Shown: piece by piece, positions 1-64,000 of the stretch | How the letters are laid out: each line of letters starts with the position of its first letter | How positions within the stretch are numbered: position 1 is the first letter of the stretch | Assembly: GCA_030019255.1 (NCBI GenBank) | Contig: JASEFK010000002.1 | Location: 47,347-111,346, forward strand | DNA from: Actinomycetota bacterium | GTDB lineage: Bacteria; Actinomycetota; Geothermincolia; Geothermincolales; RBG-13-55-18 | Length of the DNA: 64,000 nt | Reading direction: 5' to 3' | Position numbers and translations under genes: made by a program | The notes under the pieces: generated by a model | Seen by the model: only the letters and a program-made list of their open reading frames with translations | What the model was told of the DNA's origin: nothing | Database searches by the model: none

Positions 1-165
1 GCCCGGTCTTGCGTCCCAGCAGCCCGGCGGCCACCATGCGGCGCACCAGCGGCGGATCACAGCTTCCAGTAGCTCTCCTGCTTGCCGCTGGAATAATCGT
101 AATAACCCCGCCCGGTCTTGCGTCCCAGCAGCCCGGCGGCCACCATGCGGCGCACCAGCGGCGGA
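1..165. repeat. 109-base tandem duplication at a gene 3' end (cut by window edge)
   Basis: Bases 1-56 are identical to bases 110-165, an offset of 109. Bases 110-165 lie inside the 3' part of the hydroxyacyl-CoA dehydrogenase gene. On the minus strand the second copy starts at the base directly after the gene's TGA (57-59), so the last 109 bases of the gene appear to be repeated in tandem. The window edge hides how far the second copy runs. Perfect identity fits either a very recent duplication or an assembly artefact at a contig end. Confidence 0.9.
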
Positions 166-941
166 GGATAGTACTTGGGATCCCCGGTGTCGTTGTAGAT
201 GGCTAGGCAAGCGTTCATGAGCACGTCAATGCCGGTCATGTCCGCCAGCTCCAGGGGACCCATGGGCAGGTTGTAACCCAGGCGCATGGCCTTGTCGATG
301 TCCTCGGGGGTGGCCACCCCGGCTTCCAGCATCCTGGCCGCCTCCATGCCCATGGGAAGGTAGAGGCGGTTGGCGATGAAACCGGCATGGTCCTTGAGCA
401 CCCGTACCGTCTCCTTGCCCACCGACTGCGCCCACTTCTCGGCGATGTCCATGGTCTCCTCGGAGGTCTGCAGCCCCCGGATTATCTCGCAGAGGCGCAT
501 CAGGGGCACCGGGCTGAAGAAGTGGGTCCCCACCACCTTGTCCGGCCTCTTGGTGGCCGCGGCGATGGAGGATATGGGGATGGCCGAGGTGTTGGTGGCC
601 AGGATGGTATGGGGCGGGCATATCTCGTCCAGCTGGGAGAAGACTTGCCTCTTGACCTCCAGGTCCTCGAAGACCGCCTCCACCACCAGGTCGCAGTCGG
701 AGGCTTCCTTGAGGTCGGTGGTGGTGGCCAGGTTGGCCAGGGCGGCATCGTACTGCTCCTGGGTTATTTTCTCCTTGGAGAGGAACTTGCCCAGGGAGCT
801 CTTGATGGCTTCCATCCCTTTCGAGGTGCGTTCCTCGTCCACGTCGTGCATCTTCACCTGGTAACCGGCGAAGGCGGTCACCTGGGCGATGCCGCTACCC
901 ATCAGGCCGGAGCCGACGACGAAAACCTTCCTGATCTCCAT
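57..941 (-). CDS. hbd: 3-hydroxyacyl-CoA (3-hydroxybutyryl-CoA) dehydrogenase
   Basis: A 294-residue NAD-dependent dehydrogenase that oxidises 3-hydroxyacyl-CoA to 3-ketoacyl-CoA, the third step of beta-oxidation, or runs in reverse in butyrate-type pathways. The N-terminus is a Rossmann fold with GSGLMG at residues 10-15. The family catalytic pair is visible as His140 in THFFSP and Glu152 in LCEI. The C-terminal helical domain has FIANRLYLP and the GLLGRKTGRGYYDY ending. Length is normal for the stand-alone (not FadB-fused) family. It is the only such enzyme in the window and could serve all the acyl-CoA dehydrogenase and hydratase genes further along. The region just past the stop repeats the gene end. 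Confidence 0.93.
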   Translation of the reverse strand: MEIRKVFVVGSGLMGSGIAQVTAFAGYQVKMHDVDEERTSKGMEAIKSSLGKFLSKEKITQEQYDAALANLATTTDLKEASDCDLVVEAVFEDLEVKRQVFSQLDEICPPHTILATNTSAIPISSIAAATKRPDKVVGTHFFSPVPLMRLCEIIRGLQTSEETMDIAEKWAQSVGKETVRVLKDHAGFIANRLYLPMGMEAARMLEAGVATPEDIDKAMRLGYNLPMGPLELADMTGIDVLMNACLAIYNDTGDPKYYPPPLVRRMVAAGLLGRKTGRGYYDYSSGKQESYWKL

Positions 942-1131
942 TGCTGCTGACCTCCCGTGCTACTTCCTTTCCCTGCCGTTTTCCCCGCCGTGATCCAACT
1001 GTCGCGAACCCGTTCCGGATAGCCCAATCCCCATCCCGGAATAAGCGGCCGCCACGTGCCTTGGTATCCGCTGCGTGATGGCGCAGAAACTTTTTCCAAA
1101 CCTCCGCTGTTGCAGCCGCTTTCCCAGTATA

Positions 1132-1389
1132 TCACAACCTGAGCCTGATCCTTTTTGTCCGCCTGGAGGCCATTCTCCCCCGGAGGTAATTCGTGCAGGT
1201 GACCAGAAAAAGAATGGCGGCAGCCGTGATCTCAGCTCCCCTTCTCCGGAGCATGAGATCCTCGAGCTTTCGGATCAGCTCCTTCCCCCCGGAGAGCAGG
1301 CTCCCGGTATCGCCCCGTCCGTGGGAAAAGGTCCCCGCTTGGGCACGTGCCGACTTCACCCACTCCTCTAGGTTCTTCACACGTTCCAT
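1132..1389 (-). CDS. small hypothetical protein with one hydrophobic segment
   Basis: A possible 85-residue protein starting MERVKNLEEW, downstream of adenine deaminase on the same strand. A GGGGGAG stretch precedes the ATG. The N-terminal two thirds are charged and probably helical. Residues around 52-68 (AEITAAAILFLVTCTNY) are hydrophobic enough for one membrane segment, and the C-terminus is rich in Arg and Lys. Codon third positions are mostly G or C, as in neighbouring genes. I recognise no family. An overlapping frame on the other strand is also open, so this call is tentative. Confidence 0.35.
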   Translation of the reverse strand: MERVKNLEEWVKSARAQAGTFSHGRGDTGSLLSGGKELIRKLEDLMLRRRGAEITAAAILFLVTCTNYLRGRMASRRTKRIRLRL

Positions 1390-1524
1390 CGGGGACTCGC
1401 TCCCCCTTTCTTCCGTTTTCCGGACACCGATCCCCTCCCTGTCCCACCGCCGTACGGGAGCACCGGGACCCGGTGCCGCCACCTCGCGCGATCGGACCGG
1501 CAAAGGCCTCCCCTCCGGGGAGAC

Positions 1525-3225
1525 TCAATCCGCGAACAGGGGCACGTGGCGGAAGGAACCCACGTCGAAAAGCCCCCGGTCGGTCATCTTCAGCTCCGGT
1601 ATCACCGGCAAGGCCAGGAAGGACAGGGCCATGAAAGGCTCCCTCAGGGGACACCCCAGCCCCCTGGCCGCCTCCCGAAGCTCCCTGACCCTTGCCGCCA
1701 CCTCCTCCAGGGGCAGGGTGGACATCAGGCCGGCCACATCCAGGGGAAGTTCGGCGATAACTTCGCCTCCCGTGACCACCGCCTGGCCCCCTCCCATGGC
1801 CTCCACCCGGCGGACGGCGGTCAGTATATCCCGGTCGTCCACTCCCACGGCCACCAGGTTGTGGGAATCGTGGGCCACGGTGGAGGCCAGAGCGCCCTCT
1901 CGCAACCCAAAGCCGCGCACCAGTCCCAATCCCAGGTTGCCGGTCCCCCGGTGCCTCTCGAAGACGCAGGCTTTAAGGAGGTCCCGGCCCGTATCGGACA
2001 CCACCATCCCGTTCTCCACCCTGGGCGCCTCCAGGAGTGATCCGGTGACTATCTGGTCGGGGACCAGGTCAATGACCCGCACCCTCTTCCCTTCCGCGGG
2101 GATGTCCAGGGAAGGGAGTTTATCCCAGGCAATGTTCATGGCGCCGGGCGCCGGGGTCACCGGGCGCCGCGGCCCTGAATAGACGCCTTCCTCGGCCACC
2201 AGGCTTCCGCGCTTGAACACCTTGAGGACCCGGAAGCTTCTCAGGTCCTCGAGGATCACCAGGTCCGCCCACCACCCGGGAGCTATCCCTCCCCTCCGCG
2301 CCAGCCGGAAGCGCCGCGCCGGGTTCAGGGTGACCAGCCGCAGGGCGGTCACCGGGTCCAGTCCCAGTTCCACCGCCCGGCGCAGCACGGCGTCGAGGTG
2401 GCCGTTCACCAGGAGATCCTCCGGCTGCTTGTCGTCCGTGACCAGCAGGCAGCGAGCCTGGGTGCGGGAATCCACCAGGGGGAGAAGGGCCTCCAGGTTC
2501 CTGGCCGTGGAACCTTCCCGGATGTAGACGTACATGCCCTTTTCCATTTTTTCCCTGGCCTCTTCCAGCTCCACGCACTCGTGATCAGATTCCACCCCCG
2601 CTGCCAGGTAGGCGTCCAGCTCCTTCCCGCGCAGTCCGGGAGCGTGCCCGTCCACGGGAAGGCCCCGGAAGGCCTCCAGCTTGGCCCACACCGAGGGGTC
2701 GCCGTGGATGACGCCGGGGAAGTTCATCATCTCCCCCAGGCCGATGACCGAGTCGTACTCCCGCAGGGGAAGCAGGTCGCTGACCTCAAGGACGGCGCCC
2801 GCCGTCTCCATGGGGGTGGCGGGAACGCAAGAGGGGAGCATGACCAGGACGTCCAGGGGCAGATCCTCGGCCAGGCGCAGCATATAGGAAAGACCTTCCG
2901 CTCCCAGCACATTGGCTACCTCGTGGTAATCGGTGACCACTGCCGTGGTCCCCCGCGGCACCACGGCGCGGGCGAACTCCGGAAGGGCGATCATGGAGGA
3001 CTCGATGTGCACGTGCCCGTCGATGAAGCCGGGGCAGAGGAAGGCCCCCTTCAGGTCCAGAACCTCGCGGGCCGGCCTCTCCCCGAAGCCAGCTATCCTG
3101 CCCCCGGCCACGGCCACCGGGTACTCTCCTATCTCCCCGGTGAAGACGTTGACCACCCGGCCTCCCACCAGGAGAAGGTCGGCCTCTCCCTCGCCTCTGG
3201 CCACCTCCAGGAACCTTTCCTCCAT
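1525..3225 (-). CDS. ade: adenine deaminase
   Basis: About 566 residues, the normal size for the bacterial Ade family, which hydrolyses adenine to hypoxanthine and ammonia in purine salvage. The metal-binding motif GFIDGHVHIESSM (His near 71 and 73) is followed by YHEVANVLG, SDHECVELEEA and the TDDKQPEDLL segment that carries a further metal ligand. The C-terminal half has the family-specific HDSHNLVAVG and MGGGQAVV stretches. I chose ATG at 3225, eight bases after an AGGAGG. A TTG one codon earlier is also possible. It stands alone, with about 230 bases between it and the alcohol dehydrogenase. Confidence 0.95.
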   Translation of the reverse strand: MEERFLEVARGEGEADLLLVGGRVVNVFTGEIGEYPVAVAGGRIAGFGERPAREVLDLKGAFLCPGFIDGHVHIESSMIALPEFARAVVPRGTTAVVTDYHEVANVLGAEGLSYMLRLAEDLPLDVLVMLPSCVPATPMETAGAVLEVSDLLPLREYDSVIGLGEMMNFPGVIHGDPSVWAKLEAFRGLPVDGHAPGLRGKELDAYLAAGVESDHECVELEEAREKMEKGMYVYIREGSTARNLEALLPLVDSRTQARCLLVTDDKQPEDLLVNGHLDAVLRRAVELGLDPVTALRLVTLNPARRFRLARRGGIAPGWWADLVILEDLRSFRVLKVFKRGSLVAEEGVYSGPRRPVTPAPGAMNIAWDKLPSLDIPAEGKRVRVIDLVPDQIVTGSLLEAPRVENGMVVSDTGRDLLKACVFERHRGTGNLGLGLVRGFGLREGALASTVAHDSHNLVAVGVDDRDILTAVRRVEAMGGGQAVVTGGEVIAELPLDVAGLMSTLPLEEVAARVRELREAARGLGCPLREPFMALSFLALPVIPELKMTDRGLFDVGSFRHVPLFAD

Positions 3226-3458
3226 CAATTGACCCTCCTTCGCCCTCCGGAAGCCTTAAGGCCGCCACGGGCCGCAGCCTTACCGACTCCCCGAATTCGG
3301 ATCCCTGCACGTTGATACCCGCCCCCGAAGTACCCGGGAGGGGCGTAAAACGGTCACCATGTCTACCCGGAGGATATCAGGAAATCCCCCTGTCGCCTGA
3401 GAGTTAAACGAATCCCGCCCGGTCCTTCAACTTTCCTTTGCGCTTTAACGGGCGAGCC

Positions 3459-4472
3459 TCAGATGACCGGTTCCTCCTCCAGCTCCCCCGGCTTGCGCAG
3501 GCCCTCCGCCGGGTAGGTGCGCATCTCCAGGATGACCTTGAGGGATCCGTCGCGCATGGCGTACTCGAAGGCCTGCAGTCCCATCTCCAGGGGAAAGCGC
3601 CGGTCGATCAGGTCCTGCACGTTGATGAGCCCGCGCATCAGGGCGCGGATGGCCGGTTGGAAGGGACCGCACCGGGAGCCAATGACCTGGACCTCGTCCA
3701 CCACCAGGCGGGAGATGTCCAGGTCCACCCTTTCCACGAAGGTACTCTTCTGGATGATGATGCCCGCCGGTTTGACCAACTCCCGGGCCAGCCGGAAACC
3801 CTCCGGGCGGCCAGTGCATTCCACCACCAGGTCGAACTGCTCGTCCGTTCGGTACTCGTCCTCCAGCGCAGTTCGGATTCCGAGGCGGTCCAGTATTTTC
3901 AGCTTATGGGGGTAGCGCCCGATAGCCACCAGGGAACATCCTGTCAGGCGCATGACCTGGGCGGCCAGAAGTCCCAGCTTACCGTCCCCCAGCACCGCAA
4001 CCTTCAGCCTGGGGGTTACGTGCACCTGCTCGGTGATGCGGAAACAGGCCGCCAGGGGCTCCACGAAGACGGCCGTGTACAGGGGCATGGTGTCCGGGAC
4101 CAGGTGCAGGTTGGCCAGGGGAAGCACCACATACTCGGCGAAGGTTCCGTCCCTGCCGCTGATGCCCAGGGTGGTGCGCTGGGGACAGTGACGGGCCCTT
4201 CCCTCGATGCACATGGGACAGACCCCGCAGGAACAGTTTATCTCCCCCACCACCCTCTTCCCCACCCACTGGGGATTGTCGCTCTTCTCCACCACACCGA
4301 CGAACTCGTGCCCCAGGACTCCCTTGAAATCCATGTAACCTCTGACTATCTCCAGGTCGGTATGGCATATGCCGGCGGCCATCACCTTGATCAGGGCCTC
4401 GCCCGGTCCAGGCTCGGGAACCGGGAGGTCATCCCGCAGTCTCAGTTCTCCGTCGAAATACAGGCCGAGCAT
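3459..4472 (-). CDS. zinc-dependent alcohol dehydrogenase (MDR family)
   Basis: A 337-residue medium-chain dehydrogenase. Catalytic zinc ligands are Cys36 in GICHTDLE and His55-Glu56 in GHEFVG. The structural zinc lobe has four cysteines in C82-x2-C85-x2-C88-x7-C96. The nucleotide-binding loop reads VLGDGKLGLLAA, a variant of the usual GxGxxG. The substrate cannot be named: relatives act on threonine, sorbitol, short alcohols or quinone-like compounds. The divergent neighbour is a metal-dependent hydrolase, and the gap between them holds a decayed tandem repeat. Confidence 0.88.
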   Translation of the reverse strand: MLGLYFDGELRLRDDLPVPEPGPGEALIKVMAAGICHTDLEIVRGYMDFKGVLGHEFVGVVEKSDNPQWVGKRVVGEINCSCGVCPMCIEGRARHCPQRTTLGISGRDGTFAEYVVLPLANLHLVPDTMPLYTAVFVEPLAACFRITEQVHVTPRLKVAVLGDGKLGLLAAQVMRLTGCSLVAIGRYPHKLKILDRLGIRTALEDEYRTDEQFDLVVECTGRPEGFRLARELVKPAGIIIQKSTFVERVDLDISRLVVDEVQVIGSRCGPFQPAIRALMRGLINVQDLIDRRFPLEMGLQAFEYAMRDGSLKVILEMRTYPAEGLRKPGELEEEPVI

Positions 4473-4709
4473 GGCGCCACCTTCCTCCGAACCTCTCCTT
4501 CCCCACGTTTCTTATAATCATGATAACCCATGGCAAGGGCGCGGTGGCTGAAATTCGGCGCCCTCTTCACGGAACGCATCCCCCTCACCGTTTCAGGAGA
4601 CAATAACCGGGTAAGAATATCTCCTCCCCATACCTTCCGTAACGGCGGAACCCCGCGCCGGGCCAAGGAAACGGCGCACCCGGCGAAGGCCTTCTCCCGG
4701 CGGGTAAAC

Positions 4710-4925
4710 CGGGCTGTTTTGGCAGTTTTTCCTTTTCCTTCCATGGCTTCACGGACTTGGCGAGGGCCTTCACTGCCCCTATACTCAGTGGAGGCCTGGG
4801 GGAAGGCCACGGGCGGAAAAGCCGGGTTTTTCCGCGCCACTCCTTCTTCCAAGACTCTGCGTATTTGATGAGGGCCTTCACTGCCCCTATACTCAGGGTA
4901 AAGGCTTCGGGGAAGAACGTGAAGG
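4710..4925. repeat. decayed 108-base tandem duplication in the 4473-4938 intergenic region
   Basis: Bases 4762-4788 are identical to 4870-4896 over 27 bases, an offset of 108. Weaker similarity continues on both sides: GTTTTTCC followed by CCTT and TTCCA upstream, and AGGC followed by GGGGAAG downstream. The whole unit therefore looks like an old tandem duplication of about 108 bases. It fills most of the 466-base gap between the divergent alcohol dehydrogenase and hydrolase genes. The second copy ends close to the ribosome-binding site of the hydrolase, so duplicated promoter DNA is possible. No gene is visible in this gap. Confidence 0.8.
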
Positions 4926-4938
4926 AGGGGGTACGGCC

Positions 4939-5874
4939 ATGATCATCGACAGCCACGTGCATCTGGTGGGCGAGGGTTGGATCGACCGCAGCTTCTTCAT
5001 CGGTATGGCCAGGGTGGCAACCATCCCCGTTGGCCGGGCCACGGGCGAATACCCCGACCCGGAGGCCCTGGTGGACAACTTGATACCCGTCCTCGCCGAT
5101 ACCACGGGGGAGAAGACGGTGGCCAACATGGACGCCGCCGGGGTGGACAAGGCCTGTATCTTCGCCGTGGATTACGGCCTCCAGGCCGGCGAGCCCGCGG
5201 TGTCCATGGAAGAGCAGAACCGCATGATCGCCGAGGCGGCCAGACGTTTTCCGGACCGCTTCATCCCCTTCTTCACCATCGACCCCCGGCGTCCGGGAGC
5301 GCTGGACCTCTTCCGGCGCGGCGTAGAGGAATGGGGCATGAAGGGACTGAAGCTCCACCCTACCGCGGGTTATTATCCCCATGACCCGGTAGTTTATCCC
5401 TTTTACGAGAAATGCCTGGAGTACGGGATCCCGGTCCTCTTCCACACCGGAAGCCAGCCGGCTCCCATGAAGTTCCGCTTCACCCAGCCCATCCACGTGG
5501 ACGACGTGGCCGCCGATTTCCCGGACCTACCCATCATCATGGCCCACGTCGCCCATCAACTTTGGGAAGAAGCCCTCATGGTGGCCGGCATCAAGACCAA
5601 CGTCTACTTCGATTTCTCCGGCTGGCAAATAATCTTCAACAGCCACCCCGAGAGGTTCTACCACATGCTGCGCACGGTGTTGGACGAGATAGGCCCCTGG
5701 AGGGTCTTCTTCGGCACCGACGGTCCCTACCTCAACGTCCTCTGCCCCTGGGACCGCTGGGTCAAGGCGGTGACCGAGCCCGACCTCAGCTGCTGCCCCG
5801 AGGTGTCCTTCACCCCGGAGGAGATCGAGATCATCATGGGGAAGGCCTTCGCCCGCCTGCTCAAACTGGAGTGA
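4939..5874 (+). CDS. amidohydrolase-family (TIM-barrel) metal-dependent hydrolase
   Basis: A 311-residue protein of the amidohydrolase_2 superfamily, whose members hydrolyse or decarboxylate ring and amide substrates. Metal-binding HxH is present at the very start (MIIDSHVHL, His6 and His8). Later landmarks are LKLHPTAGYY, FHTGSQP, IMAHVAHQLW and FFGTDGPYL, which supply the remaining His and Asp ligands. GAAGGAGG lies ten bases before the ATG. The gene converges on and overlaps the transporter gene by 14 bases. The substrate is unknown. A 2-amino-3-carboxymuconate-semialdehyde-decarboxylase-like or lactonase role is possible but not shown. Confidence 0.85.
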   Translation: MIIDSHVHLVGEGWIDRSFFIGMARVATIPVGRATGEYPDPEALVDNLIPVLADTTGEKTVANMDAAGVDKACIFAVDYGLQAGEPAVSMEEQNRMIAEAARRFPDRFIPFFTIDPRRPGALDLFRRGVEEWGMKGLKLHPTAGYYPHDPVVYPFYEKCLEYGIPVLFHTGSQPAPMKFRFTQPIHVDDVAADFPDLPIIMAHVAHQLWEEALMVAGIKTNVYFDFSGWQIIFNSHPERFYHMLRTVLDEIGPWRVFFGTDGPYLNVLCPWDRWVKAVTEPDLSCCPEVSFTPEEIEIIMGKAFARLLKLE

Positions 5875-8344
5875 CCGCCTCCGGCTCCGCGCCTTCCTCC
5901 TCCTCCCATTCGGCGTGGGGGTGGGGCCTGCCCCTGCTGATGAGGGTGATCACGGAGGGCAGCACCAGGAGGCTGGCCACCAGGGAAACCACCAGGGACA
6001 CCGCGGTGATAAGCCCGAAACGGCGGATGGGGGCCATCTTGGACAGGGAGATGATCAGGAAGGCCCCGGCGGTGGAGACCACGCTGGCCAGGAGGGGCTT
6101 TCCCACCCGGACCACGGAGATGTCCAGGGCCTGGGCCACGCCCACCTCGCGGGGCGCATACTCCTCCAGGAAACGATGGGTCACGTGGATGCCGTAGTCG
6201 ATTCCCATTCCTATGATCATGGAGGCCACCAGAACGGTCATCATGTCCAGGGTCCATCCCATGAGGGCCAGGAAACCCAGCTCCGCGGCCACCCCGGCTA
6301 TGAGCACGGTGAGGGTAGCCAGCCCATAGGTCAGGGAACGGAAGATGACCACCAGCACCAGGCCGGAGAGGAGAAGGGCCAGGATGGCGGTGCGAATCTG
6401 GGTGGGCACCAGGTTGCCCAGCATGGCCACGGTCATGGGGGTGATGCCGCCCAGCCTGTAACCTACCTCCAGGGAGCCGAAACATTCCTCCGCGGCCTCC
6501 CGCAGCACGCGGTCCTTGTCCATCATCTCCCGGTTGTCCTTGGCCCCCTCGCTGAAGATACTGATCAGGGCGGCGCGGTGGTCGGCGGATATCAGGTTGC
6601 CTTCCTGGGGGCCGAAGAGCTCGGCGATGGCGGCGAGATCCTCCTCCGCCTCCTGCGACGTGGCGGGGAGCGCGGTCGCCGGGTCTTCTCCGGACTTCGC
6701 CTTCCCCGTTTCCGCGCGGAAATCCTGTATCAGCTCGGCCAGGCTGGAACTTCCGTTGGTAGTGAAGTAAGGGGTGGAAGCTATTTCCTCCTGGAAGCGC
6801 CGCATGGCCAGGAGGACCTGGGGATCGAGCACGTCCCCGGTGATCAGCAGCACGTCCTGCTGCACGCCCCCGAAGATGCGCTCCTGCCGGTACTGGGCCT
6901 GAAGAGAAGGTATGTCCTGGGGAGCCAGGGCGCGCAGGTCGGGGGTGGTGGTGAGGCGGAAGGTACCCAGCACGCATGCCAGGACGAGCAGGACGTATAT
7001 GGTAATCACGGCCCGCGGCCGGTCCTGGGAGATACCGGAAATTCTTTCCATCAGGCGGTCATAGCGCGAAGTCCCCCCGGCGGCGAAAATGGCCACCCCG
7101 CGCGGAGCCCTCGATCTTCCTCGGCGCAACCTGCGGTTCTCGCGCAGTACCATGAGGGCGGGGAGGAGGGTGACACTCATTACGAAACACACCGCGATGC
7201 CCACCCCGCCCATGAAACCGAACTGCTGCAGCGCGTCGAAGTCGGAGAAACCGAAGGAGGCGAAGCCGAAGAAGGTGGTGATGCAGGCCAGGAAGATGGC
7301 CACGCCCACGGTGACCACCGCCCTGTAAACGGCCTCCCTCTGGTCCCTGCGGATGCCGAACTCCTCGTAGAAACGGCTCATCATGTACACCAGGTTGCCC
7401 AGGCTGATACCCAGGACCAGGGGCCCCAGGACAGCCGAGACCATGGTGTAGGGTATGCGCAGCCACCCCATCAATCCGTAGATCCAGACCGCGGAGACCA
7501 CGATTACCAGCAGGGGCAGGAAAACGTCCGTGAGCCTCTGGAAGGTGAGGTAGAGGAGGGCCATGAGCACCAACACGGCGATGAGGGCCAGGAGCCAAGT
7601 GCTCTGCATGACGTAGTTCTCCAGGTCGCGGTCGATGGAGGGATCGCCACTCAAGGTCACCGAGGCCGGGGGCTGCCCGTCCTCGAAATAGGAGTGGAAG
7701 AAGCCCTCGAAGCGGTGGGCCGCCTCCCGGGTGCCCTTCGTGTCCAGGTCGGGATTGACCTTTATCCATATGGCGGCGTAACGATTGTCCTCGGAGAGAA
7801 GGGCCGAACCTTCCTTTTCCACCGTCCACTTGCGGGCTACCGGGTTGGCCAGGTATTGCTCCACCCCCTTCTCCAGGACCTCCTCGAAGGGGAGGGTCCT
7901 TCCCGGATCGGAGGGGTCGGGGACCAGGGTGCCTTCGCCGAAGCGGATGATGGTGGAGATGTCCTTTACCATGGGCCCGTACTGCTTGCGGGCCTCGTTC
8001 ATCATGTTGCGGGCGAAGCCGGAGAGGAAATGTTCCACGCTCACGAAGTATTCCTCGCCCACCTCCTCGGCCATGTTCTCTTCAAGGAGAAGAAATTTCT
8101 TGATCATGGGGTAGGTGAGCATATAATCGCTCTCCACCATGGGAACCTCGGTGTTGATCCCGCCGAAAAGGCGGTCCACGTCCTTGATGGTCCGGGAGGC
8201 CTCGTACTTGGTGGGTATGAGGTCCTTCTGCCCCGCCCTGACCTCGATGAAACCCATGCCCGCGGCCACAGGAATGGTAACGGCGATGCAGGCCAGTACC
8301 ACCCACCCCGCATGGTCGCGGCACAAGCGCGCGAAAAACTTCAC
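5861..8344 (-). CDS. MMPL/RND-family transporter (HAE3 type)
   Basis: About 827 residues with the RND duplication: membrane helix 1, a large outer domain, five helices, then the same plan again. Helix-rich blocks lie at SGDPSIDRDLENYV followed by LLALIAVLVLMALL, and at LGGITPMTVAMLGN followed by AILALLLSGLVLVV. The two GxxxDYGIH-like segments typical of MMPL proteins can be seen as GMGIDYGIHVTHR in the second half and ISLGNLVYMMSRF in the first. HAE3 members are thought to move lipids or hydrophobic compounds across the envelope. I prefer the GTG at 8344 (VKFFARL), which follows AAGGAGG. An ATG at 8398 lacks a clear ribosome-binding site. Confidence 0.9.
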   Translation of the reverse strand: MKFFARLCRDHAGWVVLACIAVTIPVAAGMGFIEVRAGQKDLIPTKYEASRTIKDVDRLFGGINTEVPMVESDYMLTYPMIKKFLLLEENMAEEVGEEYFVSVEHFLSGFARNMMNEARKQYGPMVKDISTIIRFGEGTLVPDPSDPGRTLPFEEVLEKGVEQYLANPVARKWTVEKEGSALLSEDNRYAAIWIKVNPDLDTKGTREAAHRFEGFFHSYFEDGQPPASVTLSGDPSIDRDLENYVMQSTWLLALIAVLVLMALLYLTFQRLTDVFLPLLVIVVSAVWIYGLMGWLRIPYTMVSAVLGPLVLGISLGNLVYMMSRFYEEFGIRRDQREAVYRAVVTVGVAIFLACITTFFGFASFGFSDFDALQQFGFMGGVGIAVCFVMSVTLLPALMVLRENRRLRRGRSRAPRGVAIFAAGGTSRYDRLMERISGISQDRPRAVITIYVLLVLACVLGTFRLTTTPDLRALAPQDIPSLQAQYRQERIFGGVQQDVLLITGDVLDPQVLLAMRRFQEEIASTPYFTTNGSSSLAELIQDFRAETGKAKSGEDPATALPATSQEAEEDLAAIAELFGPQEGNLISADHRAALISIFSEGAKDNREMMDKDRVLREAAEECFGSLEVGYRLGGITPMTVAMLGNLVPTQIRTAILALLLSGLVLVVIFRSLTYGLATLTVLIAGVAAELGFLALMGWTLDMMTVLVASMIIGMGIDYGIHVTHRFLEEYAPREVGVAQALDISVVRVGKPLLASVVSTAGAFLIISLSKMAPIRRFGLITAVSLVVSLVASLLVLPSVITLISRGRPHPHAEWEEEEGAEPEAVTPV

Positions 8345-8489
8345 CCCTCCTCCTTCCCTGGGAGCGGACACCTTACCCGCCCGGGCGCGGAGAACCATTC
8401 CGCATTCCGCCCGCGATCTTCATTATATTCATTTTTTTCTACCCCCTTTTGTCGCAACCCTTCCCGCCCTTTGCCCGGTTCGGCCTGTA

Positions 8490-8668
8490 CCGGGATATCA
8501 CGGGGTTTTCCCTCCACGTGGAGGCTCACCCCCTTTCCTTCCGCTATCCATGCCCATGGCGACGGTTTTTCTTGTCTTCGGAGACTCGCCGAAAAAGACA
8601 CCGGGCCGATGGCCGGAGCGAAGTTTTTCCCGAACGTGGAAGCTCATCCCAAGCTTTTCCGCTATCTC
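8490..8668. repeat. decayed 118-base tandem duplication in the 8345-8809 intergenic region
   Basis: Bases 8516-8549 resemble 8634-8667 at about 25 of 34 positions (shared ACGTGGA, GCTCA, CCC and TTCCGCTATC), an offset of 118. Upstream, ACCGGG and a GTTTT-CCC run also recur in the same order. This gap of about 465 bases separates divergent genes and contains no convincing coding sequence. Confidence 0.65.
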
Positions 8669-8740
8669 TGACTTCCGGCCCCCCGTCGGCTTCCTCCGGT
8701 AGCCACATTTGGTCCACCGGTGCTGATAAAAAGCGGGTCG

Positions 8741-8762
8741 GTGTTATGCTCATGCTTAACAC
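8741..8762. promoter_or_regulatory. inverted repeat upstream of the DUF362 gene
   Basis: GTGTTA at 8741-8746 and TAACAC at 8757-8762 form a perfect six-base inverted repeat with a ten-base spacer, 48 bases before the DUF362 start. A TATGCT hexamer at 8745-8750 could be a -10 element, but no good -35 is seen. It may be an operator. The right arm shares ATGCTTAAC with the separate inverted repeat near 55803. Confidence 0.4.
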
Positions 8763-8809
8763 GGATGCGTGGTTTGCCACCCCACGGCAGATCTCGAGGA
8801 AGGGAGGAT

Positions 8810-9904
8810 ATGGCCTACATCCTGGCAAGGCCGGCGGCCCGTTACCGGGAGGAAACCCTGGTTCCACTGGTCTCCGCCATGCTGGACCGCAGCGGAATCG
8901 ACTGGCCCGGAAAGACGGTCCTGGTCAAACCCAACCTGCTGGGCCCCTTTCACCCCGATTCAGGAGTCGTTACCCACCCGCTCCTGGTGAAGGCCGTGCG
9001 GGATGAGCTCCGCCGACGTGGCTGCCACGTCCTGGTGGGCGACAACCCCGGGGTGCGGGGCTACGGCATGGTGGCGCGCATGGCCCGGGTAACCGGGATG
9101 GACCTGGCAGCGGGTGAAGACTTCGTGAACCTCAGCCTGCGTCCCCGCACGGTGAGGCTCGAATCCCGTTACGTGGACCGGGTCTCCGTATGCTCCGAGG
9201 TCTTCGAGGTGGACCACTGGATATCGATGCCCAAGTTCAAGACCCACCTCTCCACGGTGATCACCGGGGCCATAAAGAACAGCTACGGTCTCCTGGTGGG
9301 CGGGGAGAAGGCCCGCCTCCATTCCGTGGCCCCCAGTCCCAAGCGGTTCGGAGAACTCCTGGTGGACATCTACGCCATTCGCCCTCCGGACCTGGTGATC
9401 ATGGACGCGGTGACCGGAATGGAGGGCAACGGGCCCTCCGGCGGGTCCCTGCGGCAGGTGGGTCTCCTACTCTCCTCCGACAGCGGCGGAGCCATGGACC
9501 TGGCCGTATGTCACCTGATGGGCGTGGAGCCACGGAAAGTCCCCTCCCAGAGGTACGCCGAAGAGAGGGGGCTGGCCCCCTCCCGCCTGGAGGATGTGGA
9601 GGCGGAGGGCGATCTCACGCCCATCCCCGGCTTCCGGCTTCCCTCCACCCTGGCGCGCCTCGATCCGGGCGGAATCCTGCAGCGGACCGTCTTCCGCCGC
9701 CTTTCCCGCCCCCGTCTCGGCGTGGACCGCGGGAAATGCACCGCCTGTGCCTCCTGCCTGCGGGGGTGTCCCGCAGGAGCCATAACCCTGAAGGATTACC
9801 CCCGTTTCGACACCGAACGCTGCATCGGCTGTTACTGCTGCTACGAGCTGTGCCCGCAGGGGGCGGTGAAGGTGGGGCGGCTGGTGGACTTCCTCCGCCG
9901 GTAG
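8810..9904 (+). CDS. DUF362 domain protein with C-terminal 2[4Fe-4S] ferredoxin
   Basis: A 364-residue protein. The DUF362 part has the conserved VKPNLLGP, FKTHLSTVITGAIKNSYGLL and PDLVIMDAVTGMEGNGP stretches. The C-terminus carries two cysteine clusters, CTACASCLRGCPAGA and CIGCYCCYELCPQGA, each with the spacing for a [4Fe-4S] centre. Family members are common in anaerobes and are assumed to be redox proteins, without an assigned reaction. ATG at 8810 follows AAGGGAGG. An upstream in-frame ATG at 8720 has no ribosome-binding site. The next gene on the same strand is a CoA ligase 156 bases away. A second, truncated DUF362 gene lies near 20.5 kb. Confidence 0.9.
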   Translation: MAYILARPAARYREETLVPLVSAMLDRSGIDWPGKTVLVKPNLLGPFHPDSGVVTHPLLVKAVRDELRRRGCHVLVGDNPGVRGYGMVARMARVTGMDLAAGEDFVNLSLRPRTVRLESRYVDRVSVCSEVFEVDHWISMPKFKTHLSTVITGAIKNSYGLLVGGEKARLHSVAPSPKRFGELLVDIYAIRPPDLVIMDAVTGMEGNGPSGGSLRQVGLLLSSDSGGAMDLAVCHLMGVEPRKVPSQRYAEERGLAPSRLEDVEAEGDLTPIPGFRLPSTLARLDPGGILQRTVFRRLSRPRLGVDRGKCTACASCLRGCPAGAITLKDYPRFDTERCIGCYCCYELCPQGAVKVGRLVDFLRR

Positions 9905-10060
9905 CTCCGAGGAACCCCAGGGCGTAAAATCGACTTGAGCGCTCGTCGGTGCCGGCAGGCCGGGAAACCCGACGGCGCAGACCGGAGTCCGGGCCCGAAT
10001 ACGCGGGGGGTAGATAAGCAAAAGCAGTGAGCCCGGGGGCGGGAGCAGGGAGTAAGGGAA

Positions 10061-11578
10061 ATGACCATCCTCACGGACCTCTACGACCGTGAACTGGTGA
10101 GACATCCGGAATACGTGCTGCTCAATTTCGAGGAGCGAACCTACACCAACCTGGAGATCTACCAGGAAGTCTGCAGGATAGGGCACGCCCTTCTGGAGCT
10201 GGGCCTGGAGCCCGGCCAGGTCCTGCTGGTCCACATGGAGAACGTGCCGGAATTCTCCCACCTCTTCGGGGCCTGCGCCAAAACGGGGATCATCTTCTGT
10301 CCCACCATGTTCCTGATCAGCGCGGAGGAGCTCTCCTGGATGGCCGAGCACTCGGAGGCCGCCTACGTGGCGACCACCCCCAACCTCCTGGAGAAGGTCC
10401 GCCTGGCCTGCCCGCGCCTCTTCGAACGGGGAAGGGTCATCCTCTGCGAGGGGGAGGAGAAAGGCCTCCTTAACCTCCAGGAGATGATCCGGGAGCAGCC
10501 GGAGACCCTGGAGACCAGGCCGGACCTCTCCGATGACGACGTGGCTGCCATCCTCTACACCTCGGGGACCACGGGGAGGCCCAAGGGAGTCATGCTCACC
10601 CACCGCAACCTGGGGAGCAACGCCTATTCGGTAGTGGAGACCAACCGGGTTACCCCGGACGAGGTGGCCCTCTCCGCCCTGCCGCTGTCCCATTCCTACG
10701 GGCTAACCGTATCCCTGCTTCCCGGCATCAGGGGGCTTTCCTGCGTGCTCATGCGCTGGTTCGACGCCGAGGAGGTATTCCGCTGCACGGAGAGGTACCA
10801 CATCCGTTCCATCACCGGGGTTCCCACCATGTTCATCCAGCTCCTCAACCACCCGCACGCCCACCGCTACAACGTGCGCAGCTGGAAACGCCTGCAGAGC
10901 GGCGCCGCCCCCCTCCCGGAGCAAATCCTGATGGCCTTCAAGGAGAAGTTCGGGGTCTACATCTACGAGGGCTACGGGCTCACCGAGGCCTCGCCGGTGG
11001 TATCCTGCCAGCGCCCGGATATCCCGATGAAGCCGGGCTCCGTAGGTCCCCCCATCCACGGGGTGGAGGTGAGCATCCGGGACAACTTCGAACGGGAACT
11101 ACCCTCCGGAAGCCCGGGGGAGATCTGCGTCCGGGGTCCCAATGTGATGAAGGGTTATTTCAAGGAGCCGGCGGAGACGGAGAGAGCCCTCCGCGGGGGA
11201 TGGCTACACACCGGGGACATCGGGTACCTGGACGAGGACGGCTACCTGTATATCGTGGAGCGCAAGAAGGACCTCATCATCACCGGGGGGTTCAACCTCT
11301 ATCCCTCGGAGGTGGAACAGGTCCTGGAGCGGCATCCCGCCGTCCGGGAGGCAGCGGTGGTGGGCGAGCCGGACCCGGTGCGCGGGGAGGTGGTGCACGC
11401 CTTCGTGGTCCTCGAGCCGGACAGGGGCGCCAGCGAGGGTGAGCTGATAGAATTCGCCAGAAAACACCTTGTTTACTACAAGGTCCCCCACCGCATCACC
11501 TTCCTCCCGGAGCTCCCCAGGACTATCCTGGGAAAACCTTCCAGGAAGGAGCTCAGGGACCGCTTACTGCGCCGCTGA
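10061..11578 (+). CDS. acyl-CoA synthetase (AMP-forming, fatty-acid/4-coumarate ligase type)
   Basis: A 505-residue ANL-superfamily enzyme that activates a carboxylic acid to acyl-CoA via an acyl-adenylate. Motifs in order: YTSGTTGRPKG (P-loop-like A3), GYGLTEASP (A5), LHTGDIGYLDEDGYLYI (A7/A8), ERKKDLIITGG hinge, and PRTILGKPSRKELR with the catalytic lysine near the end. Length and motifs match medium- or long-chain fatty acid or arylic acid ligases. The substrate cannot be chosen from sequence. It differs clearly from the two crotonobetaine-ligase-like enzymes at 28.6 and 34.6 kb. GGGAGTAAGGGAA precedes the ATG. Confidence 0.92.
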   Translation: MTILTDLYDRELVRHPEYVLLNFEERTYTNLEIYQEVCRIGHALLELGLEPGQVLLVHMENVPEFSHLFGACAKTGIIFCPTMFLISAEELSWMAEHSEAAYVATTPNLLEKVRLACPRLFERGRVILCEGEEKGLLNLQEMIREQPETLETRPDLSDDDVAAILYTSGTTGRPKGVMLTHRNLGSNAYSVVETNRVTPDEVALSALPLSHSYGLTVSLLPGIRGLSCVLMRWFDAEEVFRCTERYHIRSITGVPTMFIQLLNHPHAHRYNVRSWKRLQSGAAPLPEQILMAFKEKFGVYIYEGYGLTEASPVVSCQRPDIPMKPGSVGPPIHGVEVSIRDNFERELPSGSPGEICVRGPNVMKGYFKEPAETERALRGGWLHTGDIGYLDEDGYLYIVERKKDLIITGGFNLYPSEVEQVLERHPAVREAAVVGEPDPVRGEVVHAFVVLEPDRGASEGELIEFARKHLVYYKVPHRITFLPELPRTILGKPSRKELRDRLLRR

Positions 11579-11609
11579 CGGGTTACGCCACCCGGTGCCC
11601 GGCCGCCGA

Positions 11610-12593
11610 TCACATCAAGGACATGCCGCGTTCCTCGGAAACACGACGGCGCAGCTCTCGAAAGAGGGGCTCCCCGGGAACCCGCTCCCCCCTCTCCACC
11701 TCCGCAAGCAGGAAATGCAGGGCGCTGAGGAGAGGGGTCCTGGCACCGCAGCGTGCGGCCTCGCGCAGCAGGAACCCCGTCAGGTAATCCCGCTCCGTCG
11801 TCCTACCGGCCCTTACATCGCGGAGCATGGGGGGAGGGAGCCGATCCCACACCGCATCCTCCCAGGGATTCTCGACAAACGGTAACTTCAGGCCCAGGGA
11901 AGTCGCCACTCCCGTGCTTTCCTCGACCGCCTCCTCAAGCCAGGTTCCGATACCCTCCCGGTTCCGGAGATCGCGGGGGGCGACACCCCCAAGGGCACAC
12001 AGGGCGCTAACCGGGGCTACGGAGCGCAGCCGGCAAAAGGTGGCCTTCCGCAGGTCACGCGTCACCTCCACGTTGCCGGGGAACCCGTCCTGCAGGGCAC
12101 CCATGAGGACTGCCAATCCCGGGGGTTCGGCACCCCCTTCCCCGGGAGCGGCAGACCCCACGACCAGGGAACGGCAACCCTCCACCTCCACCGTCCCGTC
12201 TACGGCCTCGGCGGCGGAGACCCAGGCCAGAGCGGCGCAGGCCCTCTCCCCGCCCACCAATTCCACCAGCTCCTCCCATGCGTTTCCCTCCTGCAGGGAG
12301 AGGTAGAAGGTGTCCCGGTGCACGAAGGGGCTCAGCGGGCGCAGGGCCTCGGCGGTGACGTGGGCCTTCACTGCCAGTATGAAAACATCGAAGGGCGCGC
12401 CGCCCTCCGAGGGGTGCCTGACCTCCGGCCGGCTCTCCCCCTCCAGGACCCCCCGGAGGCGGAGGCCCTCCGTCGCCAGCGAGGCGAGTCGTTCCTCGCG
12501 GGTCTCGTAGAGGACCACCTCCGCTCCCGAGGCGGCCAGGATGTGGGCGGCCAGGCCTCCCATGGCTCCCGCTCCCACCACCGCCACCCGCAT
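11610..12593 (-). CDS. ketopantoate reductase family protein (PanE/ApbA)
   Basis: A 327-residue NADPH-dependent reductase of the 2-dehydropantoate reductase family. The N-terminus MRVAVVGAGAMGG is the dinucleotide-binding loop, followed by VFILAVKAH and the C-terminal helical domain with REGIGTWLEEAVEE and DYLTGFLLREA. True PanE makes pantoate for coenzyme A, which would suit this CoA-rich gene set, but many homologues reduce other 2-oxo acids. I chose the ATG at 12593 because the Rossmann motif begins there. It converges with the CoA ligase gene 31 bases away. The DNA upstream carries a decayed copy of the first codons. Confidence 0.75.
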   Translation of the reverse strand: MRVAVVGAGAMGGLAAHILAASGAEVVLYETREERLASLATEGLRLRGVLEGESRPEVRHPSEGGAPFDVFILAVKAHVTAEALRPLSPFVHRDTFYLSLQEGNAWEELVELVGGERACAALAWVSAAEAVDGTVEVEGCRSLVVGSAAPGEGGAEPPGLAVLMGALQDGFPGNVEVTRDLRKATFCRLRSVAPVSALCALGGVAPRDLRNREGIGTWLEEAVEESTGVATSLGLKLPFVENPWEDAVWDRLPPPMLRDVRAGRTTERDYLTGFLLREAARCGARTPLLSALHFLLAEVERGERVPGEPLFRELRRRVSEERGMSLM

Positions 12594-12604
12594 GGTAATT
12601 ATTT

Positions 12605-12735
12605 CCTTTCCCTTCCGGCCGTAACCGCACTTACCGATCCGGAAAGGCATCTGCCTTCATCGGCGTCGAGGACAGGATACGCGCGGCCGTGCCTCCCGCC
12701 GCTCCCGCTCCCACTACCGCACGGAAGATATCCCA
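12605..12735 (-). repeat. decayed copy of the PanE-like gene 5' end
   Basis: On the minus strand, 12683-12721 matches 12547-12585 inside the gene at about 32 of 39 positions, an offset of 136. Read in one frame the copy encodes RAVVGAGAAGGTAARILSS, clearly related to the gene's RVAVVGAGAMGGLAAHILAA, and runs about 30 codons before a stop. It keeps the nucleotide-binding glycines. It is either the remnant of a neighbouring paralogue or a tandem duplication of the gene's first codons. Confidence 0.75.
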
Positions 12736-12836
12736 TCCAGCACACCGCGCGGCCTTCCTCGTTAAAAAGACACGGCAGGGTACCCGTCCGGGCCGGCGAC
12801 CCCACCCTCTCTCACCGCGTGGCCTCCCCGGTGTTC
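12731..12836. repeat. decayed copy of the L,D-transpeptidase gene 3' end
   Basis: Bases 12743-12762 match 12813-12832 at 16 of 20 positions, an offset of 70. The second segment contains the stop codon and last codons of the transpeptidase gene, and the first lies just downstream of that gene. The similarity continues weakly leftwards through CCCA and CC. Confidence 0.6.
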
Positions 12837-14008
12837 GAGTTTCCGGTGCTGCCCAGCCCGGGGTTCTCCGGGCCCACCGGAGGTCCCTGCTCGGGAGGCG
12901 GCAACGGCACCGGCTTGGAGGTCCAGATGAAGACCGGCGTCCCCACGTTCACGTGGTCGAAGAGCTCGATGATGGCCCAGTTGGCCATGCGGATGCATCC
13001 GTGGGAATGGAGCCCGGGCACCAGGTTCTTGGTGCCGTGGATGAGGACCGTGCCCCCGGCGGCGCTGGTCACCAGGGCCCTGGCCCCGAGGGGATTATCG
13101 GGTCCCGGCTCGATGCGCGGAGGCATGTTCTTGGACCACTCCGTGTTGGGGTTTATCCACACCGGGTTGGCCTCCTTGCGGATGATGTAGAACTTTCCCA
13201 GGGGGGTGGGGTACTTGGGCTCGCCGGTGGCCACGTAATAGGTCTTTATGAGGGTATCCTTGTTGTACCACTTGAGGGTGTTGCCCATGATATCCACCAC
13301 CAGGACGGTCTGCACGTCCTCGCTCTTGAGGGAGGGGGACGTCACTACCACCACCGGCTCCACCACCCTCTCGCGGGAAAGCAGGGCTTCCTCCACCACC
13401 CGCAGGGTGGCCTCCACGTCCATGCGCAGGCCGTCCCGGGAGGGATGGAAGGTGAGCTTTCCGGTGTTGAAGTTAAAATCCAGGGAGGCGTTCCTCACCT
13501 CGCAGTAGATCTCCGCAGCGACGGCGTTCAGCTTCCTGGTCAAAAGGTCCCGGTCCATCGAATATTCCAGCCCGATGTTGATGTCCAGGGGTCGGTTGAA
13601 GGCCCTGCGCAGGGCGCGCTCGAAGACCGACCTCTCCCATCCCGCCCGGTAGGCCAGGTCCACCAGGGCCTCCACGTCCACGTGGAGGTTGAGCTCCTGG
13701 GGATCGATGACCCACTTCCGCCCCCGGAAGCTCAGGGTGAGGGGGGTCATGAGGGGAGCCACGACTTCCTCGCGCACCCTCTCCACTGCCTCCTCGCGGC
13801 TCATGCCGGTCACGTCCACCCCCAGGACGGTGGTGTTGGGGAACATCTCCCCCCGGTGGCGGGAATCGGCCAGGACCGTCACCGTGGAGGCGGCCAACAG
13901 GAAGACGGCCAGGGCCGAAAGAAGGAGGAGCGCCCAGCGCGCAATCCCGCTCCTGGGCCTGAGGAGCGAGAGCAGCTTCTCCCAGTTGCTCATCCTCTCC
14001 CTCGCCAA
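12812..14008 (-). CDS. L,D-transpeptidase (YkuD) with peptidoglycan-binding-4 domain
   Basis: About 398 residues. A membrane anchor (ALLLLSALAVFLLAAST, near residues 26-42) leads to an outside domain with VLGVDVTGMSREEA, typical of the PG_binding_4 repeat. The YkuD domain holds VDIMGNTLKWYNKD, ATGEPKYPTPLGKFYI and the catalytic HG then SHGCIRM motif near residues 335-341, with its nucleophilic Cys. Such enzymes form 3-3 crosslinks in peptidoglycan. A Pro- and Gly-rich tail ends the protein. The annotated start is TTG at 14008 behind AAGGAGG; ATG at 13993 (MSNWEKLL) is equally likely. It begins a run of envelope genes. Confidence 0.92.
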   Translation of the reverse strand: MARERMSNWEKLLSLLRPRSGIARWALLLLSALAVFLLAASTVTVLADSRHRGEMFPNTTVLGVDVTGMSREEAVERVREEVVAPLMTPLTLSFRGRKWVIDPQELNLHVDVEALVDLAYRAGWERSVFERALRRAFNRPLDINIGLEYSMDRDLLTRKLNAVAAEIYCEVRNASLDFNFNTGKLTFHPSRDGLRMDVEATLRVVEEALLSRERVVEPVVVVTSPSLKSEDVQTVLVVDIMGNTLKWYNKDTLIKTYYVATGEPKYPTPLGKFYIIRKEANPVWINPNTEWSKNMPPRIEPGPDNPLGARALVTSAAGGTVLIHGTKNLVPGLHSHGCIRMANWAIIELFDHVNVGTPVFIWTSKPVPLPPPEQGPPVGPENPGLGSTGNSNTGEATR

Positions 14009-14117
14009 TCCTCCCTACCTCCTTTCCCGGCGTTTATCGGGATTTATGACGCTTCCCCCTCATACCGGGTTCCTGCGCCCACCTCCCGCCGGGCGCACCG
14101 GACCTCGCAACTTCAAG

Positions 14118-14225
14118 GCTCCGCCACTCGATCCCTGCGGCCACGGTTGAGGGGATTTCCCTGACCCGGGGACCCTCCGCGCCGGTCGGCCGGCGCTCCT
14201 CACCAGCGATCCACGAATTGCTGGA
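14118..14225. repeat. possible decayed copy of the zinc-ribbon gene 3' end
   Basis: GCTCC and CGATCC recur in the same order at 14118-14134 (downstream of the gene) and 14195-14212 (across its stop codon), an offset of 77-78. The match is short and gapped, so it is weak alone. It is listed because the offset equals that of clearer cases. Confidence 0.35.
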
Positions 14226-14532
14226 AATAACTTAGGAAGTTGTACTCGGAGAGCACCCTCTGCCTCTCCTCGTGCAGGCTCCTTATGTACTGCATGTCCC
14301 GCCACTCCCCCTTCATCCCCTCGGCCTCGATGAGGGTCACGATCTCCAGGTTTCGCCGGCGAAGCTCCTCGAGGCGCGGGTAGTATCCCGGGATGTCCAT
14401 GGCCAGGAGCTCCTCCCCGCGAAAGCGGGAGAGGGAGAGGCACTTGCGGCAGCGGAAACACCCCTCCTCGGGCATCTCTTCCAGGAGCGCGTTGCACAGG
14501 GGGCAGCGGCGCTCCGGCGATGGTTCTTCCAA
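14200..14532 (-). CDS. small zinc-ribbon protein of unknown function
   Basis: A 110-residue protein. The N-terminus holds two cysteine pairs, CPLC near residue 10 and CFRC(RK)C near 25, a classic zinc ribbon. The rest is highly charged, probably helical, and ends with an aromatic stretch (EYNFLSYFQQFVDRW). No family is recognised. It sits between the L,D-transpeptidase gene and the PorA-like gene, all on the minus strand but with gaps of about 190 and 320 bases, so co-transcription is uncertain. Confidence 0.75.
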   Translation of the reverse strand: MEEPSPERRCPLCNALLEEMPEEGCFRCRKCLSLSRFRGEELLAMDIPGYYPRLEELRRRNLEIVTLIEAEGMKGEWRDMQYIRSLHEERQRVLSEYNFLSYFQQFVDRW

Positions 14533-14791
14533 TTCCGCTCCCTCTTAACTTTCCGCGTCACCTTGAGGATAACCTGCCTATCCCCAACCTGCCTATCCTC
14601 ATGCAAACATTATCCTATGCGCCTCGCGGGGGCACAATGACTCCCTCCGGTTCTACCTACCTTGCCGGGATGACGGGCCTTATCGTGCCGGGATGAGGGT
14701 GCGGCTTCTAAAGTTTTTTCACACCCCATGGCACCTGCTTGAGCGCTCCGGCATCCTCCCCCGACCTTGCCGGACTGGAGGTAGGATAAAA

Positions 14792-14819
14792 GATGCGGGA
14801 GGCAGGTTCCTCCCGCATC
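14792..14819 (-). terminator. rho-independent terminator after the PorA-like gene
   Basis: A perfect 11-base stem (GATGCGGGAGG) with a six-base loop is followed on the minus strand by TTTTAT. It lies 37 bases past the stop of the PorA-like gene. The rest of the 14533-14856 gap holds only a 13-base direct repeat near 14570-14600 and no gene. Confidence 0.85.
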
Positions 14820-14856
14820 CGAAGCCCCGTTGGGCACCGATTAACCAGCGGGCAGC

Positions 14857-16023
14857 TTATTCCTCCTCCGCCTGTTCCGGTGCCGGGCCTCCGCCCAGGA
14901 GCAGGCCCACGATGAGGATGAGGGCGCCCACGATGAGCAGGGCCCACGGAATATAGACCTTGACCAGGTTTATCTTTCCGGCTCCGTCCTTGGTGTCCTC
15001 CACCGCGGCCTTCACCGTGTCCTGGGTGGAAGCGTACTCGTAAGAGAATACCTTCCTTGCCTCGCCCATCTGCTCCTGCAGCCCGGCCAGCTGGGCGATG
15101 GCCGGACCCAGGCGGGGATCGCTAACGTACTTGGCCAGGACGGCCTGGAGACCGGAAAGCCCCTCCACGTCCAGCTTGTAGGTGAGGCTCTCCGCGCTCT
15201 TGTAGATGTCGACGGGGGTGCCGGTCTTGGGATCCACGGACATCTCCTGCTCCGCAGTCCAGTAGTACTTGAGGGGTATCTCCCCCTGCAGCGCCTGCTG
15301 GAGGGCCTGCAGATCCTCGGGCCGCATGGCCTGCACGGCCAGGGCCAGGAAGGCGTCCACGTCCACGCCCGCCGCCTTGAGGAGGGGCTTGAGCTCCTCG
15401 AAGCTGGTGGAGGCGGGAAGGCCCATGCCCTGGACGTAGTCTCCAACCACCTCCTTGTCCTCGAAGGCCAGTTTGAAGTTGTAGACGGTTATTCCCTCCT
15501 TGTCCTCCTCGCTGACGAACTCCACCTCCACCGCCTCGCCGATCTCGTTCTTCCACAGCCTGTAGGTCTCGTCCTTGGAGGTGTCGAAGGGGAAGAGCGG
15601 GTAGTAGGCTCCCTCGCGGTCAACGACGTTGTCGGGAGTCCAGGCGTAGGCACGGTCGTCCCTCACGTTCTCCAGGGTCTTGCGGTCCAGCACGTAGACG
15701 AACTCCTGGGCCGGCTGGGCCATGCCCCCTATCTTCAGCTCGATGGTCTCCTTGAGGGGGCCGGTGGAGGAATCGAACTCCTCCGCCAGGGAGACTATTT
15801 TCTGGGTAACCTCCAAGGGAAGCTTCACTTCCTCTCCCTCCGCCAGCGGCTTATGGGTCATGGGGTCCACGTACCAGGTTATCTCCCCCTCGTACTTGTT
15901 CTCCACGTCCACGTCGTCCGGCAGCTTCACCAGGGCGTTCACGGCGATGGCCCACCAGAGGATGGCCGCCAGGATGAGAACGATCCCCAGCACGATAAGT
16001 ATCTTGCTCACCGCTCCCTTCAT
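14857..16023 (-). CDS. PorA-like (DUF3068) membrane protein
   Basis: A 388-residue protein with a membrane helix at each end: ILIVLGIVLILAAILWWAI near residues 8-26 and YIPWALLIVGALILIVGLLLGG near the C-terminus. The large central part faces one side of the membrane and contains GEITWYVDPMTHKPL, VLDRKTLENV and REGAYYPLFPFDTSKDETY, as in the actinobacterial DUF3068/PorA family. The short acidic tail EQAEEE is cytoplasmic or external depending on topology. Start ATG at 16023 follows AAGGAGG; an ATG 42 bases upstream is unlikely. A strong terminator follows. The molecular role is unknown; 'porin' in the family name is not proof of pore activity here. Confidence 0.85.
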   Translation of the reverse strand: MKGAVSKILIVLGIVLILAAILWWAIAVNALVKLPDDVDVENKYEGEITWYVDPMTHKPLAEGEEVKLPLEVTQKIVSLAEEFDSSTGPLKETIELKIGGMAQPAQEFVYVLDRKTLENVRDDRAYAWTPDNVVDREGAYYPLFPFDTSKDETYRLWKNEIGEAVEVEFVSEEDKEGITVYNFKLAFEDKEVVGDYVQGMGLPASTSFEELKPLLKAAGVDVDAFLALAVQAMRPEDLQALQQALQGEIPLKYYWTAEQEMSVDPKTGTPVDIYKSAESLTYKLDVEGLSGLQAVLAKYVSDPRLGPAIAQLAGLQEQMGEARKVFSYEYASTQDTVKAAVEDTKDGAGKINLVKVYIPWALLIVGALILIVGLLLGGGPAPEQAEEE

Positions 16024-16351
16024 CACTACCTCCTTGCCAAGTCCTTCCGTTCCCGCGAATTTCATTTCAGGTTTAATATTCTACCCCGCACCGCGGCTAA
16101 CCTTCGCCGAAAATCCTTTCGCTCAACCGCATCCCTCCCGTTACGCTCGGCACCTCGACTCCCTCTCTTCACCATATCGCACCCGGCCCCGGCTAACTCT
16201 CACCCCTCGCGCGCGCTCCCCCATCCACATCCCTCTCCTGCGACGCGTTCCCTCGTTAGACTCTCGCGCCTCGTGCCATCCTTGCTCTCCTCTTCCTTTC
16301 CTTCTCCCCTTTCACCTCCCTCCCCTTTCGGGACGCCCTCTTCAAGTATTA
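16024..16351. other. intergenic region between the amidase and PorA-like genes
   Basis: About 328 bases. Pyrimidine-rich on the plus strand, with a short AT-rich part near 16060-16085 that could hold the PorA-like promoter. I see no coding sequence and no strong hairpin. Confidence 0.5.
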
Positions 16352-18583
16352 TCACCTCTGCATCCCCGGCGCATAACCGCTGGAGACGTGCTCGCCGACC
16401 CAACCTTTGTAGTACCGGAAGTATACGGGCCTCTCCGCAACCACCTCCCCCCCGGCGTGAAGGGATACGGATATCCCCTCCTGGTAGGGGACCATGGAGT
16501 TCAACTTCAGGGTGGTCCGGGTGCGAGCAGGCAGTATGACTTTCTCCTCGAGGAGCTCGCCGCCTTCGGTATATATCCATATCTCCGCCTGGCAGTCCTG
16601 GCCGCCGGGGTTTTGGATGCACAGCCAATTCTCGAATCCGGGCCCCGTGTAGCCCTCGGCGAAGTACCAGTGGCGCGAGGGCGATCTCACCCCGACGGCT
16701 ACGTCCCCGCCCCGACACCAGTTGGAATAATCGTGATAGATGGCCCTCTCGGCCACAAGGGGGCCTTCGCCCTGTACCAGAAGGGACAACTCCAGGCCGC
16801 TTCCCGCCCGGCGGTTCACGTCCAGCGTCCTCCGGGAATAGGGCGGAATGTATTCCTCGTCGGTGATGTTCACTCCCCCGGAGGTCTGGTAGGTTATGGC
16901 GGCGCGGTTGACGTAGGGGTTGGGGTTGTAGAGGCACAGGTACTCCTGGAAGCCGGGACCCGTGTAGCCCTCGGCGAAGTACCAGGTCTGGGAGGGATTG
17001 GTGGTCCCCGAGGAGACGTGGCCCCCAGCCCACCTGCCGGCGTAGAGGAAGTACATGGGTCGCTCGGCCACGATATTTCGATCGGAACTCACCCTGACGG
17101 ACACCTCCTGCCCGGGACCCACGCTGCGGTTGACGTCCAGGGTGCGGCGCCTCCCAGCCGGCACCACCAGATCCTCCTCGGCCAGCAGGCCACCCTGGCA
17201 GTAGTATTCCACGGTGACCCGGGCGTCCTCACCGCCGGGGTTGAGAAGGCACAGGTACTCCTGGAAGCCGGGACCCGTGTAGCCCTCGGCGAAGTACCAG
17301 GTCCGGGAGGGATTGGTGATCCCCGAGGAGACGTGGCCCCCAGCCCACCTGCCGGCGTAGAGGAAGTACATGGGACGTTCCACCGCCAGGGGAAGGGGAG
17401 ACTCCACGCTTATCCCTAACTCCCGTCCCTCCCCCACTTCCCTGGCCACCTGGATGGTGACGCGGGCCTCCGCCTCCGCCCGGTATGAACGGACCATGGT
17501 ATCGCCCTCGACGAAATGGTAGGAGACGGTGAAGTCCACCGCCTCCCGGTTGGGGTTGAGGACGGTGAGCCACTCATCGAACCCAGCGGCGGTGGTCCCC
17601 TCGGCGAAATACCATTTTTTGGCAGCATTAGCCACCACCAGGTCGCGGGAGACCGTGGCCGTCCCACCGTTGAGGTAATAGGCCTCCGCCCTTAAGCGGT
17701 ACGTGCCGTCGCTCAGGGCGGAGGTATCCACGGTGAAGTCATAGGGCGGCGCGCTGCGGCTGCCCAGCAGCTGTTCCTCCAGGCGGAGGTCCACGCGCTG
17801 CAGGCTATCCGATCCCACCACCTGCAGGGAAACCTCCACCGGACCGCTGCACGGGCGATTCTCGGGAGGCTGGATGAAGCTTACCCGGGAGGGCATGCGT
17901 ATGCCGCGGAAGATGGCCTGGGCCTCCCGGGCCAGGTAGGCGTCGTCCCTCAGGAGCTGCTCTTGCTGGGGGTTGGAGATGAAGGAGGCCTCGGTGAGGA
18001 TAGCGGGCATGGTGGTGTTTTTCAGGACGCCGAATTTCTCCGTTCTTTTTACCCCCCGATTGGGCAGGCCAAATTCTGCAAGGAGTTCCGCCTGTACAGC
18101 GTTGGCCAACTTGAGAGATTCTTCGCTTGCGTACTGGTAAACCCAAGTCTCCGTTCCGTTGACCTCGGGTTGGTTATCAATCGAGTTGTGGTGGACGCTG
18201 ATGAAACGGTCCGCCCCCCAGGCGTTGGCCATCTGCCAGCGCTGGGTGATGCTCACGGTGACATCGCTCTCCCGGGTCATGAGCACCTGGGCACCCTCGG
18301 CCACCAGGAGGTCGCGCAGCCTGAGGGCCACCTTGAGGTTGACGTCCTTCTCCAGGAGGCCGGTGGGGCCCTCGGCCCCGGGATCGCTCCCGCCGTGGCC
18401 TGGGTCGATGCAGAACTTCCAGCCGCTCAGGCTTCCCGCCCTGGCCCTGCCCCCTCCCGGCGGGAAGCCGATGGCGGCCAGGAATGCGGCCGTCAGGAGA
18501 AGGAGGAAGGGCACCCGGAGCCCGCGTCCCCACCGTGCTGCTCCGTGCCCGGAACGGCTTTCCTTAGGGAGATATCCCTCCAT
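16352..18583 (-). CDS. N-acetylmuramoyl-L-alanine amidase with four WYFAEG repeats
   Basis: 743 residues. A signal or anchor helix (VPFLLLLTAAFLAAIGF, near 24-40) is followed by an Amidase_3 domain: FCIDPGHGGSDPGAEG, LEKDVNLKVALRL, ISVHHNSID and the catalytic-Glu motif ILTEASFISNP. These residues bind zinc and cut the amide bond between MurNAc and the stem peptide. An Ig-like segment (SGPVEVSLQV) leads to four repeats of about 105 residues, each opening with WYFAEG(T/Y)T and closing with ERPMYFLYAGRWAGGHVSSG or a variant. The repeats probably form a beta-rich surface-binding array. Part of two repeats is nearly identical at DNA level. Confidence 0.93.
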   Translation of the reverse strand: MEGYLPKESRSGHGAARWGRGLRVPFLLLLTAAFLAAIGFPPGGGRARAGSLSGWKFCIDPGHGGSDPGAEGPTGLLEKDVNLKVALRLRDLLVAEGAQVLMTRESDVTVSITQRWQMANAWGADRFISVHHNSIDNQPEVNGTETWVYQYASEESLKLANAVQAELLAEFGLPNRGVKRTEKFGVLKNTTMPAILTEASFISNPQQEQLLRDDAYLAREAQAIFRGIRMPSRVSFIQPPENRPCSGPVEVSLQVVGSDSLQRVDLRLEEQLLGSRSAPPYDFTVDTSALSDGTYRLRAEAYYLNGGTATVSRDLVVANAAKKWYFAEGTTAAGFDEWLTVLNPNREAVDFTVSYHFVEGDTMVRSYRAEAEARVTIQVAREVGEGRELGISVESPLPLAVERPMYFLYAGRWAGGHVSSGITNPSRTWYFAEGYTGPGFQEYLCLLNPGGEDARVTVEYYCQGGLLAEEDLVVPAGRRRTLDVNRSVGPGQEVSVRVSSDRNIVAERPMYFLYAGRWAGGHVSSGTTNPSQTWYFAEGYTGPGFQEYLCLYNPNPYVNRAAITYQTSGGVNITDEEYIPPYSRRTLDVNRRAGSGLELSLLVQGEGPLVAERAIYHDYSNWCRGGDVAVGVRSPSRHWYFAEGYTGPGFENWLCIQNPGGQDCQAEIWIYTEGGELLEEKVILPARTRTTLKLNSMVPYQEGISVSLHAGGEVVAERPVYFRYYKGWVGEHVSSGYAPGMQR
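16933..17374. repeat. near-identical 127-base segments in two amidase repeats
   Basis: Bases 16933-17059 and 17248-17374 differ at only a few positions and are offset by 315 bases, exactly 105 codons. They encode the end of one WYFAEG repeat and the start of the next. The flanking parts of the repeats are far more diverged, which suggests recent gene conversion or expansion. Confidence 0.9.
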
Positions 18584-18694
18584 AAGACCGGCAACGCCTC
18601 CTTTTACGTGCCTCGCTATGCTTATTCGACGGTGGCATGGCCATACCTTGAACGCCGCTTTCAGGTGGGTTGCCGATGCGGGGCGCCGGCTAAC

Positions 18695-19960
18695 TCAGTT
18701 TCCCAACTGCCGGTTACCTCGGCCTTCCAGCTCTGAGAGGAAGCGCGAGGCATCCCGGTCGCCGGGGTTTATGCGCAGTACCTCCCGGAAGTCCTCCTCC
18801 GCCCCGCCCATATCTCCCCTCCTCCTGCGGGCCAGGCCCCGCGCCAGGTAGGCGGGGTAATAATCGCGGTTTAAGATAAGGGCCCGGTCCCAGTCGTCCA
18901 CCGCCTCACCCCAGGCGTTGAGCAGGGCGTAGCACACCCCCCTCTCGAAATAGGCCTCCGCCGAACCCGGCTCCAGGCTGATGGCCCGGGTATAGTTCCT
19001 TATGGCCTGGTTGTAGAGGGGGTTGTCGTCGTACTTTATCTTGTGCCTGTAGGCCCTGCCCGCGAGGATATAGAGTTCCGGGAGGTCGGGGCGCAGCTTG
19101 GCCAGTCGCTTGAGGTCCCGGAGGGCTGCGCTGTAATACCCCCACTTCATGAGCATCTCGGCGCGGCGCAGGAGGGCAGCGTCATTCAGGGGATCCTCCT
19201 CCAGGGCCCGGTTCAGGTCCCGCAGAGCCGCCTGGTCCTCCTCGGCGCGGCGGCGTTCCTCGCGGTCCGCCTCTCCCTCCAGGAGAACGGAGAGCAGCGC
19301 CGCCACGGCCCGGGAGCGCACCAGCCCCATATGGGTGCAGGGCCATCCCGGACGCAGGTTCTCGGCCCCCTCCAGAAGGCAGCTGGTCCAGGGGATGACC
19401 GCGGCGTCCAGGGGAGTGCAAACCGAGTAGTAAGGAGGGCTTTCCTCCCCCCAGGTCTCCCGGTAGGCCTCGGCGAGGTTCCTTAGGAAAGCGCTGCGCG
19501 GGAGCATCTGCCGGGCGGCCTTGAAGGGGAAAAAGAGGTAGAAGGTAAGGGAACCGCGGTTGGGGGTGCCCAGCATGACCAGGCGGTAGAGGAATTCGGC
19601 TCCGCCCAGGCCCTCCACCATGAACCTGGCCACCAGGCCCCCCAGGCCCTGGCCGATAAGAGCCACCCTATCGGCGCCGGAGAGAACGCGGAGCTCGTCC
19701 ACCTTGTCCAGCAGCACCTTGGCACTCCAGCGTATGTCCCCGGAGTTGAAATTGGGCATCCGGAGCGTGTAGACGGCGAAGTCCAGGTTGCGCAGGCGCC
19801 GCCGCAGCGCCGCGGAGAGTACGTAGAGGCGGAGGAAACCGGGGACGTAGAGGACGGGGTATCTCCCGCGGCGGGAAGGGTCGATGCTCTCCACCGTTTC
19901 CGGCTGCCGCGCCGCGCCGCATTCCCGCCTGCCGACGACCCTCACTTCCAAGGAAGCCAA
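18695..19960 (-). CDS. alpha/beta-hydrolase-fold protein fused to TPR repeats, nucleophile missing
   Basis: 421 residues. Residues about 30-225 resemble lipase/PGAP1-like alpha/beta hydrolases: VLYVPGFL, then the expected nucleophile elbow near residue 105, then LGTPNRGS, WTSCLLEGAENL and CTHMGLVRS with a plausible catalytic His. The elbow reads GQGLGG where active enzymes have GxSxGG, so the catalytic Ser is Gly. From about 240 onward come four or more TPR-like helical repeats (DAALLRRAEMLMKWGYYSAAL, AIRNYTRAISLEPGSAEAYFERGVCYALL, AVDDWDRALIL). It may be an inactive scaffold that binds lipid or protein. It lies next to the cell-wall amidase on the same strand. Confidence 0.8.
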   Translation of the reverse strand: MASLEVRVVGRRECGAARQPETVESIDPSRRGRYPVLYVPGFLRLYVLSAALRRRLRNLDFAVYTLRMPNFNSGDIRWSAKVLLDKVDELRVLSGADRVALIGQGLGGLVARFMVEGLGGAEFLYRLVMLGTPNRGSLTFYLFFPFKAARQMLPRSAFLRNLAEAYRETWGEESPPYYSVCTPLDAAVIPWTSCLLEGAENLRPGWPCTHMGLVRSRAVAALLSVLLEGEADREERRRAEEDQAALRDLNRALEEDPLNDAALLRRAEMLMKWGYYSAALRDLKRLAKLRPDLPELYILAGRAYRHKIKYDDNPLYNQAIRNYTRAISLEPGSAEAYFERGVCYALLNAWGEAVDDWDRALILNRDYYPAYLARGLARRRRGDMGGAEEDFREVLRINPGDRDASRFLSELEGRGNRQLGN

Positions 19961-20343
19961 GTAAGCGCCCCTCCCGCTTCATCCTCTACGCGAGGAACTT
20001 CAACCCGATCATTCGACATGGTCCGCTCAGCCTTGAATATCACGGTCCTCACTTCGACAAGCTGACCGAAAATCGAAACTTCGCAGGATGAAACCCGGCG
20101 TTTGCCCGGCCAAAGCCGGCAAGTATACGGAAGATATGCGTCATTCCGCCGTTTCTCGGTCGCCATGAAGAGTTCTCGACCCTGCGCCCGAAACCTTGTT
20201 TCCACCGATTACCTCAGCCGAAAACCCCAGGCCATTCCGCTCGATACGAACACAATGAATTATGCAGGCGATTTACCAACAACTACCAGTTAAACTCCCG
20301 CGTTCTCCACTACATGAACCCTCGTTTTCTCAGCACCGGAGTC
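19961..20343. other. intergenic region without a visible gene
   Basis: About 383 bases between the TPR protein gene and the truncated DUF362 gene. It has somewhat lower GC around 20230-20300. I see no ORF with coding character and no strong repeat. Confidence 0.5.
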
Positions 20344-20907
20344 TTACCCCCTCCTCTCCGGCGGACCGGAGTCGAATGCCTCCTTCTCACCTGGCCCACA
20401 GGGGAGGTATGCGGGCCGTGGTACACAGCACCTCTCCGCGCCCTCCAGGATGCGCACGTCCGGTGGATAGGCGGGAAGCAGCTCCGGGGTGTAGTTCCTC
20501 CGGAAGGGCTCCCGGTCCCCTACGACCTCTATGTTCTCCAGGTCGACGCACCCCAGGCCCTCTTCGGCGGCCAGCCTTAGGTGTTCCACCTCCCGGGGAT
20601 CGATGCCCAGGAGGTCGGCCCCCACCGCGTCCACGCCCAGGGTATCCTCCCCACCGATGAAGACGCCGAGTTCCTCCACGCATTCCCCGGCCAGCCCCTC
20701 CGGGGCGTAATGGCCGTGATTGAGGGCATGCAGGCCCTCGATGACCGTGAAATGCGGCCTCACCAGCATGAAGATGTCGGCGAACTTGCGGTGGAGGTTC
20801 CAGTTGTGGTCCCGGATACGGTCGGCCTGCATGATCAACCCGAACTGGTTCTTGACCCCCAGGGTCACCGTGCCCATGGATTGGGGAGCCACCACTACCC
20901 TCGGCAT
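20344..20907 (-). CDS. truncated DUF362 family protein, probably a gene remnant
   Basis: About 187 residues. MPRVVVAPQSMGTVTLGVKN followed by QFGLIMQADRIRDHNWNLHR matches the middle of DUF362 proteins, and FTVIEGLHALNHGH and IGGEDTLGVDAVGADLLGID match their metal- or substrate-binding region. The N-terminal third (with VKPNL-like motif) is missing, and so is the ferredoxin domain; the tail AYLPCGPGEKEAFDSG is unlike the family. ATG at 20907 follows GGAAGGGATG, so a short protein could still be made. Compare the full-length homologue at 8810-9904. Either a pseudogene or a reduced paralogue. Confidence 0.65.
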   Translation of the reverse strand: MPRVVVAPQSMGTVTLGVKNQFGLIMQADRIRDHNWNLHRKFADIFMLVRPHFTVIEGLHALNHGHYAPEGLAGECVEELGVFIGGEDTLGVDAVGADLLGIDPREVEHLRLAAEEGLGCVDLENIEVVGDREPFRRNYTPELLPAYPPDVRILEGAERCCVPRPAYLPCGPGEKEAFDSGPPERRG

Positions 20908-21106
20908 GGTCATCCCTTCCTTGCCCGTGCCGTCCATATCCTGCGCATCGCCTCCCACCCGGCCAGCTGGGGTATCCGTCTTCCCCCATTTCCTATACCG
21001 CTCCCCGCCACCGGGACGACACGGCAGAAGGGAAAGGCGTTAGAACCACGCTTCCCGTATATCCTCAGGCTCCCAAGCGGGGTGCACTTCCCGCGTCGCA
21101 CTTCCT

Positions 21107-21487
21107 TCAGAGGTGGGCCACGGCGGAGAGCTCCACCCGGAAACCTCCCGGGAGGTCCACCCCGGCCACGCTGCGCGCCGGGTAGGGGCGTGGGACGATC
21201 TCCTCGTAGACCTCGTTGAAGGCGGCCAACTCGCCGATGTCCTTCAGGTAGACATGAACCATGAGCAACTTGTCCAGGCCGCTGCCCGCCTCGCGCAGGG
21301 CAGCCTCAAGGTTGCGCAGGACCACCATGGCCTCTCCCCGGACGTCCCCCTTGACCTCGTGCCCGTCGCCCCTCACCGCCAGGAGACCGGAAACGAACAC
21401 CAGTCCTTCCCAGGTGACGAACAGGGAATAAGGTCCCCTCGGGGAGGGAAGCGCGGAGCTGTTATCCGCAACACCGGCATTCTTCAT
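21107..21487 (-). CDS. Rid family (YjgF/YER057c/UK114) protein
   Basis: 126 residues, the normal size. The family core is visible: PRGPYSLFVTWEGLVFVSG, GEAMVVLRNLEAALREAGS, VHVYLKDIGELAAFNEVYEE and the substrate-binding Arg in PYPARSVAGVDLPG. RidA members deaminate reactive enamines and imines made by PLP enzymes; other subgroups lack that activity. An ATG at 21487 is preferred over a TTG 18 bases upstream. It lies downstream of the RseC-like gene with a 290-base gap. Confidence 0.9.
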   Translation of the reverse strand: MKNAGVADNSSALPSPRGPYSLFVTWEGLVFVSGLLAVRGDGHEVKGDVRGEAMVVLRNLEAALREAGSGLDKLLMVHVYLKDIGELAAFNEVYEEIVPRPYPARSVAGVDLPGGFRVELSAVAHL

Positions 21488-21778
21488 CTTCTCTACCCCC
21501 GTCAAGGGAAGTATACCAGAACGGCGGCTTCCCTCCTTGCCGCATCTTCCACCGGGTCGATCAACGGTGCAATATGCTTGTCGTTCCGCTTAACTTCCCT
21601 GCCTGACAGGACAATAGGATGCTCGTTCGAGCTTCCTCGACCCGTACGGCGCTTGTCCGAACGACGGGTAACGCCTCGCAGTCCGGTCTTTCCACGCGGA
21701 GGCGGACCCGCTCCCATCGGAGTGGGGAAAGACGGGAAGGAGGCAAGCGCAAGCGGGTGCAGGTGGTGCGACAACGCT

Positions 21779-22336
21779 CTAGTGGTCCGGCTCCGGGGGC
21801 GCGCCGGCTCCGGCGGCCTTCTCCACGATCCTGATTATGGTGGGCCGGTAGGCGGAGGAGGCCCGGGAGCGGGGGGAATATATCCTGGCCAGAAGGAGGT
21901 AGGAAAGGACCAGGAAACCGAACCCGAACAACAGTCCCAGGGGGACATCCCAGGAGCCCCCCAGGACCAGCGCGCCCAGAACCCCTCCCGCCCCCAGGCC
22001 CAGGAGAAAGGCCAGCAGGGGAACGCCGTAAAGCAAGTAGGCCGCCTTGAGAGCGACCCTTATGGGAACCTCCACCTCCACCCGGTCTCCCTTCCTCGCT
22101 CCCCCCGGGTTCCGGGCCTCCACCACCATGGTGTCCTCTCCCGCCGCCACGCAGCAGGACCCGCACCCCTCGCACATGCGCCCACGGGGAAAGGCCACCT
22201 CGGCCAGGTTCCCCTTGACCTTTATCACCGTTCCCAGCTCGCGGCGGGAGCGGCGCGGCGAGGTGCCCGCCAGGTTGCTCCAGTGGGCCAGCGCATAATC
22301 CTCCAGCTCGTCATCCCTGTCCCTCATTCCGAACAC
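21779..22336 (-). CDS. SoxR-reducing system (RseC/MucC-like) membrane protein
   Basis: 185 residues. A small domain with GTVIKVKGNLAEVAF and the cysteine motif CEGCGSCC is followed by VEVEVPIRVALKAAYLLYG and two membrane helices (VPLLAFLLGLGAGGVLGALVL and VPLGLLFGFGFLVLSYLLLA). This is the RseC plan; in known bacteria it works with Rnf-type electron transfer or sigma-E control. No rnf gene is in the window. It begins a metal- or redox-linked group with the YHS protein and CopA upstream on the same strand. Confidence 0.85.
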   Translation of the reverse strand: MFGMRDRDDELEDYALAHWSNLAGTSPRRSRRELGTVIKVKGNLAEVAFPRGRMCEGCGSCCVAAGEDTMVVEARNPGGARKGDRVEVEVPIRVALKAAYLLYGVPLLAFLLGLGAGGVLGALVLGGSWDVPLGLLFGFGFLVLSYLLLARIYSPRSRASSAYRPTIIRIVEKAAGAGAPPEPDH

Positions 22337-22479
22337 CTACCCTTTCACGGCTTGTTGCTCCCGTTCACGGCCCGGAGAGGAACACGTCTCCACGCTCTCC
22401 GCGGGAGCAGCGCGGCGAAACACCCGCCTTTTCCCGCCTCTTCCCGGCATCACACCCGGGAGGCGGAGGCCGCCGCTCC

Positions 22480-22644
22480 TCATTTTTCCAGGCGAGCAGC
22501 GTACTTCTCCGGGTCGCGGTCGAACTCCTCCTTGCAGGCGTGGTTACAGAAATAGACCGTCTTTCCCCGGTACTCCGAGGTGGCCGCGGCGTCCTTCTTG
22601 CGTATCTTCATGCCGCAGACCGGGTCCACCACCTTGCCGAACAT
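22480..22644 (-). CDS. YHS domain small protein
   Basis: A 54-residue protein, too short for ordinary ORF listings. It starts MFGKVVDPVCGMKI and contains YFCNHACKEEFDRDPEKYA, a complete YHS metal-binding domain with three Cys and a His. GGAGG lies just before the ATG. It begins 26 bases after the CopA stop, so the two are probably one transcript. YHS proteins next to copper ATPases are thought to carry or sense copper; this role is inferred from the pairing. Confidence 0.92.
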   Translation of the reverse strand: MFGKVVDPVCGMKIRKKDAAATSEYRGKTVYFCNHACKEEFDRDPEKYAARLEK

Positions 22645-22669
22645 TTCCTCCACCTCCCCTGTCTTAATC

Positions 22670-25225
22670 TTAGGTGGCTGCCGCCACCTCCTCCCGTCCC
22701 TTCCGCCGAGGGTCGCGGAACCTCCTCAGGCGCAGTGAATTCCCCACCACGGACACGGAACTGAAGGCCATGGCCCCGGCGGCAAATATGGGGTTGAGCA
22801 GGATTCCCCATGCCGGGTAGAGCACGCCAGCGGCCAAGGGTATGCCGACGACGTTGTAGAAGAAGGCCCAGAAGAGGTTCTCCTTGATGGTGCGCAGGGT
22901 GGCCCGGGAGAGGCGTACCGCGGTGGCCACCTTGCGCAGGTCTCCAGAGATGAGGGTGATGTCCGAGGTCTCCAGGGCCACGTCGGTGCCCGTCCCCATG
23001 GCTATCCCCAGGTCCGCCCGGGCCAGGGCGGGTGCGTCGTTGATGCCGTCCCCCACCATGGCCACCACGTGACCCTCCTCCTGCAGGCGGGCTATCTCCG
23101 CCGCCTTCTCCGCGGGCAGCACCTCCGCGATCACCCTGTGGATGCCCGCCTTTCGGGCCACGGCCTCCGCCGTGGAGCGCCGGTCGCCGCTGAGCATGGC
23201 CACCTCGATGCCCAGTCCCCTCAGCTCGGCCACCGCCTCCGCGGCCATGGGTTTCAACTCGTCCGCCACCGCCACCAGCCCCAGGAGCTCGTCATCCGAG
23301 GCCAGGAAGACCACCGTCTTCCCCTCCCCGGAGAGAGCCTCCTCCGCTGCCTGCAGGGGCGTGACGTCCACCCCGCTGCGGCGCATGAACTCGGCGTTAC
23401 CCAAGCGGATGACCCTTCCCCGCCAGCGCGCTTCCACGCCCATGCCGGGGTAGGCCCGGAAGTCATCCACCTCTCCGGGCGCTAGGCCACGTCTCTCGGC
23501 CTCCCCGACGATGGTCTGGGCCAGGGGGTGTTCGCTCCCGCTCTCCACGGCGGCCGCCGGGAGGAGGACCTCCTCCTCCCCCCTGCCCTCCACCGGAATC
23601 ACGTCCGTGACCTCCGGCCGTCCCCAAGTGAGGGTACCGGTCTTGTCGAAGACCACCATGTCCAGGCGTCCCGCCCTCTCCAGGACCTCGCCTCCCTTGA
23701 TGAGGATGCCCATCTCCGCGCCCTTTCCCGTCCCCACCATGATGGCCGTGGGCGTGGCCAAGCCCAGGGCGCAGGGGCAGGCGATGACCAGGACGGCTAC
23801 GAAGTTGAGGAGGGCGAAGTTGAAGGAGGGCTCCGGGCCGGTCAGCAGCCAGGCCAGGAAGGTAACCACGGCCACGCCGATGACCGCGGGGACGAAGACC
23901 GCCGCCACCCGGTCGGCCAGGCGCTGGATGGGGGCCTTGCTCCCCTGGGCCTCCTCAACCAGGCGCACAATCTGGGCCAGGACGGTGTCGCTCCCTACCC
24001 GGGTGACGCGGAAGCGGAAGAAACCGGTGGTGTTCAGGGTGGCCCCGGTCACCTCGTCGCCGGGCCCCTTCTCCACCGGCAGGGATTCGCCGGTGAGCAT
24101 GGACTCGTCCACGCTGCTCCGCCCCTCCTCCACCACCCCGTCCACGGGAATTTTTTCCCCGGGACGCACCGCCACCAGGTCCCCCACCCTCACCGCCTCC
24201 ACGGGGATCTCCACCTCCCTTCCCTCCCTCACCACCCTGGCGGTCCGCGCCTGCAAGCTCATGAGCCTACGGATGGCCTCCGAGGTCCGCCCCCTGGCCC
24301 TGGCCTCTAGGAACCTTCCCAGCAGGATGAGGGCGATGATGGTTGCCGAGGCGTCATAATACACGGCCAGCTCGAGACCGGCCCCGCTGATGAAGGAGGG
24401 GAAGAAGGTGGCCGTCACGCTGTAAAAATAGGCTGCGGTAGTGCCCACGGCGATGAGGGTGTTCATGTCCGCGGTGCCGTGTCGCGTGGCCCTCAGGGCG
24501 GCGCGGTAGAAGGTGAGGCCCGGCCAGAACTGTACCGGCGTGGCCAGGGCGAAAAGGATGAGGAAGCGGGCCCTCTCGGTAAGGGAGGACAGGCCGGGGA
24601 GATGCATTCCCAACATGGAGAGGACCAGGATGAGGGCGGCGGAGGCCGCACTGTAGATGAGCTTCACCCGCAGGAGGCGGGTCTCCCTCTCCCTTCTCCG
24701 CCGCTCGCGGTCCAGGGCCTCCTCCCCCTCCCCGGCGGGAAGGAGGCGGTAGCCGGCTGCCTCCACAGCCCGGGCCATCTTATCAAAGTCGGCACTCTGC
24801 GGGTCGAAGAGCACCGTGGCTCGCTCCGTGGCCAGGTTGACCTCCGCGCTCACCACCCCTTCCACCCCGGAGAGGGCCTTCTCCACGCGGGCCACGCAGG
24901 AGGCGCAGGTCATGCCCTCCACCCCGAAGACAGCCCTATCCAGCCCAGCCTCGTAACCCAGGCCTCTGATGGCCTCCACGATCTCCTCCAACCCCACCTG
25001 CTCGGGCCGATAGGAGACGGTGGCTTTTTCCGAGGCCAGGTTGACCGCGGCCTCCGTGACCCCGGGCATCTCCCGGAGGGCCTTCTCCACCCGGGAGGCG
25101 CAGGAGGCGCAGGTCATGCCCCCTACCCGCACCACCACCCTCCCGGGGGACCTTCCCGGACTGTTCTCCCGTCCCTCCTCCCCGTCCGGCATCCTGGCAA
25201 CTTCTTCCTTGTCCATGCTTTTCAT
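22670..25225 (-). CDS. copA: copper-translocating P-type ATPase CopA
   Basis: About 851 residues. Two N-terminal metal-binding domains each contain GMTCASC. The membrane CPC motif is in [16 protein letters not shown]. The soluble part has [12 protein letters not shown] (actuator), [14 protein letters not shown] with the phosphorylated Asp, SEHPLA (the HP of heavy-metal ATPases) and [13 protein letters not shown]. Transport helix 8 region [16 protein letters not shown] is typical of Cu(I) exporters. ATG at 25225 is chosen because GAGGGATGG precedes it. The YHS gene follows within 26 bases. The upstream region holds a 118-base tandem repeat. Confidence 0.96.
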
Positions 25226-25415
25226 CCATCCCTCGTTCCCACGTAGACTCCGGTAATTCCGGTGACACACCGGCCTCACTTCCATTATCCCACCGGAAGC
25301 CGTCGGTTAAGCTGATCCGGTTCATCGCTCCTTCGCCGATGCGAAAAGGGCATACGGCGGCCCGGACTCGAGTCGTCCCACCGCGGTCGGCGGAAGGAAG
25401 GGCCTGGTACCCCGC

Positions 25416-25600
25416 CGCCGCGGAACCACGACACGGAAACACGAAGCGCAGGGATTGCCGCGGTTAAGCGGGAGGGAAATGGGCACGGATGTTCTATACT
25501 GTAACCGGCGCACGAAAGGGTAAATCTTCGGGTCGCCGCGAAACCACGGCACGGAAACACGAAGCGCAGGGATTGCCGCGGGACGAGCGGGAAGAAAGCG
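25416..25600. repeat. 118-base tandem duplication in the 25226-25603 intergenic region
   Basis: Bases 25416-25463 match 25534-25581 at 46 of 48 positions, an offset of 118; weaker similarity continues (AGCGGGA, GAAA) for about 15 more bases. It lies in the 378-base gap between divergent copA and the flippase-like gene. No gene is seen here. Confidence 0.92.
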
Positions 25601-25603
25601 TGC

Positions 25604-26674
25604 ATGGAGGAGGAACCGCTGGAGGAGAAGGGGCTTTCCGTTAGCCGGTCCAGGATGCGCCGCGGCCTGGTGGCGGCGGTATCCATCTCCACGGCGACCC
25701 TGGTGGTCATCTTCCTGAGCACCATGGGCAGGGAGATCCCCGCCGCCCTCTCCCGGCTCTCCCCCTTCTACCTGGTGCTGGCGGTAGCCCTTTCCCTGGG
25801 GCGCTGGCTGTGGTCCGCCCTGCGCATGCGCATACTGGTGCGGGCCGTGGACGGGGACGTCCCCTTCCCCCATCTGCTGAAGACGGTCTACGGCGGTTAC
25901 TTCACCGGCATGGTAACCCCCTGGAGGGCCGGCGGGGTCACCGGGGAGGCCCTCTTCCTCTACCAATACGGCCTTGGAGCGGGAGAGGCAGCCGCCGTGG
26001 TCTCCTTCGGCGCCTGCGTGTCCGCGCTTCTCCTCATGCTAAGCTTCCCCCCGGCCATCTGGCTGGCCCAGGAGCAGTTCCAATTTTCCTTCACCGTGAA
26101 GGGCTTCCTCTTTTCCGCCCTGGCCGTGGGGCTGCTTTTCCTGGCCCTGGTCCTGTTCTCCCTCCTTCACCCCCAGGCGGCCCTGGACCGGGTGCTTCTG
26201 CGCTTATCCCCGTCCTTCCTCCGGCGGCGCGATGGATACCGACGCCTCCTGGCGCGTCTAGGGGAGGAGGTGCGCTCCTTCTCCTCCTCCCTGCGGCGGA
26301 TGGTCTTCCTGGGAAAGGCCAGGCTGGCGGCGGTGACCGCGCTCACCTTCCTCTTCTGGCTCACCGGTTTCCTGGCTGTACCCTTCGCCCTGGTGGGACT
26401 GGGATACGGTTCCTATTTCTGGAAATCCATGGTCGCCCAGCTGGTGGTGCAGATCCTCATGCCCTTCGTGCCCACTCCCGGGGGGAGCGGACTGGGGGAG
26501 GTAGGCTTCCTCTACGTCTACAGCCGCGTCCTCCCCGATGCCGGACTGGCGGGCCTCCTCACCCTCATCTGGAGGTTTGTCGATTTCTACCTGGGCATCC
26601 TGGTGGGTGGAACGGCCTTCCTGCTCATCCTGAAGGACGTCGAGCGCCATCCGCGGGAGCCGATGAAGGTCTGA
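25604..26674 (+). CDS. flippase-like integral membrane protein (LPG synthase TM domain family)
   Basis: A 356-residue protein with about eight hydrophobic helices. Family landmarks are YFTGMVTPWRAGGVTGEALFLY near residue 100 and LMPFVPTPGGSGLGEVGFLY near 290. The family (UPF0104/AglD-like) includes the membrane part of lysylphosphatidylglycerol synthase and glycolipid flippases; no synthetase domain is attached here, so lipid or isoprenoid-linked transport is the likelier role. The RACo-like gene starts 28 bases after its stop. Confidence 0.85.
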   Translation: MEEEPLEEKGLSVSRSRMRRGLVAAVSISTATLVVIFLSTMGREIPAALSRLSPFYLVLAVALSLGRWLWSALRMRILVRAVDGDVPFPHLLKTVYGGYFTGMVTPWRAGGVTGEALFLYQYGLGAGEAAAVVSFGACVSALLLMLSFPPAIWLAQEQFQFSFTVKGFLFSALAVGLLFLALVLFSLLHPQAALDRVLLRLSPSFLRRRDGYRRLLARLGEEVRSFSSSLRRMVFLGKARLAAVTALTFLFWLTGFLAVPFALVGLGYGSYFWKSMVAQLVVQILMPFVPTPGGSGLGEVGFLYVYSRVLPDAGLAGLLTLIWRFVDFYLGILVGGTAFLLILKDVERHPREPMKV

Positions 26675-26702
26675 CCGTGTCGAGGGCAGGGAGGTATAGG
26701 GT

Positions 26703-28568
26703 TTGGCAGCAGACAGGAAGAACGTGGAAATAGCCCTGTTGCCCCTGGGCATCACCGTTAAGGGGGCACGGGATGAGATCATCCTCCACTCCCTTGTTCG
26801 GGAGAGGGTGGAAGTGGCGAGCACCTGCGGTGGCCGCGGGACCTGCGGAAGATGTCGTTTCCATATCCTGGAAGGAAATGCCACCCCGCCCACGGACGCG
26901 GAACGGGAGCTGCTTTCGGGGGAAGAGCTGCGGCGAGGGGTGCGACTGGCCTGCCAGGCCCGGGCTGCGGGAAACCTCAAGATCTACCTACCCGCCTCAT
27001 CCCTGGTCCGCGAACAGCGCCTGCTGGTGGAGGGCGCCTGGGAGGTACCGCCGCTCGACCCGCCGGTCAAGGTGGTGCGGGCGAGGCTGCCGGCGCTTTC
27101 CTCAAGAGGTCACCACCGTTCGGATCTCGCCCTCCTTCTGTCCGGAATAGACGAGGCGGGACGGGCGGCCGGAGTCAAGGCGGACCTCGAGGGTCTGAAG
27201 GAGATGTCCGCCCTTCTGCGATCCGGGAAGCTGGAGGTTCAAGCAGTCTTACGCGAAGGGGAGCTGCTGGGGGCGGCCCATCCTGGGGCGGGGGTCCTCG
27301 GAGTGGCCGTGGACCTGGGGACCACCACGGTGGCCATCTTCGCCCATGACCTGGTCACCGGAAGGGCGATTTCGTCCTTCGGCTTTCCGAACCCGCAGGC
27401 GCCCTACGGAGAGGACGTCATCACCCGGATGCAGCACGCCCTGGAGGACCGGAGGAGAGGAGAAGAGCTGGCCCGCCTGGTAAGGGAAAGCTTGGACGAG
27501 GCCCTCGCCGGGATGCTCTCCGGCGCCGGCTATTCCCCCCGGGACATCTTCGAGATAGTCCTGGTGGGCAACACGGCCATGCACCACCTCTTCCTGGGCC
27601 TCCCGGTGGAGGGGCTGGCCCGCAGTCCCTACCTCCCGGTCACCGACCTCCCCCTGGAGATCAAGGCCCGGGACCTCGGCCTCTCCTTGCATCCCGGCGC
27701 GGGGGTCTACCTCCCCCCGCCCGTGGCCGGCTACGTGGGTTCCGACTACCTGGCCGCGGTTTGCGCGACCCGGCTCGCGGAACGCGAAGGCCCTTGCCTG
27801 CTCCTGGACATCGGGACCAACACCGAGGTCTCCCTGCAGGTGGGCGGGAGGGTGCTTTGCTGTTCCTGCGCCTCGGGTCCCGCCTTCGAGGGCATGGGGA
27901 TAAGCCAGGGGATGCGCGCCGGGGAAGGGGCGGTGGAGAGGGTGGTGGTGAGCGCCGCCGGGGAGCTGGAAGTCATTACCATCGGCGACGCCCCACCCGT
28001 AGGTATCTGCGGTTCGGGCATCCTCTCCGCCCTAGCCGCCCTCCTGAAGGTGGGGGCCCTGGAGGACAGCGGCCGCCTGCGCCCGGAACATCCCGGGGTG
28101 ATCGAAAAGGGCGGGGAAGCGGCCTTCTGGCTGGTCCCTCCGGGGAAAGGCGGCGAGGGAGGCGTGGCCGTTACCCAGTCGGACATCCGGGAGATACAGA
28201 AAGCCAAGGGGGCCATTCGCGCCGGGGTAGAGGCCCTGTTTGCTGAGGCCGGGGTATCCCATTCCCAGGTGAAGGAGGTTCTCCTGGCCGGCGCCTTCGG
28301 GAGTTACCTGGACCCCCTGGACGTCCTGTCCACCTCCATGCTCCCTCCCTTTCCCCTGGAGAACATACGCCAGGTGGGAAACGCCGCCGGGGCCGGAGCC
28401 CGGTCCATGCTCCTCTCCGGAGATTTCCGGCGGAGGGCGGAGGAGCTCGCCGGGAACCTCGAATACCTGGAGCTCTCCGCCTACCCTCCCCTGGCCCGCC
28501 TCTTTGCCGCCTCCATGTACCTCACCGAGGAAGCGGTGTCCAGGGCCCGGGCCCGCCTGAGGACGTAA
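26703..28568 (+). CDS. RACo-like ferredoxin/ASKHA-domain ATPase (DUF4445)
   Basis: 621 residues. The N-terminus is a [2Fe-2S] ferredoxin: CGGRGTCGRC near residue 42 plus CQARA near 83. After a linker, the ASKHA ATPase fold appears with GVAVDLGTTTVAIFAHDL near 200, LVGNTAMHHLFLG, LLLDIGTNTEVSL and LLAGAFGSYLDPLDVLS. Known members reductively reactivate Co(II) corrinoid proteins in methyl transfer. No corrinoid methyltransferase is in the window, so its partner lies elsewhere or differs. TTG start, eight bases after GGGAGG. Confidence 0.9.
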   Translation: MAADRKNVEIALLPLGITVKGARDEIILHSLVRERVEVASTCGGRGTCGRCRFHILEGNATPPTDAERELLSGEELRRGVRLACQARAAGNLKIYLPASSLVREQRLLVEGAWEVPPLDPPVKVVRARLPALSSRGHHRSDLALLLSGIDEAGRAAGVKADLEGLKEMSALLRSGKLEVQAVLREGELLGAAHPGAGVLGVAVDLGTTTVAIFAHDLVTGRAISSFGFPNPQAPYGEDVITRMQHALEDRRRGEELARLVRESLDEALAGMLSGAGYSPRDIFEIVLVGNTAMHHLFLGLPVEGLARSPYLPVTDLPLEIKARDLGLSLHPGAGVYLPPPVAGYVGSDYLAAVCATRLAEREGPCLLLDIGTNTEVSLQVGGRVLCCSCASGPAFEGMGISQGMRAGEGAVERVVVSAAGELEVITIGDAPPVGICGSGILSALAALLKVGALEDSGRLRPEHPGVIEKGGEAAFWLVPPGKGGEGGVAVTQSDIREIQKAKGAIRAGVEALFAEAGVSHSQVKEVLLAGAFGSYLDPLDVLSTSMLPPFPLENIRQVGNAAGAGARSMLLSGDFRRRAEELAGNLEYLELSAYPPLARLFAASMYLTEEAVSRARARLRT

Positions 28569-28639
28569 CCTCGAGCCCGAACCCTCCGTTCACTCACCCT
28601 TCGCGCCGCCCGGACCCTCACATCCGGTTGAAAGCGGGC

Positions 28640-30376
28640 TTAGGCCAGGTAATCCTCCAGCTTGTACACGTTCTCCGCGTCGGGGGAGAACTGGTCCCGC
28701 AACACCCGGTCCAGGTGCTTCTCCGAGGGGCTCTTGGGTATCTCGTCCACCACCTGCAGGTAGCTGGGTATGGAATTTCTTTCCAGGCCCTCGGCCGCCT
28801 TCCTGAACACCGACGCGGGATCGATGGACTTCCCCGGGAAGGGCGCCACCGCGGCCACCAGGTCGCTCTCCCCGGGCGCCCCCGAGGCGGCGGGGATCCC
28901 GTATACGCAGACCTCGGAAACGTCGGGGTGCTCCCCGATGACCTTTTCCACCAGGTCGGGCTTGATGAAATCCCCGGCGCGGCGCAAGGCTCCGCCCTTG
29001 CGGTAGTCGAAGAAGAACCAGCCCTCCTCGTCGCGGTGGACCATGTCCCCGGAGCGCAGCCAGCCCCCGCGCATCTTCTCCGCCGAGGCCTCCGGTTTCT
29101 TGTAGTAGTCCACCTTGGTCTGGGTGAGCATGCGGCAGATGAGCTCCCCGGTGACGCCCGAAGGCACCTCGTTGTCCTCCTCGTCCACCACCCTCATCTC
29201 CACCAGGCCGGGGATGGGCTTGCCGAAGGAACCAATGGGTCCCTCGCCGATGGGCTTGTAGGCGAAACCCCCCTCGATGGCCCCGTACCATTCCAGTATC
29301 TGCACCCCGAAGCGGCGCTCGAAGTCCTCCCAGATGGCCCGGGGCGTGCCGGCGGAGATGACCATGCGCACCGGGTTGTCGGCGTCGTCGGGGCGCGGGG
29401 GCTCGTTGTAGATGCCGGACATCATCCCCCCCAGGAGGGAGAAGGTGGTGCACCCGTAGCGGCGGCAGATGTCCCAGATGCGGCTCTTGGTGAAGCGCTG
29501 GCTGATCACCGCCGGTATGCCCATGGTCAGGGCCGGGAAGAGGGTTACCGCCTGGGCGTTGCCGTGGGCCAGGGAAAGCCCGGTGTAGAGGATGTCGTCA
29601 TCCCGGTACCCCCACACCAGGTAACCCAGCAGGCAGTACATGGCGTTGCGCCGCGAATCCAGGGTCACCCCCTTGGGGTTCCCGGTGACCCCGGAGGTGT
29701 AGATTATCTGCACCGGGGCGGCGGGGTCGTCCACCCGGTCCTCCAGGTCGGCCACCCGTGGCTGGTCCAGCATCTCGTTCACCGTGGGATACCTCGAAGT
29801 CAGGGCGGGATCGGCATCCGGTTTGAGGTTGAGGTAGATCTTCCTCAGGTTGGGGATACCCTTGGCCGCTTCCTCCACCTCGGGGAGGAGGTCGGCGGTG
29901 GTGATCACGGCCACGGCGTCGGAATCGGACAGCTGGTAGGCCAGCTTTTCCCTTTTGGCCCGAGGGTCGATGGGCACCAGGATGGTGCCCAGCATGGTGC
30001 AGGCGGCCATGGCGTAGACGAACTCGGGATGGTTGCGCATGACCAGGGCGATCTTGTCTCCCCGGGCGTAACCCTCCCGGCGGAAAGCGTGGGCCAGGCG
30101 CAGGGAGTTGGCGTAGAGCCTTGCGTAGGTGAGTTTCTCATCCGGGTACTGACCCCCGTTCTCGAAGATGAGGCCCACCCGGTTGGGGTTATCCTCCGCC
30201 CGCAGCTCCAGGAGCCTGGAGAGGAGGCCCTTATGCTCCGGGAAGCGCGACCGCATCACCGCCCGGAGGGCGCCCGAGACCACGTCGCGGTGGGAGAGGA
30301 GCTGCGCCAGCATGTACAGGCGGGGGTCCCGTTCCTCCAGCTTTCTCAGGAACTCCGACCTGGTCTCCACGGCCAT
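28640..30376 (-). CDS. AMP-dependent acyl-CoA ligase, crotonobetaine/fatty-acid ligase type
   Basis: 578 residues. Motifs: IIYTSGVTGNPKGVTL (a Val replaces the usual second Thr of SGTTG), LEWYGAIEGGF, LRSGDMVHRDEEGWFFF, and a C-terminus with DEIPKSPSEKHLDRVLRDQF, where the usual TGK lysine motif reads SEK. It is closely related to the ligase at 34632-36245 through its whole length, especially the AISQRFTKSRIWDICRRYG-like segment, but has about 40 extra residues at the N-terminus. ATG at 30376 follows GGGGGTGG. It is the last gene of a minus-strand group with the nitroreductase and acyl-CoA dehydrogenases. Confidence 0.88.
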   Translation of the reverse strand: MAVETRSEFLRKLEERDPRLYMLAQLLSHRDVVSGALRAVMRSRFPEHKGLLSRLLELRAEDNPNRVGLIFENGGQYPDEKLTYARLYANSLRLAHAFRREGYARGDKIALVMRNHPEFVYAMAACTMLGTILVPIDPRAKREKLAYQLSDSDAVAVITTADLLPEVEEAAKGIPNLRKIYLNLKPDADPALTSRYPTVNEMLDQPRVADLEDRVDDPAAPVQIIYTSGVTGNPKGVTLDSRRNAMYCLLGYLVWGYRDDDILYTGLSLAHGNAQAVTLFPALTMGIPAVISQRFTKSRIWDICRRYGCTTFSLLGGMMSGIYNEPPRPDDADNPVRMVISAGTPRAIWEDFERRFGVQILEWYGAIEGGFAYKPIGEGPIGSFGKPIPGLVEMRVVDEEDNEVPSGVTGELICRMLTQTKVDYYKKPEASAEKMRGGWLRSGDMVHRDEEGWFFFDYRKGGALRRAGDFIKPDLVEKVIGEHPDVSEVCVYGIPAASGAPGESDLVAAVAPFPGKSIDPASVFRKAAEGLERNSIPSYLQVVDEIPKSPSEKHLDRVLRDQFSPDAENVYKLEDYLA

Positions 30377-30606
30377 TTCACCACCCCCTTCGACGCATCC
30401 AGCCTCAGACACCGTCTTTTCTTCAGGTTATCCTTCGACTTTTCCATTCTAATACGACATCCACCGCGGTCATTGGGGGCCCAATTGACCCCGATGGTTC
30501 GCGGTTCCTTCCCTTGTGGCGGAGGAACCTGCAACGTAAGCGACGTCAACCCATCGGCTTTCTCTGCGATACCCCTGTGGGTATCAAATTTCAAGACCTG
30601 ACCCCT

Positions 30607-31608
30607 TTAAGGCATTTCCTGCCAGGTCTTGCCGCCCTTGCGCCAGGTTATGCGGGGCAACTCCCGCTTGACCATGGAGTCGGCGTTCACCCGCGGGTAG
30701 CCCAGGACGATGGCCGATACCGGGACGTAGGGCCACTTGATGCCCAGGTAGCGCTTGAGGTGGGGGAGCATCTTGGCCCCCACGGCGGCGAATCCCATCC
30801 AGCAGGTGACCAGCCCCAGGCTGTGCGCTGCCAAGACCATATTCTGTCCACAGATTCCGATATCCAAGTCCATGTTGTTGATTCCCCGCTTGTCCCCGAG
30901 GAGGTAGATGAGGCAGGGGGCTCCCAGGAAGACGTCCTTGGGCTTGAGGATGGCTCTCCCCCCCGTTATGGCCCTCTGGTCCATGAGCGGAGGAGCGGCG
31001 ATGGAACCCAAGGACAGAAGCGTTCTCACCAATCGATTCTTCTCCCCATAGAAGTATAGACGCACTAGCAGCCGATACAATGGGTCTATCATATTAGCTA
31101 TCTTGTCCATCTCCTCCCGGTCGTTGATGATAATGAAGCTCCAAGGCTGGTTGTTCCCGTGCGAGGGCGCGAAGCGGCCGGCCTCCACCACCCGGCGCAC
31201 CAGCTCGTCGGGAACGGGTTTCCTGGAGAAGATGCGGTTGCTACGCCGCTTGTAGATGACCTCCTCCACCGGGGTGAGCCCCTCTATCCCCTCCACCTCG
31301 GGTATCTTCGGATACCCGTCGTCGGGGTGGAGGAGCATGGTCTTGAAGAGGCCCTTTTCCACGTTGTAGAAACCCTGCATCTGGATGGCGTCCTTCTCGC
31401 AATGGGCCACGCAGGCGGAACAGGACATGCAGACCACGCCCTCGATCTTTCTGGCCTTTCCTTCCACCACCTCAAGACAGGCACATGGGCAGGCCTGGAC
31501 ACAGTTTCCGCACCCGGTGCATTTCTCCTCGTCCACCACGATCCTTGAAAGCGACCACACCTCCGGGTGGGCAGGCAGGTAGGTGTAGGAATATTTATCC
31601 AGTGCCAA
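30607..31608 (-). CDS. nitroreductase family protein with N-terminal 2[4Fe-4S] ferredoxin
   Basis: 333 residues. Two clusters open the protein: CTGCGNCVQACPC and CMSCSACVAHCEK (the second lacks the usual Pro). The FMN-binding nitroreductase domain follows: YKRRSNRIFSRKPVPDE, RFAPSHGNNQPWSF, LDIGICGQNMVLAAHSLGLVTCWMGF. Such fusions pass electrons from ferredoxin to flavin and are common in anaerobes. Set among acyl-CoA ligase and dehydrogenase genes, it may act as a reductase for an unsaturated or aromatic acyl intermediate or as an electron outlet; this is inference. TTG start, nine bases after AAGGAGG. Confidence 0.9.
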   Translation of the reverse strand: MALDKYSYTYLPAHPEVWSLSRIVVDEEKCTGCGNCVQACPCACLEVVEGKARKIEGVVCMSCSACVAHCEKDAIQMQGFYNVEKGLFKTMLLHPDDGYPKIPEVEGIEGLTPVEEVIYKRRSNRIFSRKPVPDELVRRVVEAGRFAPSHGNNQPWSFIIINDREEMDKIANMIDPLYRLLVRLYFYGEKNRLVRTLLSLGSIAAPPLMDQRAITGGRAILKPKDVFLGAPCLIYLLGDKRGINNMDLDIGICGQNMVLAAHSLGLVTCWMGFAAVGAKMLPHLKRYLGIKWPYVPVSAIVLGYPRVNADSMVKRELPRITWRKGGKTWQEMP

Positions 31609-31748
31609 CCTCTTCTACCTCCTTCCTCGAATCGGACCTCCGCTGGAAATACCGGGCTAGGTTCCACCGCGTTCCATGCTCTTTCGTGTCGGTCCGCTAT
31701 CACGCTTTCAACCCGCACCCGGGTTATCCCGCCTTACCGGTTGACGCC

Positions 31749-32813
31749 TCAGGTACCCGTCTCCACCATGTCCAGGAGGCGCAGCAGCTGCTCCTCCTCG
31801 GGGCGGGGGAACATCTGGCAGTACTTGGCGTCCCGCATCAACCTCTCCATGCCGTAGTCGCGCATGTAGCCGTAGCCGCCGTGTATCTGCACCCCGTCCA
31901 TGGCCGCCTGGCAGGCATTGGCCCCCGCCCTCCTCCAGGCGATGATGGCCGGGCCCAGCTCCTCCACGCTGCAGGCCCGGCGGATGACCGCCCGGCCCTC
32001 CTCCATGGCGCAGAGCATGCGGGCCAGCATGAGGCGCATGGCCTGGTGCTCGATGATCAGCTTCCCCGCCTGGTACCTCTGGCGGGCGTACTCGTAGGCC
32101 TTCTGGAAGGCCTTGCGCACGATGCCGTTGGCCACCGCCGCCAGGCCCAGGTAGAGGGTCCTCTCCGTGGCCGCCAGCGCTTCCTTCTCCGACTTGTCCA
32201 GCACGTAAACGGGTTCCGCGGATTTCATGTCCAGGGTGGCGAAGTTGCTCACCCTCCATCCCAGGGGATAGGGGTCGATCCGGGTCTCCACGCCGGGCGC
32301 GCCCGTCCGCACGTAAGCAGCCTTCCGCCCTTCCCCGGAGCCCGGGAAGAGCAGCGCCACGGTGCCCTCCAGAACATTGAAGACGAACGGAGCGCTCCCG
32401 TTTATCTTCCCGTCCTCCAGGGCGGCCTCCCCGGCGGTGGCCACGGTGCACAGGGGCCTCCCCTTGGTAAACTCCTCCACCAGGTCCTTGCGGTCCACGT
32501 AGATCAGGGGGACCAGGGCGGCGTTGTGGAAGAGCAGGGCGGCGGCGAACCCCGCGCATTCCACGGCGCTCTCCTCCAGGGCCACGCACAGGGAGTAGAG
32601 GTCCACCCCCTCGCCCCCCAGCTGCTCGGGTACCAGGGCGGCCAGCATGCCCATCTCCCCGGCCTTCTCCACCGCCTTCCAGAGGAGTGGAGAGTCCACG
32701 GTCTTCTCCAGGTCGTCGGCCACGGGGGCCAGCTCGGCGGCGGCGAAGTGGAGGGCGTTGCTCCGCAGCACCGCGTACTGCTTGGACTCCTTGGCCCAGG
32801 GAACCCCGATCAT
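31749..32813 (-). CDS. acyl-CoA dehydrogenase family protein (small subunit-like)
   Basis: 354 residues, shorter than the usual 380-400. N-terminal helices run from ALHFAAAELAPVADDLEK; the C-terminal flavin-domain signature is RQRYQAGKLIIEHQAMRLMLARML and QIHGGYGYMRDYGMERLMRDAKYCQMF. The middle strand domain lacks the usual TEP(N/S)AGSD motif. Its ATG overlaps the stop of the upstream dehydrogenase (ATGA), so the two are translationally coupled and may form a hetero-oligomer, as in steroid side-chain-type ACAD pairs. Which subunit carries the base is not clear from sequence. Confidence 0.87.
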   Translation of the reverse strand: MIGVPWAKESKQYAVLRSNALHFAAAELAPVADDLEKTVDSPLLWKAVEKAGEMGMLAALVPEQLGGEGVDLYSLCVALEESAVECAGFAAALLFHNAALVPLIYVDRKDLVEEFTKGRPLCTVATAGEAALEDGKINGSAPFVFNVLEGTVALLFPGSGEGRKAAYVRTGAPGVETRIDPYPLGWRVSNFATLDMKSAEPVYVLDKSEKEALAATERTLYLGLAAVANGIVRKAFQKAYEYARQRYQAGKLIIEHQAMRLMLARMLCAMEEGRAVIRRACSVEELGPAIIAWRRAGANACQAAMDGVQIHGGYGYMRDYGMERLMRDAKYCQMFPRPEEEQLLRLLDMVETGT

Positions 32814-34291
32814 GCCATCACCCCCTTCTTGAACGGGCGGGGGACTTCCACCCGCAGGGTCTCCTCGAAGCGGATGTTGTTCACCACCAAGCGGTTGAGC
32901 TGGTTGGTGCCCTCGTAGATCTGGGTGAGCTTGGCGTCGCGGTAGCACTTCTCCACCCAGCGGCGCTCCTCGGAATCCTCCGGGCCCATGATGCTGAGGG
33001 CCCGGGAGCACAGCTCCATGGCATTGTCGGCGCAGGAGAACTTAGCCAGGGAGGCCGTCTCCAGGAGCTGGGTCATGTCCTCGTCCTTGAGATAGTAGCG
33101 GAGGATGGCGTTGATCATGGCCTTCCCGTAATAGGAATTGAGGAAGTTGCGCATGAGGGGCATGGTGCGCAGGGAGGAAGGCAGACCCAGGGTGAGGTTC
33201 ATGATGGGGTTGTCCAAGGCCTTTCCGAAGATGGCATCCCCGAGCATGGCGTTGCTCATGTACAGGCCGCGGTTCTCCTGGACCATGCCCCACATATCCG
33301 CCAGGTTCATGCGTATGCGGTCCTCGTCGATGGGACGCTTGCCGTTTCGTTTGGTCCTGGCCCAGGCCAGGAAATGCTGGAGGGCTCCCCGGGCGATGCC
33401 GGTGGCGATGGAACCCACCGGGCCCCGTGAGGCGGCCATGATCATGAGGATGCCGTTGCCCATGCCGTCCCCCTCGTAGCCCAGGACGTGGGAATCGGGG
33501 ACGAAGACGTCCTCGAAGAGGAGCTCCGCGGCGTGACTGGCCCGCTGTCCCATCTTGAGCTCCACACGGGGAGTGGAAAATCCTTCCATGCCCCTCTCCA
33601 CCAGGAAGGTGGTCCAGGTCTGCAGGGGCCGGTTGCGGTCCAGGGCGGCGCACACGGTGAAGTACTTGGCCTCGCTCCCGTCGGAGATGAAGCACTTCCG
33701 TCCGTTGAGCACGTAGCCGCCCTTGACCTTCTTGGCCTCCAGGGAGAGCCTGGCCTTCTCCAGGTACTCCGGCTCCTCCACGTCGGTCCCCGCCGAGGGC
33801 TCGGTGATGGCATAGGCCATGGTCACCGGCTGCTCCTTGAGCTCCCCCTCCACGATCTCCTTGAGCACCGTGTCCCAGTGGGCCAGGGCCCCGGAAGTGA
33901 TCAACGGGGCCACCCCAAGGCTGTGGGCCCCCACGGCCAGGGCGATGCCTGAGCACCCGGAGCACAGTTCATCCATGAGCAGGGAGGTGTTGGTGACCAT
34001 GAACTCGCCCGCTACTCCCCCCAGCTGCCTGGGGATGAAGATGGATAGAAAACGGTATTTGCAGGCCCGGCGCATGATCTCCCAGTCGAAGTACTCCGGC
34101 TCCCTCTCCATGCGCATGTCCAGCTCCAGGGCGCGGGGCACGGCGAAGGTGCGGTTGAATTCCTCCGCCTTCTCAATGAGGGCGATGGTCTCCCGTATCC
34201 CCTTCTTCCGCCCGCTCTCCCACAGCATGCGCAGGATGGGGAAGTCGCGGAAAAGCCTCTTTCCCGTCTCGCTCAACTCCTGACCGATCAT
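32810..34291 (-). CDS. acyl-CoA dehydrogenase
   Basis: 493 residues, longer than typical because of an N-terminal helical extension. The FAD/substrate signature AYAITEPSAGTDVEEPEYL is present near the middle, followed by GYVLNGRKCFISDGSEA and VELKMGQRASHAAELLFEDVFVP. The C-terminal domain ends RDAKLTQIYEGTNQLNRLVVNN, where the family carries the hairpin and FAD contacts. It oxidises an acyl-CoA to a 2-enoyl-CoA and passes electrons to ETF. AAGGGGGTAAG precedes the ATG at 34291. It overlaps the next dehydrogenase gene by four bases. Confidence 0.93.
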   Translation of the reverse strand: MIGQELSETGKRLFRDFPILRMLWESGRKKGIRETIALIEKAEEFNRTFAVPRALELDMRMEREPEYFDWEIMRRACKYRFLSIFIPRQLGGVAGEFMVTNTSLLMDELCSGCSGIALAVGAHSLGVAPLITSGALAHWDTVLKEIVEGELKEQPVTMAYAITEPSAGTDVEEPEYLEKARLSLEAKKVKGGYVLNGRKCFISDGSEAKYFTVCAALDRNRPLQTWTTFLVERGMEGFSTPRVELKMGQRASHAAELLFEDVFVPDSHVLGYEGDGMGNGILMIMAASRGPVGSIATGIARGALQHFLAWARTKRNGKRPIDEDRIRMNLADMWGMVQENRGLYMSNAMLGDAIFGKALDNPIMNLTLGLPSSLRTMPLMRNFLNSYYGKAMINAILRYYLKDEDMTQLLETASLAKFSCADNAMELCSRALSIMGPEDSEERRWVEKCYRDAKLTQIYEGTNQLNRLVVNNIRFEETLRVEVPRPFKKGVMA

Positions 34292-34492
34292 CTTACCCCC
34301 TTCCTTTCCGGGTTCCCGATCCGAAGCGCAACTATCCCATGCCTGAATACGATCCAGCATCGCTTCGCCCACGTGCCCGCGCATCCTCCGACACGCGCCC
34401 CAGCCTCATCCCCCACGGGTTATACGGCACGCGCCCACCCGTTCCCCAAAATCCGGTCCCCGGAAACGGATGTCCCACGGACCTCCGCCTCT

Positions 34493-34767
34493 CAGGCCTG
34501 GCAGTCCTCCGGCCCCCAGACACTCTCCGCGTCCGGCGAGAACTGGCCCCTGAGCACCCGGTCCAGGTACTTCTCCGAGGCGCTCTTGGGGATCTCGTCC
34601 ACCACCTGGATATAGCTGGGAACGGCTTCCTTCAGACCTGGTAGTCCTCCAGCCGGTACACGTTCTCCGCGTCCGGCGAGAACTGGTCCCTGAGCACCCG
34701 GTCCAGGTACTTCTCCGAGGCGCTCTTGGGGATCTCGTCCACCACCTGGATATAGCTGGGAACGGCG
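34493..34767. repeat. 140-base tandem duplication of the ligase gene 3' end
   Basis: Bases 34493-34627 repeat 34633-34767. From 34524 to 34626 (103 bases) there is a single mismatch; the gene-end portion, 34493-34523, differs at about one third of positions. On the minus strand the copy begins right after the ligase TGA and itself reads in frame through DAESVWGPEDCQA to a TGA at 34492-34494. The gene's own end reads DAENVYRLEDYQV. Either copy could be the original gene end. Confidence 0.97.
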
Positions 34768-36245
34768 TTCCTCTCCAGCCCCTCGGCAGCCTTCTTGAAG
34801 ATGGACGCCGGATCTATGGTCCTCCCCTCGAAGGGGGCCACGGCGGCCACCAGGTCGCTCTCCCCCGGGGCCCCCGAGGCGGCGGGGATGCCGTACACGC
34901 AGACCTCGGAGACGTCGGGATGCTCCCCGATGACCTTCTCCACGTAGGAGGGGATGATGAACTCCCCCTGGCGGCGCAGCCCGCCCCCCTCCTTGCGGTA
35001 GTCGAAGAACAGCCAGCCCTCCTCGTCCCGGTGCACCATGTCCCCGGTGCGCAACCAGCCGCCCCGCGTCTTCTTCTCCGAGTCCTCCGGGCGGCCGTGG
35101 TACTCAACCTCCGGCTTTTGGTTCACGGCGCGCATGAGCAACTCCCCAGTGACCCCGGGCGGCACCTCGTTGTCGTTCTCGTCCACGATCTTGTATTCCA
35201 TGAGACCCTCGATGGGCTTCCCGAAGGAGCCTATGGGCCCCTGGTCGATGGGCTTATAGGCGAAACCGCCCTCCACCGCGCCGTACCACTCCAGGATCTT
35301 GACGTTGAAGCGCTTCTCGAAATCCTCCCAGATGGCGATGGGGGTGCCGGCGGAGATGACCACCTCCACCGGGTTGTCGGCGTCGTCCGGGCGCGGCGGT
35401 TCATTGTAGATGCCGGACATCATCCCGCCCAGGAGGGAGAAGGTGGTGCACCCGTAACGGCGGCAGATGTCCCAGATGCGGCTCTTGGTGAAGCGCTGGC
35501 TGATGACGGCGCGGATGCCCAGGGCGATGGCGGACATGAGGGTCACCGCCTGGGCGTTGCCATGGGTCAGGGAAAGGCCGGTGTAGAGGATGGAGTCCTC
35601 CTTGTACCCCCACACCATCTTGGCCAGGGCGGTGTACATCAGGGTCCGGGTGGCCTTGACCACCACCCCCTTGGGATTCCCCGTCACCCCGGAGGTGTAG
35701 ATGATCTCCATGGGAAGGGTGGGATCGTCCACCCGGTCCTCCAGCTCGTAGATGTCCGGGCCGTCCACCAGCTCGTTTATGGTAGGGTATCTGGAGGCCA
35801 GGGAAAGGTCCGCGTCCGGCTTGAGGTTCAGCCAGATGCGCTCGATGCCCGGTATGTCCTTCGCCAGGGCCTCCACCTCCGGGAGCAGGTCCGCCGTGGT
35901 GACCACCGCCTTGGCCTTGCAGTCCCCCAGCATGTAGGCCAGCTTCTCCCCCTTGGAGCGCGGGTCGATGGGCACGAAGACGAAGCCCAGCAGGTTGGTA
36001 GCCCCCATAAGGTAGACCATCTCCGGGTGGTTGCGCATCACCGTGGCCACCACGTCTCCCTTGCCGATGCCGCTCTCCCGCAGGCCCTTGGCCACCTTGA
36101 AGGTGTTGGTTACCAGCTGCCGGTAGGTGAGCGGCTCGTCCCGGTAGAGACCCCCGTTCTCGAAGATGAGCCCCACGAACTCGGGCTTCTCTTCCATGCG
36201 CATCTCCAACTGGTGGAACATGAGCGCCGGGTTCTTTTCGGTCAT
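34632..36245 (-). CDS. AMP-dependent acyl-CoA ligase, crotonobetaine/fatty-acid ligase type
   Basis: 537 residues with IIYTSGVTGNPKGVVV, LEWYGAVEGGFAYKP, LRTGDMVHRDEEGWLFF and the C-terminal DEIPKSASEKYLDRVLRDQF. It is a close paralogue of the ligase at 28640-30376 and shares its SGVTG variant. Three nearby start codons exist; I chose the third (MTEKNPAL, 36245) because GAGGTG lies six bases before it, while GTG at 36254 and ATG at 36251 sit inside that signal. The 3' end is duplicated downstream. A TTGACA promoter with a TetR-type operator lies about 490 bases upstream. Confidence 0.9.
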   Translation of the reverse strand: MTEKNPALMFHQLEMRMEEKPEFVGLIFENGGLYRDEPLTYRQLVTNTFKVAKGLRESGIGKGDVVATVMRNHPEMVYLMGATNLLGFVFVPIDPRSKGEKLAYMLGDCKAKAVVTTADLLPEVEALAKDIPGIERIWLNLKPDADLSLASRYPTINELVDGPDIYELEDRVDDPTLPMEIIYTSGVTGNPKGVVVKATRTLMYTALAKMVWGYKEDSILYTGLSLTHGNAQAVTLMSAIALGIRAVISQRFTKSRIWDICRRYGCTTFSLLGGMMSGIYNEPPRPDDADNPVEVVISAGTPIAIWEDFEKRFNVKILEWYGAVEGGFAYKPIDQGPIGSFGKPIEGLMEYKIVDENDNEVPPGVTGELLMRAVNQKPEVEYHGRPEDSEKKTRGGWLRTGDMVHRDEEGWLFFDYRKEGGGLRRQGEFIIPSYVEKVIGEHPDVSEVCVYGIPAASGAPGESDLVAAVAPFEGRTIDPASIFKKAAEGLERNAVPSYIQVVDEIPKSASEKYLDRVLRDQFSPDAENVYRLEDYQV

Positions 36246-36935
36246 GTTCATCACCTCATCTCTTCCCGAGCCTTCGTCTCCCGACTCTTACACCTGCCCT
36301 CCGCCGGTTCCGCCTCCATCCGTGGAACGCCCTGCAAGAGGGGCCGCCTCACAAGAAGGTCACAACCTCTCATCCTTTCCGCCACCGCCCTCCCTCCGGA
36401 TACGGGAAATCCCTCCGCTGCACGTCCGGCGCCGATTTTCTCCCCGCTTTGCCCCACATCTGTCGGAGGAACTTGAGGCCGCGGTGCCCGTTTGCCGGGC
36501 TGATGCCTGCTTTCGGTGAGCACGATGCGGTTTTTGAAGTCCTGCCCTCAACCCTGCATCCATGACGGAATTCGAGCCGAACGGAGGTGGACGATCACGG
36601 AAACCGACCTTTACCCTCTCCCCGTTTCCGCCTGGAACATCCGGACAGCAGCCCCCGCGGCCGTCCCCGCAAGGAGATTTTACCCTCTCCCGAACCTCCC
36701 CGCTAACCCACCTTGCCGGAATACGCTTTTACATACCCGAGTATGTTATTATCTTTTTAATATTATCGGGAGCGCCTGTCAAGCGGAAGGCGAAAAAGAG
36801 GGGATGCTTTCTCCGATAAATAGACGGAGGGCCCGAAGGAAACTCGGAGGTTCATCGCCCTTCCGCCCCGCTGCTGGAACGGGACCTGGAAAACGGTGAT
36901 GTGAACCAACATTCGCGCCCAAGGGAGGGAGCGAC
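36246..36935. other. divergent regulatory region between ligase and TetR genes
   Basis: About 690 bases with no convincing gene. The right half contains an AT-rich promoter zone near 36725-36782 with the inverted repeat described separately. The left half is GC-rich and would be a long leader if the ligase is transcribed from that promoter. Two TTTACCCTCTCCC stretches lie about 77 bases apart near 36611 and 36688. Confidence 0.5.
36731..36782 (-). promoter_or_regulatory. promoter with TetR-type operator (site 1)
   Basis: ACATACCCGAGTATGT at 36731-36746 is a perfect six-base inverted repeat around CCGA. On the minus strand TTGACA (36777-36782) and TAAAAA (36754-36759) are 17 bases apart and place the predicted start of transcription at the operator edge. 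On the plus strand a TATTAT -10-like hexamer (36747-36752) directly follows the operator and could serve the TetR gene, giving autoregulation. Confidence 0.7.
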
Positions 36936-37616
36936 GTGAGGGCCAACGCCCCGGCGTCATCTCCACCGCGGCGAAAGCGGGACCGGTCGAAGGGAGGGAG
37001 ACCTCAAGCCGTGAAGGAAAGGAAGGAACTCAGCCGCAGGGAAAGGGGATTGCGTACCCGCCAACGCATCTACAAGACGGCCATCGACCTCTTCGCCCGC
37101 AAGGGCTACGAGAACGTCAGCGTGGACGAGATCTGCCGCCGCCTGGGGATGACCAAGGGAGCCTTTTACGCCCACTTCCGCTCCAAGGACCAGATCATCC
37201 TGGAGGAGTTCATGAACATGGACCGCCACTACGCGGTGGTGGCGGAAAGTCTCCCCGTCGAAGCGAACAGCCTGGACAAGCTGCGCACCTTCAACCGGGA
37301 GGCCATCCGGCTCATGTCCGACCTGGGGGTCACCCTCATGAAGGTGCTCTATCACTCCCAGATCGCGCCCCACATGCGGGAACCCTACCTGGTCAACCCG
37401 GGAAGGAACCTCTACCGGATAACCAACCGGCTCATCCGGGAGGGGCAGGAGCGGGGAGAGATACGCTCAGACCTTCCCCCCGAGGAGCTGACCACCGTGC
37501 TCATCAACGCCTTCCGTGGCCAGCTCTACCACTGGTGTCTCACCGACGGCTCCTTCGACCTCCTGGAGGCCTGTGAGCGCCTCATGGAGCTGATACTACG
37601 CGGCATCCGGGCATGA
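36936..37616 (+). CDS. TetR/AcrR family transcriptional regulator
   Basis: 226 residues. After a basic, disordered N-terminus of about 38 residues comes the TetR helix-turn-helix: RQRIYKTAIDLFARKGYENVSV then DEICRRLGMTKGAFYAHF. The C-terminal ligand domain is helical and ends LINAFRGQLYHWCLTDGSFDLLEACERL, as in regulators that bind acyl-CoA-like ligands. GTG start, behind AAGGGAGGGAG. Its gene is preceded by a perfect ACATAC-N4-GTATGT inverted repeat, and the same sequence sits in the thiolase promoter, so it probably represses itself and the neighbouring acyl-CoA genes until an acyl-CoA or related ligand binds. Confidence 0.92.
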   Translation: MRANAPASSPPRRKRDRSKGGRPQAVKERKELSRRERGLRTRQRIYKTAIDLFARKGYENVSVDEICRRLGMTKGAFYAHFRSKDQIILEEFMNMDRHYAVVAESLPVEANSLDKLRTFNREAIRLMSDLGVTLMKVLYHSQIAPHMREPYLVNPGRNLYRITNRLIREGQERGEIRSDLPPEELTTVLINAFRGQLYHWCLTDGSFDLLEACERLMELILRGIRA

Positions 37617-37756
37617 GTCCCCTTCCAGCCCCGTGGCCCGATCCTCGAACAGCTATGGATCTTCTCCATGCGCTACAACCCGGCGCGCCGCTCCTTCCCT
37701 TTATCCCTTTTCGGAAACCAAGCCTCCACCCGCGGCGCGGAAAGAGGTATCTCCAC

Positions 37757-37904
37757 CCGGTCCACATTCTCGAGGATGTGAACGCGTGACGGGCTTGGTG
37801 ATAAGCGCCGCCCCTTGGGGCAGTGGTCTACCGGTCCACCCTCTCGAGTATGTGTATGCACATGGCCGCCTCGCCGGTGCCGATGAAGCCGCCTCCATTC
37901 TCGG
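37757..37904. repeat. 74-base tandem duplication of the thiolase gene 3' end
   Basis: Bases 37757-37782 match 37831-37856 at 22 of 26 positions, an offset of 74. With gaps the similarity continues (GGTG, GAT, AAGC, CGCC in order). The second segment lies inside the thiolase gene next to its stop; the first lies downstream and still encodes HILENVDR against the gene's HILERVDR. Confidence 0.85.
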
Positions 37905-39093
37905 AGAGGGCGATGCGCGCCCCTTCCACCTGTCGTTTGCCGGCCTCCCAGCGCAGCTGGGTCACCAGCTCGTGGATCTGAGCGATTCCCGAGGCGCCGA
38001 TGGGGTGCCCGCGGCACTCCAGGCCACCGCTGGTGTTTACGGGCAACTTCCCACCCAGCTTGGTGGCCCCGGACTCGGCGAAGGGTCCCCCCTCCCCCTC
38101 CCCGCAGAAGCCCAGTTCCTCGGTCTGCAGGAGCTCCCCGAAGGCGGTGGCGTCGTGGACCTCGGCCACGTCGATGTCCTCCGGACCCACCCCGGCCTTC
38201 TCGTAGGCCTCGGCGCTGAGGCGCTTGCCGATGAGGTCCATCTCTCCTCCTTCAGGGAGGGAACCCGAGGTCAGGACGGAGGCCAGGATCCTGACCGGTC
38301 GGGCCCCGGTCATGCGCCTCAGGGCCCTTTCGGAGCAGAGGATGGCCGCTGAGGCCCCGTCACCCATGGGCGCGCACATGGCCCGGGTCAGCGGATAGGC
38401 CACCAGGCGGTCGGCCAGCACCTCCTCCACGGTCATGTTCACCTGGTACTGGGCCAGTGGGTTGAGGCTGGCGTGATAGTGGTTCTTGGCGGCGATGACC
38501 GCCAGCTGCCTCTGCGTGGTACCATATTTTTCCATGTGCATACGGGCGGCCATGGCGTAAATATCCATGAAGGGAGAGCGTCCTCCCCCGCCTCCCTCCG
38601 CCTTAATCTCACCCCGGGTCGCGGCCTCTTCCGCCTTCTTCCGCTCGTCGGCCTGGAAGGCCTCGATAACCGCCCGGATGAACTCCACGTCGGCGTTGGA
38701 CATGAACATCTCGAACATGGCCTGCTTGTTCTCGGGGTTGTACATCTTCTCCACCCCGATGGCCAGGGCGATATCGTACTGGCCGGCCTTGATGCCCAGG
38801 TAGGCCCCGTGCAGGGCGCTGGTGGCCCCGGCGCAGGCGTTCTCCACGTTCATCACCGGTATCCCCTGGATGCCCAGGGGGGTGAGGGCCACCTGGCCGC
38901 GGATGCTGTGCTGCCCGGTGACGATCCCCCAAAAGGAGTTAGAGAACCAGGCCGCCTGGATGTCCTTCTTCTCCACCGGGCAGTCCTTGAGCAGGACGTC
39001 GATGACCTCGGCGGTCATCTGCTTGATGCTCTTCTCCGGGTACTTCCCGAAGCGGATCATGCCCACGCCCACGATATATACGTCGTCTCCCAT
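37828..39093 (-). CDS. thiolase family protein (acetyl-CoA acetyltransferase / lipid-transfer-like)
   Basis: 421 residues. The thiolase nucleophile is Cys87 in VENACAGATSA. Later motifs are AEVHDATAFGELLQ, VNTSGGLECRGHPIGASG with the catalytic His, and IALSENGGGFIGTGEAA, where classical thiolases have CxGGG and this has SENGGG: the second catalytic Cys is replaced. This is the pattern of SCP2-thiolase/lipid-transfer-type proteins, which may perform retro-aldol or thiolytic cleavage of branched or ring-derived acyl-CoA. The operator-containing promoter lies 80 bases upstream. Confidence 0.9.
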   Translation of the reverse strand: MGDDVYIVGVGMIRFGKYPEKSIKQMTAEVIDVLLKDCPVEKKDIQAAWFSNSFWGIVTGQHSIRGQVALTPLGIQGIPVMNVENACAGATSALHGAYLGIKAGQYDIALAIGVEKMYNPENKQAMFEMFMSNADVEFIRAVIEAFQADERKKAEEAATRGEIKAEGGGGGRSPFMDIYAMAARMHMEKYGTTQRQLAVIAAKNHYHASLNPLAQYQVNMTVEEVLADRLVAYPLTRAMCAPMGDGASAAILCSERALRRMTGARPVRILASVLTSGSLPEGGEMDLIGKRLSAEAYEKAGVGPEDIDVAEVHDATAFGELLQTEELGFCGEGEGGPFAESGATKLGGKLPVNTSGGLECRGHPIGASGIAQIHELVTQLRWEAGKRQVEGARIALSENGGGFIGTGEAAMCIHILERVDR

Positions 39094-39171
39094 CCCTTCC
39101 TCCTTCGTTCCTCCCTCTCCACGCGGACCCGTTTAAAAAGGGTGAAGCGCGCTGACCTCGCCGGCAACATG

Positions 39172-39200
39172 ATTTAAACATACCGGAGTATGTAACTCAA
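39172..39200 (-). promoter_or_regulatory. thiolase promoter with embedded TetR-type operator (site 2)
   Basis: On the minus strand TTGAGT (39195-39200) and TTAAAT (39172-39177) are exactly 17 bases apart. The spacer is almost entirely the inverted repeat ACATAC-CGGA-GTATGT (39178-39193). A bound repressor would block RNA polymerase. The repeat differs from site 1 at only one of 16 positions (and is read the same on both strands in its arms). Confidence 0.85.
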
Positions 39201-39332
39201 CCCCGCCTTCCCCGGCCGGCGCGCCGATCTCCGAACGGATTCCCGGATAAGCGAAGGAACCCTTTTTCGCCGTCCTCTCCCGCTCCTTTCGTAACGGCGT
39301 GCCCGCCGTCACAACCACGGGGGCGTTGCCGC

Positions 39333-40154
39333 TTATCCCTCCGCGGCCTTGCCCCTCTGGGCGGGGGGAGAGGAGGAGGAGATCATGCCCCCGGCGATGA
39401 GCAGGTTCTCCATGAGCAGCACCTGGTTGCGATCCTCCAGGCGCAGGGCGTCGGCCAGGCTCAGGCAGTTCAGGGCGGCGTTGAGGGCATCCTTGGTCAG
39501 GCGCAGCCCCAGCAGCGATTTCTCCAGCATCATGCGCGCCATCTCCCTGGCCCGCGGCATGAGTTCCTCCCGGGTACACACCTCGTTGACCAGGCCCATG
39601 CGGTAGGCCTCCTCGGCGCCGATCACCCTTCCGGTAAGGAGGAGTTCCGCCGCCCTGCCCCATCCTACGAGGCGCCAGAGGAGGAAGCTGGACCCCATGT
39701 CCGCGCCCCCCAGCCCGATGTTGATGTAAGAGGCGCAGAACCTGGCCTCTGGAGCCGCCAGTCGTACGTCGGCGGCCATGGCGAAGCTGAACCCCGCTCC
39801 CATGGCCGCGCCGTTCACCGCGGCTATCACCGGCTGGGGACAGGCGCGCATGAGCTCGATGAGGCCGGAGAAGCGCCTCTGACCCTTCCACATGTTTTGC
39901 CCGGTCACCCCCTCGCTGAGGAACCCCCCTCCGGAGTCGGCGGCTTCCTTGAGGTCCAGGCCGGAACAGAACCCCTTCTCGCCCTCACCGGTCAGGATTA
40001 GTACCCGGCAGTCGTCGCGGTTCTACATCTCCCTCCAAAAGGCGTTAAGCTCCTCGAGCATCACGGAGTTCACCGCGTTGGCCCTATCCGGGCGGTTGAA
40101 GGTCAGGATTCCCAGCTCCCCCTCTAGCTCGAAGCGCAAGGTCTCGAATTCCAT
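39333..40154 (-). pseudogene. enoyl-CoA hydratase/isomerase gene interrupted by an in-frame amber codon
   Basis: The single reading frame from ATG at 40154 to TAA at 39333 encodes a full crotonase of 273 codons, broken only by TAG at 40023-40025 (codon 44). Before it: MEFETLRFELEGELGILTFN, RPDRANAVNS. After it: CRVLILTGEGEKGFCSGLDL (oxyanion hole) and AAVNGAAMGAGFSFAMAADV. AAAAGGGAGGGAG precedes the ATG. The shorter ORF from 39908 would lack the first half of the active site. A CAG or AAG to TAG change, a sequencing error, or true read-through are possible; the frame is otherwise intact, so the change is recent if real. It lies downstream of the CoA ligase/thiolase group. Confidence 0.85.
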
Positions 40155-40405
40155 GGCTCCCTCCCTTTTCCTGGTACTACCATCGCCCTTTCGGTTCCCT
40201 CATTCCCCACACTGCTGCCCGGGTTACCGCCAAAAGGCAGGGGTTGGTTATCTATGGCTCCTTTCCCTTTCCTCGAACCTGCGCCGCCATCTTCCACATC
40301 ATCCGCTCCAGGCGACCCGGAATACAGGGTGCACCGGAAGATGCCGTGATGGTCGAGCTCCAGGTCCCTCTATTCAGCCGATCCCAGGGTCTTCCACCGA
40401 ACGGC

Positions 40406-40939
40406 TCACTCCTCGAGGCGCAGGTCTAGGTCGCCACTGAGCCTGATGATCCGGATCCGCGTACCCTCTTCGGTTTCCTCCGCCATCACCGACCTTATGA
40501 CCCCGCTTTCCTCCCCCTTCACCCAGGCGACCTCCCGGTCGTCGCTCTCCAGGGGTGCGCCCATCTTCTCCCGGTACCACCGGACCACGGCCTGGTAATC
40601 GTCGGAGGTTACGTATTCCGCCTGGTGGCTGAGGAGCGCCCTCTCCCCCTGTACCGTGCGCGAGACCAGGGCACTTCCGGGCACCAGTTCGGCCCCCGGG
40701 TAAACGGGCGTGCCCAAGGACTCCTCCTCGGGATCGAACTTCCAGACCTCCACCTGGGACTCGGTGCCCTCGCCGTGCAGTATCACTGCGCTCCCCTCGC
40801 TTCCTTCCCCGCTTCTCTCCACGCTTATCCGCGGACCCGTGGACCCTTCCCCTTTCCTTCCGCAACCGAGAGCCGTGGCCGCCAGCGTTGCCAGGAGCAG
40901 GACAGCCGCCAATCTCCATCCCCACTTACCCAAGAACAT
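40406..40939 (-). CDS. predicted lipoprotein of unknown function
   Basis: 177 residues. A signal peptide with lipobox (AAVLLLATLAATALGC, Cys26) marks it for lipid attachment. The mature part is acidic and contains LGTPVYPGAELVPGS and EYVTSDDYQAVVRWYREKMG followed by SGVIRSVMAEETEEGTRIRI. This resembles small extracytoplasmic proteins found in several bacteria where a YPGA motif starts a compact alpha-beta domain. No enzyme motif is seen. It stands alone between the hydratase gene and the histidine kinase. Confidence 0.85.
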   Translation of the reverse strand: MFLGKWGWRLAAVLLLATLAATALGCGRKGEGSTGPRISVERSGEGSEGSAVILHGEGTESQVEVWKFDPEEESLGTPVYPGAELVPGSALVSRTVQGERALLSHQAEYVTSDDYQAVVRWYREKMGAPLESDDREVAWVKGEESGVIRSVMAEETEEGTRIRIIRLSGDLDLRLEE

Positions 40940-41487
40940 CCCTCCCTCGCCCAGGACTCTTCCGGATCACGACTTCCCCGCCAACAAAACCTTCGCCGGT
41001 CTCGACTTGCGGGGACGGCCTCCCCGCCGGCCGCCTCCGCCGCGGCGGGCTCCGCCCGCAAGGGTATCTTATCATCCCCCGCCCCCGATGCAGGGAAGGA
41101 GCCGGGGCAGCCTCCGTCTACTCTCCTATCGTTCACCCCGCCAGGCGGTATTGGTGATGCCGCCCGTCCCGATGTTCCAGCCACCCAACGGATTCGGGTA
41201 AGCCAGGATGAGGAAGAGCAAGAATAAGTATCGTGATTCGGAATAAGGGAAGAGAAGCGGGGTCCTGGATAGCAGATCCGTAATAAGGGAAGAGAAGCGG
41301 ATCACGGATGTCAAGCACATCCCGCCGTTTTTGGATTAAAATTAAACCTGGTGCCAACTCGATCCGGACCGTACCGGCGACGAACAGGCTCCACGAAGGC
41401 AAATTACGCTCGGGTGAGAGCCGGATTTTCTTCCGGCAAAGGATCAGGCCCCTTGTAGAAAGGGTGGGGTAGACCCGGGGAGGGGCA
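40940..41487. other. intergenic region with a 40-base direct repeat
   Basis: About 548 bases between divergent genes. AATAAGGGAAGAGAAGCGG occurs at 41242-41260 and again, unchanged, at 41282-41300. The later part (41330-41480) leads to the kinase gene start. I see no gene on either strand. Confidence 0.7.
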
Positions 41488-43611
41488 GTGGCGAAATTCA
41501 TCATCACCGCAGCAGAGGCCGCGCTCATTCTTGCCCTTGCCCTGGCCGTGGCCTCCGCCAGGAAGCGAACCCGGGCGCACACTTACTTCTCCCTCTTCCT
41601 GGTCACGGTCTCCCTGTGGCTCCTGTCCGGTTTCATGGACCGCCTCTTCGCCCAACCCTCGGTGCTCTTTGTCACCACCCAGTACCGTTTCGCCTACGCC
41701 GTCGCCTCCCTGGCGGTGTCCTTTTTCTTCCTCTTCGGACTGGACTTCTACAGGGGGCTGCGGCGCGGCGGAGTTCTGGACCTGTCCGTCCTCTCCTCCG
41801 GGTTCCTCCTCTTCCTGGCTTCCCTCACCGACCTCGTCATCCGCCGTGCCGAGGCGGCGAGCGGGGCTTACCTGATGCAGTACGGGAGCCTGTATACCCT
41901 ATTCGTGGTCTACTTCGCCTTCCTAGGTGGTGGAGGACTGCTCTGCGTCTTCTTGCAGTGGCGCCATTCCCGCGGCATGGACCGCTGGCGCGCGCTGTAC
42001 ATACTCATCGGCTTCGGCCTCTTCTTCCTTCTGGCCTTCGTCTTCACCATCCTACTTCCCGGCCTCATGGCCAGGGACGTAACCTCCGACTACACCTTCC
42101 TTGCGGTTATCATTCCGGCCGCCTTCACCGCCTATGCCATCCTGCGCTACCGGCTGCTCGACGTGCGCATCGCCGTCCGCCGCCTGTTCGCCTACCTCTT
42201 CTCCATCGCCCTCTTCGGGGTCCCATTGCTTACCCTGTACTGGCTGCTCCACGGCCGGTGGCCGGAAAACCCGGCCCTGGACAGGGCCGTTTCCTTCCTC
42301 ATCCTGGCCGTGGCCCTCGGGCTGGCCCCCGCGGCGCGCGAGGTGGGCTACCGCCTGGCCTCCCTCTTCCTCTTTCCCGGTCTCTACGACGAGATGGAGC
42401 TCCTGCACCGGGCCTCCGAACTGCTTACCACTCCCGACATGCGAACCGGCATCCGCGAATCCACGCGCCTTATCTGCGAGAGACTGGGCCTCACCGAGCT
42501 CATGGTGGCCATACCCCGGGAGATATTCACCGGGAAGGGTGACTGGCTGGCGGGGACGCGCCGCCGGGAAGGAGAGTTGGTTCCCTTCCATGAGATATCC
42601 TACACCGGCTCCCCCCTGCATCGGTTGATAACCGCGCCGGTGGTTCTGGAGGACATCGCCGCCGGGCGAGGCTCTTCCTCCCTCGAGAGAAGCATGAAGG
42701 AAGCCGGCCTGGTGGCCCTCCTCCCCATCCGGGGAAGCCTGGGGGAGGTGGGGGTGCTCCTGGTGGGGCACAAGGCGCGGGGAGGGGTGGAACCCATGGA
42801 CCTGGAGTTCCTGAGTCGTTTCTGCGAACGGGCGGGGATCTATATTGAGAACTACCTTCTTTCCAACTACCTCCTGACCCAGCTGGAGGAGGCCCGCAAG
42901 ACGCAGCGTAAAGTGGAGGAGCTGGACAGCTTCAAGGCGGACATCATCAACGTGACCTCCCACGAGTTCCGCACCCCCATCACCATCTTGCAGGGCTATT
43001 CCATGATCCTGAGGGATAATTACCGGCAGCTCAGCGAGGAAAAGCGCCAGGAGTGCCTGGAAAACATCATTCATTCCTGTCAGCGCCTTACCGCGCTGCT
43101 GGACCAGTTCATCACCATTTCCCGCTTCCAGAACAAGGAAACCCCGGTAGTCAAGCAGGTGATCCCGGTACAGAAGATGTTCGAGGACCTCAAGAACGAG
43201 TTTGGGCCGGACCAGGGCTTCCGGGTCAAGAGCCAGGTGCCAACGGAAAAGGTGATGGTGACCACGGACCGTTCCTATCTTACCTTGCTCCTGCGGAATA
43301 TACTGAGCAACGCCATCCGTTTCAGCCCCCCGGACAGCCCGGTCATCCTTCGGGCGGACCTGGAGGAGGACCGGGTACGCATCTCGGTCCGCGATTTCGG
43401 TAAGGGCATGGATCCCTCGGAGGTGCGCAACATATTCAACCCCTTCGACCGATTGGAGGACGTGAACAAGCACCAGTCGGGGGCCGGGCTGGGGCTGTAC
43501 ATCGTGCGCCTCATCGCCGACCTCCTGGAGACGGAGATCGAGGTGGACACGGAGCCGGGACGAGGGACCGAGTTCTCCTTCCGTCTCCCCCTCTGGCGGG
43601 AAGCCACCTGA
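41488..43611 (+). CDS. membrane sensor histidine kinase (7TM, GAF-like, HisKA, HATPase)
   Basis: 707 residues. Eight or so hydrophobic helices in the first 290 residues match the N-terminal 7TM-type sensor of histidine kinases. A GAF-like region spans about 310-450. The phosphorylated His is His492 in VTSHEFRTPITILQ. The ATP-binding part has LLRNILSNAIRFSPP (N box), VRDFGKGMDPSE (G1), and GAGLGLYIVRLIADLL (G2). GTG start behind GGGGAGGGG. No response regulator is adjacent; the CheY-like protein at 52983-53354 is a possible partner. The signal is unknown. Confidence 0.93.
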   Translation: MAKFIITAAEAALILALALAVASARKRTRAHTYFSLFLVTVSLWLLSGFMDRLFAQPSVLFVTTQYRFAYAVASLAVSFFFLFGLDFYRGLRRGGVLDLSVLSSGFLLFLASLTDLVIRRAEAASGAYLMQYGSLYTLFVVYFAFLGGGGLLCVFLQWRHSRGMDRWRALYILIGFGLFFLLAFVFTILLPGLMARDVTSDYTFLAVIIPAAFTAYAILRYRLLDVRIAVRRLFAYLFSIALFGVPLLTLYWLLHGRWPENPALDRAVSFLILAVALGLAPAAREVGYRLASLFLFPGLYDEMELLHRASELLTTPDMRTGIRESTRLICERLGLTELMVAIPREIFTGKGDWLAGTRRREGELVPFHEISYTGSPLHRLITAPVVLEDIAAGRGSSSLERSMKEAGLVALLPIRGSLGEVGVLLVGHKARGGVEPMDLEFLSRFCERAGIYIENYLLSNYLLTQLEEARKTQRKVEELDSFKADIINVTSHEFRTPITILQGYSMILRDNYRQLSEEKRQECLENIIHSCQRLTALLDQFITISRFQNKETPVVKQVIPVQKMFEDLKNEFGPDQGFRVKSQVPTEKVMVTTDRSYLTLLLRNILSNAIRFSPPDSPVILRADLEEDRVRISVRDFGKGMDPSEVRNIFNPFDRLEDVNKHQSGAGLGLYIVRLIADLLETEIEVDTEPGRGTEFSFRLPLWREAT

Positions 43612-43619
43612 GTTCGGGA

Positions 43620-44195
43620 TTACGGTTCCAGTTCCAGGACATAGTATATCTGGGCGTCCAGCCGCCGGGCACGGACCGGGATGTTCACCTCTGGGTCCCG
43701 GCTCAAGTCCTCGATCAAGCCGGCCAGAAACTCCTTGGACTGGCAGAAATCGAACCCCGCGATGCGGTTTCCCTCCCGCATATAGGAGAGCATGGACCGG
43801 AGCATGGACTTCACCAGGCCCATTCCCTGGACCGCGGGGTCCACGTAGATGGTGGTCACGTAATAGAATCTACCCTCCTCCACCTGGCGCGGGAACCGCT
43901 TCCGGATATATTCGGGGTTGATGTAGGCCACGGAAGCCCTTTCCAAGTCGTTGGTGGCCAGGGCCAGCCCCCTGGGGGCGCCATCCTCCAGGACCACGAA
44001 CTTCAGGTACCTGGGGTCCCGCAGCGCCTCCAGGAAAGACTCCCGGTCGTAACAAACTTGGTCCTGGTAGGTATCCAAGAAACCGAAGCTCTCCCGGTAT
44101 TTCTCCCATAGGTAGCCCTCCCACTCCGCTGGGAGGTCATCCCGGTAGAGGAGGGTCGTTATCTCCCCGCCAACCCCTTTGTCCGCCATCCCCAT
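43620..44195 (-). CDS. GNAT-like N-acetyltransferase
   Basis: 191 residues. The acetyl-CoA-binding region is suggested by YYVTTIYVDPAVQGMGLVKSMLRSMLSY, where VDPAVQGMGL corresponds to the V-x-P-x-x-Q-x-x-G/A motif A. The N-terminal part (EWEGYLWEKYRESFGFLDTYQDQVCYDRESF) is family-unspecific. It converges with the histidine kinase gene, eight bases apart. The substrate is not known. It lies downstream of the ODC-like gene on the same strand but with a 258-base gap. Confidence 0.7.
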   Translation of the reverse strand: MGMADKGVGGEITTLLYRDDLPAEWEGYLWEKYRESFGFLDTYQDQVCYDRESFLEALRDPRYLKFVVLEDGAPRGLALATNDLERASVAYINPEYIRKRFPRQVEEGRFYYVTTIYVDPAVQGMGLVKSMLRSMLSYMREGNRIAGFDFCQSKEFLAGLIEDLSRDPEVNIPVRARRLDAQIYYVLELEP

Positions 44196-44377
44196 CTTCC
44201 ACTCCCTTCGCTGTCCTCTCTTCCCCTATCCTCCAAGTTGGCAAGCTTTGGAATTCACCAGTTTCGTTCTCGAGGACCGACACCGGGTGACTCCTCGGCT
44301 CCCTTCCACGTTCAATTCAGGCGCAATACATTCCTGGCACCGATGCCCGGATATTGCTCCTTTCCGTTCCCTCCCCC

Positions 44378-44500
44378 GCTCCCCGGTGGACCACTGCGTT
44401 GTTGATGTTGTCATCCCCCGCATGCATGGACCACGTGGAGTTTCCTTACCTGCTCACCGGTGGACCACCGCGTCGCTACACGTGAAATGGACCTCGGGGG
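44378..44500. repeat. 74-base tandem duplication of the ODC-like gene 3' end
   Basis: Bases 44378-44403 match 44452-44477 at 22 of 26 positions, an offset of 74. The second segment spans the stop and last codons of the decarboxylase-like gene (DAVVHR, stop); the first is downstream and still reads NAVVHRG. ATGGACC also recurs in order with small gaps. Confidence 0.85.
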
Positions 44501-45956
44501 GAGAGAAACCGTTGAACTCCGTGGCGCAGACGTTGCTGTAGGCTCCGGCGTTGAGGATATACACTCGATCACCGCACCTCAGCTCGGGAAGGATCACCTC
44601 CCGCGCCACCACGTCCTCCGAGTCGCAGGTCGGACCGCCCACGTTATAGCGCCGGAGAGGGCCCTTACCCTCTGCATAGACCTGGTAGGAAAAACGTTCT
44701 TTCTCCTGCACCGCTTCCACCAATCCCTGGTAAGTGCCGGCGTCGATATACACCCAGTCCATCCCCTGACGATGGGCTTTCCCTATGACCGTGGCCACCA
44801 TGACCGCCGCATCTCCTACCATGGCCCGCCCGGGCTCCACCAAGACCCGGGGCGGCTTCTGGAAATGCCCCCTCAAAGCCAGGTTGATGTGGCTGATGAA
44901 GACCTCTTTATCCGGCACCGGCAAGCGGTAGGAAACGGGGATTCCCCCTCCCAGGTTAAGGAATTCCAGCTTCATCCCCTGCTTGGCAGCCCCCTCCCAG
45001 ACGCGGGCTGCCGCGGCCACGGCAAGCCACCAGGCGGAGGGGTCCAGGCATTGGGATCCTACGTGAAAGGAAAGGCCCACCGGCCTAAGCCCCTTCCGGC
45101 GGGCGAACCAGAGAAGACGGTGGGCGTCGTGAAGGGGAGCCCCGAACTTGCCCGAGAGCGGGAACACGCTGGCTCCCAGGTCGGGAACGGAGATTCGCAG
45201 ATAAACCCGTGCGCCCGGCGCCGACCGGGCCAGCTTCTCGACCTCCTCCCGCGAATCGAAGGCATAGATCTTGACCCCCGCGCGCCAGGCGGAGGCGATG
45301 TGCTCCTCGGCCTTGATGGGTGCGCCGAAGATTATCCTGTCCGGCTCCACGCCCATCGCCAGTAGGCTGCGGATCTCCGCCCAGGAAGCGGCCTCGAAAC
45401 CGGAATCCCAGTCCCGCAACAAACCCAGAAGTAAGGGGTGGTCGTTGCATTTAACGGGGTAGAATATCTCGGCCCCGTTCAGGAGGCGCCGAAAGAGAAG
45501 GTAGTTGTCCATCACCCTGGAGATGTCGAAGACCAGGAAGGGAGTGCGAGCAAAGGCGTACTTCCTCTTCACCTCGCTTATGAGGACGTGGTCTGCCGGG
45601 CCTATGGTCATAAAGGAGTCATGGCCCCGATAGTGAAGGGTTCCGCGGCTGTAATTCCAGGGAACTTCCGCAAGCGCATTGGAACATCCCTCCAGCACCA
45701 GGGGCTGCGGGTAGCTGGAGCCGTCATATCCCGCCTTTATGAGGAATTTTCGGTGGGAATGACCGTCCGAGCTGGGAAATCGCCCGTAGACCCTGAAGAA
45801 GGCCTTCGCCAGTTCCCTCATGGAGGGCCTGGACGTGGAGTCAATTTCTCCCCGACGCGCGGTCCGCCCCTCCCTTGCCCCGCTAACCCATGGCGGTGCG
45901 GGACAGGGATTCGCGGCAACCTGCCGCTCCGGTTCAGTCAGCAGGTCCGACGGCAT
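44454..45956 (-). CDS. ornithine/diaminopimelate-type decarboxylase (PLP fold III)
   Basis: 500 residues. The PLP lysine is in IFYPVKCNDHPLL; further motifs are LSFHVGSQCLDP, LNLGGGIPVSY, VLVEPGRAMVG and the ODC-type YNVGGPTCDSEDVV, with the active-site Cys, then LNAGAYS. The pattern fits decarboxylases of ornithine or related basic amino acids rather than DAP decarboxylase. An unusual N-terminal extension of about 130 residues (with AKAFFRVYGRFPSSDGHSH) precedes the barrel. The start is supported by GGAGGTG seven bases before the ATG. No polyamine gene is adjacent. Confidence 0.85.
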   Translation of the reverse strand: MPSDLLTEPERQVAANPCPAPPWVSGAREGRTARRGEIDSTSRPSMRELAKAFFRVYGRFPSSDGHSHRKFLIKAGYDGSSYPQPLVLEGCSNALAEVPWNYSRGTLHYRGHDSFMTIGPADHVLISEVKRKYAFARTPFLVFDISRVMDNYLLFRRLLNGAEIFYPVKCNDHPLLLGLLRDWDSGFEAASWAEIRSLLAMGVEPDRIIFGAPIKAEEHIASAWRAGVKIYAFDSREEVEKLARSAPGARVYLRISVPDLGASVFPLSGKFGAPLHDAHRLLWFARRKGLRPVGLSFHVGSQCLDPSAWWLAVAAAARVWEGAAKQGMKLEFLNLGGGIPVSYRLPVPDKEVFISHINLALRGHFQKPPRVLVEPGRAMVGDAAVMVATVIGKAHRQGMDWVYIDAGTYQGLVEAVQEKERFSYQVYAEGKGPLRRYNVGGPTCDSEDVVAREVILPELRCGDRVYILNAGAYSNVCATEFNGFSPPEVHFTCSDAVVHR

Positions 45957-46291
45957 AATGCCCCACCTCCGTCCAGCTGTTCGACCTACGGACTGCGGCC
46001 GATAAAGATTTCCGCGTTTTCCCGGCGTGCTCCTTCATCAAGCCGTGCCGCCCCGCTATCGATGTGGTGGCCTTCCGGTTGCGGACCATTCCCGCCCTCC
46101 ACGTGCGAATTTCCCGACCCTCGCTCCCGGCCGGTGCACCCGGTTCCTTGAAACGCCGGCATCGGTGGGGTTGATATCGTGGGCACTTACTTTACGCCTG
46201 CGGCCCGTTTTCCTCCGCTCCATCCCTACTTCACGCCTGAACCGGTTACGGGTTCCGCACATGGTCAAGTGTTTTCCCCTTGATGCTCCTT
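45957..46291. other. intergenic region without a visible gene
   Basis: About 335 bases between the ODC-like and flavoprotein genes. TACTT(T/C)ACGCCTG occurs twice, near 46190 and 46227. I see no coding sequence or strong hairpin. Confidence 0.45.
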
Positions 46292-47368
46292 TCAGTGGCA
46301 GCTCACCGGGCTGAAACCGGGGATGGCCGAGCTCTTCCGGCCCCGGCGGATGGCCTCCGTCATGAGGCGCAGGGACAACTCCGGCCCCAGGGTCTCCGCC
46401 AGGCCCTCCAGCAGGTCCACGCGGGAGCGCAGTCCATACCACACCTGGTGCTTGAAGCGGTGCACGGTGGCGAAGTTGCGGGTGAAGCGGGCGAACTCCT
46501 TTTCCGCCCTTTCGGGTTCCGTGACCGCCATGGCGGCTACCTTGCCGCCGACCAGGGCGCCGGAAATCCCGAATCCCATGAGGGGGTCCATGGCTCCGGA
46601 GATGGTCCCGCAGAGGATAAAGCCACGGTGGAAGAGGCGGGGGTTGTCCGGCACGGCCAGGGGTACCACTCCCTTAACGTATTCCCAATCCTCGTGGTCC
46701 AGCCCCTCGGCCCGGAGCATGAACTCCCGGTAGCGGCGCAGGCACTCCTCGCCCACGCCCCGCCCGTAGGAAAAGAGAAGGTTGTAATAGAGGCCGTTGC
46801 AGAAGGAGGCATAACCGTACTCGGTGACGCACTCGTCCAGCCATATCCAGGCGTAGCCGCTGCACTCGCTGGCCCCCCGGGACATCCACCCTTCCCAGAC
46901 CAGGTAGGGTATTTCCAGGTACTGGTAAGCCTCCGGGTTAAGCCCGCAGGCGATGATGCTCCCCGGGGGCAAGGCCTCCAAGTCCTCCCGGCGCAGGGCA
47001 TGCCCGAACTCGAATTCCACTCCCGCCTCCAGGCACCTCTCGTAGAGCAGGGCGTCCAGGCTGGAGGGTCGGGAACTGCGTTCCACGGCATAGGCGCCCG
47101 CCGCTGGAAGGGACAGGCGTAGGCGATGGAGGTAGAGGGATATTGATTCCACGCGGTGAAAGGCGGGGGAGACGTCCAGGCCAACGTATTCCGAAGTGGC
47201 CTTCAGGTCCAGCGGCGTGACGTGGGTGGAGGGGTTGAAAATCCGCGAACCACCGAAGGAGTCCTCCTTTTCCCGCACCACCACCCGGAAACCCTCCTGG
47301 GCCAGGTTCCAGGCGGCCACCATCCCGGACATGCCCGCCCCGTATATGATCACCTCTCCCCGCTTCAT
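46292..47368 (-). CDS. FAD-dependent oxidoreductase of unknown substrate
   Basis: 358 residues. The N-terminal dinucleotide motif is IIYGAGMSGMVAAWNLAQEG with Glu about 20 residues later (VVVREKE). The C-terminal FAD contact is ILCGTISGAMDPLMGFGISGALVGGKVAA. These two blocks match the geranylgeranyl-reductase/halogenase-like flavoprotein group. The substrate cannot be named. Its ATG overlaps the stop of a 111-residue protein gene (ATGA at 47365-47368), so the two are probably translated together. Confidence 0.85.
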   Translation of the reverse strand: MKRGEVIIYGAGMSGMVAAWNLAQEGFRVVVREKEDSFGGSRIFNPSTHVTPLDLKATSEYVGLDVSPAFHRVESISLYLHRLRLSLPAAGAYAVERSSRPSSLDALLYERCLEAGVEFEFGHALRREDLEALPPGSIIACGLNPEAYQYLEIPYLVWEGWMSRGASECSGYAWIWLDECVTEYGYASFCNGLYYNLLFSYGRGVGEECLRRYREFMLRAEGLDHEDWEYVKGVVPLAVPDNPRLFHRGFILCGTISGAMDPLMGFGISGALVGGKVAAMAVTEPERAEKEFARFTRNFATVHRFKHQVWYGLRSRVDLLEGLAETLGPELSLRLMTEAIRRGRKSSAIPGFSPVSCH

Positions 47369-47700
47369 CCTTGCGACCTCCCCGTTTCCCGGCCCGTATC
47401 CTCCACTTCATCCAGGAAACCGTACACCAGTTCCTTCCCCTCGCGGTAGAGGAGAAAGGCGGTTTCCTTGCCCTGCCTCAGACGTTCCTCGCAGGCACGC
47501 CGCAGGGCCACAAAATCGGCCTTTTCCAGGAACTCTCGCAATAGCTCGATGCTCTCCTCCGCCTCCACTTCCTCCAGCTCGCCCCGCAGGAATGCCCGGG
47601 TAAGCCTCTGGTACTCCCGCCGCGCCGCCGTCTCCAGGCAATGATCGGCGTCCGCCCTCAACTCCACCCAAGGAGAGGCTCTCTCGTGCCCGTTTCCCAC
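47365..47700 (-). CDS. small helical protein coupled to the flavoprotein gene
   Basis: 111 residues, acidic and probably all-helical: RADADHCLETAARREYQRLT, GELEEVEAEESIELLREFLE, ADFVALRRACEERLRQGKET. No family is recognised. The stop codon overlaps the start of the flavoprotein gene by four bases, which supports it as a real gene and suggests a shared task. The start shown is the longest; ATG or GTG alternatives within the first ten codons are possible. Confidence 0.7.
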   Translation of the reverse strand: MGNGHERASPWVELRADADHCLETAARREYQRLTRAFLRGELEEVEAEESIELLREFLEKADFVALRRACEERLRQGKETAFLLYREGKELVYGFLDEVEDTGRETGRSQG

Positions 47701-47716
47701 CTCGCCTCACCTCACC

Positions 47717-47823
47717 TTCAGCCAAACTGTGCCGCTAGTTTTTCCACCCGGTCCCGGCTCCCCGGACCTCGCGGCCAAGCCGCGCTCCCCTTTGGTCAAA
47801 CGGCACCGTGGGTTTTTTCACCT
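47717..47823. repeat. decayed 79-base duplication of a gene 3' end
   Basis: Bases 47717-47743 match 47796-47822 at 19 of 27 positions, an offset of 79. The second segment begins at the stop codon of the two-helix membrane protein; the first is downstream of it. Shared blocks are CAAAC, CCG, GTTTTT and CACC. Confidence 0.6.
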
Positions 47824-48038
47824 CCGCTCCCGCCATTCCTCGCGCCCCGCGACCTCAGCCACGCCAGGGCCAACAGCACGGACCAGGCGAAGAGGAGTAA
47901 GCACCCCAGAAACCACCCCACCATTCCGGCCACCAGGACGGCCTCCAGGTTGAAAATGCTTCCGGCCACCGTCAGGCCGGCGGAGGCCGCCAACGTGGCA
48001 AACGCCGTCCAGAAAACAACCTTGAGCGCTACCCGCAC
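47796..48038 (-). CDS. small two-helix membrane protein
   Basis: 80 residues. Two hydrophobic helices (ALKVVFWTAFATLAASAGLTVAG and VLVAGMVGWFLGCLLLFAWSVLLALAWL) are joined by a short polar loop, with a Gly- and basic-rich tail. No family is recognised. The GTG start overlaps the TAG stop (48029-48031) of the upstream frame, indicating coupling to the small acidic gene there. Confidence 0.7.
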   Translation of the reverse strand: MRVALKVVFWTAFATLAASAGLTVAGSIFNLEAVLVAGMVGWFLGCLLLFAWSVLLALAWLRSRGARNGGSGGEKTHGAV

Positions 48039-48389
48039 CGCGCGACCTCCCCCTTATCAGGACGTCCCTTCCCCGGATGGCGGGGTTCCTTTCCGCCGGA
48101 CCACAAAGCCCAAGGGTTCCCTTCCTCGAGGTCCGGTACTTCCGGGTGCTCCTGCACGGCCTGGGGCAGGGAACGGAGTTCCGCCACGGGAACCGCTTCC
48201 CCCTCTCCGACCTGAAAGCGGACCCCGGAATCATTCTATCCTACCCTGAACCCTCTCCCCCTCAGGCTCCTTCTCACGGACGACGATGTCTATCTCCACC
48301 TCGTCCTCGAGGTCATCGATGACCGCCCTGTTGTGCAGGGTGTATTCACCGACCTCCGACGCCGTGTTGATGGTTGTATCCTTTCCCAT
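48029..48389 (-). pseudogene. small acidic protein gene with an apparent one-base frameshift
   Basis: From ATG at 48389 one frame reads MGKDTTINTASEVGEYTLHN, RAVIDDLEDEVEIDIVVREK and stops with TGA at 48231-48233 (52 codons). The next frame continues without a gap as SGVRFQVGEGEAVPVAELRS and LPQAVQEHPEVPDLEEGNPW with the GC-rich third positions typical of real genes, to a TAG that overlaps the next gene's start. The two parts together would give about 119 residues. Either a frameshift mutation or sequencing error split one gene, or translation shifts frame. The N-terminal half lacks a clear ribosome-binding site. Confidence 0.5.
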
Positions 48390-48576
48390 AAAGGAAAAGC
48401 CAGCCTCTTTTCACGGAGGCCGGTTTTGCTTTTGACTCCCGGCGGCCGACCAGTGACCGGTGCGCGACCGCCGTTCTCGGCTTCCCCCCAGATTTTTCTA
48501 TATCATCATTTTGGATTGCTTTACTTATTTCAAATTGTAAAATACTCCCTCCCCGCCTACCTCTCCATGGGCCGTA

Positions 48577-49896
48577 TCATATGGGGGCCTCCTCCCGGGA
48601 CCGCTCCCTCCTCCGGGTCAACTCCTCGTAAAGCGGGTTGGGATACAGGGAATGGAACTCGTAGTAACCGCGTACCACGTCCAGCTTCAACTGCTCCCCC
48701 GGCACCTCGGCCAGTTGCAGCATCTTGGCGTCCCTCCAGTACTTCTCCAGGTGGTAATCGGTGACGTACCCGTAGGAGCCCATGAGCTCCATGGCCCGGT
48801 TGGTCACCTCCACGGCCGCGCGGCAGCAGTGCGCGCGGGCCAGCGAGGCGCGGGAAAGCACGGAGGCGCCGGCGCGAGTCGTGACATCGGGCAGGGAATC
48901 GAGGAGCAGGGCGGCGCCGGCGTAGGTGTCCCTTCCCGACTGGATGCCCACGGCCATGTCCGCCAGCATGACCGCGCACACGGTGTGCTGCCGGATAGGC
49001 TTCCCCGCGGCCACCCGGTCGGAGGTGAAGGCCAGAACCTCCTCGAAGGCCCCCTGGGCGACGCCCACGGCCACGGCGGCGGCCAGAAGGCGCAGGAAGG
49101 CCAGCCCCTCCCGCAGCAGGAGTGCATCCTCCCCGGGACCCGCCGCCCGCCAGGAACGAGGCGCTCTCACGCCGTTCAGGTACAGGTCCCCGAAGGGAAC
49201 GGAGAGCAGGCCGGTAGTCTCCCTTCTCCTCAACTCCAGCCCCTCGGCCGGGGCCTCGCAATATACGAGGGCCGGTTGCCCACCCTCCCTTCCGTTCCCC
49301 GGGACGGCGGCCACGCAGTACATTCCCGCCCGGCCGGCATTGGCGCACCAAGCCTTTATGCCCGTGAGGAGGAGCCACTCCCCGCTCTCCACCACCCGCG
49401 TCTTCCACCCCAATTCTTCCAGGTCCGGGTCGAGGGCATCTCCCAGGGCGGGGTCCTCGAATACCGCCGGGCAGGCGGTGAATTCATCCTCCCCGTTGAG
49501 GACTCGGGGCGCGAAACGGCCGAGCACCTCCCCGTTCCCGGCCAGCGTCGCCGGCCGCAGGGCCAGGGCGGAAGCCGCCGTGCTCACCGCCAGGGAGGCG
49601 TCTCCGCGCCCCAGTTCCTCCACGGCCAGGCACCAGGAGAGAAAGGAGACCAGGCCCTCCCCTCCGTATTCCTCGGGGATGATCGCCCCCGGAAGGCCCA
49701 GCTTCCGGAGCTTCCCCGCCAGGATCCGGAACAGGGAGTCCTCCCCCGAACGAGCCTCCCGGTCCAGTTCCCTCCGTACCGGGATTACCTCCCGGTCCAC
49801 GAAATCACGCAGGGATCCAGCCAGCATGCGGTCCGCGGCCTTCAGGATCCCGGGCGGAAAACGCCTCTCGCGGTCCTCGATACAGATCTCATTCAA
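48577..49896 (-). CDS. acyl-CoA dehydrogenase family protein
   Basis: 439 residues. N-terminal helices include LRDFVDREVIPVRRELDREA and LGLPGAIIPEEYGGEGLVSF. The middle domain is diverged: ACPAVFEDPALGDALD stands where the TEP-xxGSD motif is expected. The C-terminus keeps GKPIRQHTVCAVMLADMAVG and MELMGSYGYVTDYHLEKYWRDAK. It is a paralogue of the next gene (50058-51356) and may be its partner subunit. TTG start, seven bases after GGAGGTG. An inverted repeat lies upstream. Confidence 0.87.
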   Translation of the reverse strand: MNEICIEDRERRFPPGILKAADRMLAGSLRDFVDREVIPVRRELDREARSGEDSLFRILAGKLRKLGLPGAIIPEEYGGEGLVSFLSWCLAVEELGRGDASLAVSTAASALALRPATLAGNGEVLGRFAPRVLNGEDEFTACPAVFEDPALGDALDPDLEELGWKTRVVESGEWLLLTGIKAWCANAGRAGMYCVAAVPGNGREGGQPALVYCEAPAEGLELRRRETTGLLSVPFGDLYLNGVRAPRSWRAAGPGEDALLLREGLAFLRLLAAAVAVGVAQGAFEEVLAFTSDRVAAGKPIRQHTVCAVMLADMAVGIQSGRDTYAGAALLLDSLPDVTTRAGASVLSRASLARAHCCRAAVEVTNRAMELMGSYGYVTDYHLEKYWRDAKMLQLAEVPGEQLKLDVVRGYYEFHSLYPNPLYEELTRRRERSREEAPI

Positions 49897-49982
49897 TCCC
49901 CCTCACCTCCCCGCAAGCCTCGCAAACCCGTGCTCATGCCGACTCCCGCGCCCATCGCTCCCCAAGATCCGTAACAGGTAAC

Positions 49983-50090
49983 CAGCTTCCGGCCTCCGCT
50001 TCCCGCCTCACCGGCGGCACGGGAAGTGATATGGCAATTATTGCCATAGAGGCAGCGTCAGGCTTTCCGGTCCTTCTCCCGCAGGTGGTC
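49983..50090. repeat. decayed copy of an acyl-CoA dehydrogenase gene 3' end
   Basis: CAG-CTT-CCGG-CC-CT-CCCGC at 49983-50006 recurs, with single-base gaps, at 50059-50083, an offset of about 76. The second segment is the stop-proximal end of the gene at 50058-51356; the first is downstream of it. Confidence 0.5.
50030..50048. promoter_or_regulatory. perfect inverted repeat between two acyl-CoA dehydrogenase genes
   Basis: TATGGCAA-TTA-TTGCCATA is a perfect eight-base inverted repeat with a three-base spacer. No T tract follows on either strand, so an operator for the downstream dehydrogenase (48577-49896) is likelier than a terminator. Confidence 0.55.
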
Positions 50091-51356
50091 GTACATCTCG
50101 TTCTCGTAGAACTGGTCATAAGGGTAGTAGCCCCGGGCCACGTCCAGCTTGCCCAGTTGCACTCCGCCCTCCCAGAGCTGGATGATCTTGTTGTCCCGCC
50201 AGTATTTCTCCACGTGGTAGGAGGGATCCCCTCCATAGAAACCCATGAGCTCCATGGCCCGGTTGGTCACTTCCACGGCCATGTCGCAGCAGAACACCTT
50301 GGCGACCGTAGAGCGGGAGAGCATATACCGGGAGGTGCGCGGCCCGTAGATCTCCGGGTGGTCGAACATGTAGGCGGCGTTGACGTAGGCGTCCCTGCCC
50401 ACCTGGATGCCGATGGCCATGTCCGCCAGGATATTGGCGGCCTCCGTGTGCTGGCGTATGGGCCTCCCGGCCACCTTGTGGTCACGGGTGAAGGCCAGAA
50501 CCTCCTCGAAGGCCCCCTGGGCGATGCCCACCGCCCAGGCGGCGCTGAAGAGCCGGGCAAAGATGAGGTTGTCGTGGAGGAGCACGGCGTCCTCACCGGG
50601 TCCCGCCGCCCGGTAAGCCCTGGGAACCCGCACGTTGTCGAAGTAGAAGTCTCCCTCCCGGCTGGCACGGAATCCCGCCTTGTCCTCGAAACGCCCGAAG
50701 GAGAAACCCTCGATGGGCACGGGGACGTAGATGAGGGCGATGCCCTCGTCTCCCAGGGAAGGGTCGGTGTTGCAGACCACGCAGTAGACGTCGGCGATGC
50801 CCGAGTTGGTGGGCCATACCTTGGAGCCGTTTATCACCCACTCGTCGCCGTCCAGCACCGCCCGGGTATGGATTCCCCGCCCCCGCATGTCCACGTTCTC
50901 GATGTTGCATCCCCCGGAGGGCTCGGTCATGGCAAAGCAGGCCACGTAGGGTTCCCCGCTGGTGAAGCGGGGCCCGAAATCCTCCAGGAGGGTGCGGTTG
51001 CCGGCGATGACCGCCGGCCGGAAGGCCCAGGCGCCGCCCCCTAAGGCGGCCACGCAGGCCGGCTCCCCCCTGCCAAACTCCTCCAATATCACGCAGTAGG
51101 TGAGGGCCGAGGTGAGGTTCCATCCCCCGTATTCCGGGGGGAGGAAAGCGCCCTGGAAACCCAGCCCCACCAGCTTGCGCTGAACCTCCTCCACCAGCGA
51201 GAAATCACCCCGGGTGCTCTCCTCCATCTCCCTCCGGATGGGTCTTATCTCCCGCTCGATGAAATCGCGCACCAGTCCCGCCAGGAAGCGATCCCCCGGC
51301 CCCACCAGCTCGTACATGAAGCGGTGTTCCGGATTCTCGATGCACACGGGCTCCAT
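50058..51356 (-). CDS. acyl-CoA dehydrogenase
   Basis: 432 residues. YVACFAMTEPSGGCNIENVD fits the FAD/substrate motif with Gly-Cys in place of the usual AGSD. DEWVINGSKVWPTNSGIADV and FYFDNVRVPRAY follow. The C-terminal domain has GRPIRQHTEAANILADMAIG and MELMGFYGGDPSYHVEKYWRDNKIIQLWEG. It lacks a clear sequence label for chain length. It sits 30 bases after the zinc-binding unknown protein gene and 160 bases before the paralogous dehydrogenase, all minus strand. Confidence 0.93.
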   Translation of the reverse strand: MEPVCIENPEHRFMYELVGPGDRFLAGLVRDFIEREIRPIRREMEESTRGDFSLVEEVQRKLVGLGFQGAFLPPEYGGWNLTSALTYCVILEEFGRGEPACVAALGGGAWAFRPAVIAGNRTLLEDFGPRFTSGEPYVACFAMTEPSGGCNIENVDMRGRGIHTRAVLDGDEWVINGSKVWPTNSGIADVYCVVCNTDPSLGDEGIALIYVPVPIEGFSFGRFEDKAGFRASREGDFYFDNVRVPRAYRAAGPGEDAVLLHDNLIFARLFSAAWAVGIAQGAFEEVLAFTRDHKVAGRPIRQHTEAANILADMAIGIQVGRDAYVNAAYMFDHPEIYGPRTSRYMLSRSTVAKVFCCDMAVEVTNRAMELMGFYGGDPSYHVEKYWRDNKIIQLWEGGVQLGKLDVARGYYPYDQFYENEMYDHLREKDRKA

Positions 51357-51386
51357 CCTTCACCCTCCTGCCTTCCGGCACCGGCC

Positions 51387-52487
51387 TCAGGTCGAGGTCC
51401 CGGTCCCGTTCTCCGGCGACAAGATATAGGAGACCGTTGAGGGTCCATCCTCCGTCCAGTCGATGCGGGCCCTTCTTCCCTCGACGGCCTCATAAAAAGC
51501 CCCCAGCCTTCCGGCCATGAGCCGTTCCTCGTAGGGATTGTCCACCCACACCCGCAGGACCCCTCCGGCGGTGTATTCCACCTCGCTGGCCAGCCCGTAG
51601 CCGTATACCGGGAGCTGGGAGAGCATCTCCTGGAGAAGCCGGCCCCTCTCTTCCCCGGCCAGGCCAACCAGGCCCAGGTCCTGCAGCATGCGGAGGGTCC
51701 TGTCCCTCTCGGCGTCCACGATGATGGGCACCACCTCCTCTCCCAGCTCGCGCACCAGCTCCCGGATGACCAGGCGCACGGAGTGGGCCTCCCAGTTGAT
51801 CATGCGGATGTTCCGCCTCCGATCCACGATCAGTCCTTCGTCCTCTATCCACTCCAGGTATCTGAACTGCAGGGGAACGCCGCAGCGGGGACACAGGTGG
51901 TGCCGGAAATCTCCCTCCTTGAGAAGAGGGTAATCCACCCGCAGGCGGTCGGAGATCTCCGGCCTGGAATCGGCGGCCTCCACCCGGAGGATATAACCTT
52001 CTTCCTCTTTCTTCCAGAACGCCCGGAAGGGACGCCTTTCCAGGGCTTCGAAGGCTCCCACCACCACCGCGGCCATGAGGTCCAGGTCCCAGGGATTGCG
52101 GATCAGGGCCTCCCCGAAACGCCCGGGCTTATACCGGAGGGTGCGGGAATGTGCGGTCCCGGTGAGGGCCGCCAGCTGGTGGAAGAAGCGCACCGCGCCC
52201 CGCTTCAGGGGCAGGATGCGCAGGAAAACCATGCGCGTCGGGTTGCTCAGCAGCCCCTCCACCACCTCCCGGACGGAGTTGCGCTCCGCCTCGTAGAAGA
52301 TGCGGTTAACCGGGAAGCCGAGGCCCTCGGATATGCGCCGCCTTATCTCGGGTAGGAGGTCCGCCTCGTAAAAGATCTGGCGGTAACGTTGGTTGCCCAG
52401 GTTGACCACCGCGCCGTTGGGCATCCAGGCGTTCACGCGCCCGATGATGCGGGGTACCCCGCAGACGGAACAGCGCTTGAACCTCAA
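51387..52487 (-). CDS. unknown protein with two zinc-ribbon cysteine pairs
   Basis: About 366 residues. CSVCGVP at the N-terminus and CPRCGVPLQFRYLEWIEDEG near residue 210 are separated by about 200 residues and could form two half-sites or one zinc site. The part between contains RQIFYEADLLPEIRRRISEG and RNSVREVVEGLLSNPTRMVF. The C-terminus resembles a small alpha/beta domain that recurs (VNLGNQRYRQIFYE and VRVWVDNPYEERLM). No family is recognised. TTG at 52487 follows GGGGAGAAAGG; a longer GTG/ATG start is possible. It directly precedes the dehydrogenase pair and may belong to their operon. Confidence 0.65.
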   Translation of the reverse strand: MRFKRCSVCGVPRIIGRVNAWMPNGAVVNLGNQRYRQIFYEADLLPEIRRRISEGLGFPVNRIFYEAERNSVREVVEGLLSNPTRMVFLRILPLKRGAVRFFHQLAALTGTAHSRTLRYKPGRFGEALIRNPWDLDLMAAVVVGAFEALERRPFRAFWKKEEEGYILRVEAADSRPEISDRLRVDYPLLKEGDFRHHLCPRCGVPLQFRYLEWIEDEGLIVDRRRNIRMINWEAHSVRLVIRELVRELGEEVVPIIVDAERDRTLRMLQDLGLVGLAGEERGRLLQEMLSQLPVYGYGLASEVEYTAGGVLRVWVDNPYEERLMAGRLGAFYEAVEGRRARIDWTEDGPSTVSYILSPENGTGTST

Positions 52488-52732
52488 CCTTTCTCCCCGC
52501 CCGCTGGGGTGGTGATCACTCTGTACCCCCACTCCCCAACGACATGACACGACCGCCGGACGTTAATCCCTTGAGTATCCCTTGAAATTATAGATACCCA
52601 CGCCCAGGGAGCCTTTAAACGGCCCTTCATACCCACCTGGGGTCTTTACCCTTTCCCGTTCGACGTTCGGGCAAGCCCAGGTGAGCCGGCCTCGCGCATT
52701 CATGTATGCCCCGGTAGGTTAGCGAAAAAAGA

Positions 52733-52817
52733 TGGTGCCCGGGGCGGGAGTCGAACCCGCACGGGATTCCCCGAGGGATTTTAAGTCCCTTGTGTCTACC
52801 GGTTCCACCACCCGGGC
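52733..52817 (-). tRNA. tRNA-Leu (anticodon TAA)
   Basis: 85 bases including an encoded CCA. The acceptor stem GCCCGGG pairs with CCCGGGC; the anticodon stem AGGGA/TCCCT encloses CTTAAAA with TAA; a long variable arm (CGGGGAATCCCG) is typical of Leu tRNA; the T arm is GCGGGTTCGACTCCCGC. A run of six T follows the CCA on the minus strand and could end transcription. Confidence 0.97.
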
Positions 52818-52982
52818 GCCACACTAATTTTAATCCCCTGGAACTCGGTCGCAAAATCGACCCCGGCACCCAGTGGTTGGGAACGCCACCCGTGGCAGGC
52901 TCATGGAAACCTGAAGGGGCATGGTTATTCTCCCCTGCTTCCGGTACGGAGGGCCTCCCGCGTAGAAGAGGATGGCTTCGGG

Positions 52983-53354
52983 TCACGCTCCGGCCAGGGA
53001 CCTCACCACCTCCACCAGCTCGGAGGGCTGGAAGGGCTTGGTCATGTAGAGGTCGGCGCCGAGGGCCATGGCCATCTCCCGGTCCTCCCTGAGGCTGCGC
53101 ACGGTGAGGACGAGCACGGGAATATCCCTGGTCTCCTCATCCTCTTTGAGCATCTTTAGGATCTGGAAACCGTCCACTTCGGGCATCATAATGTCCAGGA
53201 TGATGACATCCGGACGGCGCCGGGCCACCGTCTCCCGGGTATCCTTCCTCTCCTCGAGGCCCATGATCTGGAATCCCTCGTGCTCGAGGATGGTCTGGAG
53301 CAGCTTGTGGATGGCCGGCTCGTCGTCTATCACCAGGACCTTCTTGCCAAGCAT
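52983..53354 (-). CDS. CheY-like single-domain response regulator
   Basis: 123 residues, receiver domain only. Acidic pocket Asp10-Asp11, phosphorylated Asp54 in IILDIMMPEVDG, Thr84 and Lys106 in MTKPFQP are all in place. With no output domain it must act through protein contact, for example with a kinase or motor, or as a phosphate relay. The histidine kinase at 41.5 kb is the only candidate partner in the window. The upstream gap contains a decayed repeat. Confidence 0.95.
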   Translation of the reverse strand: MLGKKVLVIDDEPAIHKLLQTILEHEGFQIMGLEERKDTRETVARRRPDVIILDIMMPEVDGFQILKMLKEDEETRDIPVLVLTVRSLREDREMAMALGADLYMTKPFQPSELVEVVRSLAGA

Positions 53355-53441
53355 TATCCTCCCCTGCGGTTAAACGGACCGTGGATTATTCCCTTCAGCC
53401 CGCGGTTCATTTTACAACCTCCTCCTTCGTTCCGCCACCCG

Positions 53442-53590
53442 CGAATCGACTCATAATATACCGAAACGGAGGATTCGTAGCCTCGAGAAACCCGTACGAA
53501 AGCATCCCCCATTACCACTCGGGAATGTCGAATCGATTCACAATCAATGCACTCCGGACGGATTCGCTGCCTCGAAACAAATCCTGCCTC
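53442..53590. repeat. decayed 87-89 base tandem repeat upstream of the response regulator
   Basis: CGAATCGA-TCA-AAT at 53442-53457 recurs at 53529-53544, and GGATTCG-GCCTCGA at 53471-53485 recurs at 53560-53574. The order and spacing are kept, so the two halves look like an old tandem duplication of about 88 bases. The 53355-53688 gap has no gene. Confidence 0.65.
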
Positions 53591-53688
53591 CGGGCGGGTA
53601 ACATCGGCCCGGACGGAAGGTCAGCCCGGCCTTCTCCAGCCGTTTCAAGCCGTATTTCCCCGTTCCGCCAACGGCAAGGTTGGAACAC

Positions 53689-54657
53689 CTACTCCCGCCC
53701 TCCCGCAGGCGGGAGGTCCATCCCCGCGGCGGCGCGGAGGACCAGCCCGTCCAGGATGTCCTTCTCGCTCACCAGAAGGCGGTCCAGGGCGAACCCGGCC
53801 ATCACCGCGTTGAGCACCGCGCTCCCTCCCACGATGACGTCCGCCCTGTCCGGCTCCAGGCGCATGTAGCGCTTCCTCTCTTCGAGGGACAAAGAGGCCA
53901 GGCGCCGGTATTCCTCCTCCACCTCGGACCGGGTAAGCCAGGTGTGATGGATGGCCTCCCCGTCGTACTCGGAAAGCCCCAGTCTTATGCCGGCCACGGT
54001 GGTGATGGTTCCCGCCAGCCCCACCGCCAGCCCGGGCCGGGGACGACCCATCTCTTTCGCCAGCGCGGCCAGCTCCTTGCCCAGGTGGTTGTCCATCCTT
54101 GCGAGCTCGGCGGGAGCGGGCGGATCGGAGGAGAGAAACCTCTCCGCCATGCGCACGCATCCCACGTTGAGGCTCCGGGCCGCGAGGACCCGCCTCCCCC
54201 TCCCCAGGATGATCTCCGTGGAGCCCCCTCCGATGTCCACCACCAGGATGAGGCCGAAGGACTCCGGGGGCTCCCCCAGGTCGTGGGTGGCCCCCAGGAA
54301 GGAGAGGAGGGCCTCCTCCTCCCCGCTCAGGACGCGAGGCCGAATGCCCAGGACCTCCGCCGTCCGCTCCAGGAAGGAGGCCGCGTTGGAGGCGTCCCGC
54401 ACCGCGCTGGTGGCCGCCGCCTCCACCGTCCGTACCCCTTCCGCGTCCAGCAACGCGCGGTACTCCATGAGCACGCGCAGGGTCCGTTCCTCGGCCTCCG
54501 GGTCCAGTCGTCCCTTTCTGTCCACCCCCTGCCCCAGGCGGGTTATGGTCATGCGGCGGTGCAGGGTGTGGAGAAGCGGACCGCCTTCTCCCTCCTCCAC
54601 CTGGGCCACCAGCAGGCGCACCGAGTTGGTGCCGATGTCCACCGAGGCCGCCCTCAT
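53689..54657 (-). CDS. ppx: Ppx/GppA exopolyphosphatase
   Basis: 322 residues. RAASVDIGTNSVRLLVAQ (phosphate loop 1), ATSAVRDASN, LSGEEEALLSFLGA and LVVDIGGGSTEIILGRG (phosphate loop 2) are the family motifs of the sugar kinase/Hsp70 fold. It cleaves terminal phosphate from polyphosphate or pppGpp. Short form without the C-terminal HD-like domain, as usual in Actinomycetota. The ATG overlaps the DUF501 stop (ATGA), giving the conserved DUF501-ppx order. Confidence 0.93.
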   Translation of the reverse strand: MRAASVDIGTNSVRLLVAQVEEGEGGPLLHTLHRRMTITRLGQGVDRKGRLDPEAEERTLRVLMEYRALLDAEGVRTVEAAATSAVRDASNAASFLERTAEVLGIRPRVLSGEEEALLSFLGATHDLGEPPESFGLILVVDIGGGSTEIILGRGRRVLAARSLNVGCVRMAERFLSSDPPAPAELARMDNHLGKELAALAKEMGRPRPGLAVGLAGTITTVAGIRLGLSEYDGEAIHHTWLTRSEVEEEYRRLASLSLEERKRYMRLEPDRADVIVGGSAVLNAVMAGFALDRLLVSEKDILDGLVLRAAAGMDLPPAGGRE

Positions 54658-55217
54658 CTTCCCCTCCCCAGAAAGGGCTCACAATCCCCGGGGCATTCCC
54701 GTTCCTGCGGGTTCCCCATCTTCTCGTACACCGCCTCGCCTACCGGGTTCTCACCTCCCGCCAGGTAGTGGGCGAGATGGGCGTGCAGGCACTTCAACCC
54801 TCCGGCCACCGTCCCGCCTATTCCCGCACGGGAGACGAAAAGCTTCCGAACCTTATCGCCGCAGCCCAGGCGTTCCGCCCATTCCTCCCGCAGACTCCGG
54901 TATTCCTCCTCCGCCCCGCGCAGGGCGGAGGCGAAATCCTCGTCATCAGCCAGGCGTTGTCGCAATATCTCCCGGAGGTCACCGTCCTCCAGCCGCGATA
55001 CCTCCCGTTGCAGGAGGGGGCAGGTGAGCCAGAAAAGGGTGGGAAAGGGGGTGCCGTCGTCCAGCAGGGGCGAGGTGGCGATGACCTGCACCTTCCCGTG
55101 CAGGCACCGCGAAGCTGCCCGCACCTCGCCCCGCAGCCTGCGCCCGAGCTGCCGCTCCACCAGGCGGCGGTCCTCCTCGCTCAAGGCACCGCGGTCCAGA
55201 AAATCCTCCGGTTTCAC
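54654..55217 (-). CDS. DUF501 domain-containing protein
   Basis: 187 residues. LGRRLRGEVRAASRCLHGKV, GTPFPTLFWLTCPLLQREVS and GIGGTVAGGLKCLHAHLAHYLAGG are conserved family blocks; the last contains two His and a Cys that could bind metal. The function is unknown. GTG start overlaps the MaoC stop by four bases, and its own stop overlaps ppx. In many Actinomycetota DUF501 lies between ftsB and ppx. Here ftsB is about 6 kb away and a MaoC gene takes its place. Confidence 0.92.
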   Translation of the reverse strand: MKPEDFLDRGALSEEDRRLVERQLGRRLRGEVRAASRCLHGKVQVIATSPLLDDGTPFPTLFWLTCPLLQREVSRLEDGDLREILRQRLADDEDFASALRGAEEEYRSLREEWAERLGCGDKVRKLFVSRAGIGGTVAGGLKCLHAHLAHYLAGGENPVGEAVYEKMGNPQERECPGDCEPFLGRGR

Positions 55218-55648
55218 TTATCCTTGCGCGCAGCCATGAAGATCTTGAAGTCCGCCACCGCCAGCTCCTCGTCCCTCTGGTTCTTCACCGCCTGGCGGAA
55301 GGTGACCACTCCGCCCGCTTCCCCCTTGTCCCTCTTCTCCGTTACCTCTGCCTCCACATGGATGGTGTCCCCGATCTTGGTGGGAGCCACGAAGCGCACC
55401 CGGTCCATGCCGTAGAAGGCTACGATGGCCCAATCCGTGAGGGGCATAAGTCCGCTTGCCGCGGAGAGCACCAGCATGCCGTGGGCGATCCTCTCCCCGA
55501 AGGGGCTCTTGGCCGCGTATTCCCGGTCCACGTGCAGGGGGTACCAATCTCCGCTGAAGGCCGCGAACATGACGATGTCCGCCTCGGTTATGGTCCGTCC
55601 CCTGCTGACGAACTTCTCTCCTACCTGGAAATCCTGGTAATAGCGCAT
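55214..55648 (-). CDS. MaoC-like hotdog-fold dehydratase
   Basis: 144 residues. The hydratase-2 motif is FSGDWYPLHVDREYAAKSPFGERIAHGML with the catalytic Asp and His. KIGDTIHVEAEVTEKRDKGE and VVTFRQAVKNQRDEEL complete the fold. It adds water to or removes it from 2-enoyl-CoA (R-specific). ATG at 55648 (MRYYQDFQVGEKF) is preferred. The gene is divergent from an acyl-CoA dehydrogenase and overlaps DUF501, linking it to both. Confidence 0.9.
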   Translation of the reverse strand: MRYYQDFQVGEKFVSRGRTITEADIVMFAAFSGDWYPLHVDREYAAKSPFGERIAHGMLVLSAASGLMPLTDWAIVAFYGMDRVRFVAPTKIGDTIHVEAEVTEKRDKGEAGGVVTFRQAVKNQRDEELAVADFKIFMAARKDK

Positions 55649-55770
55649 GCCTCCACTCCTTTCGCTCCGCTCCCGTGCCGCATACCTCCAGCCAGAGTAT
55701 AGCGTAGAAGCGCCGATATGCGGACCTGCGGGAATGAGCTGCCCAAAGCGGCTCGCTTGATAAGCGTGGG

Positions 55771-55820
55771 TTGACCGCAATCCCACGGCGAGTTATCTTA
55801 TGCTTAACGCAAATGTTAAG
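55771..55820 (+). promoter_or_regulatory. promoter and inverted repeat upstream of an acyl-CoA dehydrogenase gene
   Basis: TTGACC (55771-55776) and TATCTT (55794-55799) are 17 bases apart. CTTAAC-GCAAAT-GTTAAG (55803-55820) is a perfect six-base inverted repeat at the predicted transcription start, well placed for repression. It differs from the ACATAC-type operator, so another regulator is implied. Confidence 0.65.
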
Positions 55821-55855
55821 TAGCGGTTAATAGTCGGCGTAGAAAGGAGAGGGAG

Positions 55856-57010
55856 ATGACGGTAGGGCTCTTTTTCACCGAGGAACACGAGATGCTGCGC
55901 AAGAGCATCCGGGAGTTCGCCGAGAAGGAACTGGCCCCCCACGCCGAGGAGTGGGAGGAGCAGGGTAGCTTTCCGGACTGGGTGTTCACCCGCATGGGCG
56001 AGCTCGGCTACCTGGGGCTCCACTACCCGGAGGAATACGGCGGGGGCGGAGGCGACTACTTCTGCAACATCGTCCTGGCCGAGGAGCTGGCCCGCTCGGG
56101 CAGCGGCAGCGTGAACATGGCCGTGGCCGTGCAGGTGGGCATGGCCACCCCGCCCATCCTGGCCTTCGGCACCGAGGAGCAGAAGCAGAAGTACCTGGTG
56201 CCGGCCATCAAGGGGGAGAAGATCGCCTGCCTGGGCATCACCGAGCCCAACGCCGGCTCCGACGTGGCCAGCATCCAGACCTACGCCGAGAAGGTCCCCG
56301 GGGGCTGGAAGGTCAACGGGAACAAGATCTTCATCACCAACGGCGCCCGCGCCCACTTCATGACCCTCCTGGCCCGCACGGAGAAGACCAAGGGCTATAA
56401 GGGCATGAGCGTCTTCCTGGTGGACACGGACACCCCCGGTTTCGTGGTCAACCGCAAGCTGGACAAGGTGGGCATGCGGGCCTCGGACACGGCGGAGATC
56501 TTCTTCGAGGACATGTTCATCCCCGAGGACGCCCTGCTGGGCGAGGAGGGACGCGGGTTCTACAACATCATGTGGGAGCTCCAGGGCGAGCGCCTCATCG
56601 GCGCGGCGGCGGCCATCGGCGGCGCGCGCCTTACCCTGGAGGGCATCATCGAGTACACCAAGGAGAGGGTGCAGTTCGGGAAGCCCATCTGCAAGAACCA
56701 AGCCATCGCCCACCGCATCGCCGACCTGGCCACCAAGATCGAGGCCGCCCAGTCCCTGGTGTATATCTGCGCCTGGAAGTACGACCACGGGGAGTACCCG
56801 GTAAAGGAGATCTCCATGGCCAAGCTGATGGCCGCCCAGGTGGCCTTCGAGGTGGCCGACGAGGCTCTGCAGTTCATGGGCGGCTACGGGTACATGATGG
56901 AATACCCCGTGCAGCGGGCCTGGAGGGACGCCCGCCTGGGGCGCATCGGTGGGGGCACTGACGAGATCATGCGGGAAATCATCGCCACCACCCTGGGCCT
57001 TTACGCCTGA
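55856..57010 (+). CDS. acyl-CoA dehydrogenase
   Basis: 384 residues with all classic features: CLGITEPNAGSDVASIQTYA (FAD/substrate), IFITNGARAHFMTLLART, GMRASDTAEIFFEDMFIP, RVQFGKPICKNQAIAHRIAD, and MGGYGYMMEYPVQRAWRDAR with the C-terminal GGTDEIMREIIA. In this subfamily the catalytic Glu usually lies in the segment before RDAR. AAAGGAGAGGGAG precedes the ATG. Most similar in plan to butyryl-/short-branched-chain dehydrogenases. Confidence 0.96.
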   Translation: MTVGLFFTEEHEMLRKSIREFAEKELAPHAEEWEEQGSFPDWVFTRMGELGYLGLHYPEEYGGGGGDYFCNIVLAEELARSGSGSVNMAVAVQVGMATPPILAFGTEEQKQKYLVPAIKGEKIACLGITEPNAGSDVASIQTYAEKVPGGWKVNGNKIFITNGARAHFMTLLARTEKTKGYKGMSVFLVDTDTPGFVVNRKLDKVGMRASDTAEIFFEDMFIPEDALLGEEGRGFYNIMWELQGERLIGAAAAIGGARLTLEGIIEYTKERVQFGKPICKNQAIAHRIADLATKIEAAQSLVYICAWKYDHGEYPVKEISMAKLMAAQVAFEVADEALQFMGGYGYMMEYPVQRAWRDARLGRIGGGTDEIMREIIATTLGLYA

Positions 57011-57063
57011 GGCGTCGGCTTCGCTGCCTGAACCTGGAATCCGGAAACCCTCGGAAAAGAATC

Positions 57064-57095
57064 GAACCCGTCGTTCCCGGGGGTTCCGTTTTTAC
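57064..57095 (+). terminator. possible terminator after the acyl-CoA dehydrogenase gene
   Basis: GAACCC (57064-57069) pairs with GGGTTC (57081-57086), followed by CGTTTTTA. The stem is only six bases, so it is a modest candidate. Confidence 0.5.
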
Positions 57096-57259
57096 CTTGA
57101 GACCATCCAGGAGCCGGGAAAAAAGCCAACCCTTCCCGATCGCCTCAGCCGGAGTTCTTGCCAGGGGCGGAAACGTCCGGTGGGCATCACCGCCGTCCTT
57201 CGCGGTATCGGACACATCTCAACCGGGCGGCTTCGGGCATCATTGCCCGATCCCATAAA

Positions 57260-57286
57260 GGGAAAAGGGCGCGGAGTCCCGCGCCC
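57260..57286 (-). terminator. rho-independent terminator after the MaoC pair
   Basis: GGGCGCGG and CCGCGCCC form a perfect eight-base stem with a four-base loop (57267-57286); on the minus strand TTTTCCC follows. It lies 140 bases past the MaoC gene stop. The rest of the 57011-57425 gap has no gene. Confidence 0.8.
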
Positions 57287-57425
57287 TGACCGTACTTCCC
57301 ACAGATCGCGTGAGGGGCCCCGAGGCACATCCCGCCTAACGTCGCCCGGCCTACACGCCGGGCCGAAAGGGGCTGCGAACCCCGACGGGTAGGCGCGTCC
57401 CCTGAGCGGGTCTACCGTCTTCCCC

Positions 57426-57851
57426 TCAGGGAAGCCAAACCACGGCCTCGCCGCCCTTCAGGACGTCGCTTCCGTCCTCCTTCTCCGCCCACACGTCGAG
57501 GACTACCAGGTTGCCCTCCAGCTTCTCCCGGACCCGTCCCTTGAAGACGACCTTGTCCCCCGGGATGACCATGCCCCGGAACTGGCAGGAGAGCTTCTTG
57601 AGGTAGCCCGGGTCCCCTATCCAGTCCATGACCGTCTTTCCCAGCAGGGCCATATTGAAGAGGCCGTGGGCGATGACGTCGGGCAGCATGGCCACTTCCT
57701 TGGCGAAGTAGGGGTTGACGTGGATGGGGTTGAAGTCGCCGCTGGCCCCGGCGTAAACGATGGCGTCCATGCGGTCGAACTGGTGGGAAAAACTGGGAAT
57801 CTCCTGTCCCACCTGCACGTCGTCGTACCTGAGGTTGCAGAGTTCGATCAT
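57426..57851 (-). CDS. MaoC-like hydratase, C-terminal-type subunit
   Basis: 141 residues. The hydratase motif is YAGASGDFNPIHVNPYFAKE followed by VIAHGLFNMALLG. It matches the HadB/MaoC subunit that carries the catalytic Asp-His pair. The ATG overlaps the stop of the partner gene upstream (ATGA at 57848-57851). The pair resembles the two-part (R)-3-hydroxyacyl dehydratases of Actinomycetota. A terminator follows. Confidence 0.92.
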   Translation of the reverse strand: MIELCNLRYDDVQVGQEIPSFSHQFDRMDAIVYAGASGDFNPIHVNPYFAKEVAMLPDVIAHGLFNMALLGKTVMDWIGDPGYLKKLSCQFRGMVIPGDKVVFKGRVREKLEGNLVVLDVWAEKEDGSDVLKGGEAVVWLP

Positions 57852-58294
57852 TGCGCCCCACCTCCCCGGATGATGAAGGTGGCCCGGGCCCGGCACACCA
57901 ACTCCCCGTCCTGGTTTCTGGCCTCCCCCTCGTAGACGATGAAGTCCAGGTTGCCCTTCTCGTAGATGTCCGCCACCTTTCCCGTCTCCGTGATCACGTC
58001 GTTGGGCTTGACCACCGTGAACCACTCGAACTCCTGGGCCCCATGCACCAGCATGGCCAGGTTGAGTTTTATCTCCTGGTCCAGGAGCATCATCCCCGCG
58101 CCGCGCAGGGCGTACACGGCGGCGAAGTTGGGCATGGCTATGATGTCCCCGTACTTGGTTTGCTTGGCGAACTCCTCGTCATGGAAGATGGGCCGGTGGT
58201 CCTTGACGGCGGCGGCGTACTCGCGCATTTTCTCCCGGCCGATCTCGTACTTGATGGGGCCGTAGGTCTTGCCTATCCACTTGTGGTCGATCAT
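57848..58294 (-). CDS. FAS1-like/MaoC N-terminal-type hydratase subunit
   Basis: 148 residues. KTYGPIKYEIGREKMREYAA and IAMPNFAAVYAL with LVHGAQEFEWFTVVKPND belong to the FAS1-like dehydratase (MaoC_dehydrat_N) family, the non-catalytic half that binds the acyl chain. It is translationally coupled to the catalytic subunit. The promoter region 90 bases upstream holds a degraded copy of the TetR-type operator next to TAAAAT. Confidence 0.92.
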   Translation of the reverse strand: MIDHKWIGKTYGPIKYEIGREKMREYAAAVKDHRPIFHDEEFAKQTKYGDIIAMPNFAAVYALRGAGMMLLDQEIKLNLAMLVHGAQEFEWFTVVKPNDVITETGKVADIYEKGNLDFIVYEGEARNQDGELVCRARATFIIRGGGAQ

Positions 58295-58376
58295 AGGCCT
58301 ACCTCCTTTTATTCTCTCCCTCCCGAAACCACGCCCCGGCAGGCTCTCCCGCCTTCACAGCCGGCAGAGCAAGAAG

Positions 58377-58405
58377 ATTTTAACATACCCCGGTAAGGTG
58401 TATAG
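58377..58405 (-). promoter_or_regulatory. possible degraded TetR-type operator and promoter (site 3)
   Basis: ACATACCCCGGTAAGG at 58383-58398 shares the whole left half and four of eight right-half positions with site 1. As in the thiolase promoter, it directly abuts a -10-like hexamer on the minus strand (TAAAAT, 58377-58382). No good -35 is seen. Confidence 0.45.
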
Positions 58406-58587
58406 GCATGAACGAGGGCGGAACGGAAAACGTCAGCACCCGCACATTTCATGGTCACGAAAGGGGAGGGTCGACAAGGCATGAGGGGCCGGCTTTACGG
58501 GTTATATGCCCTCCGCAGTCACCTGCTCCGGAAAGAAGAGGGCATCGCGGCCGTTATGGGTGGCCGCTACCATCCCCTTCCAGGACA

Positions 58588-58620
58588 AGGCCCCGCACCG
58601 TGGGATCCGGTGTGGGGCCT
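58588..58620 (-). terminator. strong hairpin after the Cys-rich protein gene
   Basis: AGGCCCCGCACCG pairs with CGGTGTGGGGCCT (one mismatch), seven-base loop. It lies about 145 bases past the Cys-rich gene stop. The minus-strand 3' side reads TTGTCC, a poor T tract, so it may act as a terminator or RNA-stabilising hairpin. The 58295-58764 gap has no gene. Confidence 0.5.
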
Positions 58621-58764
58621 CCATCCTCGATCCTGAACCCTGTTGCCCGCGGTAATACGGGCGTTTTCCCTTCCATGCCCTCGAGCCGCCGGAGACGGCC
58701 TTTCCGGAACGATATCTCCGCTCTTACCCGCGCCTCCGGCTCCGGCACCCGGGCGGACATCGGC

Positions 58765-59262
58765 TCAAGCCGTGCAATCCCGGTCCCGCGCGTGCAGGCG
58801 GTCCCGCCTCATGTCGCAATCGCCACTCTGGCCGCTTTCCGTTCCGGACGAGCCAAACGGGGTGAAAGCGGCCCCGTTACCGGAGACTCCCGCATTCTCG
58901 GGGGCGCCGTTGCCATACATCGGGCACTCCTCGGCGCGATGTGGACACTCCTCGGGGCAGGCGCCGTCCTCCGCCCGCTCGTGCAGGCGTTCCGTCGACC
59001 GCTCGCACTGGCCGGCACACTCGCCGCTCATCTCCTCGAGGCAATTCTCGGCCCGGATTCGGCTCTCCTCGCCCTCGTTCCGGGTGGCCTGCTCTCCAGC
59101 TTCACCCGTCCGGACCCTGGAGAGCACTCCGGCTTTGGTCATTCCCTCGGGGCATCCGGATCTCCTCTCGCCTCCGGCGGAGGTAGCTGCCACGGCAACC
59201 CCGGCGGCCACCATGACCGCCAGCGCCAACACGGCGGTGATGACAAGGGCCTTTCCTTTCAT
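58765..59262 (-). CDS. secreted cysteine-rich protein of unknown function
   Basis: 165 residues. A signal peptide (ALVITAVLALAVMVAAGVAVAA) is followed by a polar mature region with nine Cys, mostly in acidic settings: NCLEEMSGECAGQCER, GACPEECPHRAEECPMYG, DCDMRRDRLHARDRDCTA. Asp, Glu, His and Cys density suggests metal binding. ATG at 59262 is chosen because AGGAGGTGA precedes it. It is divergent from an ECF-type sigma factor gene and may be its target. No known family is recognised. Confidence 0.75.
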   Translation of the reverse strand: MKGKALVITAVLALAVMVAAGVAVAATSAGGERRSGCPEGMTKAGVLSRVRTGEAGEQATRNEGEESRIRAENCLEEMSGECAGQCERSTERLHERAEDGACPEECPHRAEECPMYGNGAPENAGVSGNGAAFTPFGSSGTESGQSGDCDMRRDRLHARDRDCTA

Positions 59263-59533
59263 ACTCTCACCTCCTTTCATGCCTCAACCCCTAATACGTC
59301 CGCGGGTGCGGAGATATACGCGACCTGCTACACCGGAGGCGGCCTTCGGATTCTCCCGATCCGGGGAAATTTCCATCTCTTATCGGAAGCAGCGACGGAG
59401 ACGAGGTTTTTATAGGCTTTCGAGAGGCGGGACATTATTCCATCGGCAACCGCCGCCCGGGGACCCCTCCTGGCGGGGACCACCGGTTGAGTATTTCGTA
59501 ACGTATATAATTCGCGGTATAAGCGTAAACACT

Positions 59534-60097
59534 ATGGGGAAGGAAAAGCGCTTGGAATCCCTGGAGGAGCTGGCCCAGAGGACGGCGGAAGGGGACCTGG
59601 AGTCCTTCGCGGAGATCTACCGGGTCCTGCTGGACCCCCTGTATGGGTATTTCTTCTGGAACCTATCCTCGCGGGAGGAGGCCGAGGACCTCACCGAGGA
59701 GGTCTTCCTGAGGTGCCTGGTGCACATAGGGGAATATAATCCCCGGAAGGCACCCTTCAGGGCCTGGGTTTTCCGCATAGCCCGCAACATGCTGGTGGAC
59801 CACCTGAGGAAATCCGCCAGGCGGGAGAGGAAGGCCGCGACGGCGCACGAGGCTCCGGGAGAACCCCCGGTGGGGGAAACCCTCGAGGAGGAGGAAAGGC
59901 GGCGCGCGGTACGGGAAGCCTTGGAGGAGCTGCCTCCCACCCAGAGGCAGGTGGTGATCATGAAGTATTTTTCGGGGATGAACAACACCGAGGTCGCCTC
60001 GGCCCTGGGGAAAAGCGAGGGGGCGGTCAATGCCCTCCAGCACCGCGCCCTGCGCAAGCTGGGTGGTATCCTGGAGCGGTGGGGGTGGGCGGGATGA
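59534..60097 (+). CDS. ECF/RpoE-type sigma factor
   Basis: 187 residues. Region 2 includes YGYFFWNLSSREEAEDLTEEVFLRCL and FRAWVFRIARNMLVDHLRKSARR. Region 4 includes ALEELPPTQRQVVIMKYFSG and TEVASALGKSEGAVNALQHRALRKL. ATG at 59534 has no ribosome-binding site but a TATAAT lies 23 bases upstream, so a leaderless or near-leaderless message is possible; a TTG at 59552 has a better signal (GGGGAAGG). The DUF5667 membrane protein gene follows 150 bases later and may be its anti-sigma factor. Confidence 0.92.
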   Translation: MGKEKRLESLEELAQRTAEGDLESFAEIYRVLLDPLYGYFFWNLSSREEAEDLTEEVFLRCLVHIGEYNPRKAPFRAWVFRIARNMLVDHLRKSARRERKAATAHEAPGEPPVGETLEEEERRRAVREALEELPPTQRQVVIMKYFSGMNNTEVASALGKSEGAVNALQHRALRKLGGILERWGWAG

Positions 60098-60247
60098 GGA
60101 GCATGCCGGAAAGGGAACTTGCGACGGGAAACGCCTGCCACGACGCGGTCCTGGGAAAACATGAGGGACGGTGCACTTGCGGGTTAGGGCACCCTTCCGC
60201 CCGCGGCGCCCATAACCCGACACGTCTCCGGGCGGAGGTATGAAGCC

Positions 60248-61066
60248 ATGTTCGAAAGGGCGAGGAAAAAGGCGAGGATGGCCGAGGAATTCCTGCGCGG
60301 GACACCGTCTCCTCACGCTCCCAGCACCCTGCGAGACTTCGGGCTGCAGAGGATCATGGCCCGCGCCTCCAGGGCGCGCGATGAAGCGACAGGCAAGAGG
60401 TATCTGCGCCACCCGGCCCGCTTGCGGCGCGCCGTGGCCGTTCCGCTCTTGACCCTCCTCCTGATGGCCGGAGCCACCTCCGGCCTCTATGCCGCCTCCT
60501 CGGGCGCCCTCCCCGGGTCTCCCCTTTACGGGAGCAAGATATTCTTCGAGAGGGCCCGGCTGGCCCTCACCCCCTCGCCCTCTTCGGACGCCGGCCTGGA
60601 AATGGAATTCTGCGAGCGCCGGATGCGGGAGCTCCAAGGGATGCTGCAGGACGGGGGCTCCCACGACTGGGAACGCTGGCTGAGGGAGTACCGCCGTAAC
60701 CTCTCCCGGGTGGAGCTGCTCCTGGAATCATTGCCCGATACGGAATCCCGGTCCCTGTCGCTGAGTTTCGAGAGCATGCTGAGCGAACATGTGGGGTTCC
60801 TGGAGCTGATGTCCACCGAGGCCCCGGAGGAGAGCCGTCCCTTCCTGGAGGTAGCACACAAGGAATGTCACGGAAGCATGATGCGCATGCGCCGGCGCTG
60901 CGGCATGGAGGGAGGAGACGCCCATCCCCAGGAGCAGCAGAGGCCCGGAAACGGAGGAGATGACTCTCCCGACTTGCGCCAAGAAGGCCAAGGCGATCCC
61001 CAGGAGCAGCAAAGGCCCGGATGCGGAAGAGCGTATGACTCCGGGCACGGGAAAGGCGCCCCGTGA
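60248..61066 (+). CDS. DUF5667-like membrane protein, possible anti-sigma partner
   Basis: 272 residues. A basic N-terminus of about 60 residues precedes one membrane helix (AVAVPLLTLLLMAGATSGLYA). LPGSPLYGSKIFFERARLAL is the DUF5667 signature right after the helix. The rest is helical, then an extended tail in which PQEQQRPG occurs twice. It follows the sigma factor gene and has the one-helix layout of anti-sigma factors, but no zinc-binding anti-sigma domain is seen. GGAGGT lies eight bases before the ATG. Confidence 0.82.
   Translation: MFERARKKARMAEEFLRGTPSPHAPSTLRDFGLQRIMARASRARDEATGKRYLRHPARLRRAVAVPLLTLLLMAGATSGLYAASSGALPGSPLYGSKIFFERARLALTPSPSSDAGLEMEFCERRMRELQGMLQDGGSHDWERWLREYRRNLSRVELLLESLPDTESRSLSLSFESMLSEHVGFLELMSTEAPEESRPFLEVAHKECHGSMMRMRRRCGMEGGDAHPQEQQRPGNGGDDSPDLRQEGQGDPQEQQRPGCGRAYDSGHGKGAP
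60924..61021 (+). repeat. in-frame 72-base repeat near the DUF5667 gene 3' end
   Basis: ATCCCCAGGAGCAGCA at 60924 recurs at 60996, continuing AGGCCCGGA with one difference. The offset is 72, exactly 24 codons, and gives the repeated PQEQQRPG in the protein tail. The size is close to the offset found at other gene ends. Confidence 0.9.
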
Positions 61067-61070
61067 GAGC

Positions 61071-61745
61071 TCATGGCCGGGTGGGGTCTTCTCCCTCGAC
61101 CGTTTCCGTGTCTTCCATGTCATCGAGGATGATGAGAGGGACCTCGCCGGGTTTCACGTACCCCATGCGCCTGGCCTCCCCCTCCACGTATTCATCGCTG
61201 GAGGCACGGTCCCGGCGCTCTTCCAGCTCCCGGGTGAGGGCCCGCTCCTCGGCCAATTGGGCCTCGCTACGGGCCAGTTCGTTCCTGCTCTCCAGGTAGC
61301 GGGCCATCGGACGGTAGAGAACCGCCGCCGCCAAGGCCAGGGCCAGGAAAAGCCCCACCAGGGCCACGGCGCGGCGCCTCGGGGAACGGTCCTTCCTTTC
61401 CCTCCGGGCACCGGACGGGTTGCTTCCCCGGTCTTGCTCCGCGCTTCCGGCATACCGTCCCTTCACCACCCGAAGGTTTCCCCTCCGCGCCTCGGACCTC
61501 TCCCACCCTGCGGAGGGGATCACCGCCCCGCTACCCTTCCGGGTGGGCCGCTCCAACCCAAGGGAACCCGCTTTCCCGCTTCGTCCACGAGAGGACGTAA
61601 GCTTCCCGGAAACGGCGGTTAGGGGAGCAGGGCGCTGCTGCCTTGTGTTCACCCGGTATCCTGCGCCGCTCCCCCGTCGCGGGGTGCGCGGGGCGGCATT
61701 CCCCTTCCGGCGCGCTTCCCCCTTTTCCATGTATTTTTTTCTCAT
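61071..61745 (-). CDS. FtsB/DivIC-type septum formation initiator
   Basis: 224 residues. A basic, disordered N-terminus of about 120 residues is followed by one membrane helix (AVALVGLFLALALAAAVLY) and a coiled coil (LESRNELARSEAQLAEERAL), then SSDEYVEGEARRMGYVKPGE, the conserved FtsB/DivIC end. This protein links FtsL and FtsQ in the divisome. A TTGATA-17-TATAAG promoter lies just upstream. The gene is convergent with DUF5667 (4 bases apart). In other Actinomycetota it lies beside DUF501 and ppx. Confidence 0.9.
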   Translation of the reverse strand: MRKKYMEKGEARRKGNAAPRTPRRGSGAGYRVNTRQQRPAPLTAVSGKLTSSRGRSGKAGSLGLERPTRKGSGAVIPSAGWERSEARRGNLRVVKGRYAGSAEQDRGSNPSGARRERKDRSPRRRAVALVGLFLALALAAAVLYRPMARYLESRNELARSEAQLAEERALTRELEERRDRASSDEYVEGEARRMGYVKPGEVPLIILDDMEDTETVEGEDPTRP

Positions 61746-62219
61746 CTTTAAACAATAGTCGCAGCTTATAACTCTACCATCATTTTATATCAATGAAATA
61801 AAATTACAACTCTAATTTACATGAACCACGCAAACAGGCGCCAACTGGCCTCCATCCGCACGGCCGGCCGATTGCCAGGGGACCGATTTGCCCCTCCCAT
61901 TTCCCGTAATTAGGTGCGTCCACCGCTTAAACAGCCACATGTCCACCATTTCGAGCCCCATGTCCCGATCATGCAGGGTCGATATTGCGGAGCGGGCGGT
62001 GTGGTCCGGAGCCCCGAGAACACGATTCAAAGCATGGGGGCACGGGGAGAAGGTTCGTCATCGCCCCCGAAAGCCGGCCATGGAGGCGGCGCCCTGAGCA
62101 TGAACCGATAGCCCTCGCCCGACTCGATCCTGGTAATCATTTCCTGAAGGCCGGAAACCCCCGCTCCGGCAAGGCTGGTCATGCGGGGTTCGGCCTTCCT
62201 CCGGCAGGAACATGTTTTC
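61746..62219. other. intergenic region with the FtsB promoter, no gene
   Basis: About 474 bases. The left 80 bases are clearly AT-rich and hold the FtsB promoter. The rest (61830-62219) has no coding frame I trust. A short direct similarity exists across the end of the next gene. Confidence 0.5.
61765..61793 (-). promoter_or_regulatory. sigma-70-type promoter of the FtsB gene
   Basis: On the minus strand TTGATA (61788-61793) and TATAAG (61765-61770) are 17 bases apart. The predicted start lies about 13 bases before the FtsB ATG, so the leader is very short. Confidence 0.8.
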
Positions 62220-63863
62220 TCAAGCGGGTGGCCCGTCCTCCGTCCAGGTAAGTTTTTCCTGCAAGCGACGCAGCCTCTCCTTCTTGGCCTCGTCGATGCG
62301 CTGCCAGGCGAAGTCCTTCTCCTCGGTGTAGAAGCCCACGTCCGCCGCCCCGTTGGGGTCGAGAGCCTCGGAGATCCTCCTCTGCCAGCGGTTGAAATGC
62401 CCGGCCAGGGGGCTCATCACCTTGCGCACCGGAGGTATGAACACGGACAGGGGGGTCATGCACTGCTCGATGGCGTTGAGGGTGGAGGTGAACTCGATGG
62501 GATTGAGATTCTCCAGGCTGACCGGGTTGTCCACCCGGTAGGCGTAGGTTATCTCGCAATGGGCCCAGGTATTGTTCTCGTAGGGGACGAAATAGGGGTT
62601 GTCCCCCTCATCATCCATGATGGCCCCCTTTTCGATGAATTCCTTCTTGGCCTCGGAGATGACGTCCACCCACTTCATCTGGGTGTCCAGCACCTCGTTG
62701 CCGTCCAGGCAGGTCCCGAAGATGCCCCCGGGGCGGAAGGCCAGGGGTATGATGCTCACCCGGAGGAAGTTCAGGGGCATGAAGCGTTCCATGGGTCCCA
62801 GGCGGCGGAAGTCCACCAGAATGCCGCGGTTCCGGTCCACGATCTCTTTGAGCACCGCCTCCTGGAAATCCGTCTCCTCCGGGGAATCTCCGGCCAGGAC
62901 GAAGGTGAGAGGGTACTTCAAGGTCTTAGTGAGCAAGGGCCTCAGGGCCCTGGTCTCCAGGAGCTTGAACCCCGAATGGGGCATCATCAGGGCCACGTAG
63001 GCCACGGCGGCTATGCGCACCGCGGCGTAACCGATCTCCGACTCCCCTATCTCGTAAAGCGCGTCGGCGAACTCCTTCGGGCCGGGAAAGACCAGGAGGT
63101 AGAAGCGGAGGTTGGGAGGAACTTCCACCTGGGAGTCGAGCACCAGGCCCTCGGCCTCTATGCGCTGCGGGCCGGGCCAATTGTACAGCTTGACGGCGCA
63201 TTTGGTAAAGATTCCCAGGCCGGAAAGGGCACCCAGGGCTCCGCGCATGATACCGCGCAGGGAGGGACCGGGGCCGTCTCCCGAGAACCATCCCAGGCCC
63301 GAGCCCGGCGTCCCCAGCCTCAGTATCTCCCCGTCGGGAAGGACCCATTCCACCCCCAGCACGTTGCGGGCGCTGTAGCTCATGAAGATGCAGTCATGCC
63401 CCACCCCGCTCATGGAGGTAGCGCTGGCCAAGGGGGAGCAGGAGGGACCGGCGCCGATGATATGGGTGTTGAGGCCCCGCTTCATGGCCTCCGCCTGCAA
63501 CTGGGCCCCGCACACGTAGGGCTCCACCACCGCGTACATGTTCTTCTCGTCGATCTCCAGGATGCGGTCCATGCGCCGGAGGTCCACCTGGACCACGCCC
63601 TCGGTGCTGGGTCCACCGATGGCCCCCCAGCCCGTGGACAGGGCCTTGAACTTAAGGCCGTGGCGGTTGCAGGCCCTCACCACCTCGCGGACCTCCTCGG
63701 TGCTTCCGGGAAGCACCGCCGCCACCGGCCTCTTTATCCACAACTCGGGGTCGTCGTTGAGGAAGGGCTGCCAGGCGTAACCCTCCAGCACTGCGGGCTC
63801 CCGGGAAACGTTTTCCGGTCCCACGATCTCTTCCAGTTCCCGGTAGGCCTCCTCGGAGATCAT
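62220..63863 (-). CDS. FAD-linked oxidase (vanillyl-alcohol oxidase / glycolate oxidase-like)
   Basis: 547 residues. The FAD_binding_4 domain contains RPVAAVLPGSTEEVREVVRA, STGWGAIGGPSTEGVVQVDL and AGPSCSPLASATSMSGVGHD, with GVEWVLPDGEILRLGT. The C-terminal cap has GDNPYFVPYENNTWAHCEIT and ends RLRRLQEKLTWTEDG. It uses FAD to oxidise a hydroxy acid, alcohol or phenolic compound, or an alkyl-DHAP-type substrate; the family does not decide which. It stands alone at the right edge of the window. Confidence 0.9.
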   Translation of the reverse strand: MISEEAYRELEEIVGPENVSREPAVLEGYAWQPFLNDDPELWIKRPVAAVLPGSTEEVREVVRACNRHGLKFKALSTGWGAIGGPSTEGVVQVDLRRMDRILEIDEKNMYAVVEPYVCGAQLQAEAMKRGLNTHIIGAGPSCSPLASATSMSGVGHDCIFMSYSARNVLGVEWVLPDGEILRLGTPGSGLGWFSGDGPGPSLRGIMRGALGALSGLGIFTKCAVKLYNWPGPQRIEAEGLVLDSQVEVPPNLRFYLLVFPGPKEFADALYEIGESEIGYAAVRIAAVAYVALMMPHSGFKLLETRALRPLLTKTLKYPLTFVLAGDSPEETDFQEAVLKEIVDRNRGILVDFRRLGPMERFMPLNFLRVSIIPLAFRPGGIFGTCLDGNEVLDTQMKWVDVISEAKKEFIEKGAIMDDEGDNPYFVPYENNTWAHCEITYAYRVDNPVSLENLNPIEFTSTLNAIEQCMTPLSVFIPPVRKVMSPLAGHFNRWQRRISEALDPNGAADVGFYTEEKDFAWQRIDEAKKERLRRLQEKLTWTEDGPPA

Positions 63864-64000
63864 GACTCACCTCCCTGCGTTCCGGCATACCATCGGTCCG
63901 GGGTGGACCCCATTCTGGAAAGTATTTCCTACACGGATAACAGGTCACCGACCAGCAAGGTCAATGATAAGACAGGAAGCCCCGGGGGCGCAAAACTGGC

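Follow-up and report, generated by a model that had tools for sequence, protein, structure and literature searches.

A partial tandem duplicate of an acyl-CoA ligase gene end in a genome of Candidatus Solincola or a very near relative, decaying and probably overwritten in part by the neighbouring gene copy

Introduction

Several described systems share features with a bacterial gene end lying in duplicate behind its own stop codon. At icd of E. coli, the e14 prophage is associated with a duplicate of the gene's 3' end whose tail is altered, the 163-bp icd' (PMC6379469). The acyl-CoA ligase locus described here shares both of these traits; however, no element lies between its copies, and the gene's own tail is the ancestral one. 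Gene conversion among bacterial repeats, as in the PE/PPE genes of Mycobacterium tuberculosis, produces long identical tracts with abrupt edges in otherwise diverged copies (PMC12046097), a trait also seen here; the repeats in the present case are 50-200 bases long, are neighbours, and include one that is an untranslated gene fragment. Replication slippage between short direct repeats offers a further likeness, in that the ligase locus has a direct tandem unit, one intact gene copy and what may be short homology at the unit ends; it departs from a clean case, since the role of the hexamers is inferred and two single-base deletions have to be assumed at the junction. The template and variable repeats of diversity-generating retroelements are similar in size and in their position at a gene 3' end, but the ligase locus has neither a reverse transcriptase nor an adenine bias. 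A literature search found no paper on this repeat pattern in this lineage.

Results

The window analysed here is a stretch of 64,000 nucleotides (positions 47,347 to 111,346 of contig JASEFK010000002.1, assembly GCA_030019255.1) from a hot-spring actinobacterium which, as judged from orthologues, is Candidatus Solincola or a very near relative. An intact acyl-CoA ligase gene in the window is followed, head to tail and at a spacing of exactly 140 bases, by a second copy of its 140-base 3' end, with no foreign DNA between the copies (Table 1). A 30-mer probe taken from the repeat gave exactly two matches where none was expected, so the repeat is not a product of chance. A preliminary description, made from the letters of the sequence, had reported this duplicated end as well as an uneven divergence between its copies, and both observations were confirmed, with a nearly unchanged body and a strongly altered tail. 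The copies differ at ten positions (34496, 34502, 34511, 34515-34517, 34519, 34522, 34523 and 34547), and the probability that at least nine of the ten would fall in the tail is small (hypergeometric P = 4.5e-6). The clustering is also apparent in a change-point permutation (p = 1e-4) and in a test on the longest clean run (p = 0.0005), which here extends over 79 bases, 34548-34626, with zero mismatches.

Table 1. Features of the ligase locus and of other loci in the window (window positions).
Feature	Position	Strand	Basis
Acyl-CoA ligase (AMP-binding enzyme, 540 aa), intact; C-terminus ENVYRLEDYQV, TGA 34632-34634	34632-36254	minus	ORF; Pfam AMP-binding and AMP-binding_C; orthologues
GAGAGG at upstream end of duplicated unit, inside gene	34770-34775	minus	sequence
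Proximal copy, 3' end of ligase gene	34632-34771	minus	sequence comparison
Junction of copies, reads TGAAGGAAGCC; expected TGAGAGGAACGCC minus two single bases	34624-34634	minus	sequence
Distal (spare) copy, untranslated, directly behind ligase stop	34492-34631	minus	missing in three congeners
Spare-copy body, putative conversion tract	34524-34626	minus	1 mismatch/103 (at 34547)
Diverged spare-copy tail, not converted; would read ESVWGPEDCQA	34494-34523	minus	9/30 mismatches
GAGAGG at and just behind spare-copy stop; putative partner microhomology bounding the unit	34488-34493	minus	sequence
Native intergenic DNA, spare copy to acyl-CoA dehydrogenase start	34292-34491	minus	colinear with tengchongensis
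Acyl-CoA dehydrogenase, next gene in conserved order	32810-34291	minus	Pfam Acyl-CoA_dh domains; order same in three congeners
Paralogous ligase, 590 aa, ends NVYKLEDYLA; not donor of odd tail	28640-30412	minus	ORF, Pfam
Duplicated 3' end of 3-hydroxyacyl-CoA dehydrogenase (HCDH) gene; copies 1-56 and 110-165, 100% identical; stop 57-59	1-165 (G000:C2:47347-47511)	minus	

At the junction between the copies two single bases have probably been deleted, TGA[G]AGGAA[C]GCC, and together with the tail mismatches this means that the spare copy was altered at both ends and not in its tail alone. A model of uniform decay fails to account for a copy that is changed at both ends around a clean middle. 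The spare copy lies entirely within the gap ahead of the acyl-CoA dehydrogenase, behind the TGA of the ligase gene, without a start codon and out of register with the gene (the offset of 140 is 2 mod 3), which makes its translation very unlikely. The two in-frame stops of the preliminary description therefore stand for the spare copy only with respect to its own former frame; in the frame of the gene its stop is not in register, and its end is very unlikely to be a translated one. A new terminator or RNA hairpin was considered as a reason for the odd tail and rejected, with a folding z of -1.4 to -1.5 and no terminator-like site.

Orthologues of the ligase in three congeners (quzhuomuensis, tengchongensis and MAG-41) are 98% identical to it and establish which of the two tails is ancestral. 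The orthologue of Ca. Solincola quzhuomuensis ends in the same ENVYRLEDYQV as the window ligase, that of tengchongensis in the near-identical ENVYRLEDYQA, and that of MAG-41 in ENVYRLEDCRSR. Nothing in the ligase has thus been replaced, and it is the spare tail that is the odd one; the proposed replacement of the ligase end did not survive this comparison with orthologues, which the preliminary description had itself suggested and in which the gene's tail proved related to the congener ligase ends. Most differences of the odd tail (AGT, TGG, GGG and CCG) occur in no relative examined, while two changes each match one congener, TGC with MAG-41 and GCC with tengchongensis. No other match to the odd tail block with three or fewer mismatches was found in the genome, and hence no donor, and the odd tail is unlike both the NVYKLEDYLA of the paralogous ligase and its DNA. 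The gene conversion that had been proposed is accordingly probably right in kind, but its partner would be the adjacent gene copy and not the paralogue at 28.6 kb. The tengchongensis ligase (G002:C57:4627-6250) appears as two matches in different frames; the underlying frameshift may reflect a broken gene or an error of assembly, and the 4-fold site count of this ligase was for this reason left out of use.

No second copy is present in quzhuomuensis, tengchongensis or MAG-41, all of which keep the ligase-dehydrogenase order, so the extra copy, seen in one genome only, is either private to the window lineage or descends from an ancestral duplication that was lost elsewhere. The spare copy and the DNA behind it are colinear, at the same length, with the ligase end and intergenic DNA of tengchongensis. 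This colinearity and the single copy of the congeners are both predicted by a tandem duplication in the window lineage. Dating the event by the intergenic DNA was abandoned, as the alignment to tengchongensis is near saturation. The two GAGAGG hexamers lie 282 bases apart, that is 142 + 140, and six bases would match by chance in approximately the right phase with a probability of about 0.002, although the hexamers fit the expected distance only if the two 1-base deletions are assumed. Slippage between them as the origin of the duplication is thus no more than suggested.

Concerted evolution is evident at two other repeats of the same contig. The 3' end of an HCDH gene (named from its C-terminal sequence, not from a family model) is duplicated behind the gene stop in the window genome, tengchongensis and MAG-41, but not in quzhuomuensis. 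In its 53-base core, gene and copy differ at 0/53 positions in the window genome and 0/53 in tengchongensis, against 5/53 between these species, and the MAG-41 copies share MAG-41's own state at species-specific sites. Outside the core the copies have diverged, and in the window genome a run of 100 N breaks the second copy, whose tail resumes diverged beyond it. The simplest reading of these sequences would be that the duplication arose once and was then homogenised separately in each species, the alternative being repeated independent duplication at the same points. Greater likeness within than between species is similarly found in a 315-base direct repeat inside one gene (window about 16922-17380), with 7/144 differences within the genome versus 16-19/134 to MAG-41.

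Other duplications were observed as well. The window contains a 48-base intergenic direct repeat (96%, spacing 118; 25416-25581); the corresponding site of MAG-41 is occupied by a different pair of repeats (G003:C8:219682-219877). Behind the stop of its orthologue of the 28.6 kb ligase, MAG-41 has an independent duplicate of 99 bases from that gene's own 3' region, at 98% identity (L040 14941-15039; G003:C8:216371-216469).

Local direct repeats, defined as at least 40 bases at 80% identity or more with a spacing of up to 400 bases, number 77 loci in 1.39 Mb of the family (five contigs, four genomes) versus 4 in 0.73 Mb of controls (four contigs from the class or phylum), the contigs having been picked by length and availability, one of them for containing the ligase locus, rather than at random, and the gene calls being home-made. 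Local duplications are thus about ten times denser in the family contigs than in the four control contigs (p = 4e-10; 2e-6 without the richest genome, G006). Counts in short stretches around the ligase were lower, 1 in 146 kb for family members versus 2 in 412 kb for other phyla. G006:C4 and G006:C5 are very rich in short tandem repeats of this local kind, with 8 to 10 loci per 100 kb, some of them in at least three copies. Differences are clustered at p < 0.05 in 48% of repeat pairs, compared with 5.6% in simulated uniform decay; among 29 independent loci (one pair per locus, within-gene repeats left out), 12 show mosaic divergence at this threshold, against the same simulated expectation (p = 2e-8). 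Repeated unequal exchange would give the same mosaic signal as conversion. Duplications at gene 3' ends outnumbered those at 5' ends by 13 to 7, a difference that was not significant (p = 0.26).

Loss of mismatch repair was considered as a cause of the family excess and rejected. One of 39 genomes contained MutS and one of 25 gave a NucS match above the cut-off, controls included; because both are also missing in controls with few duplications, their absence does not explain what sets the family apart. A single relative among 39 has MutS_V domain matches (G012:C15:19070-21021), two of which lie in separate reading frames or genes.

Discussion

The best explanation of the ligase locus, to which we assign a probability of roughly two-thirds, is a tandem duplication, after which the untranslated copy decayed and then had its middle partly converted by the gene copy next to it. 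A 142-base unit comprising the 3' end and stop of the ligase would have been tandemly duplicated in the window lineage, probably by replication slippage between the GAGAGG hexamers. The upstream copy would have left the gene end intact, so that the duplication cost nothing. The downstream copy, lying behind the stop and free to decay, would have lost single bases at its front and gained substitutions in its tail. The neighbouring gene copy would afterwards have replaced the middle of about 103 bases, by short-tract gene conversion or slip-strand exchange, while the ends of the spare copy stayed unconverted. Partial conversion is supported by the clustering of the differences, by the sister case of HCDH, by the 315-base repeat and by the frequency of mosaic divergence among local repeats of the family. 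The evidence is not all on one side, as the clustering weakens to p = 0.03 when the mismatches at 34515-34523 are counted as one event, and the tail, with nine changes in 30 bases, exceeds the 3 to 4 that half of the 4-fold site divergence to MAG-41 (21%) would predict. The term recent, which the preliminary description had applied to the whole duplication, would be apt for the converted body alone. A recent event does not account for the divergence of the tail, unless most of its changes came from a single clustered mutation.

Such a mutation is the core of an account without conversion, in which a young tandem duplication acquired a few ordinary point mutations and, in the spare tail, a single complex change of several bases. 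The near identity of the body and the concentration of six of the nine tail mismatches within 9 bases, to which the weakened clustering is due, speak for it. However, three more tail mismatches and the two junction deletions flank the clean middle, mosaic pairs are common in the family, and a template for the tail block was found nowhere else in the genome, and we regard this account as rather unlikely. Recombinational import from another strain or species, bringing in both the spare tail and the intergenic DNA downstream of it, could draw on the two tail codons shared with MAG-41 and tengchongensis. It is decidedly improbable, as most of the tail differences are found in no relative examined and the downstream DNA is close to none, its alignment to tengchongensis (54%) standing near the 46% of shuffled sequence. 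Misassembly is unlikely as well, and we give only slight credence to two strain variants of the gene end having been joined head to tail in a metagenome-derived genome. The congeners in public collections are metagenome-assembled and the window genome is in 43 contigs; nevertheless, the longest identical run of the repeat is below the usual long k-mers and reads, the contig measures 308 kb, and like duplications occur in the assemblies of other species, including at MAG-41's other ligase.

The resemblance to icd' raises the question of an attachment-site scar, left by a mobile element that uses gene 3' ends as integration sites, supplies a new end and leaves the old one behind. We consider this hardly credible, given that the spacing equals the unit length with nothing between the copies, that the gene's own end is ancestral and not new, and that loss of an element by site-specific recombination would restore a single copy. 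A template and variable repeat pair of a diversity-generating retroelement, suggested by the outward shape of a repeat of about 140 bases at a gene 3' end with clustered differences, can be ruled out by its missing enzyme and its wrong substitution pattern: reverse transcriptase (PF00078) is absent from the genome while three control genomes give matches, and the differences are not limited to template adenines but include C to T, G to C, C to G and T to C.

The ligase locus is an ordinary decaying partial tandem duplicate and on its own matters little, being a harmless copy of a gene end that decays and would in part be overwritten. The apparent overwriting of its middle to match the gene is an ordinary process that seems unusually common in this bacterial family, and only the family-wide pattern merits further attention. 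It is a tentative idea, possible rather than probable, that mutation follows a distinct regime in the Ca. Solincola family, in which short local duplications (about 75-240 bases) arise or persist at about ten times the frequency of other families of the class and are repeatedly homogenised by conversion, with MutS and NucS undetected. The family offers short local duplications and homogenisation frequent enough for comparison across species, and the identity of adjacent repeats within it should not be read as a sign of recent origin.
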